In this document: positions 1 through 64,000 of the stretch, piece after piece
Numbering within the stretch: the first letter of the stretch is position 1
Layout of the letters: every line of letters starts with the position of its first letter
Origin: Thiobacillus thioparus DSM 505
GTDB taxonomy: Bacteria; Pseudomonadota; Gammaproteobacteria; Burkholderiales; Thiobacillaceae
NCBI RefSeq assembly: GCF_000373385.1
Contig: NZ_KB891317.1
Location: forward strand, 1 to 64,000
Reading direction: 5' to 3'
DNA length: 64,000 bases
Made by a program: the position numbers and the translations under genes
Notes under the pieces: generated by a model
What the model saw: only the letters and a program-made list of their open reading frames with translations
Database searches by the model: none
What the model was told of the DNA's origin: nothing

Positions 1-2
1 TG

Positions 3-269
3 GTTGAAGAGGCTGCGGCTGCGGCCGAGAGTTTGCAGGACCAGGCGGGCAAGCTGGCCGAGGCGGTGAGCGTGTTCAAGCTGGAATCCGCTGCGCAGGC
101 CTACAGTAGTCGGCCGGCAGGTCTTCAGACGCCGCGAGCTTCGGGCAGGGCCATGCCAATTTCCCGGGCCGTTATCGCTGCTCAGGGGAAGATAAAAACC
201 AAACCCAGGCTGGTACTGATCGGCCGACCGGGGGAACGGGTTGTCGGTGTTGATGGGGCCGTTTTGTAG
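3..269 (+). CDS. Methyl-accepting chemotaxis protein, C-terminal fragment (5' cut by window edge)
   Basis: The frame is open from the left edge and begins VEEAAAAAESLQDQAGKL, the conserved end of the MCP signalling hairpin, followed by AEAVSVFKL. This coiled-coil end carries signals from a sensory receptor to the CheA/CheW array at the inner membrane. After it come about 55 residues rich in Pro, Arg and Ala with no recognised domain, so the tail is longer than in most MCPs, and no CheR-docking pentapeptide is visible. The sensor part lies outside the window, so the ligand cannot be guessed. The convergent folE stop lies about 30 bp downstream. Confidence 0.75.
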   Translation, partial: VEEAAAAAESLQDQAGKLAEAVSVFKLESAAQAYSSRPAGLQTPRASGRAMPISRAVIAAQGKIKTKPRLVLIGRPGERVVGVDGAVL

Positions 270-301
270 GTCCGCCATGCTCGCGCGCCCGCGCGCCTAA
301 A

Positions 302-856
302 TTAATGCGACTTGGCAACGAGCTGGAGAAATTCCTGTCGGGTACGGTCATTGTCACGGAAGGCACCCAGCATCATCGACGTGATGGTCCACGAATTCTG
401 TTTCTGCACACCGCGCATCATCATGCAAAAGTGCTGGGCTTCGATGACGACGCCGACGCCAGCCGCGCCGGTAGCGGTTTGGATGGCCTCGGCGATCTGG
501 GTGGTGAGCTGCTCCTGGATCTGCAGGCGCCGCGCGAACATGTCGGTGATGCGCGCGATCTTCGACAGGCCGATCACCTTGCCTTTCGGCAGATAAGCCA
601 CGTGGGCCTTGCCGACGAACGGCAGCAGGTGGTGCTCGCACATCGAATACAGTTCAATGTCCTTGACGATAACCATTTCGTTGTTGTCCGAGTCGAACAC
701 GGCATCGTTGAGAACCTCGTCCAGCGACTGTGTGTAGCCCTGCGTCAGGAACTTGAACGCGGCGGCCGCGCGGTCGGGGGTTTTCAGTAATCCGTCGCGC
801 GAGATGTCCTCGCCTGCGCTCTGGATGAGTTGTGCGTACAGCTTGGCGGTGTCCAT
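302..856 (-). CDS. folE: GTP cyclohydrolase I
   Basis: It converts GTP to 7,8-dihydroneopterin triphosphate, the entry step to tetrahydrofolate, in the cytosol as a toroidal decamer. The 184-residue length fits the short bacterial form. The zinc site is complete: C73 and H75/H76 in [10 protein letters not shown], and C144 in QHFCMMMRG. The [14 protein letters not shown] segment (about 89-102) belongs to the family core. It is the last gene of a leftward group after the ThDP enzyme, separated by about 290 bp, so it may have its own promoter. The start ATG at 856 gives the usual N-terminus. Confidence 0.97.
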
Positions 857-1144
857 GTCGATGGCCTTGTCTGATCAGTGATCGTTTGACTGTGTCAGAG
901 TGGTCAGTCACCGTCAACCCGCGGAGGCCGCATGGTGGAGGCAAATGGCGTTCGCATGAACCCGATTTCTTGACGATCCCAGCATGCCGCGTATGGCATT
1001 TCGAAAGCATCGCAGCGTGCACGGAATCGAGTGTGGCGGCGGGGAGCCCGCGGGAAAACACCTGCTGCGAGAAATCAAGCTTAGCCAGCTGTTCGGCACT
1101 GAACGGCAAGATGGCAACGCGCTGCGCTGTCATCCGTTCACCAG

Positions 1145-2809
1145 CTAGCGAGCCGACAGGTAGCGGGGGAAGGCGTGTTTGTCGAGCAGGATTTCGATGA
1201 GATTGATCGTGCCGGTCAGGTCGGCGTTTGCGAACAGGGCGTCGAGCGCGGCCTCGGTTTCGATGCGGTAATGGTTAACCCCAAACGATTGCGCGAGCAG
1301 GCCGAAATCGGGGTTGGTGAAGTCGCAGTCGATGTAGCGCTCGCCGTAGAGCTGGAACTGGTTCTTGCGGATGAGCGAGAGGGTGCCATTGTTGATCACC
1401 ACCACGTTGATCGGGATGCCGTAGTTCACCGCGGTCATCATTTCCATGCAGCACATCTGGAAGCCGCCGTCGCCGAGGATGGCGAAGGTGGGGCTGTCTT
1501 TCGCAAAACAGCGCGCGCCGATGGCGGCGGGGATGGCGTGGCCCAGCGACGAGATACCGGAATTCGGGAAGTAATGGTTATGGTCGGAGACGTCGAAATA
1601 GCTCTGCGCGAAGACGATGTTGTCGTCGAACACCAAGGCGTTGTGCGGGAAGCGCCGCGCAAGCCGGCTGAAGAAATCCTGCATCAAGCGGAAGGACTGC
1701 GCCGACGCCGTGTCGGACCCATCGGTCGTCCGGACGGCGGCACGCCGATGGCCATCGAGACGATCCAGTGTCTTGGGCGGCATGGCGTCGGCCAGGAGGG
1801 TGGCGAAGAGGTCTTCCATCACGGCGCGGATGTCGCCGCAGATCGCCACGTCGGGCTGGAACACGCGGCCGAGTTGCGCAGCGTCGCGGTCGACCTGGGT
1901 GATTTTCTTGCCGCCCAGCAATTTGGCGTCCCACAGATAGCTGGTGCGTTCGTTGAAGCTGGCACCGAGGAAGATCAGCAGGTCGGCGTGATCGACGAGG
2001 TAGCGATAGGCATCGCCGTTGGACGTGACGCCGAGGCAGCCAAGCGACAGGGGCGAGCCTTCGGCAACCACGCCCTTGGCCTTTAGGCTGGTGGTGACCG
2101 GGATATTGAATTGTGCCGACAGGGTGGCGACGATGTCGCGCGCGTCTGCCTGGATGCAGCCGTAGCCGGCGACAATGGCTGGGGTGCGCGCGCCGCGCAG
2201 CAGTTCGGCGAGTTCGGAGATCGAGGCTGTGTGCCGGACGGCGGCCTTGCGCGGAAAGTGGATCTGTTCCAGCACGCTGTCGTCGACCATCTCCTTCTGC
2301 ACGTTGTAGGGGATCGACAGCAGCACTGGCCCGGGTTCACGTCCGAGCAGCGCTTGCGCAGCCTGGTTCAGCACCTGGCCCAGATAGTCGGTGCGTTCGA
2401 TGAGCTTGTGGTAGCGAGTGACGCTGGCGAACAGCGCGCCCTGGTCGATGGCGCCGCCCTCGCCTGAGCTTTCCTGCAGGCCGCCGCGGCCGAAGATGTA
2501 GGTGGAGGTCTCGCCGGTGATCGCCAGCACCGGAAGCCGTTCGGCGTAAGCGTTGGCGATGCCGGTCAGCAGATTGGTCGCGCCGGGGCCTGCCGTGGCG
2601 ATGCAGGCCGAGGGCTGGTGCGAGATCCGCGCGTAGCCGCCCGCCATGAAGGCCGCGCCTTGCTCGTGCTTGACCAGCACGCTCTTCACGCCCGAATCGT
2701 GCAGGCGGTCGTAGATGGGCAGCACGTGCGCGCCCGGCATGCCGAAGATGTGGTCGATGCCCAGGCGTTCCAGATACCGGACGATCAGTTCGCTGACGGA
2801 AATGTTCAT
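1145..2809 (-). CDS. Thiamine-diphosphate-dependent enzyme, acetolactate synthase-like
   Basis: This is a single-chain 554-residue member of the ThDP family with three domains: an N-terminal PYR domain containing the catalytic Glu (E49 in VLVKHEQGAA), a central domain, and a C-terminal PP domain with the Mg/ThDP motif GDG (about 446-448) ending in NN (about 473). It is like acetolactate synthase large subunits, but no regulatory subunit (ilvN) is adjacent, and relatives include other carboligases and sulfoacetaldehyde acetyltransferase, so the substrate is open. The frame stays open upstream to 3034, but that extension is not family-like. The ATG at 2809 is chosen; a GGAGGAG lies about 20 nt upstream, rather far. 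A CBS-domain gene precedes it on the same strand. Confidence 0.8.
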   Translation of the reverse strand: MNISVSELIVRYLERLGIDHIFGMPGAHVLPIYDRLHDSGVKSVLVKHEQGAAFMAGGYARISHQPSACIATAGPGATNLLTGIANAYAERLPVLAITGETSTYIFGRGGLQESSGEGGAIDQGALFASVTRYHKLIERTDYLGQVLNQAAQALLGREPGPVLLSIPYNVQKEMVDDSVLEQIHFPRKAAVRHTASISELAELLRGARTPAIVAGYGCIQADARDIVATLSAQFNIPVTTSLKAKGVVAEGSPLSLGCLGVTSNGDAYRYLVDHADLLIFLGASFNERTSYLWDAKLLGGKKITQVDRDAAQLGRVFQPDVAICGDIRAVMEDLFATLLADAMPPKTLDRLDGHRRAAVRTTDGSDTASAQSFRLMQDFFSRLARRFPHNALVFDDNIVFAQSYFDVSDHNHYFPNSGISSLGHAIPAAIGARCFAKDSPTFAILGDGGFQMCCMEMMTAVNYGIPINVVVINNGTLSLIRKNQFQLYGERYIDCDFTNPDFGLLAQSFGVNHYRIETEAALDALFANADLTGTINLIEILLDKHAFPRYLSAR

Positions 2810-3070
2810 GTGCTTGTTATGAGGTGGGCAATCTCGCTCCTCCGGCGCGCGTCGACGCATCCGGAGTACCGGATTTGAGCACAAGACGCCGTGCGGGAAA
2901 ACCTTGGATATTGCGTGGAATAGTGCCTGGGTCCGACAGTCTCGTGGGGCCGGGGCTTTCAAGGGCAAAGCGCCTGATTGGAGAGGCCGGCTTTGCAGAC
3001 GAATGCGGGGCCGGGTTCGAAACGGCCCCGGCACTGCACCCGCTGGGCGACGGGCGCAGCGATTCGACGG

Positions 3071-3664
3071 TCAGGCGTGCGCCAGGTGCTGCTCGATCTC
3101 GATGAAGGTATTGGCCACTTCGGTGGTTTCGACGTTGACCCCCAGCTGTTTGCACAACTGCGACAGCGACAGCAGGCCGCGCACCATTTGCCGGCCGCCG
3201 GTGTGTTCGATCACCAGGGCATGCTGCCGACCGCGCGCCTTGAGGGTCTCCAGCACATGGCCGACGCGGGCATGGGCGATGTCGTCGTAGTCGACCGCTT
3301 CCAGCTGTTCCACCGGCGTCATGATATCGGCCACCAGCACTTCGTCGCGGCGGATGCCGCGGCTTTGCACGACCTGCATGGGTTTCTCGCCATGGATGTC
3401 GGTGCGGGTCACCAAGCCGGCCACGCGATCCTGGCTGTCCATGACGAACAGCAGGCGCACCTTGCGGCGGATCATGCGTTCTTCCGCCTGCTTGATGGTG
3501 TCGCCGGGCGTGGCGATGAAAGCCGTCAGGCGGCGGAAGTCGGTCATGACGTCGAGCGCCGGGTTATCCAGTTCAACCCGCTCGGGCAGGATGCAGGCGG
3601 GGCGCAGCAGGCCGGCGCTCTTGTCGAGATTGCGAGCGGGCAGGCGGGTGTAGGTCTGGGTCAT
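3071..3664 (-). CDS. CBS-domain protein
   Basis: A soluble 197-residue protein whose core is a tandem CBS pair. The first repeat (about 40-110) includes FIATPGDTIKQAEERMIRRK and GLVTRTDIHGEKP, and the second (about 110-185) starts VADIMTPVEQLEAV. CBS pairs usually bind adenosine nucleotides and modulate a partner. No catalytic domain is attached. It lies about 260 bp upstream of the ThDP enzyme on the same strand, so it could act as a regulatory partner, but that is inference from position alone. A GGAGAT ribosome-binding site precedes the ATG at 3664. Confidence 0.8.
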   Translation of the reverse strand: MTQTYTRLPARNLDKSAGLLRPACILPERVELDNPALDVMTDFRRLTAFIATPGDTIKQAEERMIRRKVRLLFVMDSQDRVAGLVTRTDIHGEKPMQVVQSRGIRRDEVLVADIMTPVEQLEAVDYDDIAHARVGHVLETLKARGRQHALVIEHTGGRQMVRGLLSLSQLCKQLGVNVETTEVANTFIEIEQHLAHA

Positions 3665-3836
3665 GTCGGATCTCCTTGCATCGTTTTCTGGACTTCAGGC
3701 GCACACGCCTTGCGTGCGGGGCTGGAAACAACAATCCTGTTCCTCGGCGCGCCGCCTGTCCATTCAAGATTTTTTAGCCCGACATAAAAATTGTTCTTGC
3801 TAGATCCGGAACGGGAAGCGGCGCAATGCGGGCGGT

Positions 3837-4673
3837 TCAGCGCGCCATCGCCTGCGCGTGAAACGCCAGATGCTCGCCGATGAAGGTGGCGATGAAATGG
3901 TAGCTGTGGTCGTAGTCCTCCTGCATCCGCAGCGTGAGCGGAATGCCACGGGCCGCGCAAGCTGCCTGCAGGTTCTGCGGATACAACTGCTCCGCCAGGA
4001 ATTCGTCGGCGGTACCGTGGTCGATCAGCGCAGGCGGGAGCGGTGCGCCGGCCTCGACCAGGCAGGTGGCGTCGTAGGCTTCCCAGGCTTTTTTATCGTC
4101 GCCGAGATAGGCGCCGAAGCAGCCCTGGCCCCAGGGACTCACCACCGGATTGCAGATCGGGGAGAAGGCGGAGACCGAGGCATACATGCCGGGATTTTTC
4201 AGCGCACAGACGAGCGCACCGTGGCCGCCCATCGAGTGGCCGCTGATGGCGCGTTTCCCGGGGGTCGCGGGAAAGTTTGCCTCGACCAGCGCGGGCAGTT
4301 CGCGGGTGACGTAGTCGTACATCCGGTAATGCGTGGCCCACGGCATCTGGGTGGCGTTGACGTAGAAACCCGCGCCCTGGCCGAGGTCGTAGCGCTCGGG
4401 TACGTCGGGGACGTCTTCGCCGCGCGGGCTGGTGTCGGGCATGACCAGGATCAGCCCCAGTTCGGCGCAGTAGCGCTGGGCGCCGGCCTTCACCCGCACG
4501 TTGTCGTCGGTGCAGGTCAGGCCCGACAGCCAGTACACCACCGGCAGCTTCTGGGTCGCGGCCTGTGGCGGCAGGTAGACCGAGAAGGTCATGGTGCACT
4601 GGCACGCAGTCGATTCGTGCTGCCAGCGTTCGAGCCAGCCGTCGAATTCCTTGATTCTTTCGATTTGTTTCAT
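3837..4673 (-). CDS. fghA: S-formylglutathione hydrolase
   Basis: It hydrolyses S-formylglutathione to formate and glutathione, the second step of glutathione-dependent formaldehyde detoxification. The 278-residue protein is an esterase-D-type alpha/beta hydrolase with nucleophile S147 in GHSMGG, a probable acid D223 (HGTADEF) and H256 (DYDHSYHF). The cysteine-bearing WLSGLTCTDDN segment near 49-58 is typical of the family. The ATG at 4673 lies 8 bp after the stop of frmA, so the two are cotranscribed. The frame continues upstream through frmA out of phase, and that part is not coding. Confidence 0.96.
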   Translation of the reverse strand: MKQIERIKEFDGWLERWQHESTACQCTMTFSVYLPPQAATQKLPVVYWLSGLTCTDDNVRVKAGAQRYCAELGLILVMPDTSPRGEDVPDVPERYDLGQGAGFYVNATQMPWATHYRMYDYVTRELPALVEANFPATPGKRAISGHSMGGHGALVCALKNPGMYASVSAFSPICNPVVSPWGQGCFGAYLGDDKKAWEAYDATCLVEAGAPLPPALIDHGTADEFLAEQLYPQNLQAACAARGIPLTLRMQEDYDHSYHFIATFIGEHLAFHAQAMAR

Positions 4674-4681
4674 GGGTTCTT

Positions 4682-5791
4682 TCAGAAAATGATGACCGAG
4701 CGGATGCTCTTGCCTTCGTGCATCAGGTCGAAGGCGCGGTTGATGTCTTCCAGCGGCATGGTGTGGGTCACCAGACTGTCGAGTTCGATCTTGCCTGCCA
4801 TGTAGTTGTCGACGTAGCCCGGCAGCTGGCTGCGGCCCTTGACGCCGCCGAACGCGGTGCCTTTCCAGGTGCGGCCCACCACCAGGTTGAACGGCCGGGT
4901 GCAGATTTCCTTGCCGGCGCCGGCCACGCCGATCACGGTCGACACGCCCCAGCCCATGTGGGTGCATTCGAGCGCGTCGCGCATCACGTTCACGTTGCCG
5001 ATGCATTCGAACGAGTAATCGACGCCGCCCTTCGTCAGGTCGCGGATGTACTCGACCAGCGAACCGTTGACCTCGCGCGGGTTGATGAAGTCGGTCGCGC
5101 CGAGCGCCTTGGCCATTTCGAACTTGTCGGGGTTGAGGTCGATCGCGAGAATGCGGCCGGCCTTGGCCATCACCGCGCCCTGGATCGCCGACAGTCCGAT
5201 GCCGCCGAGGCCGAACACGGCGACGGTGGAGCCGGGCTCGACCTTGGCGGTGTTGAGCACCGCGCCGATTCCGGTGGTGACGCCGCAGCCGAGCAGGCAG
5301 ACCTTGTCGAGCGGCGCGGCAGGGTTGATCTTGGCGAGCGCGATTTCCGGCACCACGGTGTACTCGGAAAAGGTCGAGCAGCCCATGTAGTGGAAGATCG
5401 GCTGGCCGTTCTTCGAGAAACGGCGCGTGCCGTCGGGCATGTAGCCGGTCCACACGGTGGACGCGATCGACTGGCACAGGTTGGTCTTGGGCGAGGCGCA
5501 GTATTCGCAATGGCCGCATTCCGGGATATAGAGCGGGATCACGTGGTCGCCCGGCTTCAGCGTTTTCACGCCGGGTCCGCATTCCACCACGATGCAGCCG
5601 CCTTCGTGGCCGAGGATGCAGGGGAAGGCGCCTTCCGGGTCGTCGCCCGACAGCGTGAAGGCGTCGGTGTGGCACACGCCACTGGCGACGACCTGCAGCA
5701 GGACCTCGCCCTCGCGTGGGCCGTCGACCTCAACTTCCTCGATCGACAGCGGTTTCTTCGGCTCCCAGGCAACAGCAGCGCGTGCTTTCAT
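4682..5791 (-). CDS. frmA: S-(hydroxymethyl)glutathione dehydrogenase / class III alcohol dehydrogenase
   Basis: A zinc- and NAD-dependent enzyme that oxidises S-hydroxymethylglutathione, formed from formaldehyde and glutathione, to S-formylglutathione. The 369-residue length is standard. Catalytic zinc ligands include C40 and H62 (GHEGG), and the structural zinc cysteines are C92, C95, C98 and C106. The Rossmann motif is [12 protein letters not shown]. The ATG at 5791 has AAGGAA about 8 nt upstream; an upstream in-frame ATG at 5872 would add 27 non-family residues. It pairs with fghA downstream. Formaldehyde could come from C1 compounds or demethylation; no C1 oxidase is seen here. Confidence 0.97.
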
Positions 5792-5892
5792 GTATTTGGT
5801 TCCTTGGTAATGATCAGGAGGTGACGCGATATGCGGCAGGTCGATGATGCCGAACTTCCATGACATCCACAACGTATGCAGGTCGGGCGAGC

Positions 5893-6972
5893 TTAGCCGG
5901 TCTGCAGCAGCAGCTTCTGGAATGCAGCCTCGAACAATTTGACGCCGTCGTCCTGCAGGGTGTTGCCGACGACATCCATGTCGATGCCCAGGCGAGCCAG
6001 TTCCGCCAGCTGTGCTTCGGCTTCGGCGACGCCTTGCGCCACACGCGGCACCGGGTCGCCGTGGTCGCGCAATGCGGCGAGCGTCTTGTCGGGCAGGGTG
6101 TTGATGGTTTCAGGGCCGATCAGCGGCTCGACGTACAGCAGGTCGCGGTAGTCCGGATTCTTCACGCCGGTGCTCGCCCACAGCAGGTACTGCGGCGTGG
6201 CGCCCTGCTGCGTCAGCGCGGCAAAGGCCTCGCCATGAAAAATCCGCAGATAGCGTTGATAGGCGAGCTTGGCCATCGCCACTGCGGCCTTGCCGCGTAG
6301 CGACAGGGCCGCCTGGGTGCCGATAGCGGTCAATTGCGCGTCGACCAGCGTATCGACGCGCGACAGGAACAGGCTGGCTACCGCCTTGCTGCGGCGCACG
6401 TCGGCGCCGGCCTGCATGCGAGCGGTGAGACCCCGGATATAGGCGTCGAACACCGCCTGCGTCTGCGCCACCGAAAACAGCAGGGTCACGTTGACGTTGA
6501 TGCCGAGCGTGGTCAGCGCCTCGAATGCGCTGACGCCTTCTGGCGTGCCCGGCACCTTGATCAGAAGGTTGCGGCGGTTCACGGTGGCAGACAGGCGTTG
6601 CGCCTCTTCCACCGTGCGCGTCGAGTCGTAGGCCCAGCGCGGTGCGACTTCCAGGCTGACGTAGCCGTCGTTGCCGCCGCTGGCTTCATAGGTGGGCAGC
6701 AGCAGGTCGCAGGCAGCCTGGATGTCGGGGATGACCAGCGCCTCGTAGCGACGCTCGACATCCGGCTCACCGGCTTTCACCCGTGCCAGGTCGTCGGCGT
6801 AATAAGGGCTGGTGGCCAGGGCGTTCTGGAAGATCGACGGATTCGAGGTCACGCCCGAGACGCCATCCTCGGCGATCAGTCTGGCCAGCGTGCCATCATG
6901 GAGCAGGCTGCGCGACAGGTTGTCCAGCCAGATGCTTTGGCCGAGGGCGGTGACGTGTTGCGTGGTGTTCAT
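5893..6972 (-). CDS. tal: Transaldolase
   Basis: It transfers the dihydroxyacetone unit between sugar phosphates in the non-oxidative pentose phosphate pathway. The 359-residue protein fits the TalAB subfamily found in many betaproteobacteria and actinobacteria: it has [13 protein letters not shown] near 36-48 and the Schiff-base lysine K139 in NLLIKVPGT. The ATG at 6972 with a GAGGA upstream gives the family N-terminus [15 protein letters not shown]. It lies divergent from aroC, with the two starts 140 bp apart, and upstream of the formaldehyde pair. In autotrophs it can sit beside Calvin-cycle flux, but no Calvin genes are adjacent. Confidence 0.95.
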
Positions 6973-7112
6973 GGGCGGTCCTCGTATGGGTGAGATGTTC
7001 AGGATAGAACATGTGCATGACGGCAAGTTCAACGAACCGTGTCGATCCGTGCTGGAGGCCGCGCCTGTGCTAGACTTCGGCGCATTCTTTCGGCTCTTTT
7101 CCGGCTTATTCC

Positions 7113-8210
7113 ATGTCTGGCAGCACACTCGGCAAACTGTTCTGTGTCACCGTGTTCGGCGAATCGCACGGACCCGCGATCGGCTGCGTGGTCGACGGCT
7201 GTCCGCCCGGCATGGCGCTCGCCGAAGCCGACATCCAGCATGACCTCGACCGCCGCAAGCCGGGCACCTCGCGCCACGTCACTCAGCGGCGCGAATCCGA
7301 CACCGTGGAAATCCTATCCGGACTCTATGAAGGCAAGACGACAGGCACGCCGATCGCGCTGCTGATCCGCAACGAGGACCAGCGCAGCAAGGACTACGGC
7401 AACATCGCCGAAACCTTCCGCCCCGGCCATGCCGACTATACCTACACGCAGAAATACGGTTTCCGTGATCCGCGCGGCGGCGGCCGTTCGTCGGCCAGGC
7501 TGACCGCGCCCATCGTCGGCGCCGGCGCCATCGCAAAAAAATGGCTGGCTGAAAAATACGGCATCGTGATCCGCGGCTACATGAGCGCACTGGGCCCGAT
7601 CGACGTGCCATTCGAGTCGTGGGACGAGATCGGTAACAATGCCTTCTTCGCGCCCAATGCCGCCATCGTGCCCAAGCTCGAGGACTACATGGACGCGCTC
7701 AGGAAGTCGGGCGATTCGGTCGGCGCGAAGATCAGCGTGATGGCCGAGAACGTGCCGCCCGGCTGGGGCGAGCCGCTGTATGACAAGCTCGACGCCGACC
7801 TCGCCCACGCGCTGATGGGCCTCAACGCCGTCAAGGGCGTGGAAATCGGCGACGGCATGGAAGCTGCACGGCAGCTGGGCACCGAGCATCGCGACGAAAT
7901 CACACCCGATGGATTCCTTTCCAACCATGCCGGGGGCGTGCTCGGCGGCATTTCGAGCGGCCAGGCTGTCGTCGCCCACATCGCGATCAAGCCCACCTCG
8001 TCGATGCGCCTGCCGGGACGCTCGATCGACCTGCACGGTCAGCCGATCGAGGTCGTCACCCACGGCCGCCACGATCCCTGCGTCGGCATTCGCGCCACCC
8101 CGATCGCCGAGGCGCTGATGGCGATCGTGCTGATGGATCACGCGCTGCGCCATCGTGCGCAATGCGGCGACGTGGCGAGCGGCACGCCGGTGATTCCTGC
8201 CAACAACTAG
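7113..8210 (+). CDS. aroC: Chorismate synthase
   Basis: It makes chorismate from 5-enolpyruvylshikimate 3-phosphate, the last shared step of aromatic amino-acid and folate precursor synthesis, using reduced FMN. The 365-residue protein has the three family signatures: [18 protein letters not shown] near the N-terminus, a central GRSSARLTA region after the [10 protein letters not shown] loop, and a C-terminal region with [13 protein letters not shown]. The start [10 protein letters not shown] matches the family. No strong Shine-Dalgarno is visible in the short leader. Confidence 0.98.
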
Positions 8211-8325
8211 GACCCCACCTGGCCACGCCGTACACCGTGTATGGCCGGCCCAAACGGCGATTGGGGTTTGACGGATCGGCGGTGTACGCTAGGTTTAAAT
8301 TACTGTGCAACCGGTGCCTGACGCC

Positions 8326-10050
8326 ATGCGACTGCCCATCAGCCTGAAAATCTTCAGCATCACCACAGCACTCCTGGCCTTGATGGTGGTCGTCACCTGG
8401 CTGTCGGTGCTCAACTTCCGCCAGCTCAACAACCAGGTGCGGGCGCTCTCCGACTACTACCTGCCGCTGCAGCAGCAGGTGGCCAGCGTGGAAATCCTCA
8501 TCCGCGACCAGATGGTGCACATGGAGCGGGTGATGGCGGGCATGGATGTCGCGAAGCCCGATCCTGAATTCCTCGCGAAGGAGTCGAACGCCTTCGACAT
8601 GCGCGGGATCAACGCCGACCAGATCGTCGATTCCTCGCTGCACATGCTGGGCGAGGCCGAAAAGGAAAAGGGCATTCGGCTCGACCGCGTCACGCTCGCC
8701 ATACTGGGCCGGGAGCTGCCCGCCATCCAGACCACCCGCCAGCATTTTCACGCGACCTTCCGCCAGTTCCAGATTGAGGCGCAGGAAGGCACGCCGCGCT
8801 CGGAGAAGATCGTGCGCGATGAGTTGCTGCGCGAAAAGGACGCCATCGACGTCGAGATCCAGAAGACCACCGACATTCTCAACAAGCTGACCCAGGACAC
8901 CGCCAGCCAGGCCAAGGCGGAGGAGGCACGCGCGACCACGCTCAACTGGATCGTCACCGGCATCGCCACCGCGCTCGGACTGATCTTCGCCGCCTTCGTC
9001 ACGCGTTCGCTGGTCGATCCGGTCAAGCGCCTGCTGGGCGGAACGCGCGCGGTCGAGGCGGGCGACCTCGACGTGGAAATCCTGGTGCGCACCCACGACG
9101 AACTGGCCACGCTCGCCACCTCGTTCAACCACATGGTGGGCGGGCTGCGCGAGAAGGAGCGCATCCGTGCAACCTTCGGCCAGTACGTCGACCCGCGCAT
9201 CGTGAAGAGCCTGCTGGAAAACCGCATCCCGACGGACCGCGGCGAGCGCCAGGTAATGACGGTGTTCTTCTCCGACCTGCAGGACTTCACCCGCCTGTGC
9301 GAGGGACTGACGCCGGACGCCGCGGTGCGCTTCCTCAACCGTTATTTTTCGCTGATGTCCGAGGTGATCCGTACCCAGCAGGGCATCGTCGACAAATACA
9401 TCGGCGACTCGGTCATGGCTTTCTGGGGCCCGCCCTTCACCGATCCTGCCGACCACGCGCGACTGGGCTGCATCGCCGCGCTGGAGCAACTGGCACGCAT
9501 GGAGGCCTTCCGCGCCTGGCTGCCCGAGATGTTCGGCACCCGAGAGGGCCTGCCCGTGGTCAACGTGCGCATGGGCATCGCCAGCGGCGAAGTGACCGTC
9601 GGCAACATCGGCTCCGAAACCTCGCGCGGCTACACCGTCATCGGCGACATCGTGAACCTCGCCTCGCGGCTGGAGCAGGCGAACAAGTTCTACGGCACGC
9701 GCATCCTCGTCAGCGAAACGACGAAAACGCTCGCGGGCGACACGCTGGCCTTCCGCGAAATCGACAGTCTGCGCGTCGTCGGCAAACAGGAGCCGATCAG
9801 GGTGTACGAACTACTGGGCTATACAGCCGAACTGGGCGAAAGCGACACGCAGCGGGTGCAGGCCTTCGAGGCCGGGCTGGCGCGTTATCGCGCGCAGGAC
9901 TGGGATGCGGCCGAAGCGGCGTTCCGCGAGTGCCTGGCCATTGCGCCATCGGATCGCCCCAGCCAGGTCATGCTGGAGCGGGTTGCGGCGTTCCGACAGG
10001 CACCGCCGGAGGCGGGGTGGGATGGGGTTTGGGTGGCGTTGAGTAAGTGA
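8326..10050 (+). CDS. Membrane-bound class III adenylate/guanylate cyclase with HAMP domain
   Basis: It is predicted to make a cyclic nucleotide from ATP or GTP at the inner membrane. Order: transmembrane helix at about 8-30, an extracytoplasmic helical sensor of about 170 residues, a second transmembrane helix (WIVTGIATALGLIFAAFVT), HAMP, a cyclase catalytic domain from about 300, and a helical TPR-like tail. The catalytic domain shows both metal Asp sites (VFFSDLQDFT and YIGDSVMAF) and the transition-state Asn/Arg in GDIVNLASRLEQ, so it looks active. The ATG at 8326 (MRLPISLKIF) puts the membrane anchor at the terminus; an ATG seven codons earlier is possible. Stimulus and nucleotide are unknown. 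Confidence 0.88.
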   Translation: MRLPISLKIFSITTALLALMVVVTWLSVLNFRQLNNQVRALSDYYLPLQQQVASVEILIRDQMVHMERVMAGMDVAKPDPEFLAKESNAFDMRGINADQIVDSSLHMLGEAEKEKGIRLDRVTLAILGRELPAIQTTRQHFHATFRQFQIEAQEGTPRSEKIVRDELLREKDAIDVEIQKTTDILNKLTQDTASQAKAEEARATTLNWIVTGIATALGLIFAAFVTRSLVDPVKRLLGGTRAVEAGDLDVEILVRTHDELATLATSFNHMVGGLREKERIRATFGQYVDPRIVKSLLENRIPTDRGERQVMTVFFSDLQDFTRLCEGLTPDAAVRFLNRYFSLMSEVIRTQQGIVDKYIGDSVMAFWGPPFTDPADHARLGCIAALEQLARMEAFRAWLPEMFGTREGLPVVNVRMGIASGEVTVGNIGSETSRGYTVIGDIVNLASRLEQANKFYGTRILVSETTKTLAGDTLAFREIDSLRVVGKQEPIRVYELLGYTAELGESDTQRVQAFEAGLARYRAQDWDAAEAAFRECLAIAPSDRPSQVMLERVAAFRQAPPEAGWDGVWVALSK

Positions 10051-10127
10051 GATGCGGAAGTTGTTTTTCCCGGCTATTGAAATAACGAGCTTGAGTCAGC
10101 TTGCTGGGGAACACCCGGTGCGAAGGG

Positions 10128-10748
10128 TTAGGCTACACGGCTTAATTCCGCTTTTAATACACGTACACCAGACTTAAGGCGCTCGCCACGAGGAAGAGGA
10201 CGAAGATCGCCAAAGACCTGAAGCGCCTCTCGCAGAGGTGACTTTGTAGGGTCCGTGAACGGTGAGCGAGCCGCTATATACCAGAGCTGGTACACCTGAG
10301 ACTCGGTAGACAAGGGAGCAAGTTCGCTTGCATTCATAACCGCCCAGAACGCAAGTGATTCTGTTTCCTCGGGATTGAGCTCAAGCATAGCCGTGTGGTC
10401 ATCACGTGCGTGCTTGAAGAAGTTTTGGTGGCGACGCATGACTTGAAAGTATTCAGCTCGAGTGAGTGACGTGGCTTCGCGTGCCTTTTTGTCCCACGAC
10501 TGTTCGGGTGCGTTGATCTCGACAAGATCGCTGAAGAGTAGCGATGCCGCCCCAACAAGGGTATGTACCGCAACCGGGTCATCCTCCGAGAAAAGCATAC
10601 GAATAGCAACTCGCAACTGCCTTTGCGCAGCATCAAGCTTCGATACAACGATGTGCCCAGCTTCCGTCATTGGGCCTGACGCAATTTCGAGGTCATGGGG
10701 CTTGGGTTCACCTGTATGTTTGCTATTCGGTGGCGCCTTCATCCCCAT
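10128..10748 (-). CDS. Conserved hypothetical helical protein
   Basis: I do not recognise a functional family. The core begins VVSKLDAAQRQLRVAIRML and continues with FSEDDPVAVHTLVGAASLLFSDL, a pattern I recall from uncharacterised proteins of about 200 residues; it is soluble and mainly helical, with no signal peptide. The start is uncertain: ATG 10748 overlaps the end of the upstream Cys-rich gene by 26 bp, and ATG 10670 would give a 180-residue protein beginning just before the conserved core. Neither has a strong ribosome-binding site. Base composition is less GC-rich than the flanking genes, which may indicate acquisition. Confidence 0.55.
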   Translation of the reverse strand: MGMKAPPNSKHTGEPKPHDLEIASGPMTEAGHIVVSKLDAAQRQLRVAIRMLFSEDDPVAVHTLVGAASLLFSDLVEINAPEQSWDKKAREATSLTRAEYFQVMRRHQNFFKHARDDHTAMLELNPEETESLAFWAVMNASELAPLSTESQVYQLWYIAARSPFTDPTKSPLREALQVFGDLRPLPRGERLKSGVRVLKAELSRVA

Positions 10749-11013
10749 GACATGTGCACCCCGGTTCGGTGCTGACGGTGCCGTCGCAGCACACGATCTT
10801 GCCGGCGCGGCAGCCGCAGAGGCCTTTGTGGGCCGAGCAGCAATTGAGTTGGGCGACATGTGGGCCCTTCGCATTCGCCTGGCAGGCTGGCGGTGAAATC
10901 TTTTCCAGCGTTGCGGCGAGGGACGGGCTCTTCGCGGTCGAATCGGCGGCGGCCGGAAGCGAAAAGAGGGCAGGGGCGAAAGCCAGGACGGCGAGCAGGG
11001 TACGGATGCGCAT
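10723..11013 (-). CDS. Small secreted cysteine-rich protein
   Basis: A 96-residue protein with a clear signal peptide (MRIRTLLAVLAFAPALFSLP, cleavage probably after AAA). The mature part holds eight or more Cys, clustered as LNCCSAHKGLCGCRAGK, IVCCDGT and GCTCHGD, a layout that suggests disulfides or a metal site in the periplasm. I do not recognise the family; such CCxxH-type small proteins are often annotated as hypothetical. AAGGAG lies about 8 nt before the ATG at 11013. It follows an MFS transporter gene by 54 bp on the same strand, so cotranscription is likely. Confidence 0.75.
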   Translation of the reverse strand: MRIRTLLAVLAFAPALFSLPAAADSTAKSPSLAATLEKISPPACQANAKGPHVAQLNCCSAHKGLCGCRAGKIVCCDGTVSTEPGCTCHGDEGATE

Positions 11014-11067
11014 GGAAATCTCCTTGGTAGAGGCGGGCTGACTCACTATAGCCGATCGCGTACGAGC

Positions 11068-12228
11068 TTACCCATCGCGCAGCAGCAGCTCGAGCATGAC
11101 GGCGGCGAGCACCAGAATCGCCGCCAGCAGGGCGAAGGCGCTGCCGTAGCCGGCGACGCCGACCATCCAGCCGGTGAGCACCGGGCCGGTCGACTGGCCG
11201 ACGTCCATGACCGTGCGCAGCACGCCCATCGACGAGCCGTAGCGGCCGTCGCGGGTGAGGTCGGCGACGAGCGCGGAGGTGGACGAGGTGACGGTGGCGA
11301 AGCCGATGCCGAACGCGAGGCTCAGTACCGACAGGCCCATGAAGCTGGGGGCAAACGGCAGCAGTGCGATGCTCACGGCGCCGATAAGCAAACCGGGCAG
11401 GATGACGCGGCGGCGTCCTACGCGGTCCGACACCTTGCCCATCAGCGGCTTGGCGAACACGATGCTGACCAGCTGTACGCCGAGGATGACGCCGATCTGC
11501 CACGCGGGGATGCCGAGCGAAGCGGCGAACAGGGCGAGGAAGGCTTCGATGGCGCCGAACACCAGGTATTGCGCCGCCTCGACCCCGCTCACCAGCATGA
11601 TGTCGCGATCGCGTAGCACAGTGGTCAGGCTCGTCCAGAAATGGGGTAATTCGAGTTTCGCTTTTGGTCTAGGTGCTTGGTCCTTCAGCAGCAGACCGGC
11701 GCCCAGCGCCAGCATGCCGCTGATCGCGCAGGCGATGTAGACGGCATGGAAACTGGCCAGCGAGATCAGGCTGCCGCCGAGGAACGGCGCGATGGACCGT
11801 CCGACGATGGTGATCGAGGAATAGGTGGAGAGCCGGGCTGCGCGCTCGGTGGTGTAGCGTTCGGCGATGGCTGCGTTCGCCACCGTCCCGAAAATCGCGG
11901 TGGCGAAGCCATGGTAGAAGCGCACCGCCATCAGCTGCGGGGCCGTTTTGACCAGCAGATACAGGAAGGGCGCGGTGGCGAACACGACCAGCGACGCCAG
12001 CAGCAGGCGACGCGAGCCAAGGTAGTCGGACAGCGCGCCGGCGGGGTAGCTGATCAGGATGCCCGGAATCGTCGAGGCCATGACGATCCAGCCGATTTCC
12101 GCCGGCGTGGCGTGGAGCGCGTGGGCGAACAGCGGCAGGACCGGCGTCTTCGACAACGTGGAACTCAGGATGGCCAGCCCGCCGATGAGGGCGATCAGGA
12201 CGAAGAAGGACGGTCGGGCGGATTTCAT
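11068..12228 (-). CDS. MFS transporter
   Basis: A 386-residue inner-membrane protein with about 12 hydrophobic helices. The cytoplasmic loop after helix 2 carries the MFS motif A variant GALSDYLGSRR (about 64-74), with a second copy GKVSDRVGRRR in the C-terminal half. It resembles drug or small-molecule exporters of the major facilitator family, but no residues define a substrate. It is divergent from the pyruvyltransferase-like gene and is followed by the small Cys-rich secreted protein. Confidence 0.85.
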   Translation of the reverse strand: MKSARPSFFVLIALIGGLAILSSTLSKTPVLPLFAHALHATPAEIGWIVMASTIPGILISYPAGALSDYLGSRRLLLASLVVFATAPFLYLLVKTAPQLMAVRFYHGFATAIFGTVANAAIAERYTTERAARLSTYSSITIVGRSIAPFLGGSLISLASFHAVYIACAISGMLALGAGLLLKDQAPRPKAKLELPHFWTSLTTVLRDRDIMLVSGVEAAQYLVFGAIEAFLALFAASLGIPAWQIGVILGVQLVSIVFAKPLMGKVSDRVGRRRVILPGLLIGAVSIALLPFAPSFMGLSVLSLAFGIGFATVTSSTSALVADLTRDGRYGSSMGVLRTVMDVGQSTGPVLTGWMVGVAGYGSAFALLAAILVLAAVMLELLLRDG

Positions 12229-12301
12229 CGGGTGGCTGTAGAGGAGGGGGGCTGCCTAGAATGTAATGTGAAATTCCATGGTGTGTGAATCCCGAGGACA
12301 C

Positions 12302-13507
12302 GTGAAGAATCCGCCACCCAGCGTCAGCGCTCCGTCGGTCATGTTTGGCGCCTTCGATCGCCACAACTTCGGCGACCTGCTGTTTCCCCATCTGATGACG
12401 GTCTTGCTGCCGGAGCGGGCGTTTGCGTTTGCCGGGCTGGTCGAACGCGATCTGCGGGCATTCGGCGGGCATCGGGTGCGCGCGCTGGGTGCGGAACGGC
12501 CGCTCCAGTTGATTCATGTTGGCGGCGAACTGCTGGCCTGCACGGCCTGGCAGGCTGCGGTCATGCTGCTCGATCCTGCCGGGGCCGCTGCCGCGATTGC
12601 GCGCTACGACGCCGACCCGGTTGCGGCTGCCGCGTGGGCCGCCCGTCAGCTCGGCGCGTCGCGAATCGCACCCTATGTGGCGGGGCGCGAGGCGCTGGCG
12701 CCGGGCGGGACATTGATCTTCAATGCCGTGGGCGGTGTGGACTGGTTCCATCTGTCGCTTGCGCACCGTGAAGCAGTCAAAACTGCGCTCAGGCAGGCGG
12801 ACTGGGCCAGCGTTCGGGATCGTCTGACGCAGGCTGCGTTGCGGGCGGAGGGCCTCGATTTTCCGCTGTGTCCCGATCCCGCCGTGATGGTGGCGGCGTG
12901 TTTCGGTGAACGGATTGCGGCGCGACAGCATCATGGCGAAGTGCAGACCCTGCGCACGGACTTTCCCCAAGGCTACCTGGCGCTCCAGTTCAGCGCCGAC
13001 TTCGGCGACGACACCACGCTGGATGCCCTGGTGCGTGAACTGTCCCGGGTGGTCGCCGCGACCGGGCTGGGGCTGGTGTGCTATCGCGCCGGCGCAGCGC
13101 CCTGGCACGACGATGCGGGGCTTTACGAAATCCTGCTGCAGCGGCTGCCGCCCGGCACGACGCGCTTGTTCCAGTCGCTGAACCTGTGGGATATCTGCGC
13201 GCTGATTGCCGCCAGCCGCGGCGCCGTCGGCAGCAGTCTGCATGGACGGATCGTCGCGCTGGCCTATGGGTTGCCGCGGGTCAGCCTGATCCCGCCGCAG
13301 CAGGGCGACCGCACTCTCAAGACGACCGCCTTCGCCGAAACCTGGGAACCGGGCTCGGTTCCACGCGGCGTGACGGTCGACGAAGTCGAACGCGCAGTGA
13401 TGCAGGCGCTGGCCGCACCCGCCGACGTGCTGCGGGACAATGCGACCAGCCTGCGCGCGCGCTACCTTCAAAGCCAGGCGCAGTGGACCGGCCTGCTGGC
13501 ATGCTGA
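12302..13507 (+). CDS. Polysaccharide pyruvyl transferase family protein
   Basis: A roughly 400-residue protein with the family's N-terminal FGAFDRHNFGDLLFPHL (the GxxNxGD-like nucleotide-fold start) and the C-terminal signature GSSLHGRIVALAYGLPRVSL. Relatives transfer ketal pyruvate to sugars of exopolysaccharide or cell-wall polymers. No glycosyltransferases are adjacent, so the acceptor is unknown and the gene is an orphan. The start is set at GTG 12302 because GAGGA lies about 5 nt before it; an in-frame ATG at 12278 has no ribosome-binding site. Confidence 0.75.
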   Translation: MKNPPPSVSAPSVMFGAFDRHNFGDLLFPHLMTVLLPERAFAFAGLVERDLRAFGGHRVRALGAERPLQLIHVGGELLACTAWQAAVMLLDPAGAAAAIARYDADPVAAAAWAARQLGASRIAPYVAGREALAPGGTLIFNAVGGVDWFHLSLAHREAVKTALRQADWASVRDRLTQAALRAEGLDFPLCPDPAVMVAACFGERIAARQHHGEVQTLRTDFPQGYLALQFSADFGDDTTLDALVRELSRVVAATGLGLVCYRAGAAPWHDDAGLYEILLQRLPPGTTRLFQSLNLWDICALIAASRGAVGSSLHGRIVALAYGLPRVSLIPPQQGDRTLKTTAFAETWEPGSVPRGVTVDEVERAVMQALAAPADVLRDNATSLRARYLQSQAQWTGLLAC

Positions 13508-13570
13508 ATCGGGCCGGGCCACCGGTCTTGCGCAATAATCCAATCACCCTACAAAAAGACTGCCTACACC

Positions 13571-16012
13571 ATGCCGACCGTTCCTCTGTCTCCAGCCGAC
13601 CTGCGCCTGACCATCGATCCCGCCACGCTCGGGTTCGTCGACACCACCGAACTGGCGGACGAGGCCTTGCCCTGGATCGGCCAGGCGCGCGCCGAGGCGG
13701 CCGCCCGCTTCGGCCTCGGCATGGACCAGCCCAACTACAACCTGTTCGTGCTGGGCGAGGTCGGCAGCGGCCGTTCCTCGCTGCTCAGGCAGGCGATGGT
13801 CGAGGCGGCGGCGAAGCGACGGGCGCCGCCGGATCTGTGCTATCTGCACAATTTCGATGCGCCCGAGCGGCCCCTGGCCTTGCGCCTGCCGGCCGGCGAG
13901 GGGCGCTTGCTGCGCCAGCTCCTGGCGCAGACAGTGAAGACCCTGCAGGCCGAGATTCCGCCGCAGCTCGGCGGGCAGGACTACAAGACCGAGAGCGAAC
14001 GCATCGAGAAAGCCTGGAAGGACGATGTGGCACGCCATTACGCCGAGCTGTCGGCGTTTGCCGAGGCGCGCAGCTTTTCGCTGCACCGCGAGGCCGGGCG
14101 CATGGTGTTCACCCTCATCGGCAAAAAGGGGCAGGCGCTCACCGAGGACGAAGTGCTGGCGCTGCCGAAGGCGCGCCGGGTGGCGGTGGAGCAGGCCGAG
14201 CAGGAACTGCGCGCCGAAATCGCCCGCTATATCGAGAAGACCCAGCCGCTGGAGCGCGCGATGAACGAGGCGCTGGCGGCGCTACGGCGGCAGGTGGTGA
14301 AGCCGCTGGTCGAGCGGGCGCTGCAGGCGATCCGTGCCGGGCTGAAGAAGCAGATCAAGGACGCTGCCAAGCTCAACGTTTGGCTCGATGCGCTGGAACA
14401 CGACGTGTTCGACAACCTGGAGCTGTTCAACGGTGGCGAGGAGGATGAAGGTCAGGAGGAGGCGCTGCACGCCGTGCTCGCGCGCTACCGGGTCAATCTG
14501 GTGGTCGACAACGGCGGCCTCGCCGGCGCGCCGGTGATCGTCGAGGACAATCCGCTATTCCGCGCCCTGTTCGGCAGTATCGAGTACCAGTCCGAGAACG
14601 ACGTGCTGGTGACCGACTTCTCACGCATCCGTGCCGGCAGCCTGCTGCAGGCGCACGGCGGCTTCCTGATGCTGCATCTGCGCGACGTGCTGGCCGATCC
14701 GCTGGTGTGGGAGAAACTGCGACGCTTCCTGCGCAGCGGACGGCTGCAGATCGAGGAACCCGGCGTGTCGTTTTCGCCGATCGCGGCAGTGTCGCTGGTG
14801 CCGGAAGCGGTCGACGTCGAGGTCAAGCTCGTGCTGATCGGTTCGCGCGACCAGTATTACGAATTGCAGGAGGCTGCACCGGAGTTCGTCCGCCATTTCC
14901 GCGCCAAGGTGGATTTCGCCGACAGTTTCCTCGCCAGTGCAGGCACCCACCGCGCCTCGGCGATTTTCGTCGCTCATGTCTGCCGCGAGCACGGCCTGCC
15001 GCATTTCTCGGCGGCGGTGGTGGCGCGCCTGCTCGAGGAATCGCACCGCGAGGCAGGCGATCAGGCGCGCGAGAGCGCGATTTTCGCGCGCACTGAAGCG
15101 ATGGTGATGGAAAGCGCCGCGATCTGCCGTGCCGGCGGGCGGAGCCGGGTGATGGCGGAGGATGTCGAGGCGGCGCTCGCCGCGCATACCGCGCGCCACG
15201 ATTACCCCGAGCAGCGGCTGCGCGAGGAGATCGCCGAAGGCGACGTGCTGATCGACCTGCACGGCGCGCGGACGGGCCAGGTCAACGGCCTTACCCAGAT
15301 CGACCTCGGCGACTACCGCTTCGGCCTGCCGGTGCGGTTGTCGGCGCGCACCTATGCGGGCGAGGAGGGACTGCTCAACATCGAGCGCGAGGTCGAACTC
15401 TCCGGTCCGATCCACGACAAGGGCGTGTTCATCCTGCAGGCTTACCTGGCAGCGCTATTCGCGCACCTGGCGCCGCTTTCCCTCAATGCTTCGATCGTCT
15501 TCGAGCAGCAGTACCACGGCGTGGAGGGCGATTCCGCATCCTGCGCCGAGCTCTATACGCTGCTGTCGGCGCTGTCGGGTTTGCCGCTCAAGCAGGGCAT
15601 CGCCGTCACCGGCGCGGTCAACCAGCACGGCGAAGTGCTGCCGGTAGGCGGCATCAACGAAAAGATCGAAGGCTGGTTCAGCGTCTGTGAAGCCGCCGGT
15701 CTGGACGGCAGCCAGGGCGTGCTGATCCCCGCACGCAACCGGCGTCATCTTATGCTGGCGCCGCGCGTGGTCGAGGCGGTCGCCAGGGGGCGTTTCCATA
15801 TCCATACGGCGGAGTTGGCGACCGAAGGGATTGAGCTGCTGACCGGGGTGACGGCGGGCGAGCCGAACGCGGCAGGGCATTACGCTCCCGATAGCGTGTT
15901 GGGGCAGGCGCAGGACGCGTTGCTGGCATTTCGCCGCGCCTGCCAGCAGCAGGAGCATGCGCGGGCGCCGCGCCGGCATTTTCGCGTAGCCGACCGCCCG
16001 CAGCGGCGTTAG
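13571..16012 (+). CDS. Lon-like ATP-dependent protease (AAA_32 / LonB-type)
   Basis: An 813-residue protein with an N-terminal ATPase region, a long helical insertion (about 150-300) and a C-terminal Lon-type protease domain. The catalytic dyad is visible: S655 in EGDSAS and K698 in NEKIEGW. The N-terminal P-loop reads GEVGSGRSS, with Arg where canonical Walker A has Lys, as I recall for this subfamily, which includes E. coli YcbZ. It lacks the substrate-binding LAN domain of classical Lon. It probably degrades damaged or regulatory proteins in the cytosol; targets are unknown. It starts 63 bp after the preceding gene. Confidence 0.88.
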   Translation: MPTVPLSPADLRLTIDPATLGFVDTTELADEALPWIGQARAEAAARFGLGMDQPNYNLFVLGEVGSGRSSLLRQAMVEAAAKRRAPPDLCYLHNFDAPERPLALRLPAGEGRLLRQLLAQTVKTLQAEIPPQLGGQDYKTESERIEKAWKDDVARHYAELSAFAEARSFSLHREAGRMVFTLIGKKGQALTEDEVLALPKARRVAVEQAEQELRAEIARYIEKTQPLERAMNEALAALRRQVVKPLVERALQAIRAGLKKQIKDAAKLNVWLDALEHDVFDNLELFNGGEEDEGQEEALHAVLARYRVNLVVDNGGLAGAPVIVEDNPLFRALFGSIEYQSENDVLVTDFSRIRAGSLLQAHGGFLMLHLRDVLADPLVWEKLRRFLRSGRLQIEEPGVSFSPIAAVSLVPEAVDVEVKLVLIGSRDQYYELQEAAPEFVRHFRAKVDFADSFLASAGTHRASAIFVAHVCREHGLPHFSAAVVARLLEESHREAGDQARESAIFARTEAMVMESAAICRAGGRSRVMAEDVEAALAAHTARHDYPEQRLREEIAEGDVLIDLHGARTGQVNGLTQIDLGDYRFGLPVRLSARTYAGEEGLLNIEREVELSGPIHDKGVFILQAYLAALFAHLAPLSLNASIVFEQQYHGVEGDSASCAELYTLLSALSGLPLKQGIAVTGAVNQHGEVLPVGGINEKIEGWFSVCEAAGLDGSQGVLIPARNRRHLMLAPRVVEAVARGRFHIHTAELATEGIELLTGVTAGEPNAAGHYAPDSVLGQAQDALLAFRRACQQQEHARAPRRHFRVADRPQRR

Positions 16013-16077
16013 CCGCCAGCAGCCGGACGGGGCGTGAACTATAGTGAAAGTCGTCCTTTTCTTGCCAGGAGACGATC

Positions 16078-16563
16078 ATGAACGCACTACACCGCATGGC
16101 GCGCTTTCTCGACGAGCACATGATTCCATTCGACATCGTCGCGCACCCGCACACGCACACCAGCGCCGAAACGGCACGTGCGGCAGGGATTCCGTCCAAC
16201 CGCGTGGCCAAGGGTGTGCTGCTCGACGGCGTCGGCTGCCAGATGGTGGCGATGATCCCTGCCGACCAGGAGGTCCATCTCGGCAGGCTGGGTCTCGACC
16301 ATGGCGTGGAGTTCAGCCTGGCCGACGAAGCCAGCGTGAGCCGCCTGTTCAGCGAATGCGAGCCCGGCGTGGTACCGGGCCTGCCGAATGCCTGGGGCGT
16401 GGAAATGGTATGGGACGACGATCTGATGGCGCAGCCGGATATCTATCTGGAGGGAGGTGACCACGAACTCCTGCTGCACATCGAAACCCGCTATCTGCGC
16501 GACATTTTCGGCGATGCGCCGCACTGCCACTTCAGCCAGCCGCGCATGCAGCACGTTGCCTGA
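16078..16563 (+). CDS. YbaK/ProX-type aminoacyl-tRNA deacylase domain protein
   Basis: A stand-alone 161-residue YbaK/EbsC-fold protein. Such proteins hydrolyse mischarged aminoacyl-tRNAs in trans. Family features are the HPHTHTSAETARAAGI segment, the VAKGVLLDG strand with the conserved Lys, and GLDHGVEFS. The divergence from YbaK proper means the substrate (Cys-tRNAPro, Ala-tRNAPro or another) cannot be assigned. CAGGAGA lies about 8 nt before the ATG at 16078. The gene runs head-on into the M48-like protease, leaving 5 bp between stops. Confidence 0.85.
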   Translation: MNALHRMARFLDEHMIPFDIVAHPHTHTSAETARAAGIPSNRVAKGVLLDGVGCQMVAMIPADQEVHLGRLGLDHGVEFSLADEASVSRLFSECEPGVVPGLPNAWGVEMVWDDDLMAQPDIYLEGGDHELLLHIETRYLRDIFGDAPHCHFSQPRMQHVA

Positions 16564-16568
16564 CTGTG

Positions 16569-17303
16569 TCACCTCAGCGGCGCCAAGGCCATCAGGCGCC
16601 GGGCCGATTCGGTAAACGGCAGCAGTTGCCGGATGCGTTCCGTGGCCGGCGCATGGGCGGCTGCGATGCCGCCGCCGGATTGTTCGTCATGACGGAAATA
16701 GGCCAGCGCGCCGTCTTCCAGGCTGCATCCGCAAACCTGTGCCGCCAGCAGCGTGCCGAGCCAGTCGGCTTCCCTTTCCTGTTGCTGCCAGAGCGGAGAT
16801 AGCTTCAGCGCCAGGCCGAAATTGCCGTCGGCCAGTTGCATGGCATCCTCGCCATGGCGAGTCCAGTAAGCAGGCTTGCCGGAGTAAACCGACAGGGCGA
16901 TGGCATCCTCGTCAAAATGGCGTTGCGCGATGTGGACGATTTCGTGGCCGATGAGAAACGCCAGTTGGCAGCCGGCCAGTTGCAGCGCCGAAGGCGACAA
17001 CACCACCACGTTGGGCGCAACGGAATAAGCCTGGCCGCCGCTTTCGTCGGGTGCCCGCTTGAAATGCACTTCGGACAGGCCTGCGCGCAGGGCCATGCGT
17101 GTCCACCTGGGCTGGGCATCGAGGGCCGTGCAGCCGGGACACGGTTGGACGGCCCAGATGTAATGGCGGAACGTCGGCGCGTCGGGAAACCAGGAGGCCG
17201 GGGCCGGCTGCGCGGCATGCAGGAACCCGGCGCAAAGAAGCAGGATCAGACAGACGCCAGATCTGATGCCAGGCCATGCTGGATGAATTGCCAGGGTGAA
17301 CAT
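16569..17303 (-). CDS. Secreted M48-like zinc metalloprotease
   Basis: A 244-residue exported protein: signal peptide (about 10-31), then a domain with HEIVH at 120-124 and EREAD at about 176-180, the layout of the M48 zinc site. CPGC at 55-58 suggests a disulfide. It is short and has no membrane helices after the signal, unlike HtpX, so it resembles small periplasmic M48 proteins of the BepA/LoiP type without their TPR part. AAAGGGG precedes the ATG at 17303. The divergent retropepsin-like gene starts 103 bp away. Confidence 0.75.
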   Translation of the reverse strand: MFTLAIHPAWPGIRSGVCLILLLCAGFLHAAQPAPASWFPDAPTFRHYIWAVQPCPGCTALDAQPRWTRMALRAGLSEVHFKRAPDESGGQAYSVAPNVVVLSPSALQLAGCQLAFLIGHEIVHIAQRHFDEDAIALSVYSGKPAYWTRHGEDAMQLADGNFGLALKLSPLWQQQEREADWLGTLLAAQVCGCSLEDGALAYFRHDEQSGGGIAAAHAPATERIRQLLPFTESARRLMALAPLR

Positions 17304-17406
17304 CGCATCCCCTTTCACAATTGCCGCTTCTGTGAATATAGTCGGCCATGACGCGGCTGTTCTTGATGGCCATGCCGCAACAAACACCCGCGAACGGAAT
17401 GAACCG

Positions 17407-17934
17407 ATGCACGAGAACGAGTCTTCGCCCAACCCGTATCGCCCCCTCGGGCGCGGCATGGCCTTGGTCGCCAGCCTGCTGATGCTGGGATTGTTCTATC
17501 TCTATTTCGAGAACAGTCTGCAGGCACGCGACCGTCCCAATCGCGGCCTGCAACTCGCGCCGGGTGCCGAACTGGTCCTGAAGCGCAGTGGTAACGGACA
17601 CTATGTTTTTCCGGGGGCGATCAATGGCCGGCCGGTCAGTCTCCTGCTCGACACCGGTGCCACCCTGGTGTCGGTGCCGGCTCATCTGGCGGGTGAACTC
17701 GGACTCGATGCCGGCGCGTATCAACAGTCGATGACCGCCAACGGCGCGGTTGCCACCCGTGCCACCCGGATCGGCACGCTGGCGTTCGGGCCCTTCGTGC
17801 TGCGCAATGTGCCGGCCAGCCTCAACCCCGGCATGGCGGAGGATCAGGTGCTACTGGGCATGAGCGCGCTGAAGCATCTGGAATTCACCCAGCGCGGCGA
17901 CACCCTGGTGTTGCGCCCGCTGGCCGGCGGATGA
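17407..17934 (+). CDS. Membrane-anchored retropepsin-like aspartic protease
   Basis: A 175-residue protein with one N-terminal membrane helix (about 17-34) and a periplasmic single-lobe aspartic protease domain. The catalytic Asp is D82 in LLLDTGATLVSVP, the DTG motif; the flap-side and C-terminal GMSALKHLEF segments match the clan AA family found in many proteobacteria. It would have to dimerise to be active. The ATG at 17407 places the anchor right at the start; upstream in-frame codons add non-conserved sequence. Substrates are unknown. Confidence 0.85.
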   Translation: MHENESSPNPYRPLGRGMALVASLLMLGLFYLYFENSLQARDRPNRGLQLAPGAELVLKRSGNGHYVFPGAINGRPVSLLLDTGATLVSVPAHLAGELGLDAGAYQQSMTANGAVATRATRIGTLAFGPFVLRNVPASLNPGMAEDQVLLGMSALKHLEFTQRGDTLVLRPLAGG

Positions 17935-18085
17935 AAAAAATCTTGGACATATTGGTCTTCTGTGTTATCAATACGCCATCTGTTGGATTCAAGCTTTAAA
18001 TTGCGGTACCTCTGGTAAGCCTTTTTCCTTGAAATTCGATCGATGGAGCATGTCGCTCAATTTTTTTAGATAGATAGGAAATAAG

Positions 18086-18292
18086 ATGGAAACGGGTACT
18101 GTTAAGTGGTTTAACGATGCAAAAGGTTTTGGTTTCATCACCCCGGATAACGGCGGCGAAGATCTCTTTGCACATTTCTCCGCAATCAACTCCAGCGGCT
18201 TCAAGTCCCTGCAGGAAAACCAGAAAGTCAGCTTCGAAGTGACTACTGGCCCCAAGGGCAAGCAAGCTTCGAACATCCAGGTCATGTCGTAA
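18086..18292 (+). CDS. cspA: Cold-shock protein
   Basis: A 68-residue single cold-shock domain that binds single-stranded RNA/DNA and acts as an RNA chaperone. RNP1 is KGFGFI (13-18) and RNP2 is DLFAHFS (about 26-32). GATAGGAAATAAG gives a ribosome-binding site. The roughly 150-bp AT-richer leader between the upstream stop and this ATG is long enough to hold the structured 5' UTR typical of csp genes, but I could not identify a cold-shock box. A strong terminator follows. Confidence 0.96.
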
Positions 18293-18310
18293 TTTTTTCG
18301 ACCTGATGTG

Positions 18311-18339
18311 AAAAAACCCCGGTTCGCCGGGGTTTTTTT
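18311..18339. terminator. Rho-independent terminator after cspA (symmetrical)
   Basis: A-tract, CCCCGG stem, TTCG loop, CCGGGG and a run of seven T. The A-tract on the other side could let it work in both directions, but the gene pair here is co-directional, so it isolates cspA from yaeQ. Confidence 0.9.
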
Positions 18340-18382
18340 ATTTATGCCCTTCGGACATTTTTGCGTTTCGAGTGAGACCCCC

Positions 18383-18925
18383 ATGGCGCTCAAAGCCACC
18401 ATCTACAAAGCCGACCTGCAGATCGCCGACATGGATCGCCACGTCTACGGCGACCATGCGCTGACGATTGCGCGTCATCCTTCCGAAACCGACGAACGCA
18501 TGATGGTGCGAGTGCTGGCCTACGCGCTGCATGCGCAGGAGGGCATCGCCTTTACCAAGGGGCTGTTCGATGTCGACGAACCGGAGGTGTGGGTGAAGAA
18601 CCTGGCGGGCGAGATCACGCTGTGGGTCGATCTCGGCCAGCCCGACGATGCGCGCATCCGCCGCGCGTGCAGCCGCGCCGACCAGGTCGTGGTGCTGTGC
18701 TACAGCAGCAGTTGCGAAGTATGGTGGAAACAGATCGCCAGCAAACTCACACGCTTTACCAATCTGACCGTGTTGCAGCTGCCCGCCGAAACCAGCCAGG
18801 CGCTGGCGGCACTGGCCGAACGCAGCATGCGCCTGCAATGCATGGTGCAGGACGGCGAAATCTGGATCAATACCGACACTGCTAGCGTACCGGTGAAACT
18901 GGCTACGCTTCAGGCGGCTGCATAA
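18383..18925 (+). CDS. yaeQ: YaeQ family protein
   Basis: A 180-residue protein of the YaeQ family, which has a PD-(D/E)XK-nuclease-like fold but no settled function. It begins MALKATIYKADLQIADMDR and contains DHALTIARHPSETDERMMVR, both strongly family-typical. The ATG at 18383 is chosen because upstream in-frame codons run back through the cspA terminator. A lipoprotein gene ends 3 bp beyond its stop on the other strand. Confidence 0.93.
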   Translation: MALKATIYKADLQIADMDRHVYGDHALTIARHPSETDERMMVRVLAYALHAQEGIAFTKGLFDVDEPEVWVKNLAGEITLWVDLGQPDDARIRRACSRADQVVVLCYSSSCEVWWKQIASKLTRFTNLTVLQLPAETSQALAALAERSMRLQCMVQDGEIWINTDTASVPVKLATLQAAA

Positions 18926-18928
18926 GCC

Positions 18929-19486
18929 TCATTTCGCAGGCGGACAGTTCTTAATGCACACCGTCTCGGTCACGCGCTGGCCGCCGCAGCCGACGAAACA
19001 GATGTCGTAAGCGGGCAGGCAGCCGCAGTCGGCCTTGCACTCGGATTTTTCCAGTTGCGCGCGTACGCCTTCGCGCGTCGGCATCACCGGCTCGCGATAG
19101 GGCGGCGGGAAATAGGGCCCCGGCCACGGGTTCCACCAGTAGGGGTAGAAGGGATAACGGTTCATCCAGTCGAACTGCATCTGCATCTCATAGTGCCGCA
19201 ACGCCGCCGCATACTGCTTCAACTCGAGTTCGTATTTTTTCAGCGCATCGAGATAGCGCGCTTCCACCTGGGGTTCGAGTGCTTTCACGCAGGCCTGATA
19301 ATGGGTCTGGCAATCGCGCTGGCAAGCCGCTTTCTTGGCATCGCAGGCTTGCACGCAGGCGCGGCCCTGCGCATCGGCCGGCGGGATCAGCCGGACAGTC
19401 GTCTGGTATTGCGGCGTGGCGCAGCCAGCCAGGGCGGCGAACAGGGCGACCACGATGAAGCGAAACGGCGAAGCGGGCAGGCGCAT
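18929..19486 (-). CDS. Putative lipoprotein with Cys-rich ends and a coiled middle
   Basis: The N-terminus is a lipoprotein signal with lipobox LAGC (Cys about residue 22). The mature part has Cys pairs (ACVQACDAKKAACQRDCQTH), a helical stretch of about 40 residues, an aromatic Trp/Tyr/Pro-rich stretch (NRYPFYPYWWNPWPGPYFPP) and a C-terminal Cys-rich segment with CGCLPAYDICFVGCGG. I do not recognise a named family; disulfide cross-linking in the periplasm is inferred. The ATG at 19486 is chosen because it gives a standard signal; longer in-frame versions do not. It follows the methyltransferase gene by 53 bp. Confidence 0.7.
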   Translation of the reverse strand: MRLPASPFRFIVVALFAALAGCATPQYQTTVRLIPPADAQGRACVQACDAKKAACQRDCQTHYQACVKALEPQVEARYLDALKKYELELKQYAAALRHYEMQMQFDWMNRYPFYPYWWNPWPGPYFPPPYREPVMPTREGVRAQLEKSECKADCGCLPAYDICFVGCGGQRVTETVCIKNCPPAK

Positions 19487-19538
19487 GATTCGATCCGCAA
19501 AATTAACGATGCCTTCAAAGCATAGGATGGTTTGCGGC

Positions 19539-20405
19539 TTATGGGGTTCCCAGGAAACGCGCATCGAGTTCCTGCAGATTGAGCTCGATCAGGATCTGCT
19601 GCAGGCGTTCGCGTGCGTTCCGGCGCGGCGCGTTTGCCTGGGTGGCGATGATGAGCTCGTTCTTCAGCGAGTGCTCCCAGCCCACCAGCTCGGTGACAGT
19701 GAGCGCGTAGCCGTGCGATTCCAGCTGCAGGCAGCGCAGCACGTTGGTCAGCTGGCTGCCGAATTCGCGGGTGTGGATCGGGTGGCGCCAGATTTCCGAC
19801 AGCGGGGTTTTGCCGAAGGATTCGTTCTTGTGCTTGCGCAGCACGGCCGCGACTTCGGCCTGGCAGCACGGCACCAGCACGATGTGGCGGGCCTGTTTGG
19901 CGAGCGCGAACCGGATGGCGTCGTCGGTGGCGGTATTGCAGGCATGCAGCGCGGTGACGATGTCGACGCGCGCCGGCAAGGTCTCGGTGGTGATCGATTC
20001 CGCCACTGTCGCATTGAGAAACGACATGCGCTCAAAACCCAGCCGGGCCGCGAGCTTGCGCGATTTTTCCACCAGTTCGTCGCGCGTTTCGATGCCATAG
20101 ATGTGGGCGCCGGGCTGCGCCTTCAGGAACAGATCGTAGAGGATGAAGCCCAGATACGACTTGCCGGCGCCGTGGTCGGCCAGCGTCAGCGTGTCCTGCT
20201 GGGCCAGCACGTCGTTCAGCAGCGGCTCGATGAAGTTGCACAGGTGATACACCTGCTTCAGCTTGCGGCGGCTGTCCTGGTTGAGCTTGCCGTCGCGCGT
20301 CAGGATATGCAGTTCCTTCAGCAGTTCAATAGACTGGCCGGGGCGGAGCACTTCGGCCAATGGATCGGTGTAGGCCGTTTTCGGCGTGGGGCTGGCGCGC
20401 TTCAT
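19539..20405 (-). CDS. SAM-dependent methyltransferase
   Basis: A 288-residue class I methyltransferase. The SAM-binding motif I region is TLADHGAGKSYLGFILYD, followed by an acidic strand end in HIYGIETRDELVEKS and a conserved TALHACNTATDDAI. The Cys pair in VLVPCCQAEVA is typical of a family with a methyltransf_32-like domain (glutathione S-transferase C-terminal-linked methyltransferases in eukaryotes). The target is unknown. The start overlaps the mscS stop as ATGA, so translation is coupled to mscS. Confidence 0.8.
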   Translation of the reverse strand: MKRASPTPKTAYTDPLAEVLRPGQSIELLKELHILTRDGKLNQDSRRKLKQVYHLCNFIEPLLNDVLAQQDTLTLADHGAGKSYLGFILYDLFLKAQPGAHIYGIETRDELVEKSRKLAARLGFERMSFLNATVAESITTETLPARVDIVTALHACNTATDDAIRFALAKQARHIVLVPCCQAEVAAVLRKHKNESFGKTPLSEIWRHPIHTREFGSQLTNVLRCLQLESHGYALTVTELVGWEHSLKNELIIATQANAPRRNARERLQQILIELNLQELDARFLGTP

Positions 20406-21226
20406 GCGGCACCCAGCAAGCGCACTTCGCGTTGCGGGAAGGGAATGGTGATGCCGCGGTCGCGGAAGGTTTCCAGCACGGCCTGGGTGACGTCGCCCGC
20501 TGTGGCGTAGAAGTCGACCGCCGTCGTCCAAGGACGGATTGCGATCTGCACGCTGGAATCGGCCAGCGCCAGCACGCGGATGAAAGGTTCCGGCTCCTGC
20601 AGGATCTTGGGATGCGCGGCGAGCAGGTCGCGGATCGCTGCCAGCGCCTGCGGGATGTCGGTGTTGTAGGCTACGTTGACGACCACGTCGAGCTGCCGCA
20701 GCGTGCCGAAGTTGTGCAGGATCTCGCCGACGATCTTGCGGTTGGGGATGACGATGCGCGAGCGGTCGGGATGACTCAGAACGGTATGAAACAGCTTGAT
20801 GTCCTCGACCATGCCTTCCTCCTCGGCGATGGAAATGTATTCGCCCATGTGGAACGGCCGCGTGAAGAGGATCGTCAGGCCGGCTGCCAGGTTGCCGAGC
20901 ACGCCCTGCATGGCCAGCGCGACCCCGGCGCCCGCCACGCCCAGCCCGGCGATCAGCGGCAACAGCTGCACCCCAAGATTCTGCAGCGCCATAATGAAGA
21001 ACAGCCCCAGCACCAGGATGCGCACGATGCGCACCAGCAGCACGCGCAGCGGTTCGTCGAGCCCGAGTTTCGCCAGCATCGAGTCGGTCAGCCGGCCCAC
21101 CCAGCGCCCGACGTAATAGCCCGCTACCAGGATCAGTAGCGCCACCAGCAGCTTGGGGCCGAACTGGACAGCCAGCTCGATCGCGGTTTTCTTGGCGTAT
21201 GCCAGCGTTTGCAATTGTTCGTCCAT
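20402..21226 (-). CDS. mscS: Small-conductance mechanosensitive channel, MscS family
   Basis: A 274-residue MscS-type channel: three membrane helices in the first 120 residues, with the pore helix region GLGVAGAGVALAMQGVLGN rich in Gly/Ala, then the beta domain (HMGEYISI, VIPNRKIVGEIL) and the alpha/beta cytoplasmic cage. It releases solutes when membrane tension rises on hypo-osmotic shock. Length equals E. coli MscS. The ATG at 21226 gives MDEQLQTLAYAKK; earlier in-frame codons overlap the divergent trhO leader. It is coupled to the downstream methyltransferase. Confidence 0.93.
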   Translation of the reverse strand: MDEQLQTLAYAKKTAIELAVQFGPKLLVALLILVAGYYVGRWVGRLTDSMLAKLGLDEPLRVLLVRIVRILVLGLFFIMALQNLGVQLLPLIAGLGVAGAGVALAMQGVLGNLAAGLTILFTRPFHMGEYISIAEEEGMVEDIKLFHTVLSHPDRSRIVIPNRKIVGEILHNFGTLRQLDVVVNVAYNTDIPQALAAIRDLLAAHPKILQEPEPFIRVLALADSSVQIAIRPWTTAVDFYATAGDVTQAVLETFRDRGITIPFPQREVRLLGAA

Positions 21227-21347
21227 GATCGGGAAAGGGCTGGGGGAAGACCGAAGGGTATCAAAACCCCCGGCAGGGCAGAACCGGCCGGTTGATCCCG
21301 TGGGGACGGTTTCCGGGATAATGCCGGCTTGCTGAAAGGGTTTTACC

Positions 21348-22094
21348 GTGTCCGTCGTCAATATCTCCTGCTACAAATTCGTCACGCTCGCCGACCGCGA
21401 GGCCTTGAAGGCCGCTCTCACCGCGCGTTGTCTGGAGCTGGATCTCAAGGGCACCATTCTGCTGGCGCCGGAAGGCATCAACGTGTTCCTGGCCGGCTCG
21501 CGCCAGGCGATCGACGCCATCGTCGCCCATCTGCGCGCCGATCCGCGCTTCAGTGATCTCGCGCCCAAGGAAAGCCTGTCGGCCGAACCGCCGTTCAAGC
21601 GCATGCGGGTGCGGCTGAAGAAGGAAATCATCACCATGAAGCATCCGCTGATCCGCCCGGAAGCGGGGCGTGCGCCGTCGGTGCCGGCCGCGACGCTGAA
21701 GCAGTGGCTCGATCGCGGCTGCGACGACGAAGGCCGCCCGGTGGTGATGCTCGATACCCGCAACGACTACGAAGTCGCCGCCGGCACCTTCGAGAACGCC
21801 GTCGACTACGACATCGGCGTCTTCAGCGAATTTCCCTTGCGGCTGGCCGCCCATCTGCCCGACTATGCCGGCAAGACCGTGGTGTCGTTCTGCACTGGCG
21901 GCATCCGCTGCGAAAAGGCCGCCATCCACATGAAGGCGGTCGGCATCGAACGGGTCTACCAGCTCGAAGGCGGCATCCTCAAGTATTTCGAGGAAGCCGG
22001 CGGGGCGCATTATCGCGGCGACTGCTTCGTGTTCGACGAACGCGAGGCGGTGAGCGCGGACCTGCAGCCGGCGGCGGGACGCCTGCATCGCTGA
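21348..22094 (+). CDS. trhO: tRNA uridine(34) hydroxylase, rhodanese-like
   Basis: A 248-residue TrhO (YceA) protein, which hydroxylates wobble uridine in certain tRNAs, a step toward carboxymethoxyuridine or methoxyuridine. Order: an N-terminal ferredoxin-like domain, then a rhodanese domain with active Cys about C182 in [13 protein letters not shown]. The C-terminus is shorter than in E. coli, without the zinc-like Cys tail. Translation starts at GTG 21348, with AAAGGG about 7 nt upstream. Its last 37 codons are included in a perfect tandem duplication, but the first copy keeps the gene intact. Confidence 0.93.
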
Positions 22095-22230
22095 TTGCCC
22101 GCCCTCCCTGCGAATAAAAACAAGACAAAACAACTGCCTGTAAAAAAGCACCCGATTGGCATAGGGCTTGCCTGCTACCTGGGGCAGTGTTGATCGAACG
22201 GGTGTGCGGCGCGCACCCATGGCATCCAAA
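21981..22230 (+). repeat. 249-bp direct tandem repeat, copy 1
   Basis: The unit runs from inside the trhO 3' end (AAGTATTTCGAGG) to GCACCCATGGCATCCAAA. By eye it is identical base for base to the following copy at an offset of exactly 249 bp. The identity stops at both outer ends, and only one or two A residues are shared at the junction. Confidence 0.95.
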
Positions 22231-22479
22231 AGTATTTCGAGGAAGCCGGCGGGGCGCATTATCGCGGCGACTGCTTCGTGTTCGACGAACGCGAGGCGGT
22301 GAGCGCGGACCTGCAGCCGGCGGCGGGACGCCTGCATCGCTGATTGCCCGCCCTCCCTGCGAATAAAAACAAGACAAAACAACTGCCTGTAAAAAAGCAC
22401 CCGATTGGCATAGGGCTTGCCTGCTACCTGGGGCAGTGTTGATCGAACGGGTGTGCGGCGCGCACCCATGGCATCCAAA
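22230..22479 (+). repeat. 249-bp direct tandem repeat, copy 2
   Basis: Second copy, containing an untranslated duplicate of the trhO 3' end (to 22343) plus the intergenic tail. It has no start codon or ribosome-binding site for the trhO fragment. The sequence after 22479 is the original downstream flank, so this is a simple local duplication and not an insertion. Confidence 0.95.
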
Positions 22480-22512
22480 CGATGCGCTCGCAGATTCGCG
22501 CCTATCGGGAGC

Positions 22513-22646
22513 ATGGGCCATACGACGATGGAGCAGACAGGCAGGGACCATCCACCCAAGACGCTCCAGCGTGTTGCCAAAGTCCGCCGCGACTACAACA
22601 TCTGGGTCGCCAACGAGACCATGGAAGATTACGCCCCGCGCTTCTC
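22513..22646 (+). pseudogene. N-terminal fragment of a permease-like membrane protein
   Basis: An ATG frame reads MGHTTMEQTGRD, HPPKTLQRVAKVRRDYNIW and VANETMEDYAPRF and then loses sense. From memory this looks like the cytoplasmic N-terminus of cytosine/allantoin-permease-like membrane proteins (YN-W-ANET-EDYALRF), but I am not certain of the family. No membrane helix follows: the frame runs straight into the ureG remnant in another phase. It is therefore a truncated relic. Confidence 0.4.
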
Positions 22647-22647
22647 A

Positions 22648-22824
22648 CGATCTACGTCATCGACCTCGCGCCCAGGGTCGGCGCCTCGCTGGCGGTGATG
22701 GATCAGGACACGAAACGCATGCGCGGCGCGGGGCCGTTCGTTTTTTTCCAATCTCAAGACGGAACAGGGCCTAGCCGACATCATGGCCTTCATCGAACGG
22801 GAAGGCATGCTGCAGGCGGCCTGA
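22648..22824 (+). pseudogene. ureG: Urease accessory protein UreG remnant (C-terminal 60 codons, frameshifted)
   Basis: The frame reads IDLAPRVGASLAVMDQDTKR then MRGAGPFVF, the end of UreG (a GTPase that loads nickel into urease). A run of seven T at about 22741-22747 then shifts the frame; after removing one T the expected end NLKTEQGLADIMAF, IEREGMLQAA and stop follow. The N-terminal P-loop and nickel-site parts are absent. No other urease genes remain in the window. It ends 1 bp before the stop of the convergent cupin gene. Confidence 0.8.
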
Positions 22825-23169
22825 TTACTCTTGCCGCACGATATCGACCGAGATCTCCACCGCCGGAATCGTTCCTCGGTTCTCAAGCCAGTGCAGGGTG
22901 TTCCTGTCCTCGGGCCAGCCTACGCCCGGCCCATAGTCCGTCGCGACGCCATTCCGATGGTCCGTGATCGTTCCTTGCAGGATGTAGACGGTGCCTGGCC
23001 GGTCCTTATGGTCGTGAAGCGGGCCGAAGACGCCGCCAGGCTCGATGGTCACCATGCGCATTCGAAGTTGGCGCCCGGCCATGCCCTCGATCTCCGGACC
23101 CAGGTCAACCGTTGAAAGTAGCTTCACCGTCACCCCTTTCGTTTCGGGTGCCATCTGTTCATTGCTCAT
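22825..23169 (-). CDS. Cupin-domain protein
   Basis: A 114-residue single-domain cupin. The metal motif region is GPLHDHKDRPGTVYILQG, with two His and a downstream His in NTLHWLENRG, so a metal centre is plausible. The chemistry cannot be assigned: small cupins include dioxygenases, isomerases and sensors. GAGGAG precedes the ATG at 23169. It lies between the ureG relic and an integron-like hairpin, in AT-richer DNA than the housekeeping genes. Confidence 0.8.
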   Translation of the reverse strand: MSNEQMAPETKGVTVKLLSTVDLGPEIEGMAGRQLRMRMVTIEPGGVFGPLHDHKDRPGTVYILQGTITDHRNGVATDYGPGVGWPEDRNTLHWLENRGTIPAVEISVDIVRQE

Positions 23170-23522
23170 CGTGCACTCCTCTCTGTAATTTCAAGATCTA
23201 ATGGTTGGATGCCCTCACACGGCAGCGAGCCGTCGCGAGTACGCACGCTTATCGGGTCTGGGCCTGCCACATGTGCTTATCGGGAAGTCTACTGCCCGAG
23301 CTCTGATCTTTAACCGGTTTTTCCAGTACTTCATTTTTATATTAAGTGATAAAAAAATAGGACGGGACAAGAGGCAGGGTCGATTACTGATTGTGGTACT
23401 TGACGAGTGACGGACGGCTGGGCATGGGATCGTGAATGGACCGCTTTCGCCGTGTGTAGAGCCGCAGTCTTACATCGAATGAACATCCACTCCTGTTGAG
23501 GAATAGGGGGAGTTCATGTAGT
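23170..23522. other. Gene-poor stretch of the accessory segment
   Basis: About 350 bp with no convincing gene. A 69-codon open frame at 23201-23410 lacks a ribosome-binding site and family features. The sequence around 23325-23365 is very AT-rich. The right end runs into the attC-like hairpin. Confidence 0.5.
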
Positions 23523-23600
23523 GGAGTTAACCGGCGCTGCGCAGCTTTATCGCGTAGCATCCAGCGACCGAAGGGAGCGAGGTTGAGCTCATGTTAGGGC
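23523..23600 (-). repeat. Integron attC-like site (partly degenerate)
   Basis: Read on the minus strand it starts at the end of the DUF3224 gene as GCCCTAACATGAGCTCAACC, which matches the R''-L'' arm typical of chromosomal-integron attC sites (TAACATG-x-GCTCAA), and ends with GGTTAACTCC as the L' arm. Between the arms lie imperfect inverted repeats around CCTTCGG. The outer GTTRRRY core expected after the L' arm is missing, so the site is probably inactive. The stop codon overlapping R'' is the usual cassette arrangement. Confidence 0.45.
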
Positions 23601-24002
23601 ATTTGGCGCAAACGAATATGTCAATGAAACCTGTGCTGGCTCACCGTGACCGGCTACAAAGGAGCCTTTGCCGCAGAGACATGCAAGACCTTCTGTACCT
23701 GAGCCCGGAATGATAGACCACGAGCTGCGTGCCTTGCCTTCCGAAAAAGAACCAACATGCTGGATTACGAACGTGCCGGACTTCCCCTCAATCGTTGCGG
23801 AGACTCGCTCTAGCCCCACGAAGTTGGCTGTGCCGTGACCGGTATATGACATGAGGTATTCGGTGGTACTTGTTCCCTCGATTGCACCAGAGTAGGACTG
23901 CGTAACTTTTGCATTTGTGAGCTTTGCATTATCCCCAATTTCTTGGTAAGTCTTTTCATCCCAGCCAGTAATCTGGAAGATGCATTTACTTTCTATAGAC
24001 AT
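23589..24002 (-). CDS. DUF3224 domain protein, possible integron cassette gene
   Basis: A 137-residue cytosolic protein beginning MSIESKCIFQITGWDEKTYQ with TTEYLMSYTGHGTANFVGLE and GKSGTFVIQHVGSFSEGKA, the pattern of DUF3224 (beta-barrel, AOC-like proteins of unknown function). GGAG lies about 9 nt before the ATG at 24002. Codon use is clearly less GC-biased than in the housekeeping blocks. Its stop codon lies in an attC-like hairpin, so it may have arrived as a gene cassette. Confidence 0.75.
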   Translation of the reverse strand: MSIESKCIFQITGWDEKTYQEIGDNAKLTNAKVTQSYSGAIEGTSTTEYLMSYTGHGTANFVGLERVSATIEGKSGTFVIQHVGSFSEGKARSSWSIIPGSGTEGLACLCGKGSFVAGHGEPAQVSLTYSFAPNALT

Positions 24003-24314
24003 TGATATGACTCCATGGTGAAAGAGAAGATGGCTTGCCCCACGATCGTATCGTGGGGCAAGCTGCTCAACCCGTTCGCCAAATTGCCGCCCGCATTGTC
24101 TGAGCGATGCTGGTGCGAGGCGAGGTCCACCGAATTGCGCCGGCCAGACAGCTGGCCCACACACAGAATATGATCACCGTAATGCAGACCGAGCCGCCTG
24201 CCAGCCAATAGATGACGAAAGGTCAGACTGGTGAAATTAGGAGGGGTCCATGTACTAGAAATATGGACTCCTATTTAGAATTCTCTATGGCAATATAATC
24301 TGCCAATTATAAGA
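24003..24314. other. Intergenic stretch with several inverted repeats
   Basis: No intact gene is seen. The minus strand between about 24090 and 24220 encodes a hydrophobic segment (GGSVCITVIIFCVWASCLAG) lacking a start and ending in a stop, possibly a relic of a membrane protein. Inverted repeats are at 24033-24063, 24142-24157 and about 24246-24271 (GGTCCAT...ATGGAC), and a short one straddles 24296-24318 beside the end of the AhpD-like gene. Confidence 0.4.
24033..24063. repeat. Perfect 14-bp inverted repeat with 3-nt loop
   Basis: GCTTGCCCCACGAT, loop CGT, ATCGTGGGGCAAGC. It lies 31-61 bp upstream of the DUF3224 start, in its 5' leader. It has no T-tract on either side, so it is not a normal terminator. 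Confidence 0.85.
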
Positions 24315-24647
24315 TTACTCCCTGTCGTAAAGTTTCATTGTCATGCCGCCATGTGCAGCAGCGCCGCCAGCACGAATTGCCGCCGCGACAAATATCGCTT
24401 CGGCAACTTCTGCTCGGCTTGCACCAGCGCGTTTTGCCGCTGCGACATGCACGTCTATACAATAGACACACTGTGTAGTATGGGCGACTGCTAAAGCAAT
24501 AAGTTCACGATATTTCCTGGAGATTGCGCCATCTTCCTTGGCTACGATCTGGTCAAGTGCGAGCCATGCCTTAAATTCGTTGGGCGCAGCCTGGGAAAGA
24601 TCTTTGAGACGATTGAGGTCAGATGGGTCATGGTAAATGTTGCTCAT
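24315..24647 (-). CDS. AhpD-like carboxymuconolactone decarboxylase family protein
   Basis: A 110-residue all-helical protein. It has E48, C60, C63 and H67 in the exact spacing E-x11-C-x2-C-x3-H (RELIALAVAHTTQCVYCIDVH), the catalytic motif of the peroxidase-reducing adaptor AhpD. In mycobacteria AhpD passes electrons from lipoamide dehydrogenase and a lipoyl acyltransferase to AhpC; true decarboxylases lack the CxxC. AAGGAA precedes the ATG at 24647. It is divergent from the kinase-regulator pair and 3 kb from an operon encoding OsmC, Lpd and a lipoyl carrier, which fits a thiol-redox role. Protein partners are inferred. Confidence 0.88.
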   Translation of the reverse strand: MSNIYHDPSDLNRLKDLSQAAPNEFKAWLALDQIVAKEDGAISRKYRELIALAVAHTTQCVYCIDVHVAAAKRAGASRAEVAEAIFVAAAIRAGGAAAHGGMTMKLYDRE

Positions 24648-24719
24648 TCTGTTTTCCTTATAAGGGTAATCGGAATGAGAAGTTTATAGAGCACATGGGT
24701 TGCGCAATATCCGTTGAAA

Positions 24720-24725
24720 TACGTA
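24720..24725. promoter_or_regulatory. TACGTA palindrome, candidate operator
   Basis: It lies in the 216-bp divergent control region between the AhpD-like gene and the kinase gene, within AAATACGTAAT. A similar ATACGTAT occurs at 27426 upstream of osmC. A six-base palindrome can occur by chance, so the assignment to the FixJ-type regulator is only a suggestion. Confidence 0.25.
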
Positions 24726-24784
24726 ATCCATTTGACTCAGCGCTGCTGACGGGGCGGGTCAATACGCCAAACTGCTAAGTAAGT

Positions 24785-24806
24785 ATCCCTTTACGGATAT
24801 AGGGAT
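24785..24806. promoter_or_regulatory. Inverted repeat ATCCCT-N10-AGGGAT upstream of the kinase gene
   Basis: The arms are exact, and the spacer contains TTACGGATAT. It lies about 60-80 bp before the kinase start, where an activator or autoregulator site could be. Confidence 0.35.
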
Positions 24807-24863
24807 GTTCCTAGTAGAAAATCTACGCTGGAGCGTATATATGTGAATCCTTGAGTCTTAAGG

Positions 24864-26126
24864 TTGCGCGCCAGATTGAAAATGACGGGTACTACTTTAC
24901 TTGTAGCGTTAGTAACACCCTATGCTATTGGGAGTGTTATACATCTGCTCAGATCAAGAAGCGAACTTAAGAATGAGATAGCCCATAGAATCAATCTGGA
25001 GAAACAGCTACTAGAGAAGCAGTGTTTTCTGCATACGATAATTCAAACTGAGCCGGAATGTGTGAAGCTGCTATCACGCAACGGTACAGTCCTTGAAATC
25101 AATCCGGCTGGCGCGGCTCTAATGGATGCCGATACACCAGAGCAGTTGTTGGGAACGTGTATTTTCCAGGTGGTGGTCGAGGAGAACAAGGCGCAATACA
25201 TTGACCTGACTCAGCGCGTGTTTCAAGGTGAGTCAGGCTCGCTTGAATTTCAGATAGAAAGCTTGAAAGGCCAGAAGAGGTGGCTGGAAACTCACGCAGT
25301 TCCAATGCGTGACAGCGCAGGACAAATTATCGCTTTGCTTGGAATTACCCGCGATATTACAACACGTAAACAAGCCGAAGATGATGTGAGGCGGCATCAG
25401 GGAGAGCTCGCGCGAGTTTGCCGTATGGTGACTGTCAATGAGATGGCTACTACGCTGGCTCATGAATTGAATCAGCCTTTGTGTGCCATCTCGAATTATA
25501 TGGAATCCATACAAATTCTGGCTAAGAGACGTGGACGCACTTCACTTTTGAAATTGGATGAGATAGCAGGCAAGGCTGGTAAGCAGGCGGTGCGGGCTGG
25601 ACTCATCATACGGAAGATCAGGGAGTTTGCCTCTACGAGTGAACCAAGTATGTTGGTATGTGACGTAAATTCGCTGATCGAAAATGTAATAAACATAAGT
25701 ATTGCCGAGGCCCGCGAACGTGGGATTAGCGTATCGCTAGCGCTTGGAGAAGGTCTACCAAAAATTATGGCTGATCCGATTCAAATACAACAGGTGGTGC
25801 TAAATATTGTGCGTAACGGAATAGAGGCAATTGAAACGGTATGTCCTGTTGTATTTGGCAAGGTGTCGATAAGCACTAGTTTGAAAGGAGAAGGGAAGGT
25901 CGAGGTTATGGTAGTTGACAATGGATGTGGCTTGGTTGATCTAGCCAGGGATAAAGTCTTCACTTCTTTCTATACGACCAAGCCCAAAGGAATGGGGATG
26001 GGTCTGTCCATTAGTCGAACCATTGCAATTGCGCATGGTGGCAGCCTATTCCTAGAAGAAAATCCGGACCGTCGGGGTTGTACAGCTAGATTATTGCTGC
26101 CCGTTATCGAAGAGGAACTGTTATGA
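24864..26126 (+). CDS. PAS-domain sensor histidine kinase (FixL/TodS-like)
   Basis: A kinase of up to 420 residues: a short N-terminal hydrophobic segment (about 9-28), one PAS domain (about 53-170) ending in the PAC motif GITRDITTRKQAEDD, H-box with H200 in TLAHELNQPLCAISN, and an HATPase with N-box NIVRNGIEAI, DNGCG and GMGMGLSISRTIA. No haem-binding His is evident in the PAS, so oxygen sensing is not shown. The start is unclear: TTG at 24864 or ATG at 24882. It overlaps the regulator by ATGA. The sequence is much less GC-rich than the core genome. Confidence 0.88.
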   Translation: MRARLKMTGTTLLVALVTPYAIGSVIHLLRSRSELKNEIAHRINLEKQLLEKQCFLHTIIQTEPECVKLLSRNGTVLEINPAGAALMDADTPEQLLGTCIFQVVVEENKAQYIDLTQRVFQGESGSLEFQIESLKGQKRWLETHAVPMRDSAGQIIALLGITRDITTRKQAEDDVRRHQGELARVCRMVTVNEMATTLAHELNQPLCAISNYMESIQILAKRRGRTSLLKLDEIAGKAGKQAVRAGLIIRKIREFASTSEPSMLVCDVNSLIENVINISIAEARERGISVSLALGEGLPKIMADPIQIQQVVLNIVRNGIEAIETVCPVVFGKVSISTSLKGEGKVEVMVVDNGCGLVDLARDKVFTSFYTTKPKGMGMGLSISRTIAIAHGGSLFLEENPDRRGCTARLLLPVIEEELL

Positions 26127-26776
26127 ACCCGACCGTATATATAGTGGATGATGATGACGCCATGAGAGACAGTTTATGCACACTGCTCGATTTGGCAGGT
26201 ATGGAGGCAAAAGCGTACGAATCGGCTCTCGATTTTCTGTCTCATTATGATACGGATATGCGACACCATGGATGTCTCGTGCTGGATATTCGTATGTGGG
26301 GTATGAGCGGATTAGAGCTTCAGAAATTGTTGGGAATACGCGGCTGTACGCTACCGGTAATTATTATTACGGGGCATGGCGATGTGCAGACGACTGTCAA
26401 GTCGATGAAACTCGGAGCAATGGAGTTCATCGAGAAGCCATTTACGCAGGATCGCTTGCTGGAATGCGTGCGAGCAGCAATCAGGCTGAGTGAGGAACGC
26501 TACGACATGAATATCCAGAAAGAGGAAATCCAGAATCGGATTGCACGGTTGTCTCCACGCGAACTGGAAGTGGCAGAAATACTGATAACCGGTCTTAGCA
26601 ATAAAGAAATTGCACGCCAGATGAATATCAGTTCTCGTACCGTTGAAGTGTACAGGGCGAAGGTTATGTTCAAGCTGCAGGCGGATTCTCTCTGCCAATT
26701 GGTCAGAATGTTTCTGCTCGCCGAGGGTCGGCTATTGACAGCCGAGACCCAGACGGGGCAACCGCATGCGTGTTAG
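26123..26776 (+). CDS. FixJ/NarL-family response regulator
   Basis: A 217-residue regulator: a receiver domain with phospho-acceptor D55 (CLVLDIRMWG), acidic pocket DDDD at 9-12 and K105 (FIEKPF), then a LuxR-type HTH (LSPRELEVAEILITGLSNKE, then IARQMNISSRTVEVYRAKV). The FIEKPF and PRELEV features place it with FixJ-type activators. The ATGA overlap with the kinase shows they form a pair. It runs tail-to-tail into the AmiS/UreI gene with 4 bp shared. Likely targets are the flanking divergent promoters. Confidence 0.92.
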   Translation: MNPTVYIVDDDDAMRDSLCTLLDLAGMEAKAYESALDFLSHYDTDMRHHGCLVLDIRMWGMSGLELQKLLGIRGCTLPVIIITGHGDVQTTVKSMKLGAMEFIEKPFTQDRLLECVRAAIRLSEERYDMNIQKEEIQNRIARLSPRELEVAEILITGLSNKEIARQMNISSRTVEVYRAKVMFKLQADSLCQLVRMFLLAEGRLLTAETQTGQPHAC

Positions 26777-27282
26777 GTAAGCTTGATGAAAGGCCAATAA
26801 CCATACAACATTGACCAACCCGTGAATCCGGCGGCGAAGCCGACCAGATAAACCATGGGAACCAGCACCTTCATGACATTGCCACCTGCGAAAAGCAATT
26901 TGTAGAACAGGTACCACGTGAGGCCATATGCGAGCCACTCGATCGTGAAAACAATATCGCCCGACTGATAGGTTTTAAAGGCAAACGGCAAGGTGAGGAT
27001 GGCCACGAAGAGGCAATAGAAACCGAGTGCTTTCTGGTCTGTTGCCCCGCGTAGGGCGTTGATCCCAACCCAGACATAGGTCATTCCAAACAAAATGAAG
27101 GCAGCCGAAAGATGGGCGTTCCCTTCGACCAAACCGAGATAACCAGAATAGAAGACGGTGATGATGCCTACTATCAGGTTGAAAACGCCCACATCTTTTG
27201 TCTCAACTTTCCCCTGTAGCCAAGCAGCATTGGTCAACAACAGCATTCCGATCATTAGCATAACAACTCCGATAAAAGCCAT
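26773..27282 (-). CDS. AmiS/UreI family channel (urea/amide)
   Basis: A 169-residue protein with six or more hydrophobic helices, starting MAFIGVVMLMIGMLLLTNAA. It contains the family pattern with VGVFNLIVGIITVFYSGYLG and a C-terminal AGFTGWSMLYGYWP. The family holds the proton-gated urea channel UreI and the amide-linked AmiS; the substrate cannot be told apart here. AAGGAG precedes the ATG at 27282. No amidase or urease is adjacent, only the ureG relic 4 kb away. It is divergent from the osmC operon, sharing a 354-bp control region. Confidence 0.85.
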   Translation of the reverse strand: MAFIGVVMLMIGMLLLTNAAWLQGKVETKDVGVFNLIVGIITVFYSGYLGLVEGNAHLSAAFILFGMTYVWVGINALRGATDQKALGFYCLFVAILTLPFAFKTYQSGDIVFTIEWLAYGLTWYLFYKLLFAGGNVMKVLVPMVYLVGFAAGFTGWSMLYGYWPFIKLT

Positions 27283-27425
27283 ACTTTTCTCCTTAACGAG
27301 TATTTGTTTCAATCAATCACGGGAACTCTCCCGAGCTGTTTCCTTGCATTCCGACAGAATCTTTGTGATTGTCAGTTTGCAGTGAACAAAGTATTTCCTC
27401 GCAGCTTATGTGGCTATTCGCATCA

Positions 27426-27433
27426 ATACGTAT
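27426..27433. promoter_or_regulatory. ATACGTAT palindrome, candidate operator
   Basis: An exact 8-bp palindrome about 145 bp from the AmiS/UreI start and 200 bp from osmC. It shares its TACGTA core with the site at 24720. Confidence 0.3.
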
Positions 27434-27497
27434 GTGATTTGGCTATAAAAATACGGAATTCCTTTCAGCTGTGAAATATTCAACCTTTGCGAGAAAG

Positions 27498-27515
27498 ATA
27501 GGTATTCATACCTAT
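27498..27515. promoter_or_regulatory. Inverted repeat ATAGGTA-TTCA-TACCTAT upstream of osmC
   Basis: A perfect 7-bp inverted repeat with a 4-bp spacer, 122 bp before the osmC start. The 11-bp centre-to-centre half-site spacing suits a dimeric HTH regulator such as the adjacent LuxR-type protein. Confidence 0.4.
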
Positions 27516-27636
27516 GCATTCAAGCGGATTTTCCAGTTGAGGTGATGTGCTTACGATCTTCATAGCCTTGACTACTCGGGCTGGGGTGGTTGGGGAATAA
27601 CCGTTCAGTACATGGCAAATATTTTAGGAGATACAT

Positions 27637-28179
27637 ATGTCACAAGAAGCGATTAAAGCGGCTGTAGGTAAGTTGGCCGCGGCAGTTCAGGAGAACCCTT
27701 CCAATGGCAAGTTAATTTACCGTGGAACCACCGAATGGAAAGGGGATGTGCTGTGCCATAACCAAGTTGGTAGGCATTCCCTAATGGTGGACGAACCTGC
27801 TGCTTTTGGGGGAGGGGACTCGGCCATGAGCCCGGCGGATTTGATTCTGGCGGCATTGGGAAGTTGCCAGGAAATCATGTACTCGGCTCTGGCTTCGTCC
27901 ATGGATATCCCGTTGGAATCAGTCAAGATTGAACTAAAAGGAAATTTAGATCTGCGCGGGCTGATGGGGATGGGCGAAGGCGAGGTGCCTCCCGGTTTCA
28001 CGGATCTATCTTTCGAGACGCATCTGCGTAGCAGCGCAGACGAAGCCACACTCAAGAAGCTGATTGATGCAGTTGAGGCGCAATGCCCGATCCTGGACAC
28101 GCTGGTCCGCCCGATTCGCGTTTCTGGCAAGGCAATCATAAATGGTGGGACAGAGTACGTAGCGCAGGCTGCGGGCTGA
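27637..28179 (+). CDS. OsmC family peroxidase-like protein
   Basis: A 180-residue OsmC-fold protein with both redox cysteines of the Ohr/OsmC family: C77 in AALGSCQEIMY and C150 in EAQCPILDTL. Such proteins reduce organic hydroperoxides, and Ohr is known to be recycled by lipoylated proteins and lipoamide dehydrogenase. The N-terminal extension and GMGEG loop differ from classical Ohr, closer to YhfA-type OsmC proteins. It is the first gene of an operon with an outer-membrane protein, Lpd and a lipoyl carrier. GGAGA precedes the ATG at 27637. Confidence 0.88.
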   Translation: MSQEAIKAAVGKLAAAVQENPSNGKLIYRGTTEWKGDVLCHNQVGRHSLMVDEPAAFGGGDSAMSPADLILAALGSCQEIMYSALASSMDIPLESVKIELKGNLDLRGLMGMGEGEVPPGFTDLSFETHLRSSADEATLKKLIDAVEAQCPILDTLVRPIRVSGKAIINGGTEYVAQAAG

Positions 28180-28228
28180 TTTGCGCTTATTGAGGTCGTT
28201 AAGTGTTTAAATTTTTAGGATTGAACCG

Positions 28229-29134
28229 ATGAAAAATAGATCAAACATCAAGGTATCCGCGTTGCTTTCGGCCCTCCTGACGGCCGGCCTGTGCATTACA
28301 GCAAGTTATGCGCCAAGTGCATCTGCGATTGATTTCAACCCGGGAGACTGGGTTGCTGCACCTCCGGGAACAAGCCTCTTCCTGGGATATTACCAATTCA
28401 CAAGTTTTAAGGACTTCTATGTGAATGGCTCCAAGATTCCTGGAGACAATAAACTAGATGCGAATATTGGAATTGTTCGCCCTGTGCACTATTTCAAGCT
28501 CGGAGACTATACGGCGCTTAGCCAGGCAATTCTGCCGTTCGGGAAGCTTGAAGGTAAGGGTGACATGAGCGGCCTGGGCGACGCTACGGGTATTAGCGAC
28601 CTTATCCTGTCCAATGCGATTTGGCTGAAAACGGGCGACACTCGGCATACCAACTTTGGCTTCGCGCACTATATCTGGGTTCCCACGGGCAGCTATGATA
28701 AAAATGAAGCGCTCAACCTAGGCGAGAATCGCTGGAAGTGGACCTTGGCAACCGGCTTGGCCCAGGGTCTGACGGACAAGCTGAGTATTGATCTTGCTGC
28801 CGATGTGACATTGTTCGGCAACAATAATCAGTACGGCCCTGCAAGTAAAACCTTGTCGGAGAAGCCGTATTACACGGCTCAGACATCGCTTCGCTATGAC
28901 GTCACGCCAAGTACGAATGTGTTCGTTGGATACGCCTACGAACGGGGGGGGGAGCAAAGCATTGATGGCGTAAGCCAGGATAATGAACAAAAGAAATCCA
29001 GATTTTATGTGGGAGGCTCTTCCTGGGTTATGCCTTCCGTACAAATTCAAGCTTACTACGGTCAGGACATTAACGTAGAAAATGGGTTCAAAGAAGAGAA
29101 TCGCTTCCATCTCAGGTTGTTGAAAGCATTCTGA
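28229..29134 (+). CDS. Outer-membrane transport-like protein (phenol MetA/SphA-type family)
   Basis: A 301-residue protein with a signal peptide (to about ASA, residue 33) and a beta-barrel pattern of alternating polar and hydrophobic strands ending in Phe (RLLKAF), the outer-membrane sorting signal. The pattern with DFNPGDWVAAPPGTSLFLGYY and later LSIDLAADVTLFGNN matches the meta-pathway-of-phenol-degradation outer-membrane family. It may admit a hydrophobic substrate. It sits between osmC and lpd, 49 and 21 bp away, so it belongs to that operon. Confidence 0.8.
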   Translation: MKNRSNIKVSALLSALLTAGLCITASYAPSASAIDFNPGDWVAAPPGTSLFLGYYQFTSFKDFYVNGSKIPGDNKLDANIGIVRPVHYFKLGDYTALSQAILPFGKLEGKGDMSGLGDATGISDLILSNAIWLKTGDTRHTNFGFAHYIWVPTGSYDKNEALNLGENRWKWTLATGLAQGLTDKLSIDLAADVTLFGNNNQYGPASKTLSEKPYYTAQTSLRYDVTPSTNVFVGYAYERGGEQSIDGVSQDNEQKKSRFYVGGSSWVMPSVQIQAYYGQDINVENGFKEENRFHLRLLKAF

Positions 29135-29155
29135 AAAACGGCGGGGAAGAGGTTA

Positions 29156-30568
29156 ATGTCCAAACACATTGTAATTATCGGCGGCGGGCCTGCAGGGTAT
29201 GTTGCTGCGTCTCATGCCGCTGCTGAAGGGGCAAGGGTCACTCTAATTGATCCCCATTCGCTTGGTGGAACATGTTTGCATAGGGGATGCATTCCGACAA
29301 AGACGCTCGTGGAAAGCTGCAGCCTATTGTACAAGATGCGTCATGCCGATTCGTATGGGTTGCAGCTGACGGGAGAAGTGAAGGCGAACTGGACGGCAAT
29401 GCAGGAACGGGCTAGCTATGTCATTGGCCTGCTGAACCGTGGCATAAACGGGCTCATGGCAGACCGTAAAGTGGAGCATGTTCAGGGAGTTGGCCGCGTC
29501 ATTGACGGCAGAAGCGTTGAAGTGGATGGGCATGGCGTTGTTAAAGGCGATGCCGTGCTCATATGCACGGGATCCGTTCCCATGATGCCGGTAAGTTGCA
29601 TGGCCAGCAAAGATCGCGTGGCAACCAGCGATGACCTGCTTAAGTGGAAGAGCTTGCCAAGTACTTTAACCATCATCGGTGATGGCGTAGTTGCTTGTGA
29701 GTTCGCATTTATCATGAATGAGCTTGGCGTCAAGGTGACGATCGTCGCGATGAGTGAGCGCCCTATGCAATTCATTGACAAGGACATTTCTCTAATCGTT
29801 CTGCGCGAAATGCGCAGAAGAGGCATTACGTTCATCGACAATTGCAAAGTCGATGGACTGGTGTGCGACCAATCGAGCGTGAATGTCTTGTCTAATGGAG
29901 TGCTGGTTGACAGTGCGGAGCGTGCTCTCGTTGCGATTGGTCGTGCGCCAAATACAAGTGGTCTTGGGTTGGAAAAGGCTGGCGTGGCAACGGGGGCACG
30001 TGGAGAAATCGTCGTCGATGAAATGATGCGCACCAATTTGGATGGCCTGTATGCCGCTGGCGATGTGAATGGTCGTTTGGCACTGGCGCACGCGGCGTCT
30101 GCCCAGGCCCGATTGGCTGTGGGTCATATGCTTGGCCGTGATCCGGCGCCTTTAGACGACACGACCATCCCATGGGCCGTATTCACTATGCCGGAAATAG
30201 GCAGTGTCGGCCTAAGCGAAGAGAAAGCTGTGGAGTTTGGTCATATCGTGAGTGTTGGAAAATTCGACATGCGTGGGTTGGGTAAGGCTCAAGCAATGAA
30301 TGAATTGTCCGGGATGGTAAAAGTCGTTATCGATCGCGCCACTGGCCGCTTGTTGGGGGCGCATGTGATTGGTGCGCATGCTTCGGATATGGTGCATGAA
30401 GCTGCAGTACTTATTCAACAAGGCGCTACAGTCCACGAAATCGTACATACCGTACATGCTCATCCAACGTTGTCCGAAGCAATGCTCGAAGCCGCTGAGG
30501 ATGCATTGGGCCAAGCTGTGCATAAACCCTTGAAACATAAGGCCTCACATGAACATGCATTACCCTGA
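29156..30568 (+). CDS. lpd: Dihydrolipoamide dehydrogenase
   Basis: A 470-residue FAD/NAD flavoprotein that reoxidises dihydrolipoyl groups or, in reverse, reduces them with NADH. It has the N-terminal FAD motif GGGPAGY, the redox disulfide C40/C45 in GGTCLHRGCIPTKT, the central NAD motif (IIGDGVVACEFA) and the C-terminal dimer-interface His-Glu in HAHPTLSEAMLE. It is not next to any 2-oxoacid dehydrogenase genes; instead it overlaps by 20 bp a GcvH-like lipoyl carrier and follows an OsmC gene. Its AT-richer codon use matches the surrounding segment. Confidence 0.95.
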   Translation: MSKHIVIIGGGPAGYVAASHAAAEGARVTLIDPHSLGGTCLHRGCIPTKTLVESCSLLYKMRHADSYGLQLTGEVKANWTAMQERASYVIGLLNRGINGLMADRKVEHVQGVGRVIDGRSVEVDGHGVVKGDAVLICTGSVPMMPVSCMASKDRVATSDDLLKWKSLPSTLTIIGDGVVACEFAFIMNELGVKVTIVAMSERPMQFIDKDISLIVLREMRRRGITFIDNCKVDGLVCDQSSVNVLSNGVLVDSAERALVAIGRAPNTSGLGLEKAGVATGARGEIVVDEMMRTNLDGLYAAGDVNGRLALAHAASAQARLAVGHMLGRDPAPLDDTTIPWAVFTMPEIGSVGLSEEKAVEFGHIVSVGKFDMRGLGKAQAMNELSGMVKVVIDRATGRLLGAHVIGAHASDMVHEAAVLIQQGATVHEIVHTVHAHPTLSEAMLEAAEDALGQAVHKPLKHKASHEHALP

Positions 30569-30944
30569 AACGGTCCTATATCATCAAGAAGCCCTTTGGG
30601 TTAGGGTGCTGGGAAACGGAGAAGCAGTGGTTGGCGTAACCCATTTTGCCCAAAACAATTTAGGAGAGGTTATTTACCTTGATCTGCCTAAGGTCGGATC
30701 TTCTATTTTCAGGGGAAAATCATTCGGATCGATTGAATCACAGAAGGCCATGTCAGACTTGATTGCACCTATCAGCGGAAGTGTGGTTGAAGTCAATGCT
30801 GATTTGCGTGGAGATCCGGGGTTAGTGAATAAAGAACCATATGAGGCAGGATGGCTCCTACACATAAGACTAAATAATGCTGACGAGATAAATCAGCTCA
30901 TGAACGCAGAAAGCTATATCAAATACTTAGGGCCGAGTGAGTAA
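30549..30944 (+). CDS. GcvH-like lipoyl-carrier protein
   Basis: A 131-residue lipoyl-domain protein of the glycine-cleavage H family. The lipoylation lysine is K66 in SIESQKAMSDLIAP, and the flanking GEVIYLDLPKVGS and PISGSVVEVNADLRGDPGLVN are typical. No gcvT or gcvP is present. Its start lies 20 bp inside lpd, so the two are made together and Lpd probably acts on it. Possible jobs are electron carrier for OsmC/AhpD proteins, H protein of a remote glycine system, or a carrier like LbpA of the sHdr sulfur-oxidation pathway; no hdr genes are seen. Confidence 0.9.
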   Translation: MNMHYPETVLYHQEALWVRVLGNGEAVVGVTHFAQNNLGEVIYLDLPKVGSSIFRGKSFGSIESQKAMSDLIAPISGSVVEVNADLRGDPGLVNKEPYEAGWLLHIRLNNADEINQLMNAESYIKYLGPSE

Positions 30945-31048
30945 TTACATGGGATGTGATTACTGAACTATCGGAAAGCCATTCGATGAACAAGCACCCA
31001 ACAGTCTTTTCTGGATCAGTATCCTTCATTCCCTAAAATCCCCAACCA

Positions 31049-33550
31049 TCAATTCAGCGCCCGGATCGACTGCATCGGCGGCACGCGCGTGATGTGCCGC
31101 GTGGTGAGCCAGCCGCTCATCCCGACCAGCAGGGCGCCGGCCACCGGCAGCGCGAGCCATAGCCACGGATGCAGGCGCAGCGGCAGTTCGAACAGGCGCT
31201 GGGCGATCAGCGCCATGGCGATTTCGGCGCAGGCGCTGGCGAGCAGGCCGGCCAGCAGGCCCAGGGCGAGGAATTCGCTCCACAGGCTTTTGGCCAGGTA
31301 GACGCGCTGGGCGCCCAGGGTGCGCAGCAGGACGGCTTCCTGCTGGCGGGCGTCGAGGCTGGCCAGCAGCGTGGCGATGACGACGGCCATGCCGGCAGCG
31401 AGCAGGAATCCCAGCAGCAACTGGATGGCGCCGATGATCTGGGCGAACACCGCTTCGAGGTTGGCGATGAGCCGGTCCAGCGCGAGCACGGTGATGCCGG
31501 GGAACATCTTGATGAAGCTGGGCAACACGCCGGCCGCATCGGGTGGCACGTAGAGGCTGGCGATGGAACTGGCGGGCAGGGCGTCGAGCTGGCCGGGGGC
31601 GAAGATGACGAAGAAGTTCGGCTGCATCGAGTCCCATTTCACGCTGCGGATGCTGGTGATGCGGGCGGCGAGCGTCTGGTCGCCGACCTGGAAACCGAGC
31701 TGGTCGCCGAGGGCCAGATGCAGGCGTTCGGCCATGCCCGATTCGACCGAGATTTCGGCGACGCGGCGGTCGCCGTGCCAGTGTCCGGCGAGTATGGCGT
31801 TGTTGGCGGGCAGGATGGCGGTCCAGGTCAGGTTGAGTTCGCGCCGCAGGCTGTTGGCGTCGCGCGCGTCCGGCGGCAGGGTGGATGCGATGGGGGCGCC
31901 GTTCCTGGTGGTAAGGCGGCCGCGGACCATGGGATAGAGCGCGGAGGCCTTGAGATGGTGCTGCGACAGGTAGGCGGCAACGGATTGCTGCTGGGCGGGG
32001 GCGATGTTGATCAGGAAGTAGTTGGGCGCGTCCGGCGGCAATTGCTGGCGCCAGCCGGCAATGAGATCGCTGCGTACCAGCGCCAGCAGCGCCACGAGAA
32101 ACAGGGCCAGGGTGAAGGCGCCGAGCTGCAGGGTGCTGTCGAAACGGTGGCGCAGCAACTGGGCGAGTCCGAAACGTACCGGGCCGTGGCTCATTTTCTG
32201 GACACCGCGGCCGGCTGCCAGCGCCAGGCGAGCCAACAGGGCCAGCACGACGACCAGCCCGGCCAGCGCGCCGACGAACACGCCGATCAGCCTGGCGTTG
32301 CCCGCATACCAGGTGATCAGAAGCAGCAAAGCAGAGCCGCTGATCGCCGCGCTGAGCCACGCGGCGACCGGCAACGGCGGCAGATCGCGCCGCAGCACCC
32401 GCAGCGGCGGCACGCGGACGAGGCGCATCAACGCGGGCAGGCTGGCGCCAGCCAATGCCAGCAGGCCGCTGAAGACGGCAGCGCCCACGGGCGCCAGCCC
32501 GAGCGACGGCAGGCGGGTGACGGCATCGGGCAGGACCAGCAGCGCCAGCGCCTGCTGCATCAGCGCGCCGATCGCCACACCGATCAGGCTGCCCAACAGT
32601 CCCAGCGTCAGCAATTGGACGGCATACAGCGTACGCAGCTGTGCCGTGGTGGCGCCGAAGCAGCGCAGCAGTGCGGCCTGATCGTAATGCCGCAGCGCAT
32701 GGCGATGGGCGGCGATGGCGATGGCGGCCACCGACAGCAGCAGGCTGATCAGCGCGGTGAGCTGGATGTAGCGGTCGGCATTGGCGAAGGCGCCCCGCAG
32801 GGTTTCGACGCCTTCGCGCGAACCGATGAGGCGCTGGGTGCTGTCGAGCCGGGGTTTCAGCGCGGCGCCGAACGCGGCGAGTTGCGCCGGGTCGCCGGCA
32901 ACCTGGTACAGGTAGGTCACGCGGCTGCCGGGCTGCAGCACGCGGGTTTTCGCGACTTCTTCGGCGCGCATGAACACGCGCGGCGCGAGGCCGAACACGC
33001 CGCCGAGCTGGCCCGGTTCCTCGGCCACGATTCCGGCGATGGTGAAGCGGGCTTCGCCGATCTGCACGCGGTCGCCCACTTTGGCCGACAACAGCGGCAG
33101 CAGGTCGGGGGCGACATAGATCATGCCGGGGGGCGGCTGCGCGGGACGTGCGGTGCCGGCCGCGAAGGGGCGGTCGGCGATGCGCACGCTGCCGCGCAAG
33201 GGGTAGGACGCATCGACGGCCCGCAGGGTGGCGAGCTGGAAGGCGTCGCCCTTGGCGAGCATGCTGGGAAACTCGAGCGCCTGGCTGCGTGCAAGCGGGC
33301 TGGCTGGGCGTGCGCTTTTTGTAACGGCGAGGGCGGGCCAGTCTTCGATCGGCCGCGGGCTGGTGACCAGCAGGTCGGCGCCGAGGAAGCTGGCGCCCTG
33401 TTCGCTCATGGCACGCTTCAGGCGGTCGCCGAGAAAACCGGTGGTGCTGACGCTGCCGACGCCGATGATCAGCGCCAGCAGCAGCACACGCCATTCGCCG
33501 CTCGCGCGTTCGCGCCGCAGCAGCCAGAGGCCGAGCCGGGCGAAGCTCAT
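31049..33550 (-). CDS. ABC transporter permease, FtsX-like (YbbP type)
   Basis: An 833-residue inner-membrane protein with an N-terminal helix, a large periplasmic domain, paired FtsX-like permease blocks and a C-terminal block ending THHITRVPPMQSIRALN-like (HITRVPPMQSIRALN). Length and layout match YbbP, partner of YbbA. It may extract or move lipophilic molecules; the transported substrate is unknown. The ATG at 33550 overlaps the ATPase gene by ATGA. GC content and codon use return to the core level here, marking the right edge of the accessory segment. Confidence 0.88.
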   Translation of the reverse strand: MSFARLGLWLLRRERASGEWRVLLLALIIGVGSVSTTGFLGDRLKRAMSEQGASFLGADLLVTSPRPIEDWPALAVTKSARPASPLARSQALEFPSMLAKGDAFQLATLRAVDASYPLRGSVRIADRPFAAGTARPAQPPPGMIYVAPDLLPLLSAKVGDRVQIGEARFTIAGIVAEEPGQLGGVFGLAPRVFMRAEEVAKTRVLQPGSRVTYLYQVAGDPAQLAAFGAALKPRLDSTQRLIGSREGVETLRGAFANADRYIQLTALISLLLSVAAIAIAAHRHALRHYDQAALLRCFGATTAQLRTLYAVQLLTLGLLGSLIGVAIGALMQQALALLVLPDAVTRLPSLGLAPVGAAVFSGLLALAGASLPALMRLVRVPPLRVLRRDLPPLPVAAWLSAAISGSALLLLITWYAGNARLIGVFVGALAGLVVVLALLARLALAAGRGVQKMSHGPVRFGLAQLLRHRFDSTLQLGAFTLALFLVALLALVRSDLIAGWRQQLPPDAPNYFLINIAPAQQQSVAAYLSQHHLKASALYPMVRGRLTTRNGAPIASTLPPDARDANSLRRELNLTWTAILPANNAILAGHWHGDRRVAEISVESGMAERLHLALGDQLGFQVGDQTLAARITSIRSVKWDSMQPNFFVIFAPGQLDALPASSIASLYVPPDAAGVLPSFIKMFPGITVLALDRLIANLEAVFAQIIGAIQLLLGFLLAAGMAVVIATLLASLDARQQEAVLLRTLGAQRVYLAKSLWSEFLALGLLAGLLASACAEIAMALIAQRLFELPLRLHPWLWLALPVAGALLVGMSGWLTTRHITRVPPMQSIRALN

Positions 33551-34254
33551 GCAACGGCCTCTTCGCGCGCGCGACCGGCGACCAGGTGCAGCCGGCGTTG
33601 GCAGCGCGCCGCCAGCGCATCGTCGTGGGTGACCAGGATGAGCGTGGTATGGGCGGAGGCATTGAGGTCGAACAGAAGTTCGATGATGCGTGCGCCGGTG
33701 TCGGCGTCGAGGTTGCCGGTGGGCTCGTCGGCGAACACGATTTCCGGATCGGTGGCGAAGGCGCGGGCGATGGCGATGCGCTGTTGTTCGCCGCCGGACA
33801 GCTGGCGCGGCGTGTGGGTGGCGCGCGTGGCGAGGCCGACGCGGTCGAGCCAATGGGCGGCGCGTTCGCGCGCGTCGGGACGGCCGGCCAATTCCAGCGG
33901 CAGCAGGACGTTTTCCAAGGCGGTGAGCGCGGGCAGCAGCTGGAACGACTGGAACACGAAACCGATGCGGCCCGCGCGCAGGCGGGCGCGGGCGTCTTCG
34001 TCGAGCGCGTCGAGGCGCTGGCCGAGCAGGGTGATCTCGCCCGCGGAAGGATGGTCGAGCCCGGCCAGCAGGCCCAGCAGGGTCGATTTTCCGGAGCCGG
34101 ACGCGCCGGTGATGGCCAGCGTCTCGCCCGCTTTGACGGCGAGCCCGACTTCGCTGAGGATGTCGAGCATGCCGCCGGCGGTCGGCACGCGCTGGGACAG
34201 GTCGCGTGCCAGGACGACGGTATCGGGGAACTGCGCGCTGTCGGGTGGCGTCAT
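33547..34254 (-). CDS. ABC transporter ATP-binding protein (YbbA type)
   Basis: A 235-residue ATPase of the LolD/MacB-like family with Walker A GASGSGKST (50-58), Q-loop FQSFQLLP, signature LSGGEQQRIAIARA and Walker B VFADEPTGNLD. It powers the FtsX-like permease encoded next. The ATG at 34254 has the divergent tesA start 28 bp away, the classical tesA-ybbAP arrangement of proteobacteria. Earlier in-frame codons lie inside tesA and are not used. Confidence 0.94.
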   Translation of the reverse strand: MTPPDSAQFPDTVVLARDLSQRVPTAGGMLDILSEVGLAVKAGETLAITGASGSGKSTLLGLLAGLDHPSAGEITLLGQRLDALDEDARARLRAGRIGFVFQSFQLLPALTALENVLLPLELAGRPDARERAAHWLDRVGLATRATHTPRQLSGGEQQRIAIARAFATDPEIVFADEPTGNLDADTGARIIELLFDLNASAHTTLILVTHDDALAARCQRRLHLVAGRAREEAVA

Positions 34255-34281
34255 TGGAATGGATCGGTTCAAGGTGAGTGA

Positions 34282-34911
34282 ATGAATTATCGCGTGTGGT
34301 TGCTGTTGCTGCTGCTGTGTATTCCGGGCTGGGCGGCGGCGAACCCCTGCTCCCTGTTGATTGTCGGCGACAGCCTGAGTTCCGGATACGGTCTGGCAAA
34401 TGGCGCGAGCTGGGTGGACAGGCTCGGCAGCCGCTTGAAGAAAGCGGCGCCAGACTGGCGCGTGGTCAACGCCAGCGTGAGCGGCGACACCACGCAGAAC
34501 GGCCTGCAGCGTCTGCAGCCTGCGCTCGATCGGCATCATCCGCAAGGCGTGCTGATCGAACTCGGCGGCAACGATGCGCTGCGCGGCACGCCGCCCGGAA
34601 CGATCCGACAGAACCTGGTGACGATGATCCGCCAGGCGAAAGCGGCAGGCGCCTGGGTGGCCTTGCTGGAGGCGCCGGTGTTGCCGAATTACGGCAAGCT
34701 GTATGCCGATGCGGTGGACAAGCTGTACGTCGACGTGGCGCGCGAGGAAAAAATCGTCCGCGTGCCGTGTTTTGTCTGCAAGGTTGCAGTCGTGCCGGGC
34801 ATGATGCAGGCCGACGGCATCCACCCGAACGAAAAAGCCCAGGGTGCGATGCTCGACGCCGTGTGGCCGCACATCAAGCCGAAATTGCGCTGCACGGTGA
34901 ACAAGCCATGA
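34282..34911 (+). CDS. tesA: Periplasmic GDSL esterase / thioesterase I-like (arylesterase)
   Basis: A 209-residue SGNH hydrolase with signal peptide (to about AAA, 20). Catalytic residues are S31 in GDSLSSGYGL, Gly/Asn of blocks II-III (GGNDALRG) and D178/H181 in ADGIHPN. Homologues hydrolyse acyl thioesters, lysophospholipids and aryl esters in the periplasm. Divergent ABC genes ybbAP-like are the usual neighbours. The stop overlaps the next gene by ATGA. Confidence 0.93.
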   Translation: MNYRVWLLLLLLCIPGWAAANPCSLLIVGDSLSSGYGLANGASWVDRLGSRLKKAAPDWRVVNASVSGDTTQNGLQRLQPALDRHHPQGVLIELGGNDALRGTPPGTIRQNLVTMIRQAKAAGAWVALLEAPVLPNYGKLYADAVDKLYVDVAREEKIVRVPCFVCKVAVVPGMMQADGIHPNEKAQGAMLDAVWPHIKPKLRCTVNKP

Positions 34912-35291
34912 GCGCGGCGGCCTGCCCGTGCGGATCGGGGCGTCCGCTGACGGACTGCTGCGGCCGGTTTCATGCAGGCGATCCGGCGCCGGACGCTGAA
35001 AGCCTGATGCGTTCGCGCTACAGCGCCTATGTGCTGGGCCTGGAGGACTATTTGCGCGCGACCTGGCATCCCGCGACCTGCCCCGTTGCGCTGGGTCTCG
35101 ATGCCGTACCCCACCCACAATGGCTGGGTCTGACGGTGAAGGCATACACGCCGCTGGACGAAACCCATGCGACGGTCGAGTTCATCGCGCGCTACAAACT
35201 CAACGGCCGTGCCTTCCGACTGCTCGAAACGAGCCGCTTCGAGCGGGCGGACGGACGCTGGCTGTATGTCGACGGCGAGATCCGGGAATGA
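34908..35291 (+). CDS. YchJ-like SEC-C motif protein
   Basis: A 127-residue protein beginning with the zinc-binding SEC-C motif (ACPCGSGRPLTDCCGRFHAG, residues about 5-24), followed by the YchJ domain (MRSRYSAYVLGLEDYLRATW). The family role is unknown; the motif binds zinc and often acts in protein contacts. The ATG at 34908 overlaps the tesA stop, so it is translationally coupled. A terminator follows 4 bp after the stop. Confidence 0.88.
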   Translation: MSAAACPCGSGRPLTDCCGRFHAGDPAPDAESLMRSRYSAYVLGLEDYLRATWHPATCPVALGLDAVPHPQWLGLTVKAYTPLDETHATVEFIARYKLNGRAFRLLETSRFERADGRWLYVDGEIRE

Positions 35292-35294
35292 AAC

Positions 35295-35324
35295 GAACAA
35301 GGCCCGCTCGCGCGGGCCTTGTTC
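35295..35324 (+). terminator. Rho-independent terminator after the YchJ-like gene
   Basis: A 13-bp perfect stem GAACAAGGCCCGC, loop TCGC, GCGGGCCTTGTTC. The T-tract is short, so efficiency may be moderate. Confidence 0.75.
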
Positions 35325-35341
35325 TGCTTCTCGTTAAACGG

Positions 35342-35418
35342 TGGGGTGGATGATGGGACTCGAACCCACGACAACAGGAATCACAATCCTGGACTCTACC
35401 AACTGAGCTACATCCACC
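35342..35418 (-). tRNA. tRNA-His (GTG)
   Basis: A 77-nt cloverleaf with encoded CCA, anticodon GTG in GGATTGTGATTCC, and the extra 5' G typical of tRNA-His. The T-arm is GGGTTCGAGTCCC. Confidence 0.97.
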
Positions 35419-35453
35419 ATTGTTGTCGCCAGCAAGGCTGGCAACGAAAACCT

Positions 35454-35530
35454 TGGCCTGCCCGACAGGAATCGAACCTGTAACCCCCAGCTTAGAAGGC
35501 TGGTGCTCTATCCAGTTGAGCTACGGGCAG
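35454..35530 (-). tRNA. tRNA-Arg (TCT)
   Basis: A 77-nt cloverleaf with CCA, acceptor stem CTGCCCG/CGGGCAG, and anticodon TCT in GCCTTCTAAGC. It is second of three tandem tRNA genes. Confidence 0.97.
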
Positions 35531-35575
35531 AGACTCACTTCTCGGGCAATCATCTCTTACTTGTCGGATAGGGGG

Positions 35576-35652
<77 letters not shown>

Positions 35653-35790
35653 AAATCCTATCGGCGTCCGGTGTTCCGGGCGCATTTCGGAGAGGCGAGA
35701 CTATACCTTGGCGAATCGGCCGGGTCAATTTTCGCTTGAGTCGGAAGGGGGGTTTCCGGGAAAATCACGCTTTTGCTTCAGGGTTGTCTG

Positions 35791-36645
35791 ATGAGCGCAC
35801 GTATTCTCGACGGCAAGGCCATGGCCGACACCATCCTCGCAGTGGTCCACGACAAGGTGGCCGAACGCGAGGTGCAGGGCAAACGCCGGCCCGGCCTGGC
35901 CGTGATTCTGGTCGGCGACGATGCCGCTTCGGCGGTGTACGTGCGCAACAAGAAGCGCGCCTGCGAGCGGGCCGCCGTCACCAGCGTGTCGCACGACTTG
36001 CCGAGCGCGACGACGCAAGACCAGCTGCTGGCGCTGATCGATACGCTGAACGCCGACGCGGCCATCGACGGCATCCTGGTGCAGCTGCCGCTGCCGGCGC
36101 ACATCGACGCCGAGACGGTGATCGAGCGCATCCGTCCGGACAAGGACGTCGACGGTTTCCATCCCTACAACATCGGTCGGCTGGCGGTGAAGATGCCGAC
36201 GCTGCGTCCCTCCACCCCGCGCGGCATCATGACGCTGCTGCGCGCCACCGGCGAGGAATTGCGCGGCAAGAATGCGGTGATGGTCGGCGCGTCCAACATC
36301 GTCGGCCGGCCGATGAGCCTGGAGCTGCTGCTGGCGGGCTGCACGATCACCGTGTGCCACAGCGCGACGCGCGATCTGGAGAGCTTCGTGCGTTCCGCCG
36401 AAATCCTGGTCGTGGGGGTGGGCAAGCCGCGCATGATTCCTGGCGACTGGGTGCGCGAAGGCGCGATCGTGATCGACGTCGGCATCAACCGCCTGCCCGA
36501 CGGCAAGCTGGTCGGCGACGTCGATTTCGATTCGGCAGTGGAACGTGCCAGCTGGATCACCCCGGTGCCCGGCGGGGTGGGGCCGATGACCGTCGCGACC
36601 CTGCTGGAAAATACGCTCGAAGCCGCGCTCATGCACAACCCCTGA
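35791..36645 (+). CDS. folD: Bifunctional methylenetetrahydrofolate dehydrogenase/cyclohydrolase
   Basis: A 284-residue cytosolic enzyme interconverting 5,10-methylene-, methenyl- and 10-formyl-tetrahydrofolate with NADP. The catalytic K sits in [10 protein letters not shown] and the substrate motif in [10 protein letters not shown]; the dehydrogenase motif is [12 protein letters not shown], and [16 protein letters not shown] closes the protein. ATG 35791 follows AGGG; the frame could begin 6 codons earlier at TTG. Together with folE it supplies the C1/folate pool. Confidence 0.97.
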
Positions 36646-36655
36646 GGGGAGCGGC

Positions 36656-37414
36656 TTAAAGCTGATGCAGCGCTTTTAGGTAGGCCACGTCGACGAAGGG
36701 CTGGCCGAACTCGGCCCCGGCGAGCCGCTGGTTCGGCGCACCGGGTTCGCCAAGGTCGGAGAGCACGACGGCCGCGCCGGTGAAATCGTGATCCAGCGTG
36801 TAGTCGTTGACCGTCACCAGCGTTTTCAGGCCGGCCCCCCGGCTCGCGCGCAGGCCATTCTCCGAATCCTCGAACGCCAGGCAGTCAGCGGCGGCGAGGC
36901 CCATTTTTTCCAGCGTGTAGTGATAGATGTCGGGCGCGGGCTTCTTCGCCGGCACGATGTCGCCCGCGGCGATGACTTCGAACCAGTTCTGCGTGCCTGC
37001 GCCCAGGCTGTGTTCCAGCAACACGGTGACGTTTTCCGGCGTCGTTGTGGTGGCGATCGCCAGGCGCAGGCCGGCGGTACGCGCCTCGACCAGCAGGCGC
37101 TTGACTCCGGGGCGCATGGGAATGTCGCCTTGCGCAGCCAGTGCGCTGTAAATACGGGTCTTGGCCTTGTGCAACTCGGCCACCAATTCGTCGAAATTGT
37201 CCGGCTTCCTATAGTCCGGCCGGAAGTGGTCGATATAGTGTTTCATCCGCTCCTTGCCGCCGGTGACGGCAAGCAGTTTGCCGTAGAGGGCGACGTCCCA
37301 GTGCCAGTCGAGACCGGCGTCGGCAAAGGCTTGATTGAAGGCGGGACGGTGACCGTCGCGCTCGGTGTCGGCAAGCGTGCCGTCCACGTCGAAGAGTAGG
37401 GCGTGCAGTGTCAT
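36656..37414 (-). CDS. HAD-family phosphatase, CbbY-like
   Basis: A 252-residue HAD subfamily IA enzyme with D9/D11 in FDVDGTLADTE, a cap domain, motif II Thr in ATTTTPENV and motif IV EDSENGL. In autotrophs CbbY removes the rubisco inhibitor xylulose-1,5-bisphosphate, and the DTERDGHRPAFNQAF start is very like CbbY. No rubisco genes are in the window, so this role is inferred. Its stop lies 10 bp from the convergent folD stop. Confidence 0.85.
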   Translation of the reverse strand: MTLHALLFDVDGTLADTERDGHRPAFNQAFADAGLDWHWDVALYGKLLAVTGGKERMKHYIDHFRPDYRKPDNFDELVAELHKAKTRIYSALAAQGDIPMRPGVKRLLVEARTAGLRLAIATTTTPENVTVLLEHSLGAGTQNWFEVIAAGDIVPAKKPAPDIYHYTLEKMGLAAADCLAFEDSENGLRASRGAGLKTLVTVNDYTLDHDFTGAAVVLSDLGEPGAPNQRLAGAEFGQPFVDVAYLKALHQL

Positions 37415-37505
37415 ATGGGTTGCGGCGCGTAAGCGATTCTGATATTAAGTCGGTTTGGGCTTGGCCCGGATTTGACCGAAATTTTCAAAGAGAACAGAGA
37501 ACGAG

Positions 37506-37925
37506 ATGGCTGAAACTTTGATGCGCTTCGAGCCTTACAAGGCCAAAAAGGGCGAAGAATACATGAATGCCAAACAGCTCGCGCATTTTCGCAAAATGCT
37601 CGAAGCCTGGAAAGCCGAACTATCGCAGGATATCGATACCACCCTGCATTCCATGCAGGACGAGCAGACAGTTTTCGCCGACCCCAACGACCGCGCCACC
37701 CAGGAATCCGACATGGCGCTGGAACTGCGCAACCGCGACCGGGAGCGCAAACTGATCAAGAAAATCAACGAGACCATCGCAAAGATCGACGGCGGCGATT
37801 ACGGCTACTGCGAGTCGTGCGGGGTCGAAATCGGGCTGGAGCGCCTGCAGGCGCGCCCGACGGCGACGCTGTGCATCGACTGCAAAACGCTCGAGGAAAT
37901 CCGCGAGCGCCAGGTCGCCAAATAA
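37506..37925 (+). CDS. dksA: RNA polymerase-binding transcription factor DksA
   Basis: A 139-residue coiled-coil protein that works with ppGpp to tune rRNA and amino-acid promoters. The coiled-coil tip Asp/Ala region is [16 protein letters not shown], and the C4 zinc finger is [14 protein letters not shown] with CIDC. The start [20 protein letters not shown] is accepted; the ATG at 37563 is an alternative that removes a short N-terminal tail. It is upstream of a small conserved gene and a terminator. Confidence 0.96.
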
Positions 37926-38034
37926 CAACAAAAAGAAGTGGCGCCAGGTCGTCTGTTCAGGGCAGCCTGACGTGTAACAGAATAAACCGGCGGCGCACGT
38001 CGCCCCGACCACCAGACTCACTGCGGAGAGAGCC

Positions 38035-38478
38035 ATGGCAGACATCGACGAATTCGACCGTTATTACAACGGACTGCTTTACAGTGTGATGCGCTGGGAC
38101 CAGTTGACGTCGTTCTGGCAAAAGGTGGATACCGCGGCGGGCTGGTATCTCTATGCGGTGGGGCAGGATGTTCCTGCGAAACCGGCCGCCGCCGACAAGG
38201 TGCAGCAGTTCATGCGCGAACTGGATGAACTACTGCGGCGCGAGCATCACGAGGATTATTGCGCGATTGTCTATGCGGACAATCTGGATGCGCCCAACTT
38301 CATCAAGATCTACGATCCCAATCATCTGGGAAGCTCATGCGGATCGAGTGCGACCAAGTCATCGATCCTTCCGGGCTGGCTGATGAGTCGTACGCCGCCG
38401 CGCGAGCTTGAGATGCGCGGGGTGGTGACCGGCCAGCGCAAACGCTGGTGGCAATCGTTTCTTGCCAGCCCGGCATAA
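38035..38478 (+). CDS. Conserved hypothetical protein
   Basis: A soluble 147-residue protein without signal peptide. It starts MADIDEFDRYYNGLLYSVMR and has IVYADNLDAPNFIKIYDPNHLGSSCG and SSILPGWLMSRTPP. I recall similar uncharacterised proteins in betaproteobacteria near housekeeping genes but no function. It sits 109 bp after dksA, ending in a strong terminator, so it may share the dksA transcript. GGAGAG precedes the ATG. Confidence 0.7.
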   Translation: MADIDEFDRYYNGLLYSVMRWDQLTSFWQKVDTAAGWYLYAVGQDVPAKPAAADKVQQFMRELDELLRREHHEDYCAIVYADNLDAPNFIKIYDPNHLGSSCGSSATKSSILPGWLMSRTPPRELEMRGVVTGQRKRWWQSFLASPA

Positions 38479-38507
38479 AAAAACCGCGCCAGAGAGCGCG
38501 GTTTTTT
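38477..38507. terminator. Rho-independent terminator (symmetrical)
   Basis: A-tract, AAACCGCGC, loop CAGAGA, GCGCGGTTT and T-tract. It can serve both the rightward gene ending at 38478 and the leftward Asr-like gene ending at 38521. Nearly the same terminator recurs at 41319. Confidence 0.9.
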
Positions 38508-38520
38508 GTGCCAAGAAGAA

Positions 38521-38757
38521 TTACTTCGCGGCGGGTTCGGCAGCAGCGTCACCCTTTTTCTCTTCGGCCTTCTTCGCAGCAGCCTTCTTGACGTGCTTCT
38601 TGGCCTTTTTGTGGGCCTTCTTGGGGGCTGCAGCAGGCTTTTCGGCAGCGGTGGTAGCGCCAGCAGGTGCGGCGGGTGCAGCATCGGCAGCCATGGCGGA
38701 CAGGCTGAACGCGCCGGCAATCGTCGCGGCGACCAGGGAAGTCATCAGTTTGCTCAT
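38521..38757 (-). CDS. Asr-like secreted Ala/Lys-rich protein, paralogue 1
   Basis: A 78-residue protein with a signal peptide (MSKLMTSLVAATIAGAFSLS, cleavage after AMA) and a mature part of almost only Ala, Lys, Pro and Glu (KKAHKKAKKHVKKAAAKKAE). The composition is like the acid-shock protein Asr, a periplasmic basic protein; homology is not proven. The start is set at ATG 38757 by comparison with the paralogue at 38906-39091; an upstream ATG at 38769 would make the Shine-Dalgarno (GGAGA) coding. The gene and its promoter are duplicated. Confidence 0.75.
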   Translation of the reverse strand: MSKLMTSLVAATIAGAFSLSAMAADAAPAAPAGATTAAEKPAAAPKKAHKKAKKHVKKAAAKKAEEKKGDAAAEPAAK

Positions 38758-38805
38758 CAATTTCTCCATACGATCAAGTAAAGGAACATGCGGTCACGGA
38801 TTGCG

Positions 38806-38855
38806 ACTGCATGGAAATCACTATGCGACGCCATACTTACACGAACCTTACGGAT
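38806..38855 (-). promoter_or_regulatory. Conserved upstream block of paralogue 1 with CTTAC direct repeat
   Basis: A 50-bp block matching 46 of 50 bases with the block at 39137. On the plus strand it includes CTTACA-CGAAC-CTTACG (38836-38852): two half-sites 11 bp apart, as for OmpR-family regulators such as PmrA/QseB. It lies 49-98 bp before the start. Confidence 0.55.
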
Positions 38856-38905
38856 AGGGGCCGGGTATGGATTTTTTCGCGCACGGTTTCAGGCAGTCGG
38901 GGAAA

Positions 38906-39091
38906 TCACTGCTTGGCAGCGTCGGTCTTTTTCTCGGGGGCCTTGGCCGTGTGCTTCATGGCTTTCTTGACGCTCTTGTGTGCAGCGGCGGGTTTCTCTG
39001 CCGCAGCGGGGGCGGCGTCGGCAGCCATGGCGGACAGGCTGAACGTACCGGCAATCGTGGCGGCGACCAGGGAAGACATCAGTTTGCTCAT
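38906..39091 (-). CDS. Asr-like secreted Ala/Lys-rich protein, paralogue 2
   Basis: A 61-residue version of the neighbouring gene: signal peptide MSKLMSSLVAATIAGTFSLS with AMAADAAPA, then a shorter Lys/Ala-rich mature chain (AEKPAAAHKSVKKAMKHTAK). The signal peptides differ at only a few positions, while the mature parts differ in length, as if repeats contracted. AGGAGA is 5 nt before the ATG at 39091. Its control block also faces the two-component regulator gene at 39261. Confidence 0.72.
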   Translation of the reverse strand: MSKLMSSLVAATIAGTFSLSAMAADAAPAAAEKPAAAHKSVKKAMKHTAKAPEKKTDAAKQ

Positions 39092-39136
39092 CAATTTCTC
39101 CTGTTGATCAAGTGGGTTTTCATGCAGTCGCAGTCG

Positions 39137-39186
39137 ACTGCATGAAAATCACTATGCGGCGCCATGCTTACATGAACCTTACGGAT
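39137..39186 (-). promoter_or_regulatory. Conserved upstream block of paralogue 2 with CTTAC direct repeat
   Basis: It contains CTTACA-TGAAC-CTTACG (39167-39183), the same as the upstream block of paralogue 1. It is 46-95 bp before the paralogue 2 start and about 75 bp before the divergent response-regulator start, so the regulator could act on both sides. Confidence 0.55.
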
Positions 39187-39260
39187 CGTCGTGCGAAGCG
39201 ATGCCTCGATATTCGCGACATGCGGGATCGAAAGGCCTGACTTTGTGTCAGACTTTAAAT

Positions 39261-39929
39261 ATGAAAGTTTTGCTCGTGGAAGATGATCCGACCCTGGGTG
39301 AGGCCGTCATGCTGGCGGTCCGGCAGGCAGGCTTCGCGGTCGACTGGAGCCGCGACGGGGTGCAGGCCGAGACCGCGCTGAAGACCTATACCTACGACGC
39401 CATGCTGCTTGATCTGGGGCTGCCGCGGCGGGAAGGTCTGGAGGTTCTGCGCAATGTGCGCAAACGCGGCGCAACTCTGCCGGTGATGGTCCTCACCGCA
39501 CGCGATACGGTGGAGGATCGCGTTCGCGGCCTCGATGCGGGCGCGGACGATTATCTGCTGAAACCGTTTGCGCTGGATGAATTGCTGGCGCGGCTGCGCG
39601 CCTTGCTGCGGCGGGCGCATGGCGTGGCTGACACCCAGATCCGCATGGGGCGCTTCTGTTTCGACAGCGTGAAGCGGCAGGCCAGCGTGGACGAGACGCC
39701 GCTGGTGCTGTCCGCTCGCGAGGTAGGGGTGCTCGAAATCCTGCTCAGCCATGCCGGGCGCGTCACGGCCAAGGAGGCGATCGCGGATCGTCTGACGGGA
39801 TGGGACGACGGCGTAGGCGACAACGCGGTGGAGGTCTACATCCATCGTCTGCGGCGCAAGCTCGAAGGTTCAGGCGTGGTCATCCGCACGTTGCGCGGCC
39901 TGGGCTATCTGCTGGAAGCCGAGCGTTGA
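39261..39929 (+). CDS. OmpR-family response regulator (QseB/TctD/PmrA-like)
   Basis: A 222-residue regulator: receiver domain with D51 (AMLLDLGLP), ED pair at 8-9 and Lys in DYLLKPFALDEL, then a winged-helix domain with EVYIHRLRRKLEGSGVVIRT. The start ATG 39261 follows a T-rich leader; 20 more upstream codons are open but not family-like. It forms an operon with the kinase. It is divergent from the Asr-like duplicates, whose promoters carry a matching direct repeat. Confidence 0.93.
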   Translation: MKVLLVEDDPTLGEAVMLAVRQAGFAVDWSRDGVQAETALKTYTYDAMLLDLGLPRREGLEVLRNVRKRGATLPVMVLTARDTVEDRVRGLDAGADDYLLKPFALDELLARLRALLRRAHGVADTQIRMGRFCFDSVKRQASVDETPLVLSAREVGVLEILLSHAGRVTAKEAIADRLTGWDDGVGDNAVEVYIHRLRRKLEGSGVVIRTLRGLGYLLEAER

Positions 39930-41320
39930 ACGGGGAAGGCCAGACAAGTCTGCGACGGCAGCTGATCGTCCGCATGCTGTGGATGATGCTGCCGCTATTC
40001 ATTCTGCTGTGGGTGATCGCCTATTTCTCCAGCCAGTACTTCATCAATGCGGCGTTTGACCGGTCGCTGATACGGCGTACGTTCGCGCTGGCCGATCGGG
40101 TCGAGGTCCTGCAGGGACAGGTGCAGGTGGACCTGCCGGTTGCCGCGCGCGAATTGCTGGTGTTCGATCAGGAGGATTTGCTGTTCCACAGCATTACCAA
40201 TCCGGCTGGGCGTGTCATTGACGGCGAGCAGGACATGCCGCGGCTTCCTGGCCATCAGGATATCCGGCCGGGCCAGTTGATCGTCTATGACGGCATCAAG
40301 GACGGCGAGAAGGTCCGGGTGGCCGCTTTTGGACTCTCGCTCAAAGGCACGAGTGCGCGTGGGACCGCCCTGGTACAGGTGGGCGAGACGCTGTCGCACC
40401 GTTCGGCCATGGCCGAACGTGCCACCCTGGCGATCGTGATTCCGATGCTGCTGATGACCCTGACTGCGGCGATTGCCATCGCCTATGGCGTGCGGAAGGG
40501 GCTCGAGCCACTGAGCCGGCTGCGCGATCGGCTGTCAGCGCGGCAGGCGTTCGATCTGAGCCCGGTTCCCCTGGGAGAGACTCCCGCCGAGCTGCGCCCG
40601 TTTCTGGATGAAATCAATTCGCTGCTGCAGCGTCTGTCCGAAGCGGTGGAATCGCAATCGCGTTTCGTCGCGGATGCCGCGCACCAGCTCCGCACGCCGA
40701 TCGCGGGCATTCGCGCGCAAGCCGAGGCGGCGCTGGCCAGCGCGCGACACGAGGATGCCCAGCATGCGTTGTCGCGTATTGCCCAGTCGACCCAGACCAT
40801 GGGCGACCTGGTGCAGAAGCTGCTCATTCTGGCGCGCGTCGATGCGGCGGAAAACACCCTGCGCCTGAGCCGGCTGGATGGCGTGGACGTGGTGCGGGAA
40901 GTTGCGCGGGAGTGGGTTCCGCTGGCCTTGGCCAGCGGGGTGGAGATCGGTTTCGACATGAAGGACAGCGAGGCCTGGGTGATGGGCGACGCGCAATTGC
41001 TGCGGGAAATGCTTGCCAACCTGATCGACAATGCCCTGCGGTACGGCGGCACGCGTATCACGCTGACGGTCCGGCGTTCCGAACAGGGCGTAACCTGGCA
41101 ATTGGCGGACAACGGGCCGGGCATCCCGGAGTCGCAACGTGCTGCAGCGTTTTCGCCATTCCATCGATTGTCGGGCAGCGTGGATGGTGCCGGCCTTGGC
41201 CTGACCATCGTCCAGCGAATCGCCCATTTGCATGGCGCGCAGGTGAGCCTGGAAACAGGGGCCGGGGGCATGGGCCTGGTCGTGAACGTCCTGTTTCCGG
41301 CAGCGCCTGCTCAGGTATAA
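39926..41320 (+). CDS. Sensor histidine kinase (QseC/TctE-like)
   Basis: A 464-residue inner-membrane kinase. Order: cytoplasmic start, transmembrane helix (about 17-36), periplasmic sensor of about 130 residues of the 2CSK_N type, second helix (about 167-188), dimerisation domain with H253 in ADAAHQLRTPIAG, and an ATPase domain with N-box LIDNALRYGG, DNGPGIP and GAGLGL. The start is probably TTG 39926, overlapping the regulator stop (TTGA); an ATG at 39974 lies in the first helix. Its stop runs into a terminator. Confidence 0.9.
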   Translation: MNGEGQTSLRRQLIVRMLWMMLPLFILLWVIAYFSSQYFINAAFDRSLIRRTFALADRVEVLQGQVQVDLPVAARELLVFDQEDLLFHSITNPAGRVIDGEQDMPRLPGHQDIRPGQLIVYDGIKDGEKVRVAAFGLSLKGTSARGTALVQVGETLSHRSAMAERATLAIVIPMLLMTLTAAIAIAYGVRKGLEPLSRLRDRLSARQAFDLSPVPLGETPAELRPFLDEINSLLQRLSEAVESQSRFVADAAHQLRTPIAGIRAQAEAALASARHEDAQHALSRIAQSTQTMGDLVQKLLILARVDAAENTLRLSRLDGVDVVREVAREWVPLALASGVEIGFDMKDSEAWVMGDAQLLREMLANLIDNALRYGGTRITLTVRRSEQGVTWQLADNGPGIPESQRAAAFSPFHRLSGSVDGAGLGLTIVQRIAHLHGAQVSLETGAGGMGLVVNVLFPAAPAQV

Positions 41321-41350
41321 AAAAACCGCGCCATAGAGCGCGGTTTTTTT
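41319..41350. terminator. Rho-independent terminator (symmetrical)
   Basis: A-tract, ACCGCGC, loop CATAGA, GCGCGGT and seven T. It serves the kinase and the convergent pnp. Only the loop differs from the terminator at 38477. Confidence 0.92.
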
Positions 41351-41364
41351 GCGGCGGACAGTAG

Positions 41365-43488
41365 TCAGCCCGCCGTTTCCGGCGTTTCGCTGTCGGTGGC
41401 GGCCGGTGCATCCAGCAGTGCCTTCATCGACAGGCGCAGGCGGCCTTTCTCGTCGGCTTCCAGGATCTTCACCTTCACGACCTGGCCTTCTTTCAGGTAG
41501 TCGCCGATGGTGTTGACACGCTCGTGGGCGATCTGCGAAATGTGCAGCAGGCCGTCGCGGCCCGGCAGCACGTTGACGATCGCGCCGAAGTCCAGCAGTT
41601 TGATGACCGGGCCCTCGTAGACCTTGCCGACTTCGACCTCGGCGGTGATTTCCTCGATGCGCTTCTTGGCGAGTTCGCCGGCTTCCATGCTGGTGCAGGC
41701 GATCTTCACGCTGCCGTCTTCCTGGATGTCGATCTGGGTGCCGGTTTCCTCGGTCAGCGCGCGGATGACGGCGCCGCCCTTGCCGATCACGTCGCGGATC
41801 TTTTCCGGGTTGATCTTCATCGCGATGATGCGCGGGGCGTAGGCCGACATTTCATGCGTCTCGGAGACCGATGATTTCATGATGCCGAGGATGTGCATGC
41901 GGCCTTCCTTCGCCTGCGTCAGCGCGGCCTGCATGATTTCCTTGGTAATGCCGGTGATCTTGATGTCCATCTGCAGCGCGGTGACGCCTTTCTCGGTGCC
42001 CGCGACCTTGAAGTCCATGTCGCCGAGGTGGTCCTCGTCACCGAGGATGTCGGTCAGCACCGCGAAGCGGTTGCCTTCCTTGATCAGGCCCATGGCGATG
42101 CCGGCGACGTGCGCCTTCAGCGGGGCGCCAGCGTCCATCAGCGACAGACAGCCGCCGCATACCGAAGCCATCGACGACGAGCCGTTGGATTCGGTGATCT
42201 CCGATACCACGCGCATGGTGTAGCCAAATTCTTCCTTGGTCGGCAGCACCGCCAGCAGCGCGCGCTTGGCCAGACGGCCGTGGCCGATCTCGCGGCGCTT
42301 GGGCGAACCGACGCGGCCAGTTTCGCCGGTGGCGTAGGGGGGCATGTTGTAGTGCAGCATGAAGCGGTCGGAGTAGGAGCCTTCCAGTGCATCGATGGTC
42401 TGCTCGTCACGGCCGGTGCCGAGCGTGGTGACGACCAGCGCCTGGGTTTCGCCGCGCGTGAACAGGGCGGAACCGTGGGTGCGTGGCAACACGCCGGTGC
42501 GGATGGTGATCGGGCGCACGGTGCGGGTGTCGCGGCCGTCGATGCGCGGCTGGCCCGACAGGATGCGGTTGCGCACCACACCGGCTTCCAGGCGATGGAA
42601 GGCGTCCTTGACGTGGTTCTGCGCGACCGTGTCCATGTCGGCGGTGATCAGCTCGGCAAAGGCCTTGCTGCGGACTTCATCAACGGCGGTCATGCGCGCC
42701 TGTTTCTGCTTGATGTTGTACGCCTGCTGCAGACCGTCTTCGGCCAGGGCCTTCAGGCGTTCCACCATCGCCGTGTCTTCGGCGAGCGGCTGCCAGTCCC
42801 AGGCGTCGGCACCGGCTTCATCGGCCAGTTCGTTGATGGCGTTGATCGCGGCCTGCATCTGGGTGTGGCCGAACACGACCGCGCCCAGCATGATGTCTTC
42901 GGGCAACTCCATGGCTTCAGACTCGACCATCAGCACGGCGGTCTCGGTGCCGGCGACGACCAGATCCAGCGCCGAATTCTTCAGCTCGGAGTTGGTCGGG
43001 TTGAGCACATACTCGCCGTTGATGAAGCCGACACGTGCCGCGCCCACCGGGCCGTCGAACGGCAGGCCGGACAGGGACAACGCGGCAGAGGCGCCGATCA
43101 GCGCGGGAATGTCGGCGCTGACTTCGGGGTTGGACGACATCACCGTGGCGATGATCTGCACTTCGTTGAAGAAACCTTCGGGGAAAAGCGGGCGGATCGG
43201 ACGGTCGATCAGGCGCGAGATCAGCGTTTCGCCTTCGGACGGACGGCTTTCGCGCTTGAGAAAGCCGCCGGGGATGCGGCCGGCGGCATAGGTTTTTTCC
43301 TGGTAGTCGACAGTCAGCGGAAAGAAATCCTGGCCCGGCTTGACTTCGTTCTTGGCGACGACGGTGACCAGCACCACGGTGTCGTCCATGTTGACGATGA
43401 CGGCGCCGGAGGCCTGGCGGGCGATTTCGCCGGTTTCCAGCGTGACCTGGTGGCGGCCGTAGGTGAAAGTTTTCTTGATAGCGCTCAC
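41365..43488 (-). CDS. pnp: Polyribonucleotide nucleotidyltransferase (PNPase)
   Basis: A 707-residue 3'-5' phosphorolytic exoribonuclease of the degradosome. It has two RNase PH-like domains, KH ([20 protein letters not shown]) and S1 ([20 protein letters not shown]), and an acidic C-terminal tail. Translation most likely starts at GTG 43488, giving [11 protein letters not shown], with AAGGAA 6 nt upstream; a TTG five codons earlier would place the Shine-Dalgarno inside the gene. It follows rpsO and its terminator as in most proteobacteria, where PNPase controls its own mRNA. Confidence 0.97.
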
Positions 43489-43506
43489 ACGAGTTCCTTT
43501 CAAAGC

Positions 43507-43532
43507 AAAAACGCCCCGCAGAAGCGGGGCGT
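43507..43532 (-). terminator. Terminator between rpsO and pnp
   Basis: On the minus strand ACGCCCCGC, loop TTCT, GCGGGGCGT and a T-tract overlapping the pnp leader. Read-through would give the rpsO-pnp transcript. Confidence 0.85.
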
Positions 43533-43612
43533 GCGAAATTCAGGGGGCAATACGCCCCATCCACTGTGCCGGTGCAGCAGGGTGCCGGATCATCACAGTG
43601 GCTCTGGAGGGA

Positions 43613-43882
43613 TTACTTGCGCAGACCGAGGCGATCGATCAGGGTCTTGTAGCCTTCGAGGTTGGTGCGCTTCAGATAGTCGAGCAGCTTGCGGCGGCGG
43701 CTCACCATCTTCAGCAGACCACGACGCGAGTGGTGGTCCTTGATGTTGGCCTTGAAGTGGCCGGTCAGGTCGTTGATGCGGGCCGTCAGCAGGGCAACCT
43801 GCACTTCGGGCGAGCCGGTGTCGGCGGCGGCGCGTTGGTAATTCTGGACGATCTCTGCTTTTTGGGCGACGGTAACAGCCAT
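43613..43882 (-). CDS. rpsO: 30S ribosomal protein S15
   Basis: An 89-residue S15 that binds the central domain of 16S rRNA. The sequence [20 protein letters not shown] and [20 protein letters not shown] is fully conserved. GGAG precedes the ATG at 43882. It lies in the standard order between truB and pnp. Confidence 0.98.
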
Positions 43883-43971
43883 GGTGTACTCCTTATCAAA
43901 TCGCGTGGCCTGCGGCTGTGCGGGACACGTTCGGGGAAACCCGGAATTCTACGCTAAATGAGTGACTTAAC

Positions 43972-44868
43972 TCAAGCCTGTGGCGTGGCGATGAGACGAC
44001 GCGGCACCAGCTGGCCGGCATTCGCGTTGGCCAGCCCAAGGAAGGTGTTCGAAGCCGTGTAGACGCGAATCAAGCCTGACTCGGTGGCGGCATGCGCGAT
44101 GCTGCGTCCTTGGCGCAAGGCCTCCGCCTCGGTGTCGTCGAGCAGAACGGCAGGCAGGTGGGCCACCAGGCAGTCTGCGGGCAACAGCAGGGCATGGCGT
44201 CGAGCGGGATCGAGCGCTTCCAGCTCGGCCAGGGTATGCGACTGTTCCAGCTTGAATCCACCGGAACCGAGGCGCGTCAGGGCAGTGAGGTGGGCGCCAC
44301 AACCGAGTGCGGCGCCAATATCCTGTGCCAGGGTGCGGATGTAGGTACCGGCGCTGCATTGGACGTCGAGGATGACCCGGGGCGGGACACATTCGGTCAT
44401 CGCCAGCGAACGGATGGTGACTTTGCGCGGCGGTCGTTCGATTTCGATCCCGGCACGGGCATATTCGTAGAGCGGGCGCCCCTGATGCTTGAGTGCCGAG
44501 TGCATGGGCGGGATCTGCTCGATCTCGCCCATGAAGCCTGGCAGCACGGCGTCGATTTCGGCACAGTTCACCGCCACGTCGCGGGTGCTGAGTACCTCGC
44601 CCTCGGGATCGCCCGTCGTGGTGGTGACGCCCAGCTGCAGCACGGCGCGATAGCGCTTGTCCGCATCCAGCAGGTAGGCCGAGAACTTGGTGGCCTCGCC
44701 GAAGCACAAGGGCAGCAGACCGTCGGCGAAGGGATCGAGAGTCCCGGTGTGGCCTGCCTTTTTGGCGTTGAGCAGCCACTTGGCCTTTTGCAGTGCGGCG
44801 TTGGAGGTGATGCCGACCGGCTTGTCCAGCAGCAGCACGCCGTCGACCACTTGGCGGGCAGGCTTCAC
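43972..44868 (-). CDS. truB: tRNA pseudouridine(55) synthase
   Basis: A 298-residue enzyme making pseudouridine 55 in the T-loop of tRNAs. The catalytic Asp is D45 in GHTGTLDPFADGLLP (the family more often has DPLATG), with LLLDKPVGITSN upstream and a C-terminal PUA-like domain. It overlaps rbfA by 4 bp (ATGA), showing translational coupling. Confidence 0.96.
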   Translation of the reverse strand: MKPARQVVDGVLLLDKPVGITSNAALQKAKWLLNAKKAGHTGTLDPFADGLLPLCFGEATKFSAYLLDADKRYRAVLQLGVTTTTGDPEGEVLSTRDVAVNCAEIDAVLPGFMGEIEQIPPMHSALKHQGRPLYEYARAGIEIERPPRKVTIRSLAMTECVPPRVILDVQCSAGTYIRTLAQDIGAALGCGAHLTALTRLGSGGFKLEQSHTLAELEALDPARRHALLLPADCLVAHLPAVLLDDTEAEALRQGRSIAHAATESGLIRVYTASNTFLGLANANAGQLVPRRLIATPQA

Positions 44869-45239
44869 TCGTCCTTGGGGTGTTTGGCGTCTTCGGCGAC
44901 GGCCGATTCGATCAGTTGGGTGAGTTCGATGCCGCGTTCGACCGAGCGGTCGTACACGAAGGTCAGCTTGGGCACCACACGAAGCTGCATGCGGTGCGAC
45001 AGTTGCGAACGCAGAAAGCCGCTGGCGCGCTGCAGACCCTGCAGGCAGGCGTCATGCTCGGCCTGCCCGCCCAGTGTGGTGAAGAAGACCTTGGCGAACT
45101 CCATGTCGCGGTTGACCTCCACCTCGGTGATGGTCAGCATGCCGACGCGCGGATCCTTCACTTCCTGCCGGATCAGCTCCGGCAGTTCGCGCTGGATCTG
45201 GTCGGCAACGCGGCGTGCCCGGGGGAAATCCTTCGGCAT
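44865..45239 (-). CDS. rbfA: Ribosome-binding factor A
   Basis: A 124-residue KH-fold factor for 16S rRNA 5'-end maturation, needed for growth in cold. It has RVADQIQRELPELIRQEVKDPR and EVNRDMEFAKVFFTTL, as in the family. The ATG at 45239 overlaps the infB stop by 1 bp. Confidence 0.96.
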   Translation of the reverse strand: MPKDFPRARRVADQIQRELPELIRQEVKDPRVGMLTITEVEVNRDMEFAKVFFTTLGGQAEHDACLQGLQRASGFLRSQLSHRMQLRVVPKLTFVYDRSVERGIELTQLIESAVAEDAKHPKDE

Positions 45240-47986
45240 TACAGCGAGCGCGCCACTTCCACCACTTCAAACACTTCGAGGATGTCACCTTCCTGGATGT
45301 CGTTGAAGTTCTTCAGCGATAGGCCGCATTCGAAGTTGGCCTTGACTTCCTTGACGTCGTCCTTGAAGCGCTTGAGCGAATCGAGTTCGCCCTGGTGGAT
45401 TACGACGTTGTTGCGCAGCACGCGCACGCCGGCGTTGCGCTTGATCATGCCATCCGTCACATAGCAGCCGGCGATGGTGCCGACCTTGGAAATGACGAAT
45501 ACCTGGCGGACTTCCACCGTACCGATGACGCTTTCCTTCTTCTCGGGCGCCAGCATGCCGGACAGCGCCGCTTTCACTTCATCCACGGCTTCGTAGATGA
45601 TGTTGTAGTAGCGGATGTCCACGCCGCTGGATTCGGCCAGCTTGCGTGCGGTTGCATCGGCGCGCACGTTGAAGCCGATCAGCACCGCCTTGGAGGCGAG
45701 CGCGAGGTTGACATCGGATTCGGTGATGGCGCCGACGCCGCTGTGGATGATGTTGACCTTGACCTCGTCGGTCGACAGCTTGCCCAGTGCATGCGCCAGA
45801 CCTTCGTAGGAACCTTGGGTGTCGGACTTGAGAATGATGGGCAGATGCTGCACTTCGCCCTGGCCCATCTGTTCGAACATCGATTCCAGTTTGGCGGCCT
45901 GCTTTTTCGCCAGCTGCACGTCGCGGAACTTGCCTTGACGGAACAGCGCGATTTCGCGCGCCTTGCGTTCGTCCGGCAGCACCATCATGTCCTCGCCGGC
46001 TTGCGGCACATCGGACAGACCCTGGATTTCCACCGGGATCGAAGGACCGGCTTCGGTTACTGTCTTGCCGGCTTCGTCGAGCATGGCGCGCACGCGGCCG
46101 TAAACCTGGCCGGCCAGCACCATGTCGCCGCGACGCAGGGTGCCGGATTGCACCAGCAGCGTGGCAACCGGGCCCTTGCCCTTGTCCAGTCTCGCCTCGA
46201 TGACGAGCCCTTTGGCCGGGCCGTCGGCAGCTGCCTGCAGTTCCAGCACTTCGGCCTGCAACAGGATGGCGTCGAGCAAGCCGTCGATGTTGGTATTGGC
46301 CTTGGCCGACACTTCGACGAACTGGGTGTCGCCACCCCATTCCTCGGGGGTGACGCCCTGCGCGACGAGTTCCTGGCGGATGCGTTCCGGGTTGGCCTCG
46401 GGCTTGTCGATCTTGTTCACCGCCACCACCAGTGGCACGTTGGCGGCCTTGGCGTGGTGGATGGCTTCGATCGTCTGCGGCATGACACCGTCGTCCGCCG
46501 CTACTACCAGTACCACGATGTCGGTTGCTTTCGCGCCGCGTGCACGCATCGCGGTAAACGCTTCGTGACCCGGGGTGTCGAGGAAGGTGATGACGCCTTT
46601 TTCGGTTTCGACGTGATAGGCGCCGATGTGCTGGGTGATGCCGCCGGCTTCGCCGCTTGCGACGCGAGTGCGGCGGATGGTGTCGAGCAACGAGGTCTTG
46701 CCGTGGTCGACGTGGCCCATGACCGTGACGACCGGCGGGCGGGCGAGCACTTCATGTTCGCTTACTTCGCCTGTGTCGATCAGGAAGGCTTCCGGCGTAT
46801 CGAGGGCGGCAGGCTTGCCGATGTGGCCCATTTCCTCGACCACGATGATCGCCGTTTCCTGGTCGAGCACCTGGTTGATGGTCACCATGCTGCCCAGCTT
46901 CATCAGTGCCTTGATCACCTCGGCCGCCTTCACCGACATCTTGTGGGCAAGCTCGGCCACCGTGATCGTTTCGGGGACCAGGACTTCGCGCACGATCGGC
47001 TCGGTCGGGGCAACGAAGGTAGTTTCTTCGTGGCCGGCCTTGGATTTGCCCTTGCGGCCGCGCCAGCCTGCGTCAGGTGCAGCACCGCCACGGGTCTTGA
47101 GACCACCCTTGCGGCGTGCGGCTTCGTCCTTCCAGGTGCCTCCGGCTTTCTTGTCCGGACCTTTGGCGCCTTTGGCTGCGCTGGGTTTGTCCGGTTTGTG
47201 CAGCGTTTTTTCCGTCGGTGTGGCGGGGGCAGCAGGGGCGGCGGCTTTCTGGGCTTCCGCCAGCTTGGCGGCCTCGCGGGCAGCTTCCGCCTGCTTGCGC
47301 AGAGCGTCGCGTTCGGTACGGGCTCGCGCATCCGCAGCCTGACGTTCCTGCAGCGCTTGATGGCGGCGCGTCTCTTCTTCGCGAGCCTTGACTTCCGCTT
47401 CGTTGAGGATCGAGGCCTTCTTGATGCGAGTGGTTTTTTTCACCACCGGCGCGGGGGCCGTTGCGGGCTCCGCAGCGGCCTCGACGGCCGCAGGCGGCGC
47501 GGCTTCGGCGACAGGCTCGGGTGCGGCGGCGACAGGCTCAACCTCGACGGCTGCAGGCGGGGCGGCTTCGACGACTGGCTCGGGAACGGGCGCTTCGATC
47601 TTGTGCTCAGTCACCGGCTGGGCCGGCACCTCGACCTGCGGAACAGGCGGGGTTTCGGCAGCCGGCTGGGCTTCGGCCGCCAGTGCGGCGGCATCGCGCT
47701 TGACGTAGGTGCGCGACTTGCGCGTTTCCACCGTGATGGTGCGCGACTTGCCGGTACTGTCGGTCTTGCGGATTTCACCGGTCTGCTTGCGCGTGATGGT
47801 GATCTTGGTCTTGCCGGTCTCGGCCCCGCCACCGTGCATCTTGCGCAGGTAGTCGAGCAGGTGTGCCTTGTCCGCCTCGGTGACGGAGTCGACCACATCG
47901 TTTTTATTGACGCCTGCCGCTTTCAGCTGTTCAAGCAACAGCTGGGGCGGCAGTTTCAGTTCCTGGGCAAATTGTTCAACGTTCAT
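45239..47986 (-). CDS. infB: Translation initiation factor IF-2
   Basis: A 915-residue GTPase that brings fMet-tRNA to the 30S subunit. An N-terminal helical domain starts [20 protein letters not shown], followed by a long low-complexity Ala/Pro/Glu linker (about 95-230), the G domain with [20 protein letters not shown] and NKID, and C-terminal beta-barrels. Length is within the range for long IF-2 forms. It follows nusA by 17 bp. Confidence 0.98.
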
Positions 47987-48003
47987 GCAGTCCTCGTGGC
48001 GTA

Positions 48004-49482
48004 TCAGCCTTGGGCGAACCAGGGCGCGCGTGCGGCCATGATCAATTGTTTGGCACGTTCGGCATCCATGGCGGCCATTTCGGTCAGCTCATCGACGGCC
48101 AGTTCGGCCAGATCCTCGGTGGTGTGGACGCCCTTGCTGGCGAGCGTGCGTGCGGTTTCGGCGTCCATGCCTTCGAGCGACAGCAGGTCGCCCGCGGAGG
48201 CCTCGACCTGTTCCTCGCCGACGATGGCAGCGGTCAGCAGGGCGTTGCGGGCACGGTTGCGCAGTTCGTTGACCAGGCCTTCGTCGAAGGCCTCGATCTC
48301 GAGCATTTCGTTCAGCGGCACATAGGCGACTTCTTCCAGCGTGGAGAAGCCTTCGTCGACCAGGATCTGGGCGACTTCCTCGTCCACATCGAGCTTTTCG
48401 ATGAAGAGCGCGAGCGTCTTGCCGCTTTCGGCCGATTGTTTCTCTTCCGCCGTTTCGCGCGACATGATGTTGAGTTCCCAGCCGGTCAGTTCGGACGCCA
48501 GGCGCACGTTCTGGCCGCCGCGGCCGATCGCCATCGCCAGTTGCTCCTCGTCGACCACCACGTCCATGCTGTGTTTGTCTTCGTCCACCACGATGGAGCT
48601 GACTTCGGCGGGGGCCAGTGCGTTGATCACGTACTGCGCCGGGTCGGCCGACCAGTGGATGATGTCGACGCGTTCGCCGGCCAGTTCGTTGGTCACCGAG
48701 GTGACACGCGAGCCCCGCAACCCGATGCAGGTGCCGATCGGATCGATGCGCGGATCGTGCGACACCACGGCGATCTTGGCGCGCAGGCCCGGGTCGCGGG
48801 CGGCCGCCTTGATCTCGAGCAGGCCTTCCTCGATCTCCGGCACTTCCAGTTCGAACAGCTTCATGATGAATTCGGGCGCGGTGCGCGACAGCACCACCTG
48901 CGGCCCGCGGGGGCCGCGGTCGATGCGCAGCAGGTAGGCGCGGACGCGATCGCCGACGCGCAGGTTCTCGCGCGGGATCATCTGGTCGCGGTGCAGGAAG
49001 CCTTCGACGCGACCGGATTCGATGATGGCGTTGCCGCGGTCGATGCGCTTGACCACGCCGTTAACAAGGTGTTCCTTGCGGGCGAGGAAGTCGCTGATGA
49101 TCTGCTCGCGCTCGGCGTCGCGGATTTTCTGAAGGATGACCTGCTTGGCAGCCTGGGCGCCGATGCGGCCGAACTCGACGTTTTCCAGCGGCTCTTCGAT
49201 GTAGTCGCCGATTTCGATGTCGGGAATCTTGTCCTGGGCGTCGATCAGCAGGATCTGGTAGCCCTCGGATTCCAGATCGGCTTCGGACACGACCTGCCAG
49301 CGGCGGAAGGATTCGTAGTCGCCGGTTTCGCGGTCGATCGACACGCGCACGTCGGATTCTTCCTTGAAGCGTTTCTTGGTAGCGGAGGCGAGCGCCTGCT
49401 CCAGTGCCTCGAAGACCACTTCCTTGTCCACGTTCTTTTCGCGAGCCAGCGCATCGGCCAGCATCAAAATTTCACGGCTCAT
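48004..49482 (-). CDS. nusA: Transcription termination/antitermination protein NusA
   Basis: A 492-residue factor binding RNA polymerase. Order: N-terminal polymerase-binding domain, S1 (about 135-200), KH1 and KH2 (with [20 protein letters not shown] and [18 protein letters not shown]), then two acidic C-terminal repeats, as in proteobacteria (the second has [20 protein letters not shown]). It is flanked by rimP and infB. Confidence 0.98.
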
Positions 49483-49503
49483 ATTCCCTCCAGCCTGCCT
49501 TGC

Positions 49504-49932
49504 CTAAACCATGGGTTTCAGGCGGGCAGCATCCACATTTCTCAAGTCGACCGACACTTCCGAGCCGTCGACGATCAATTTCACCAGTTCGCCATCCAGA
49601 CCGACCAGCTGGCCGGTCAGGCGGCGCCGGTTGTCCATCGGCACCCGCAATTTCAGCGTCACCGGCTCGCCGGCGAAGCGCGCATAGTCCTGCGGCTTGA
49701 CCAACGGCCGGTCAAGGCCGGGCGAGGACACTTCCAGCCTGTCGTAGTCGATGTTCTCGACAGTGAACAGATGGGTCAGGTGATTGCTCACCGCGACACA
49801 GTCGTCAATCGTGATGCCGCCCGGCTTGTCGATGAAAATACGGATCAGCCCGCGCCCGGCACGCTCCAGCATCACCAGCTCGTAACCGAGTCCGGCAAGT
49901 ACAGGCTCCAAGCGGGTGGGCAGATCCATCAT
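49504..49932 (-). CDS. rimP: Ribosome maturation factor RimP
   Basis: A 142-residue factor for 30S assembly. It has [20 protein letters not shown], the family [10 protein letters not shown] and [14 protein letters not shown], and a C-terminal SH3-like barrel. It heads the rimP-nusA-infB operon; the region upstream to the tRNA-Leu gene carries the promoter, which I could not place exactly. Confidence 0.96.
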
Positions 49933-50065
49933 CGCAAATCCATTGTTGTGCCGCTATGCGGCCCGGTCAGGACACGGCGCAGCACAAATAAAAAATGGGC
50001 GAACCGCCCATCGTGTTAATAATAAAGCGCAAAAATTATACCACTCGGGCCGGTGAACTGGAAGG

Positions 50066-50152
50066 TGGTGCCCGGAACCGGAATCGAACCGGTACGCCAT
50101 CGCTGGCGAGGGATTTTAAGTCCCTTGTGTCTACCAATTTCACCATCCGGGC
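50066..50152 (-). tRNA. tRNA-Leu (TAA)
   Basis: An 87-nt class II tRNA with long variable arm and CCA. The acceptor begins GCCCGGA; anticodon TAA lies in GGGACTTAAAATCCC. It is the last of three tandem tRNA genes. Confidence 0.97.
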
Positions 50153-50176
50153 AAAGCGGACGGCTGACCCTGAATT

Positions 50177-50250
50177 TGGAGGCGCGAGCCGGAGTCGAAC
50201 CGACCTACACGGATTTGCAATCCGGTGCATAACCGCTTTGCTATCGCGCC
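50177..50250 (-). tRNA. tRNA-Cys (GCA)
   Basis: A 74-nt cloverleaf with CCA, acceptor GGCGCGA, and anticodon GCA in CGGATTGCAAATCCG. It is the middle gene of the Gly-Cys-Leu cluster. Confidence 0.97.
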
Positions 50251-50318
50251 GTCGCGGTAAAACGCTTGAACGAAAAGGGGAAAACGTCCGGCTAAGCCTT
50301 CTGTTTTCCCCGGAATGC

Positions 50319-50394
50319 TGGAGCGGGAAAGGAGGTTCGAACTCCCGACCTCAACCTTGGCAAGGTTGCGCTCTACCAGCTGAGCTATTCCCGC
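50319..50394 (-). tRNA. tRNA-Gly (GCC)
   Basis: A 76-nt cloverleaf with CCA, acceptor GCGGGAA, and anticodon GCC in AACCTTGCCAAGGTT. It follows pgsA closely, the common pgsA-tRNA-Gly arrangement. Confidence 0.97.
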
Positions 50395-50441
50395 GTTGAA
50401 GGCTGCGCATTATGGTGATTTCGGTTTTTTCTGTCAACACC

Positions 50442-51014
50442 TCAGGGCGAAGATTTTTGCAGGGCGCGCGCGGCCATCACGAGGTAATACGCCATCGACA
50501 CGAGGGTAAGCAGGGCGGCCACCCAGATCAGCAGCGTGCCGATCTGGAGGATGGGTAGGCCGGCGAAAGGCTTGAAATACAGCAGCAGCACGATGGCGAC
50601 CATTTGTGCCGTGGTTTTCAGCTTGCCGACGAAAGAGACCGCGACGCTGGCCGACTTGCCTGCCTTGGCCATCCATTCGCGCAGGGCGGAAATGGTGATT
50701 TCGCGGCCGATGATGATGAGCCCGATCAGCGGCGCCACGCGATCGAGGTCGATCAGTACGATCAGCGCGGCAGCCACCATCAGCTTGTCGGCAACCGGGT
50801 CGAGGAAGGCGCCGAAGGCCGAAGTCTGGCCCAGTTTGCGCGCCAGCCAGCCGTCGAGCCAGTCGGTCAGCGCCGCCACCCCGAAAAATGCGGCCGCCAG
50901 CATGTTGGCATCAGATGGCGTCACCCAGCCGTCGGGCAGGTAGAACACGCCTGCCATCAGCGGGATGAACAGAATGCGCAGCCAGGTGAGCAGGTTGGGG
51001 AGATTGAGCGGCAT
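50442..51014 (-). CDS. pgsA: CDP-diacylglycerol-glycerol-3-phosphate 3-phosphatidyltransferase
   Basis: A 190-residue inner-membrane enzyme making phosphatidylglycerol phosphate. It shows the CDP-alcohol phosphotransferase motif D-G-x2-A-R-x8-G-x3-D-x3-D as DWLDGWLARKLGQ then FGAFLDPVADK, with several helices. Its start overlaps the uvrC stop by one base. The usual neighbours uvrC and tRNA-Gly are present. Confidence 0.97.
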   Translation of the reverse strand: MPLNLPNLLTWLRILFIPLMAGVFYLPDGWVTPSDANMLAAAFFGVAALTDWLDGWLARKLGQTSAFGAFLDPVADKLMVAAALIVLIDLDRVAPLIGLIIIGREITISALREWMAKAGKSASVAVSFVGKLKTTAQMVAIVLLLYFKPFAGLPILQIGTLLIWVAALLTLVSMAYYLVMAARALQKSSP

Positions 51015-52810
51015 CAGTGGAGCGCGTTATAAATGGTTTCCGCCAATTCTCGGCTGATACCGTTCACGCTGGCAAGCGCGTCGACGCCGGCGTCGCGTAC
51101 GCCTTGCAGGCCGCCGAAGTGTTCCAGCAACTGTTTACGCCGTTTGGGGCCGATGCCTGCGATGTCTTCCAGCGTCGACTGCACGCGCGTTTTTCCGCGT
51201 TTGGCGCGATGGCCGGTGATGGCGAAGCGGTGCGCTTCGTCGCGCACTTGCTGGATCAGGTGGAAGCCGGGATGGTCCTTGGCGAGATTGAGTTCGCGGC
51301 CGTCGGCGAAAATCAGCGTTTCCAGCCCGGGCTTGCGTGCCTCGCCTTTGGCTACGCCGAGCAGCGGCACGTCGTTCAGGCCCAGTTCGGCCATGGCCTC
51401 GACCGCCATCGAGATCTGTCCCTTGCCGCCGTCGATCAGCAGCAGGTCGGGCAGCACGCCATTCTCTTCCACGCTCTTGTGGAAGCGTTTGATCAGCGCG
51501 GCATGCATGGCGGCATAGTCGTCGCCGGGTGTGATGCCGCTGATGTTATAGCGCCGGTAATCGGATTTCTTCAGGTCGTTTCCCTCATAGACGACGCAGG
51601 AGGCGACAGTGGCTTCGCCCATGGTGTGCGAGATATCGAAGCATTCGATGCGGTTGAGTGCCGGCAGATCGAGCGTGTCGCGCAACGTGGCGAGCCGCTG
51701 CGACTGGTTGGCGCGATCGGCGCTGCGGCGTTCGGCCGACAGCCGCGCGTTGGCTTGCGCCATGCCGATCCAGACCTTGCGTTCACCGGTGACGCGATGC
51801 AGCAGAGTGACTTTTTTACCGGCCTGCTCGGTGAGCAGCGTTTCCAGTGCGCCGGTCTCGATGGCTTCGCTCACCAGGATGCGCGCCGGAATGGGGTGGT
51901 CGAGGTAGTGCTGGACGATGAAGGCCTCCAGCGCCTCGGCTGGCGTCGCGCCTTCGCCGTGTTGGGGGAAGAAGCTGCGGTCGCCGAGATGCCGTCCGCC
52001 GCGGATCATCGTCAGGTTGACCGCGATCACGCCGCCGGCCTCGGCCACCGCGACCACATCCGCGTCCGCATCGCTGCCGGTGGAATCGACGAACTGCTTC
52101 TCGCGCACGGCTGCGAGCATGCGCAGGCGGTCACGCAGGAAGGCGGCCGTCTCGAAATCGAGCGCGGCCGCAGCGGCGTTCATCTGTTCGGTGATGTGTT
52201 CAGTCAGTGCGCTGGCCTCGCCATGCAGCAGCTGGGCCGCTTCATGGACGTCGCGCGCATAGGCCTCGGGCGTGATGAGCCCGACGCATGGTGCGGTACA
52301 ACGTTTGATCTGGTACAGCAGACATGGGCGCGAGCGGTTGGCGAATACCGTGTCCTCGCAGGTGCGCAGTTGAAACACCTTCTGCAGCAACTGGATGCTT
52401 TCGCGCACCGCGTAGGCGTTGGGGTAGGGGCCGTACGTCTGGTCGCGCTTTTTCGGCGTGCCGCGAAAATAGGCCAGGCGCGGAAAGCGGTGTCCGGTCA
52501 GCAGCAGATAGGGGTAGGACTTGTCGTCGCGGAACAGGATATTGAAGCGCGGCTTCAAACCCTTGATCAGATTGTTCTCCAGCAGCAGCGCTTCGGCCTC
52601 GGTGCGCGTGATCGTGGTGTCGATGTGGTCGACACTTTTCAGCATCAGTTTGATGCGGGGGCTCTGGTCGCTTTTCTGGAAATAACTGGAGACGCGCTTC
52701 TTCAGGTCTTTCGCCTTGCCGACATACAGCACGGCGCCGGCCGCATCGATCATGCGATAGACGCCGGGCAGGGTGGGCAGCGAGGCGAGGAATTCCTTGT
52801 CGACGGCCAA
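51014..52810 (-). CDS. uvrC: Excinuclease ABC subunit C
   Basis: A 598-residue nuclease making both incisions in nucleotide excision repair. Order: GIY-YIG domain ([28 protein letters not shown]), a Cys-containing linker, UVR motif (about 200-235), an RNase H-like nuclease domain with [10 protein letters not shown] and [10 protein letters not shown], and helix-hairpin-helix motifs at the end ([18 protein letters not shown]). The start at 52810 gives [12 protein letters not shown]. Confidence 0.97.
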
Positions 52811-52813
52811 GGC

Positions 52814-52999
52814 TCAGTCTTCGTCGAGCAGCTTGCCCGCAATTGCCCAGTTCTCGTCCGGCAGTTCCTCGAACGCGATGTAGGTATACGACGCCGGTTT
52901 GCCGGCATGGCGCTCCAGCGTGGCGGTGATTTCCTCGGCGATTTTCTGCTTCTGCTCCCGGGTGAGGCTGCCGGCGAGCTTGATGGTGACGACGGGCAT
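52814..52999 (-). CDS. 4-oxalocrotonate tautomerase family protein
   Basis: A 61-residue small tautomerase: the N-terminal Pro right after Met (MPVVTIKLAGSLTREQKQKI) is the catalytic base, followed by the short helix and strand of the fold (ASYTYIAFEELPDENWAIAG). Substrate unknown; no aromatic degradation genes are near. The stop is 4 bp from the uvrC start, and the start is 3 bp from the glycosylase stop, so all three are likely one transcript. Confidence 0.88.
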   Translation of the reverse strand: MPVVTIKLAGSLTREQKQKIAEEITATLERHAGKPASYTYIAFEELPDENWAIAGKLLDED

Positions 53000-53001
53000 G
53001 G

Positions 53002-53634
53002 TCAGTCCTTCGCTTGAATTGTCTCGAACACGGCCGCGAACATTTCGGGGGTGAGACGGCGCGTCTGGGTATTGTAACGGGAGCAGTGATAGCTGCTGAC
53101 CAGCCTTCTGCCGTCGGGCAGACGGTAGTCGCTGGCGTGGGCGAAGGGATAATCCTTGAGCTTGAGCCCGCGTGCGCGGAGCACCGCCTGGTGTGCAATC
53201 TGGCCCAGCGCCAGGATGCTGGCGTGACTGGGCAAGGCATTCAGTTCGGCGGCCAGATAGCGGTTGCATTCGCGGATTTCGCCCGGTTCCGGCTTGTTGG
53301 CGGGCGGCAGGCATTTCACCGCGTTGGTGATGCGGCAGCCGGTCAGCTGCAGGCCGTCGTCTGCGAACAGCGATTGCGGTGCGCTGGCGTAGCCGAATTT
53401 GTGCAGGGTTTCGTATAGCAGCACACCGGCGTAGTCGCCGGTGAAGGGGCGGCCGCTGCGGTTGGCGCCGTGCATGCCCGGGGCGAGACCGACAATGAGC
53501 AGACCGGGCGCGGGATCGCCGAAGGCGGGCACCGGGCGGGCATGGTAATCGGGATGGCGGGCGCGTACCTCGTCGAGAAACGTGGCGAGGCGTGGGCAGG
53601 CGCGGCAGTCAGGGTCGAAGTGCATCGTGAACAA
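53002..53634 (-). CDS. Type-5 uracil-DNA glycosylase (UdgB-like)
   Basis: A 210-residue DNA repair enzyme removing uracil and related lesions. It carries the UDGb motif GLAPGMHGANRSGRPFTGD (49-67) and the C-terminal motif SSYHCSRYNTQTRRLT, with N-terminal C10 and C13 and later cysteines that probably bind an iron-sulfur cluster. The ATG at 53634 is the most upstream; the true start could be the second Met three codons later. It is part of a repair-linked group with uvrC. Confidence 0.9.
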   Translation of the reverse strand: MFTMHFDPDCRACPRLATFLDEVRARHPDYHARPVPAFGDPAPGLLIVGLAPGMHGANRSGRPFTGDYAGVLLYETLHKFGYASAPQSLFADDGLQLTGCRITNAVKCLPPANKPEPGEIRECNRYLAAELNALPSHASILALGQIAHQAVLRARGLKLKDYPFAHASDYRLPDGRRLVSSYHCSRYNTQTRRLTPEMFAAVFETIQAKD

Positions 53635-53659
53635 TAAAAACGCCCCACAGCGGGGGCGT
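53635..53659 (-). terminator. Terminator after bfr
   Basis: On the minus strand ACGCCCC, loop, GGGGCGT and a T-tract. It lies between bfr and the glycosylase start, isolating the iron locus from the repair genes. Confidence 0.85.
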
Positions 53660-53680
53660 CCATTGTACGCGCGGGGGCGC

Positions 53681-54160
53681 TCAGCTTTCGATCGGTCCGG
53701 CAGCGGTCTGCATGTAGTTCTGCTCGCCCATGCGTTTGATCAGGTCGAGTTGGGTTTCGAGGTAATCAATGTGCTCCTCGGTGTCGGACTGGATGCCGAC
53801 CAGGATTTCTCGGGAAACATAGTCCTTGACCGATTCGCAGTGCGCGATGGCCTCGACGTAAAGGGCGCGGCCGACGAGTTCGAGCTTGAGGTCGCATTCC
53901 AGGCATTCGACGACGTTTTCGCCGATCAGCAGTTTGTTCAGATCCTGCAGGTTGGGCAGGCCTTCCAGAAAGAGGATGCGTTCGATCAGCTTGTCGGCGT
54001 GATGCATTTCCTCGATGGACTCTTCGTATTCGTGTTTGCCCAACGCAACCAGCCCCCAGTTCTTGTACATGCGGGCGTGGAGAAAATACTGGTTGATGGC
54101 AGTCAGCTCGACCGTGAGTGCCTTGTTCAGATACTGGATGACTTTCTTGTCGCCTTTCAT
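53681..54160 (-). CDS. bfr: Bacterioferritin
   Basis: A 159-residue haem-containing ferritin subunit storing iron in a 24-mer. It begins [20 protein letters not shown], has the diiron ligands and the haem Met in [13 protein letters not shown], and the [15 protein letters not shown] segment. The ATG at 54160 has AGGAGA upstream. bfd lies upstream on the same strand, consistent with the ferritin and its reductase pair. Confidence 0.97.
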
Positions 54161-54322
54161 GGTTCTCTCCTGAATATTTGGCAAACCCGTTTAAAGAGCC
54201 GTTGGCTGGTCGAATGCTGGCTAGTAGGCGAATGGGGCGCCTGTCATTCTAGGGGAAAAGCCGTGCGGGACAAGTATGGATGCGCGGTCCGCACAGAACG
54301 GGCGCAAGCAGAGCGGATCGAA

Positions 54323-54535
54323 TCAGGCGGCGGCGGCAAATGAGGCGTCCGCCGAACATCCCCGGCATTCGGCAAGCGCTTCCTGGAGTACGTCTTTCGC
54401 GCAGCGCGCGCAGCGACCGCATTGGGTGGATACGCCGAGTTCGTCGCGAAGCTGGCGCATCGTGGTCACGCCACGATGATGGACCAAGCCGCGGATTTCA
54501 TGGTCGGTGACACCTTTGCAAAGACAGACGTACAT
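54323..54535 (-). CDS. bfd: Bacterioferritin-associated ferredoxin
   Basis: A 70-residue [2Fe-2S] ferredoxin that reduces bacterioferritin to release iron. The Bfd ligands are in MYVCLCKGVTDHEI and TQCGRCARCAKDVL. The ATG at 54535 is preceded by a Fur box at 54579. After its stop, 160 bp separate it from bfr. Confidence 0.94.
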   Translation of the reverse strand: MYVCLCKGVTDHEIRGLVHHRGVTTMRQLRDELGVSTQCGRCARCAKDVLQEALAECRGCSADASFAAAA

Positions 54536-54578
54536 GACGCACACCTTCTGGTTTGAAACACGTTAGGTGAACGATATA

Positions 54579-54597
54579 GATAATGAGAATGGTTGTC
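54579..54597 (-). promoter_or_regulatory. Fur box upstream of bfd
   Basis: GATAATGAGAATGGTTGTC matches the 19-bp Fur consensus (GATAATGATAATCATTATC) at about 15 positions. It is 44-62 bp before the bfd ATG, so bfd should be induced when iron is low, matching iron release. Confidence 0.75.
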
Positions 54598-55393
54598 AAT
54601 AACTGAATTGGGGGGTGCGGTTTTTTCGCAAAAAAACGGCAGCGGATTTCCGCTGCCGCCCCTTTACGTACCGCCCGTCATGGCGTGCAGCAGACGGCCC
54701 CGGGCTACCGCGACTTTGTGCACAAGTCGCACTCGGTGCACTCATAGCCTTCGTTCTGCGTGCTTCGGCGGCATTACGTCCTGCGTCGGCAGGACGTTGA
54801 CCTTGTCGCATCGATGCCGTCAATCGCCCGGCGTCGTCTCCGGATGCGCGAACGGCGCGGAATGCGTGCCCCGTATCTTTCTTGTAGCCGGTGAGCATGG
54901 CGCGCGGCAGGTTGATGCGGGTCTTTCGGCTGACCCACGTCACGCCGGCCACATGCAGCGCGACGCACGCGAGCAGAACGTCGGAAAACGTCTCGTGCAG
55001 CTGTTCCAGCCATTCCTCGCCCCAGTAGGCGTCGGTTCCCATCAGCCAGCCCGTCACGCCCAGCGCGATGACGAAGCCGAGCATCGCGAACACCATCGCG
55101 GCGCCGAGCGGATTGTGTCCGCGCATGGCGACGCCGGGCCGGGCGAGGTAGGCTCGGATGCGCGCCGGCGTGGGGAAAAAACCGGAAAAGCGGGCATGGC
55201 GCGAGCCGATGGCACCCCAGACGAGGCGTGTACCCACCAGCCCCAGCGCCGCGTAACCCGCCCAGCGATGCCACGGGCCGCCGCCGTCGAATATGAACGC
55301 GTTGAGCAGTACCAGGGCGGCGAGGTTCCAGTGGTGCAGGCGGACAAAGCGGTCCCAGACGTACGCGCGTTCCACGACGTGCTCAGCAGGCAT
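54596..55393 (-). CDS. Cytochrome b561-family membrane protein
   Basis: A di-haem b-type cytochrome of the cytochrome b561/Ni-hydrogenase b family: His residues are in VRLHHWNLAALV, GSRHARF and the later WLEQLHETFSDVLLACVALH helices, with four membrane helices over the first 175 residues. The last about 70 residues are not family-like and run through the terminator at 54630-54658 and over the bfd Fur box, so the true end may be earlier by a frameshift. It overlaps the PepSY gene at its start (TGATG). It may pass electrons for iron reduction. Confidence 0.82.
   Translation of the reverse strand: MPAEHVVERAYVWDRFVRLHHWNLAALVLLNAFIFDGGGPWHRWAGYAALGLVGTRLVWGAIGSRHARFSGFFPTPARIRAYLARPGVAMRGHNPLGAAMVFAMLGFVIALGVTGWLMGTDAYWGEEWLEQLHETFSDVLLACVALHVAGVTWVSRKTRINLPRAMLTGYKKDTGHAFRAVRASGDDAGRLTASMRQGQRPADAGRNAAEARRTKAMSAPSATCAQSRGSPGPSAARHDGRYVKGRQRKSAAVFLRKNRTPQFSY
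54630..54658 (-). terminator. Rho-independent terminator inside the 3' end of the cytochrome b561 frame
   Basis: On the minus strand CGGCAGCGG, loop AAAT, CCGCTGCCG and seven T. A terminator ahead of a stop codon is unexpected and argues that the coding sequence really ends before 54658. Confidence 0.85.
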
Positions 55394-55659
55394 CAGTCGA
55401 GATAGGCCTTCACCGGTCTGCCGGTGACGGTGTCCATGTAGATTTCGACGCGCTGGCCCTTCTCGTTGTGGCCGTACATCTCGTAGCAATTGCCATCGAC
55501 CTTGAATTTCTTGATCGTGTAGCCGGCGTCCTTCAGGGCGGCCTTGAGGTTTTCCTCTTTCATCCATTGTTCCTTGGGATGGGCCTCGCAGTCGGCGGCG
55601 GCGTGCGCCAGAATGGGAACGAGCGCCAGGGTGGCAAGGGTGAATCGCAGACCAGTCAT
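55393..55659 (-). CDS. PepSY-domain periplasmic protein
   Basis: An 88-residue exported protein: signal peptide (to about HAA, residue 21), then a PepSY-like domain with WMKEENLKAALKDAGYTIKK and KAYLD. Cys pair C24/C58 could form a disulfide. It precedes a b561 cytochrome, the common arrangement where PepSY and b561 proteins work as a membrane pair. GGAGC precedes the ATG at 55659. Confidence 0.85.
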   Translation of the reverse strand: MTGLRFTLATLALVPILAHAAADCEAHPKEQWMKEENLKAALKDAGYTIKKFKVDGNCYEMYGHNEKGQRVEIYMDTVTGRPVKAYLD

Positions 55660-55699
55660 GATGAGAGCTCCTTTTCTAAGATGAATGAAACAGGGGGAT

Positions 55700-56383
55700 T
55701 CAGACCGTCGCCCACATCCGCATCAGGTTGTGGTAGCAACTGGTCAAGCGCACGGCCGTATCCGTTTCGCCGTGTTCGCCGCGCAGGGCGGCGATGCTTA
55801 AGTCCATTTCGTGCAGCAATTCGCGCCGTTGCGGTTCGCGCACCATGCTTTCAAGCCAGGTGAAGCACGCCAGACGCACGCCGTGCGTCACCGGCTCGAC
55901 GCGATGCACGCTGTACGACGCATACAGGATCAGATGGCCCGCCGGCAGCTTGACCGCGCGGCCACCCAAGCCATCTTCGATGATGAGTTCGCCGCCGTCG
56001 TAATCGGTTGGGTTGTTGAGGAAGAGCGTGAACGACATGTCGGTTCGCACATGCTGTGCGGTGGCCGGGTGGGTGCGGATGGCGTTGTCCACGTGATTGC
56101 CGAAGGCGTTGGCTTCGTCGCCGTAGCGGTTGAACAGCGGCGGATAGATGCGCTTGGGCAGGGCGGCACTGAAGAAGGTGGGGTTCTTCGACAAGGCTTC
56201 CAGCACGATGGCGCGCAGCTGCTGCGCCACCGGGCTGGTTTCGGGCAGTTGCCGGTTGTTCTTCACCGTGGCGGCCTGCGTGCCGGCAGTGACGCGGCCG
56301 TCGGTCCAGTCGGCCTGTTTCAGCAGTGCAGTGCAGTGCGCGAGCGTGGCGGCGTCGAGAACGTTGGGAATGTGCAGCAGCAT
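55700..56383 (-). CDS. piuC: PKHD-type Fe(II)/2-oxoglutarate hydroxylase (PiuC/YbiX)
   Basis: A 227-residue dioxygenase. Iron ligands H97 and D99 (GNHVDNAI) and H160 (YSVHRVEPV) are in place, with R170 for 2-oxoglutarate. It is almost always next to a catecholate-type receptor (fiu-ybiX in E. coli), as here. The hydroxylation substrate is unknown. AGGAGA precedes the ATG at 56383. Iron from the receptor may serve its cofactor, or it may modify a siderophore. Confidence 0.94.
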
Positions 56384-56461
56384 GGTCGGGTCTCCTGTCA
56401 GGGATAGGGCGCTGCGCAGGCAACGCCCTATCCCTGCCAATGGTTGGCAGGGAAGGCAGGC

Positions 56462-58717
56462 TCAGAACTTCAGCTCGCCGGTGAGGATGAAGCGACGCTT
56501 CTGACCGGGCACGGTGAACGAACCGTTGTCGTAGATCGAGTCGTAGTACGTCTTGTTGAACAGGTTCTGCACGTTCAGGCGGACGCCCCAGGTTTTCTGG
56601 TCGTAGGACACCATGGCATCCCAGCGCACGTAAGCCGGCGCGGTATTGGGATTGAAGCCGCTGGGCTGTCCGTTGGTGGTGAACTGCGCATTGGCCGAGG
56701 CATTCGACGGGTTGTAGCCGTAGCGTTCGCCCTTGGCCTCGGCGCCGCCGCCGACCTTCCAGCCGCCGCCCAGCTTGTAGGTGGACCACAGGTTGAAGGT
56801 ATACGGCGGTGTGTTGCGCGGCCGCTTGCCGACGAAGCGCGGATCGCCGACGTTGCCGTTGGATTGCTCGGCGACTTCGAGGATGGTGGCGTCCATCAGC
56901 GCCAGTCCGGCGAAGATCTCCCAATTCGGCGTGATACGGCCGGCGGCTTCGAATTCGATGCCGTCGGTGCGCCGCTTCTTGGTCAGGATGGACGCGGTCG
57001 ATTCGAGGTCGGTGTTGCGTTCCCAGTTCTTGATCGCACGGTAGAGCGCGGTGCGGAAGGAGAGATCGCCGTCGAAGAACATCCACTTCGCGCCGACCTC
57101 GTAGACCTGGCTGGTCTCGGGCGGCTGCGGCGTGGCGGTCAGCTGGTAGAGGTCGGCCGTGGGGCTGAACGAATCGCTGTAGCCCACGTAGTAGTGCGCT
57201 TCCTTCGTAGGCTGGTACGACAAGGCGGCGCGATAGCTCCACTCGCCGTATTCCAGGTGCGGCGAGGCGGCGCTGGAATAATCGGCATCAAGCTCGTCGC
57301 GGCGCACGCCCAGCGTGGCTTTCCAGTCCGGGATGAACTCGACCGTGTCCTGTGCATAGAGGGCGTAGGAATTGCCGGTGAAATTGTTCAGCTGTGCGCC
57401 TGTATATGACTCGACGTAAGGGAGGAAGACAGGCGGATTGCCGGCCGTGGTACCGCCCAGATTCTGCAGGCCTGAGCGGTGGCTGTTCTCGTGCAGATAC
57501 TCGACTCCGGTGAGGAATTCGTGCTTCATGCCCAACGCCTCGAATTTCCGGCTGTAGTCGGACTGGAGCGTGAGCGTTTCGTAGTCCGTCGAGCGCGTCG
57601 TACCTGCGTTAGGACTGGCGCCGTTGAGGCCGGTCGTGCCGGGCGCATCGGTGGCGCTCGGCTTGCGCGCCCAATAGCTGCGTTCGTAGTCGCCGTAGCG
57701 GATTGTGGTGCGCAACTGGCTGTCATCGGCGAAGCGGTGCGTCCAGATTCCGGTGGAGACATTCACGTCGCTGTTGTCGAAGTTGCGGTCGATGCCCCAG
57801 AAATAATCGACCGGGAACGTGGTATTGGGGCGGTGGGTGGCGTTGTCGAACGAGAAGCCGTAGTCGGGCGTGTCGCGGTTGCGCATGTACAGGTGCGAGA
57901 AGGTGAATTCGTCGTCGGTGTTCATGCCGAGCGCGAGGCTGACCTGTGCACCGCCGCGGTTGACGTCGGGTTCCGCGCCACTGGCGGGGTTTTCGCGCCA
58001 GCTGCCTTCGTCGCGTTTCATCAGGTTCACGCGTACCGCGCTGTGCTCACCCAGTTGCTTGTTGAGGTCGGCGGTGACTTCGGTGTAGTTGTCGGTTCCC
58101 ACGCTGCCGGTCAGTTTGTAGGCATCGGCAAGCTTGGGGGTCTTGGAGACGAGGTTGATGACACCCCCGGCCTGGCCGCGGCCGAACAGCATCGAGGCGG
58201 AGCCGCGCAGCACGTCGACCTGCTCGAGGAAGAAGGTTTCGCGGTTGTATTGCGCGGTGTCACGAATGCCGTCGAGGTAGACGTCGCCGAAGGTGTAGAA
58301 GCCGCGCAGCATCATGTTGTCGCCGGCGCGGCCGCCTTCGGCGGCGTTGAAGGTGAGCCCCGACACGTTGCGCAAGGCATCGCGCAGCGAACCGACATGT
58401 TGCTCCTGCATCAGCTGCTGGGTCACGACGGTGATCGCCTGCGGGATGTCCTGCGGGTCCTGCTTGGTTTTGCCGACGCGGGTCTGCGTGCCCTGGTAGC
58501 CATTATTGACCTCCATGGGGTCGGATGTGTCTTCCACCTTGACGGTCGGCAGCGTGGTTTGGGCGGTATTCGCCGGATCCGCAGTCTGTGCCAGTGCGGC
58601 GGGGGCCAGCATCATGAAAGCGAGCGAAGCGGCAGCCGGCATGGCGGCTGCGGGTTGCAGGCGCGCCATCAGCTGGCGCAGGATGCCCGAGGGCGGGCGC
58701 GGTCGTACGTGGGACAT
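56462..58717 (-). CDS. TonB-dependent siderophore receptor (Fiu/PiuA-like)
   Basis: A 751-residue outer-membrane receptor. It starts with a long signal peptide with MSHVRPRPP, a TonB box (TLPTVKVEDTSDP), the plug domain (DIPQAITVVTQQLMQEQHVG), and a 22-strand barrel ending in Phe (RRFILTGELKF). PiuC downstream places it with the catecholate Fiu/PiuA class; the real ligand (catechol siderophore, monomer or degradation product) is not shown. AGGAG precedes the ATG at 58717. It lies downstream of feoB, 92 bp away. Confidence 0.95.
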   Translation of the reverse strand: MSHVRPRPPSGILRQLMARLQPAAAMPAAASLAFMMLAPAALAQTADPANTAQTTLPTVKVEDTSDPMEVNNGYQGTQTRVGKTKQDPQDIPQAITVVTQQLMQEQHVGSLRDALRNVSGLTFNAAEGGRAGDNMMLRGFYTFGDVYLDGIRDTAQYNRETFFLEQVDVLRGSASMLFGRGQAGGVINLVSKTPKLADAYKLTGSVGTDNYTEVTADLNKQLGEHSAVRVNLMKRDEGSWRENPASGAEPDVNRGGAQVSLALGMNTDDEFTFSHLYMRNRDTPDYGFSFDNATHRPNTTFPVDYFWGIDRNFDNSDVNVSTGIWTHRFADDSQLRTTIRYGDYERSYWARKPSATDAPGTTGLNGASPNAGTTRSTDYETLTLQSDYSRKFEALGMKHEFLTGVEYLHENSHRSGLQNLGGTTAGNPPVFLPYVESYTGAQLNNFTGNSYALYAQDTVEFIPDWKATLGVRRDELDADYSSAASPHLEYGEWSYRAALSYQPTKEAHYYVGYSDSFSPTADLYQLTATPQPPETSQVYEVGAKWMFFDGDLSFRTALYRAIKNWERNTDLESTASILTKKRRTDGIEFEAAGRITPNWEIFAGLALMDATILEVAEQSNGNVGDPRFVGKRPRNTPPYTFNLWSTYKLGGGWKVGGGAEAKGERYGYNPSNASANAQFTTNGQPSGFNPNTAPAYVRWDAMVSYDQKTWGVRLNVQNLFNKTYYDSIYDNGSFTVPGQKRRFILTGELKF

Positions 58718-58808
58718 GGTTTGCTCCTGGTCTGAATGATCGACTGGCTGGCGGAGCAAACGCTTGGCTGGCTGGCGGTTGAAAAAAACGGAAGGCGGCG
58801 GGCATGGG

Positions 58809-60743
58809 TCATCCCCAACCCGCCGCGACGGCGAGGTGATACACGATGAAGCACGCGAGCCAGGCCAGGCCGAACAGATAGCCGGCCATGACGAGCGGCA
58901 TTTTCCAGCCGCCTGTTTCGCGCTTGACGGTGGCGAGCGTGGACAGGCACTGCGGCGCGAAGACGAACCAGGTCAGCAGCGACAGCGCGGTGGCGAGGCT
59001 CCAGCTGTGCGCGATCAGCGGTGTCAAGGCTTGTGCGGTGTCGTCGCCGCTGGCCGACAGGGCGTAGACGGTGCCGAGCGCGCTGACCGCCACTTCGCGC
59101 GCAGCCATGCCGGGAACCAGCGCCACGCTGATCTGCCAGTTGAAGCCGATGGGCTCGAATATCGTGGCGAGGCCGCGGCCGAGCGTGCCGGCGAGGCTGT
59201 ATTCGATTGCCGGACCGGTCGCGCCTGCGGGCGGAGCGGGGAAGCTGGCGAGGAACCACATGACGACGGTGAGCGCCAGGATGATGCCGCCGACGCGCTT
59301 GAGGAAGATGGACGCGCGCTGCCACAGGCCGATGGCGATGTTGCGCGGTGTTGGCCAATGGTAGGTCGGCAGTTCCATCATCAGCGGCCGCGGCAAGCCG
59401 CGGGTGGTGAGGCGCTTGGCCAGCCATGCGATGCCCATCGCACTGATCACGCCGGCGACGTAGAGCCCGAACAGCACCAGGCCCTGCAACTCGAACACGC
59501 CGGCCACGTCGCGCTTGGGGATGAAGGCGCCGATCAGCAGCGCATATACCGGCAGCCGCGCCGAGCAGGTCATCAGCGGCGCGATCATGATGGTGACGAG
59601 GCGGTCGCGCGGACTGGCAATGGTGCGCGCGGCCATGATGCCGGGGATCGCGCAGGCGAAGCTGGACAGCAGCGGGATGAACGAACGGCCCGACAGGCCC
59701 ACGCTGCCCATCAGGCGGTCGAGCATGAAGGCAGCGCGCGGCAGGTAGCCCGACTCCTCCAGGATCAGGATGAAGAAAAACAGGATGAGGATTTGCGGCA
59801 GGAACACCAGCACCACGCCGGCACCCGCGATGACCCCGTCGACGAGCAGACTGCGCATCCATCCATTGGGCAGCGCAGCGGTGACGCCGTCGGCCACCCA
59901 TGTGGTGGCCGATTCGATCCAGCCCATCGGCGCCTCGGCCCAGCCGAACACGGCCTGGAACATCAGGAACAGCACCACCATGAGCAGCACCATGCCGATG
60001 ACCGGATGCAGCACCACGCGGTCGATCCGGTCAGACAGCGTGTGCGGCGCGTGCACGTCGAGGCCGAGGCTGACGAGGATGCGCTGTACCGTGTCGTGGT
60101 CGGCTTCCACCGTGACGGCCGGGGCGTCGGTTTCCGGTGCGGGGGTGTGCACGGCATCGCCGCGCCAGGCCTCGGCCGGCGCATCGAGCAGCGTACGCAG
60201 GGCGGTTGCGCCGTCCTTCCTGACCGCGACGGTCTTGACCACGGGCACGCCGAGTTCGAGGGACAGTTTGTCCACATCCACGTGGATGCCGCGCCGCGCC
60301 GCCAGGTCGGTCATGTTGAGCGCCACCACGCAGGGCAGGCCGAGGCGTTTCACGGCCAGGACGAGGCGGAGATTGCGCCGCAAGTTGGTGGCGTCGACCA
60401 CGCAGACGACGCGATCCGGGCGTTTCTCGCCGCGCGCGCGACCCATCAACACGTCGACCGTGACTTGCTCGTCGGGCGAGCGCGGATTGAGACTGTAGGT
60501 GCCCGGCAAGTCGAGCACGCGCAGCGCCTTGCCCGCCGCCGTGAGGTAGCGGCCTTCCTTGCGTTCGACGGTGACGCCGGCGTAGTTCGCCACCTTCTGC
60601 CGGCTGCCCGTCAGGACGTTGAACAACGCGGTCTTGCCGCAGTTTGGGTTGCCCACCAGGGCGACCAGCGGCCCGCCGCGATGCACATGAACGACGGCGG
60701 ATTGGGCGTGGTCGCGGCGGACCGAATCGTGGCAGGCGCTCAT
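58809..60743 (-). CDS. feoB: Ferrous iron transporter FeoB
   Basis: A 644-residue inner-membrane protein importing Fe(II). The N-terminal G domain shows GNPNCGKT (31-38), G3 DLPGTYSLNP and the core switches; the membrane part shows Gate motifs with LPQILILFFFILILEESGYL and a C-terminal part with FVFAPQCLSTLATVKRE. It is shorter than E. coli FeoB (773), mostly at the C-terminus. Overlap ATGA with feoA shows coupling. Confidence 0.96.
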   Translation of the reverse strand: MSACHDSVRRDHAQSAVVHVHRGGPLVALVGNPNCGKTALFNVLTGSRQKVANYAGVTVERKEGRYLTAAGKALRVLDLPGTYSLNPRSPDEQVTVDVLMGRARGEKRPDRVVCVVDATNLRRNLRLVLAVKRLGLPCVVALNMTDLAARRGIHVDVDKLSLELGVPVVKTVAVRKDGATALRTLLDAPAEAWRGDAVHTPAPETDAPAVTVEADHDTVQRILVSLGLDVHAPHTLSDRIDRVVLHPVIGMVLLMVVLFLMFQAVFGWAEAPMGWIESATTWVADGVTAALPNGWMRSLLVDGVIAGAGVVLVFLPQILILFFFILILEESGYLPRAAFMLDRLMGSVGLSGRSFIPLLSSFACAIPGIMAARTIASPRDRLVTIMIAPLMTCSARLPVYALLIGAFIPKRDVAGVFELQGLVLFGLYVAGVISAMGIAWLAKRLTTRGLPRPLMMELPTYHWPTPRNIAIGLWQRASIFLKRVGGIILALTVVMWFLASFPAPPAGATGPAIEYSLAGTLGRGLATIFEPIGFNWQISVALVPGMAAREVAVSALGTVYALSASGDDTAQALTPLIAHSWSLATALSLLTWFVFAPQCLSTLATVKRETGGWKMPLVMAGYLFGLAWLACFIVYHLAVAAGWG

Positions 60744-61000
60744 GCAGCCCCCGTCGCGTTATCCAGCAACGTGACTTCGATGCAGGCAGCCTCGGCGCAG
60801 CGCAGGGCGAAGGTGGACGAGCCGACGCGTACCACCAGCGGATCGCCGCCTGGCCGCGCGCGCGCCATCAGCATCACTTTCTCGCCGGGGATGAAACCCA
60901 GCTCCTGCAGCCAGTCGTGCCATTCCGGCGCGTGCTCGGGCGTGTGGATGCGCTCGATGCGGCAAAGCTGGAAATCGTCCGAACGGTCAAGAGTGAACAT
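60740..61000 (-). CDS. feoA: Ferrous iron transport protein FeoA
   Basis: An 86-residue SH3-like protein that helps FeoB. It has HDWLQELGFIPGEKVMLMAR and DPLVVRVGSSTFALRCAEAA, as in FeoA. It is the gene before feoB and after exbD by 21 bp. Confidence 0.93.
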   Translation of the reverse strand: MFTLDRSDDFQLCRIERIHTPEHAPEWHDWLQELGFIPGEKVMLMARARPGGDPLVVRVGSSTFALRCAEAACIEVTLLDNATGAA

Positions 61001-61021
61001 GTCTGAGAATCCCGGAACGGT

Positions 61022-61450
61022 TCAATGGGCAGCGGTTTTCGGTTCGGTGACGAACCCGAGCTTGCTGAGTCCCGCGCGTGCGGCGTCGGACATGATCTGG
61101 GCGACGTTGCGATAGGCGAGGTCGCCGTCGGCGCGGATATGGATTTCCGGCTGCGGCGTCTGTTGTGCGGCGAGGTCCATCTTCGCCTGCCAGGCGGTCG
61201 CGTCCACGGGTTCGGCGTTCCAGAATACCGAGCCGTCGGCCTTGATCGACAGGTTGACCGTCTCCGGCTTGTCCTCGTTGGGCTGGCTGGATGCCACGGG
61301 CAGGTTGACCTTGACCGCATGCGTCATCAGCGGCGCGGTGATGATGAAGATGACGAGCAGAACCAGCATCACGTCGATCAGCGGAATCATGTTGATTTCC
61401 GCGTTGTCGCCGTCGCCGGCGTCATTGAGCATTCCACCGAAGGCCATCAT
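61022..61450 (-). CDS. exbD: TonB-system biopolymer transport protein ExbD
   Basis: A 142-residue inner-membrane protein with a single helix carrying the proton-channel Asp in INMIPLIDVMLVLLVIFIIT. It assembles with ExbB to drive TonB. Its ATG at 61450 overlaps the exbB stop by ATGA; a second ATG follows at once. Ends in TEPKTAAH. Confidence 0.95.
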   Translation of the reverse strand: MMAFGGMLNDAGDGDNAEINMIPLIDVMLVLLVIFIITAPLMTHAVKVNLPVASSQPNEDKPETVNLSIKADGSVFWNAEPVDATAWQAKMDLAAQQTPQPEIHIRADGDLAYRNVAQIMSDAARAGLSKLGFVTEPKTAAH

Positions 61451-62202
61451 GCGCTCCTGACGGCCGGGGCGACGTAGACGCGCGGTACGTCGTTGTCGAC
61501 GCGGGTGTTGTTGCGCACGCCGGTGGACATGAAGGCGAACAGGTCGTGCGCGAAGCCGTCCACCTCGGACAGCATCTGGCGCTTGGCGCGGTTGAAGAAG
61601 TTGTAGGCGAGCACGGCCGGGATGGCGACCGCCAGGCCGAGTGCGGTCATGATCAGCGCCTCGCCCACCGGTCCGGCCACCTGGTCGAGGCTGCCCGAGC
61701 CGCTCATGCCGATGTTGACCAGCGCGTGGTAGATGCCCCACACCGTGCCGAACAGGCCGACGAAGGGCGCGGACGAAGCGATGGAGGCCAGCATGGTGTG
61801 ACCGTATTCCAGGCGCGCAGTGTCCTGGTTGATCGCGCGGCGTAGGGCACGGGTGAGGAATTCGTCTTCAGAACCCGACTCGATCAGGCGGGCGCCGGTC
61901 TTGCCGCGGAACTGCTCGGCTGCCTTGAGGCCGTGATGGGTGAGATGCGAGAACGGATCGTTGATGCCGTTCTTCTGCAGATAGTCGCCCACGGCCGCCA
62001 GCCCGGATGCATTCCAGAAGCGTTCCAGGAAGGCCTGCGCGTTCTTTTTCATGCGCCAGTTGGCGATGCTCTTGGGCACGATGAGGTACCAGGTGATCAC
62101 CGACATCACCAGCAGGATGGCGAGCAGAAAATGCGCGAGCATGTCGGCCTGGGCGATGAAGTGTGCGAGCCCCAGTTGAGCGGGGTGAGTGGCGGTTTCC
62201 AT
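61447..62202 (-). CDS. exbB: TonB-system biopolymer transport protein ExbB
   Basis: A 251-residue inner-membrane protein of the MotA/TolQ/ExbB family with helix 1 near 20-45, the conserved SIASSAPFVGLFGTVWGIYH and later GEALIMTALGLAVAIPAVLA proton-channel helices. It begins METATHPAQLGLAHFIAQAD. It is coupled to exbD and 3 bp after tonB. Confidence 0.96.
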   Translation of the reverse strand: METATHPAQLGLAHFIAQADMLAHFLLAILLVMSVITWYLIVPKSIANWRMKKNAQAFLERFWNASGLAAVGDYLQKNGINDPFSHLTHHGLKAAEQFRGKTGARLIESGSEDEFLTRALRRAINQDTARLEYGHTMLASIASSAPFVGLFGTVWGIYHALVNIGMSGSGSLDQVAGPVGEALIMTALGLAVAIPAVLAYNFFNRAKRQMLSEVDGFAHDLFAFMSTGVRNNTRVDNDVPRVYVAPAVRSA

Positions 62203-62205
62203 GGT

Positions 62206-62961
62206 TTAGCTCCTGAGGGTGAACTGAATCGGCACGATGACCCACGCGGCCACCGGTTTGCCGGCCTGGCGGGCCGGTTCGAATTTCCAGCTGGACTGGA
62301 CGGTTTTCCGGGCCGATTCGTCGAGCCGCGCATACCCGCTGCTCTTGACGATTTCCAGTCGGGCGACGCTGCCGTCCGGGTTGACCAGGATGTTCAGCCG
62401 CACCACGCCTTCCTCGCCGAGGCGCTTCGACAGCGCCGGATAGGGTGGCTTGGGGTTGTCCAGATAGTCCGCGGGCCGGGGCGGTATCGGCGGCGGCGCG
62501 GGTTTCGGCGCTTCCGCCACGACCGGTGCGGGCGGCGGTACCACCTCGGGCACCGGCACGGGTTCAGGGTCGGGTTTGGGCGCCTCGACGACGGGTTGCG
62601 GCGCGGGAAGCGGCTTCTCGGCGATCAGCACCGGAGGCGGCGGCAGCGGTTTGACGAGCGGCTTCGGCGGCTGCGGCCGGGGCTCGGGTTTGGGCTGCGG
62701 GTCGGGCTCTTTCACCTCGGGCTCGATCAGGCTTACTGTAATCGGTCGCGGCGGCGTGACCGGTTCGGGTGTGCTGGCAACGAACAGCAGCGCAGCCAGC
62801 AGGCCGGCATGCGCGAGCGCCACACCGGCAAGCGACGCACGCGACAGCCGGGCCGAATAAGGTAGCGCGGTAGCCGCGAAACGCACTGCGTCCCGCAGAT
62901 CGGCTTTCATGGCGGAGGGGGCGGTCAACGAGGGTGTCATCCCGGATAAATTCAGTTCCAT
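62206..62961 (-). CDS. tonB: Energy transducer TonB
   Basis: A 251-residue TonB: cytoplasmic N-terminus, transmembrane helix (about 42-63), a Pro-rich periplasmic linker full of PKP/PEP/PPP repeats (about 70-165), and the C-terminal receptor-binding domain with KPPYPALSKRLGEEGVVRL and VKSSGYARLDESA. The linker is long. The gene heads the leftward iron operon, and a Fur box lies about 100 bp upstream. Start at 62961; the N-terminal 20-residue stretch may be trimmed by later Met codons. Confidence 0.95.
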   Translation of the reverse strand: MELNLSGMTPSLTAPSAMKADLRDAVRFAATALPYSARLSRASLAGVALAHAGLLAALLFVASTPEPVTPPRPITVSLIEPEVKEPDPQPKPEPRPQPPKPLVKPLPPPPVLIAEKPLPAPQPVVEAPKPDPEPVPVPEVVPPPAPVVAEAPKPAPPPIPPRPADYLDNPKPPYPALSKRLGEEGVVRLNILVNPDGSVARLEIVKSSGYARLDESARKTVQSSWKFEPARQAGKPVAAWVIVPIQFTLRS

Positions 62962-63063
62962 TCAGGGTCTCGCCGAGCGATCATCCCAAGGGCTGCGCGG
63001 TTGCTTCCTCCCCACGACACGTTCGGGCGAATCAAGTTTCGGCGATGTGGTAACAATGCAAAG

Positions 63064-63082
63064 AATGATAATAATTCGCATT
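63064..63082 (-). promoter_or_regulatory. Fur box upstream of tonB
   Basis: On the minus strand AATGCGAATTATTATCATT, close to the palindromic Fur consensus AATGAGAATnATTCTCATT. It is 103-121 bp before the tonB ATG. Iron limitation would then induce the whole tonB-exbBD-feoAB-receptor run if it is one transcript. Confidence 0.75.
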
Positions 63083-63172
63083 AAACAAGTCAATTGATTC
63101 GTTGCGGCTAATCTTCCCCAACCGCCAGGAAGCGATATTTGGCGGGACCCAGGTACGTAGCCGGACCTGCGT

Positions 63173-63532
63173 TTAGGATGCGGCGGAGCGGTTCTTGCCG
63201 TGCGTGGGGCAGGCGGCGTGATTGTCCGCTCGAAGGGCGGGTTCCGCGCTGTCGATGTGGGTCTCGATCGGCCTGGCGAACGCATCACGCGCAAGGCCCA
63301 TGCCGTTCAACATCCAGACGCCGACCCAGGTACGGGTGAACCGCTCGAAGCTGGTTTGGTCATCCCAGGCCAGCAGCAGCGTGAAGGCGTCGCGCCGGTC
63401 GCGCGGTTCCACGAAATCGTGGGCACGCAAGCCGGCGGTATGGGCCAGTGCATCGCGCGCAGCCTGCCAGGCGTGGCGGAACGTATCGCGATGGCGCGGC
63501 AGTACGTGAAAACGGTAGGCAATGGTGAGCAT
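63173..63532 (-). CDS. ABM-domain (antibiotic biosynthesis monooxygenase-like) protein
   Basis: A 119-residue dimeric ferredoxin-like fold candidate starting MLTIAYRFHVLPRHRDTFRH, with two beta-alpha units and ARDALAHTAGLRAHDFVEPR and AWDDQTSFERFTRTW. Such small proteins include haem-degrading enzymes and quinol monooxygenases; the function here is unknown. The last 15 residues are low complexity. It is next to the iron locus and in the same orientation, so involvement in haem or iron is possible but unproven. Confidence 0.6.
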   Translation of the reverse strand: MLTIAYRFHVLPRHRDTFRHAWQAARDALAHTAGLRAHDFVEPRDRRDAFTLLLAWDDQTSFERFTRTWVGVWMLNGMGLARDAFARPIETHIDSAEPALRADNHAACPTHGKNRSAAS

Positions 63533-63590
63533 CAGACACCCTCCCTGTGGAATGACGAAAACGATCGGGAAGCGCGCATGCGGTTGCGAT

Positions 63591-63902
63591 TCATGCCGGC
63601 CCGCCCTTCAAGCCGTGCGCCAGGAAGCGTCTGGAACGCTGCGTTGTCCGTCGTTCAGGATTGGACGAGGTATGCCTGCGCTGCGTCGTATTGATGGGTG
63701 CACTCACGGGAGTGGGTTCGGCGCGTTCGATGTCGAGATCGTCGGCGAGACTGCGGCAGGCTTCGCGCTCGGCAGGGCTGAGGCTGTCGTACTCGGCGGC
63801 GCGTTCGAGCAGCAGGCGGGCGGCGGCCTTGTTGCGCGCGCAGGGCTGGCGCAGCACGACCAGCGCAGCGACGAGGAGGGAGGCAACGGGCGAAGGTGTC
63901 AT
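63591..63902 (-). CDS. Small hypothetical protein
   Basis: A 103-residue protein with an N-terminal hydrophobic stretch (about 6-18) and a helical segment ARLLLERAAEYDSLSPAERE followed by a polar, Arg/Thr-rich tail. I do not recognise the family. The position between the ABM protein and a partly visible gene suggests it is part of one leftward unit. The start lacks a strong ribosome-binding site. Confidence 0.4.
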   Translation of the reverse strand: MTPSPVASLLVAALVVLRQPCARNKAAARLLLERAAEYDSLSPAEREACRSLADDLDIERAEPTPVSAPINTTQRRHTSSNPERRTTQRSRRFLAHGLKGGPA

Positions 63903-63912
63903 GGCGGATTCC

Positions 63913-63999
63913 TCAGGCGACAGCGACGAAGGGCTGGCCGGGCTGCCATTCGCAGGCGGTGAGCTCGCCGCTTTGCAGGGCGTGCGGCAGGCGCAGAGT
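63913..63999 (-). CDS. C-terminal end of a gene running off the window
   Basis: The frame is open from the right edge: TLRLPHALQSGELTACEWQP then GQPFVAVA and stop. The family cannot be told from 28 residues. It precedes the small hypothetical gene by 10 bp, so it is probably the upstream gene of that unit. Confidence 0.5.
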   Translation of the reverse strand, partial: TLRLPHALQSGELTACEWQPGQPFVAVA

Positions 64000-64000
64000 T

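Follow-up and report, generated by a model that had tools for sequence, protein, structure and literature searches.

A candidate lipoyl-dependent redox relay to an OsmC protein on accessory DNA of Thiobacillus thioparus

What does an OsmC-family protein do when a lipoyl carrier and a dihydrolipoamide dehydrogenase (Lpd) are encoded beside it? The question is raised by a segment of the genome of Thiobacillus thioparus DSM 505, within a stretch of 64,000 nucleotides (contig NZ_KB891317.1, positions 1 to 64,000; hereafter the window). An earlier reading of these letters, here the original prediction, proposed a self-contained, lipoyl-dependent peroxide-reducing system on an accessory segment.

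An operon on accessory DNA

The island has a GC content of 48–51%, against ~63% in the surrounding DNA. Comparison with two genomes of the same genus (G005 and G001) defines a variable slot: between matching flanks the two carry 5.0 kb and 7.1 kb of other DNA, respectively, and the left flank match in G001 ends at 22343. The accessory nature of the segment is thus borne out, both by AT-rich DNA and by the different content of the slot in related genomes. Genes were taken as open reading frames, with no gene finder used:

22645..31054, no strand: variable slot, from comparison with G005 and G001
23589..24164, minus strand: DUF3224 protein (PF11528), in the low-GC part of the slot
24315..24647, minus strand: CMD/AhpD-like protein (PF02627; E48-x11-C60-x2-C63-x3-H67)
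24864..26126, plus strand: PAS sensor histidine kinase, FixL-like (NCBIfam/Pfam search)
26123..26776, plus strand: FixJ-like response regulator (NCBIfam/Pfam search)
26773..27312, minus strand: AmiS/UreI-type channel protein (PF02293)
27637..28179, plus strand: OsmC-family thiol redox protein (PF02566; conserved C40, C77 and C150)
28229..29134, plus strand: outer-membrane protein, Phenol_MetA_deg family (PF13557)
29156..30568, plus strand: dihydrolipoamide dehydrogenase, Lpd (TIGR01350, 469.6 bits, cut-off 408.8)
30549..30944, plus strand: GcvH-like lipoyl carrier with K66 (PF01597; TIGR00527, 136.6 bits, cut-off 115.85)

Pfam and NCBIfam searches, together with a motif check, recovered all four proteins on which the prediction was built (AhpD-like, OsmC, Lpd and GcvH-like) and every residue named for them. 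Gene order also places the outer-membrane protein where it had been proposed: a single co-directional operon runs OsmC, outer-membrane protein, Lpd, GcvH-like, with successive intergenic gaps of 49, 21 and −20 bp. The DUF3224 protein is probably not part of the redox system.

The OsmC protein belongs to the Ohr/OsmC family by its PF02566 match and by its fold (the AlphaFold model, pLDDT 91.3, has the OsmC/Ohr fold), with C77 and C150 as peroxidatic and resolving cysteines, conserved in 77 and 76 of 78 aligned sequences. C40, absent from the original prediction, is a third conserved cysteine (74/78). The closest relative of the window protein is a 78% OsmC in another locus (L063). At position 45 Arg is found in 72 of the 78 sequences and Gly in the window protein and L063, which have Arg and Glu, respectively, at position 46; at position 68 the window protein has D and 71/78 have E. 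Positions 45 and 68 were compared by alignment, not superposed on the catalytic Arg/Glu of Ohr.

Lpd carries its redox disulfide in a C40-x4-C45 motif, and its gene overlaps gcvH by 20 bp, an overlap that is identical in a second cluster of this genome (see below). By its TIGR00527 score and K66 the carrier is a member of the GcvH family; it is not placed as a glycine-cleavage H protein, being neither linked to gcvT/gcvP nor grouped with glycine-cleavage GcvH. In line with the original prediction, neither gcvT nor gcvP is among the genes near the island, and the separate gcvT-gcvH pair of the genome is on another contig (C16). In a GcvH tree, from which matches shorter than 110 aa were left out, a branch with support of 100/99 parts all 24 OsmC-linked GcvH (linked meaning anywhere in the examined locus; 3 of the 24 belong with a small OsmC, not the main one) from 26 others, and the genome's own gcvT-linked GcvH falls among the latter. 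The description 'self-contained' is nonetheless too strong, because lipoate must be supplied by host LipA and LipB, the ordinary lipoylation pathway, encoded on contig C15.

Recurrence of the OsmC–carrier pairing

Seventy-four loci were collected by OsmC sequence alone; many of them end within 10 kb and presence counts are therefore lower bounds. A lipoyl carrier lies within 1.5 kb of OsmC in 30 of the 74, compared with none of 41 controls (distinct loci of other OsmC types, 45 less four duplicates, with flanks of up to 1.5 kb, some shortened by contig ends). The count becomes 27/71 after dropping the three query genomes and 23/67 after dropping seven Thiobacillus-like loci; Lpd lies within the same distance in 23/74. 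Two builds of the carrier occur: some loci encode a GcvH-like protein, others an Lpd to which a lipoyl domain is fused. All 17 fusions score above the PF00364 cut-off, as does the Lpd part against TIGR01350 in the two fusions checked, and the lipoyl lysine is conserved in 23 of 24 OsmC-linked GcvH (again omitting matches below 110 aa) and in 17/17 fusions. On a tree of 79 OsmC rows, with a carrier scored if within 3.5 kb, carrier presence takes 12 changes, at least 7 of them when well-supported branches are counted, and fusions at least 4.

The dedicated carrier and Lpd claimed to accompany OsmC are thus a recurring pairing, in two builds and with no counterpart within 1.5 kb among the controls, and these sequence comparisons lend support to the proposed chain, in which electrons pass from NADH through Lpd and a lipoyl carrier to OsmC. 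The pairing is not universal. No carrier was found in the DNA examined for 39 of the 74 loci; Nitrospirota and Nitrospinota loci have OsmC of the window type without carrier, Lpd or mtoX; and in L063 no carrier adjoins the 78% OsmC, a fusion being located 5.7 kb away beside a second OsmC.

The conserved co-occurrence expected for all four families holds for the OsmC-Lpd-carrier core, which recurs in several lineages, but not for the AhpD-like gene. The motif of this protein is exact, and a copy 86% identical to it lies inside an OsmC-GcvH-rhodanese-mtoX cluster (L094), but as a core part it is weak: matches are solid in 3/74 loci and weak in 2 more. The gene stands outside the operon, 3 kb from it on the opposite strand, beyond the FixL/FixJ-like pair and the AmiS/UreI gene. 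An AmiS/UreI copy (78–80%) adjoins the OsmC of L063 and is rare elsewhere; a kinase and regulator are found within 6 kb of OsmC in 30/74 loci. The N-terminus of the outer-membrane protein, judged by eye, resembles a signal peptide. A profile built from this one sequence found its family near OsmC in none of the 74 loci. A FadL-type outer-membrane protein lies within 9.4 kb of OsmC in 15/74, which supports the suggestion of a hydrophobic substrate.

C1-sulfur gene company and the nature of the proposed relay

The genome contains a second OsmC-Lpd-GcvH set (contig C11), with the gene for methanethiol oxidase (mtoX) ~8 kb away, in the company of rhodanese, Fae, MauG-like, SCO1, mtoX and formate-dehydrogenase-type genes; the rhodanese gene is 3′ of GcvH, across a gap of 30 bp. 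Among the 74 loci, 24 have mtoX within 9.4 kb of OsmC, some with MauG/SCO1, and 12 have rhodanese matches. In this the second set and these loci resemble the mto clusters of Methylophaga, Hyphomicrobium and Thiobacillus; the island differs in that mtoX with MauG/SCO1 is not among its genes. The position of the second set, combined with the recurrence of mtoX near OsmC, makes the peroxide label doubtful; gene company points instead to methanethiol/C1-sulfur catabolism. Within the genus, the four genomes with window-type OsmC all fall among the five of 25 with SBP56/mtoX (P=0.0004, relatedness ignored; the loci are related and P values overstate independence).

An OsmC of R. erythropolis is reported to be 7.1-fold up on an organic disulfide (PMC5157978), and in M. 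thiooxydans expression of MDMS009_809 and MDMS009_906 is strongly raised on DMS (PMC6548844). The latter two might be the lipoyl-Lpd and FadL-type genes that adjoin OsmC in one locus (L096); one of the two Lpds above the TIGR01350 cut-off in that genome is the OsmC-linked fusion. A search of the open-access literature found no paper naming both 'methanethiol oxidase' and 'OsmC'.

Our preferred reading, to which we give slightly better than even chances, is that the operon specifies a redox relay in the cytoplasm, leading to OsmC, which reduces C1-sulfur oxidants. NADH would reduce Lpd, which would in turn reduce the lipoyl group that K66 of the GcvH-like protein is predicted to bear; to judge from gene linkage and from what is known of Ohr, the dihydrolipoyl group would then re-reduce the C77/C150 disulfide of OsmC. 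Less certainly, OsmC may reduce a small sulfur oxidant from volatile C1-sulfur catabolism, candidates being organic disulfides (dimethyl disulfide, for instance) and the persulfide or sulfane sulfur that methanethiol oxidation leaves behind. A hydrophobic or small neutral substrate may enter through the outer-membrane protein and the channel of AmiS/UreI type, and the FixL/FixJ-like pair may switch the genes on. The island would be an acquired, diverged second version of the set already present near mtoX. Several points count against this relay: Arg45, common in the OsmC family, is missing from the window protein; 39/74 loci, and those of Nitrospirota and Nitrospinota, are without a carrier in the DNA examined; the OsmC of L063 has none adjacent; the outer-membrane family of the island does not recur near OsmC; and the island is without mtoX.

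We regard it as unlikely, at perhaps half the weight of the preferred reading, that the relay is unchanged and OsmC (with the AhpD-like protein) is a lipoyl-dependent peroxidase for organic hydroperoxides or H2O2, including peroxide from methanethiol oxidation. Known Ohr probably borrows the lipoyl domains of 2-oxoacid dehydrogenase complexes. The lipoyl-dependent peroxidases of this family (for example Xylella and Chromobacterium Ohr) have in common with the present system the fold, the two redox cysteines and, putatively, Lpd and a lipoylated protein as the source of electrons; here, in contrast, carrier and Lpd are encoded beside OsmC and a third cysteine is conserved. The peroxidase of M. 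tuberculosis consists of AhpC/AhpD/DlaT/Lpd, and shares with the island an AhpD-like protein (with the E-x11-C-x2-C-x3-H motif), a lipoyl carrier and Lpd; unlike that system, the island has neither AhpC nor a lipoyl acyltransferase among its proteins, and the terminal enzyme is likely OsmC. Against a peroxidase stand the substitution of Arg45 by Gly in the window protein and L063, the C1-sulfur catabolism genes that neighbor the OsmC family, and three methanethiol oxidases for which sulfane sulfur as product, and no H2O2, is reported (PMC10936201).

An oxidative relay, in which the lipoyl arm would take up sulfane sulfur from rhodanese/OsmC and be re-oxidised by Lpd to yield NADH, on the model put forward for LbpA of the sHdr pathway, strikes us as improbable. 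The sHdr-LbpA system, which has dedicated lipoylation by sLpl(AB)/LipS1/LipS2, is likewise found in sulfur bacteria and uses a GcvH-like carrier that does not serve glycine cleavage; in our case the partner is OsmC, with Lpd in the operon. The rhodanese gene that follows GcvH in the second cluster and the rhodanese matches in 12 loci speak for an oxidative relay, as does LbpA itself, a GcvH homologue without which Hyphomicrobium cannot oxidise sulfur (PMC6067878). However, no Hdr-like genes were seen in the island and the DNA flanking it, nor, by eye, around the C11 cluster; the island is without rhodanese; and lipoyl-Lpd fusions next to OsmC suit a reductase equally well. We consider it very unlikely that the genes share no pathway and have come to lie on one acquired stress island through chance, or because they serve general thiol stress. 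The slot does vary between genomes, and the AhpD-like gene, the outer-membrane family and AmiS seldom recur, but the core is found in several lineages and the 20-bp lpd/gcvH overlap is common to island and second cluster. In Pseudomonas and Pantoea, accessory islands for allicin/thiosulfinate resistance likewise carry osmC and genes of ahpD type, and likewise concern sulfur redox stress. The gene set reported for them is osmC, sdr, tetR, dsbA, trx, ahpD, oye and kefFC (PMC7119367); only osmC and an ahpD-type gene are present in the island, with no dsbA, trx, oye, sdr, tetR or kef among its proteins.

Implications for lipoate and C1-sulfur metabolism

Returning to the relay that reduces C1-sulfur oxidants, a stronger form of it is offered tentatively, as a possibility that we expect rather to fail than to hold: the three-cysteine OsmC, private lipoyl carrier and Lpd might together use NADH to reduce disulfides of low molecular weight, persulfides or methylthio adducts. 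This would fill a gap in the catabolism of dimethyl disulfide and methanethiol, and would be a new pathway dependent on lipoate that arose more than once (with a GcvH-like carrier or a lipoyl-Lpd fusion) and travels on accessory DNA.

Few enzyme systems are known to use lipoate; if true, an NADH-Lpd-lipoyl-OsmC relay of this dedicated kind, encoded near methanethiol oxidase, would be one more. It would also provide a testable function for OsmC proteins induced by organosulfur supply, until now read as a peroxide/stress response, and a candidate gene for the NADH-dependent reduction of disulfides in organisms that use dimethyl disulfide, an activity reportedly known from work on T. thioparus. 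The relay may serve the handling of smelly one-carbon sulfur compounds rather than plain peroxide detoxification.

The island and a second gene set in the same genome

The genome of the window (G000; 3.2 Mb, 18 contigs) carries the OsmC operon in a low-GC island. Gene order here begins with DUF3224, an AhpD/CMD-like gene (minus strand), a FixL-like kinase, a FixJ-like regulator and an AmiS/UreI channel (minus strand), and continues with OsmC, a Phenol_MetA_deg outer-membrane protein, dihydrolipoamide dehydrogenase (Lpd) and a GcvH-like protein, these last four being co-directional with gaps of 49, 21 and -20 bp. The island occupies a variable slot: between flanks matching those of the window, the same-genus genomes G005 and G001 have unrelated stretches of 5.0 and 7.1 kb, respectively. 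Its sequence features are:

about 23.2-30.95 kb: island, GC 48-51% versus about 63% in the surroundings
21972-22469: two 249-base copies in tandem, 99% identical, just outside the island; they overlap a rhodanese-domain gene (read by eye) at its end, and the duplication may be genuine or may come from assembly
24033-24063: inverted repeat whose 14-base arms match perfectly around a 3-base loop, close to the 5′ part of the frame for DUF3224; a possible operator or terminator

Contig C11 of the same genome carries a second set: OsmC (51% identical to that of the window), Lpd and GcvH (50%), followed by rhodanese, with lpd and gcvH overlapping by 20 bp, as they do in the window. Genes further along, mostly on the opposite strand, encode a flavoprotein with weak likeness to sulfide:quinone reductase (SQR), a formaldehyde-activating enzyme (PF08714), a MauG-like protein (its top-scoring models, MbnH and MauG, stay below cut-off), SCO1 (PF02630) and, about 8 kb from OsmC, a protein of the methanethiol oxidase family SBP56. 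The last scores above the Pfam cut-off, and past the signal region its N-terminus is similar to the one sequenced from Hyphomicrobium methanethiol oxidase; next come a Rieske oxygenase and a pair with domains of NAD-linked formate dehydrogenase (named by eye). Upstream of the set (locus L024, 7396-8222) a small OsmC of 135 aa adjoins another GcvH-like protein, both preceded by an ABC transporter with two permeases; this second kind of OsmC/GcvH pairing is found in G001 and G005 too.

Window-type OsmC occurs in four of the 25 same-genus genomes searched, its own included (G000, G005, G013 and G016), and SBP56 in five, namely these four plus G015 (P = 0.0004 for co-occurrence, relatedness ignored). 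In all four a single contig carries both, at distances of about 8, 8, 14 and 9 kb. Locus L077, from a record titled Rhizobium sp., has an OsmC that groups with Thiobacillus and lies at the same contig position as the OsmC on contig C38 of G005; the record name looks wrong.

The sister of the window's OsmC is found in a Rhodocyclaceae locus, L063 (78% identity; support 98/99 and 100/98 in two trees), where the kinase (59%), regulator (62%) and AmiS (78%) also match. No match was found there to the window's GcvH, outer-membrane protein or AhpD-like gene, and the Lpd match, at only 30%, is a lipoyl-Lpd fusion. L063 holds a second OsmC with this fusion, the methanethiol oxidase gene mtoX and genes read as S-formylglutathione hydrolase and SQR. 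The AhpD-like protein of the window is 86% identical to a copy in locus L094, within a run of OsmC, GcvH, rhodanese, AhpD-like, Fae, MauG-like, SCO1, mtoX and formate-dehydrogenase-type genes (named by similarity to the C11 cluster).

Linkage of OsmC to lipoyl carriers in other genomes

Five aligned OsmC proteins served as query for a single scan of named genomes, which gave 74 loci; their neighbours were scored with profiles made from the loci themselves. Genera include Thiobacillus, Sulfuritalea, Sedimenticola, Thiohalocapsa, Methylophaga, Methylobacillus, Methylophilus, Filomicrobium and Nitrospira; many others are MAGs. The original prediction expected OsmC, AhpD-like protein, Lpd and GcvH-like carrier to be conserved together. 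For carrier and Lpd this gains partial support: within 1.5 kb of OsmC a lipoyl carrier is present in 30/74 loci (15 GcvH-like, 15 lipoyl-Lpd fusion) and Lpd in 23/74. The AhpD-like protein is weakly supported as a core member, with solid matches in three of 74 loci (L094, L105 and L121) and weak ones in two more. Within 9.4 kb the counts are 35/74 for carrier, 29/74 for Lpd, 24/74 for methanethiol oxidase, 15/74 for FadL-type outer-membrane protein and 17/74 for carrier and methanethiol oxidase together; on removal of seven Thiobacillus-like loci they become 28, 23, 21, 15 and 14 of 67, respectively.

Other OsmC proteins served as control (45 loci, 41 distinct), and within 1.5 kb of these no GcvH, Lpd, lipoyl domain, methanethiol oxidase or FadL was found. 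For carriers versus control Fisher's P is 1.2e-7, or 2.9e-6 without the Thiobacillus-like loci, related loci being treated as independent. Neither lipoyl carrier nor Lpd nor methanethiol oxidase accompanies the three-cysteine OsmC of two Nitrospirota loci (L083 and L089); a GAF-type-sensor-like gene (by eye) lies immediately upstream, and frames similar to it form a cluster found in 16 loci.

Two forms of the lipoyl carrier

Lpd with an N-terminal lipoyl domain lies near OsmC in Rhodocyclales, Methylophaga thiooxydans and others. PF00364 scores above cut-off in 17/17 fusions, every one with the lipoyl-lysine motif, and the Lpd part exceeds the TIGR01350 cut-off in both fusions tested; profile scoring found GcvH in none of the 17 fusion loci. 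GcvH-like carrier and fusion are different proteins, though related: the Pfam GcvH model also weakly matches many fusion lipoyl domains, so an ancient fold is common to both.

To explain where carriers occur on a tree built from 79 OsmC proteins, 12 changes are needed (at least seven by well-supported branches); GcvH needs eight (at least four) and the fusion four (at least four), gains and losses pooled. These counts exclude a single origin without later change. In the GcvH tree one branch (100/99) parts 24 OsmC-linked proteins, one of which lacks the lipoyl lysine, from 26 others that include the genome's own gcvT-linked GcvH. Both trees carry a long-branch warning.

A putative relay and its possible link to methanethiol oxidation

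Gene content, motifs, fold and linkage, along with LipA and LipB encoded in the window's genome, are the observed basis of the relay. The GcvH-like protein would carry a lipoyl group on K66, and Lpd and carrier would reduce OsmC, by analogy with Ohr, which is reported to be reduced by lipoylated proteins (PMC5962072). Against the relay, or a role in C1-sulfur metabolism, count the 39/74 loci with no carrier found in the sequence examined around each OsmC, among them Nitrospirota, Nitrospinota and several gammaproteobacterial loci; the absence of mtoX from the island; the window's outer-membrane family, found near OsmC in 0/74 loci by profile scoring; the missing lysine in one of the 24 OsmC-linked GcvH proteins; and the arginine common at OsmC position 45, missing from the window's protein.

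The substrate of OsmC is assigned with less certainty. Methanethiol oxidase was long held to yield formaldehyde, H2S and H2O2 (PMC5739008); for three such enzymes sulfane sulfur, and not H2O2, is reported (PMC10936201). In R. erythropolis an OsmC whose gene neighbours include those for SQR and rhodanese rises 7.1-fold on an organic disulfide (PMC5157978), and Pelagibacter OsmC mRNA, behind a SAM riboswitch, 50-fold under sulfur limitation (PMC5069961), rises that their authors read as a peroxide or stress response. Both proteins respond to organosulfur conditions and may or may not be of the window's type. When M. thiooxydans grows on DMS, its strongly raised transcripts include those for a dihydrolipoamide dehydrogenase and a FadL-like porin (PMC6548844); candidate counterparts lie close behind OsmC in locus L096, as lipoamide-dehydrogenase-type and FadL-type genes. 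The PDH acetyltransferase is likewise raised (PMC6548844), which would fit the organism's other Lpd as the one raised on DMS.

On Priestia plasmids (L021 and L022) one stretch encodes GcvH, a CMD protein with two AhpD motif copies, DsbA, thioredoxin, OsmC and NADH:flavin oxidoreductase; it is like allicin-resistance clusters but for the added GcvH. A search of the open-access literature found no paper naming both 'methanethiol oxidase' and 'OsmC' and, among the matches listed, no OsmC- or lipoyl-methanethiol system in titles or abstract openings. The component parts are of known kinds; what appears new is the way they are arranged and that this arrangement is linked to methanethiol oxidation.
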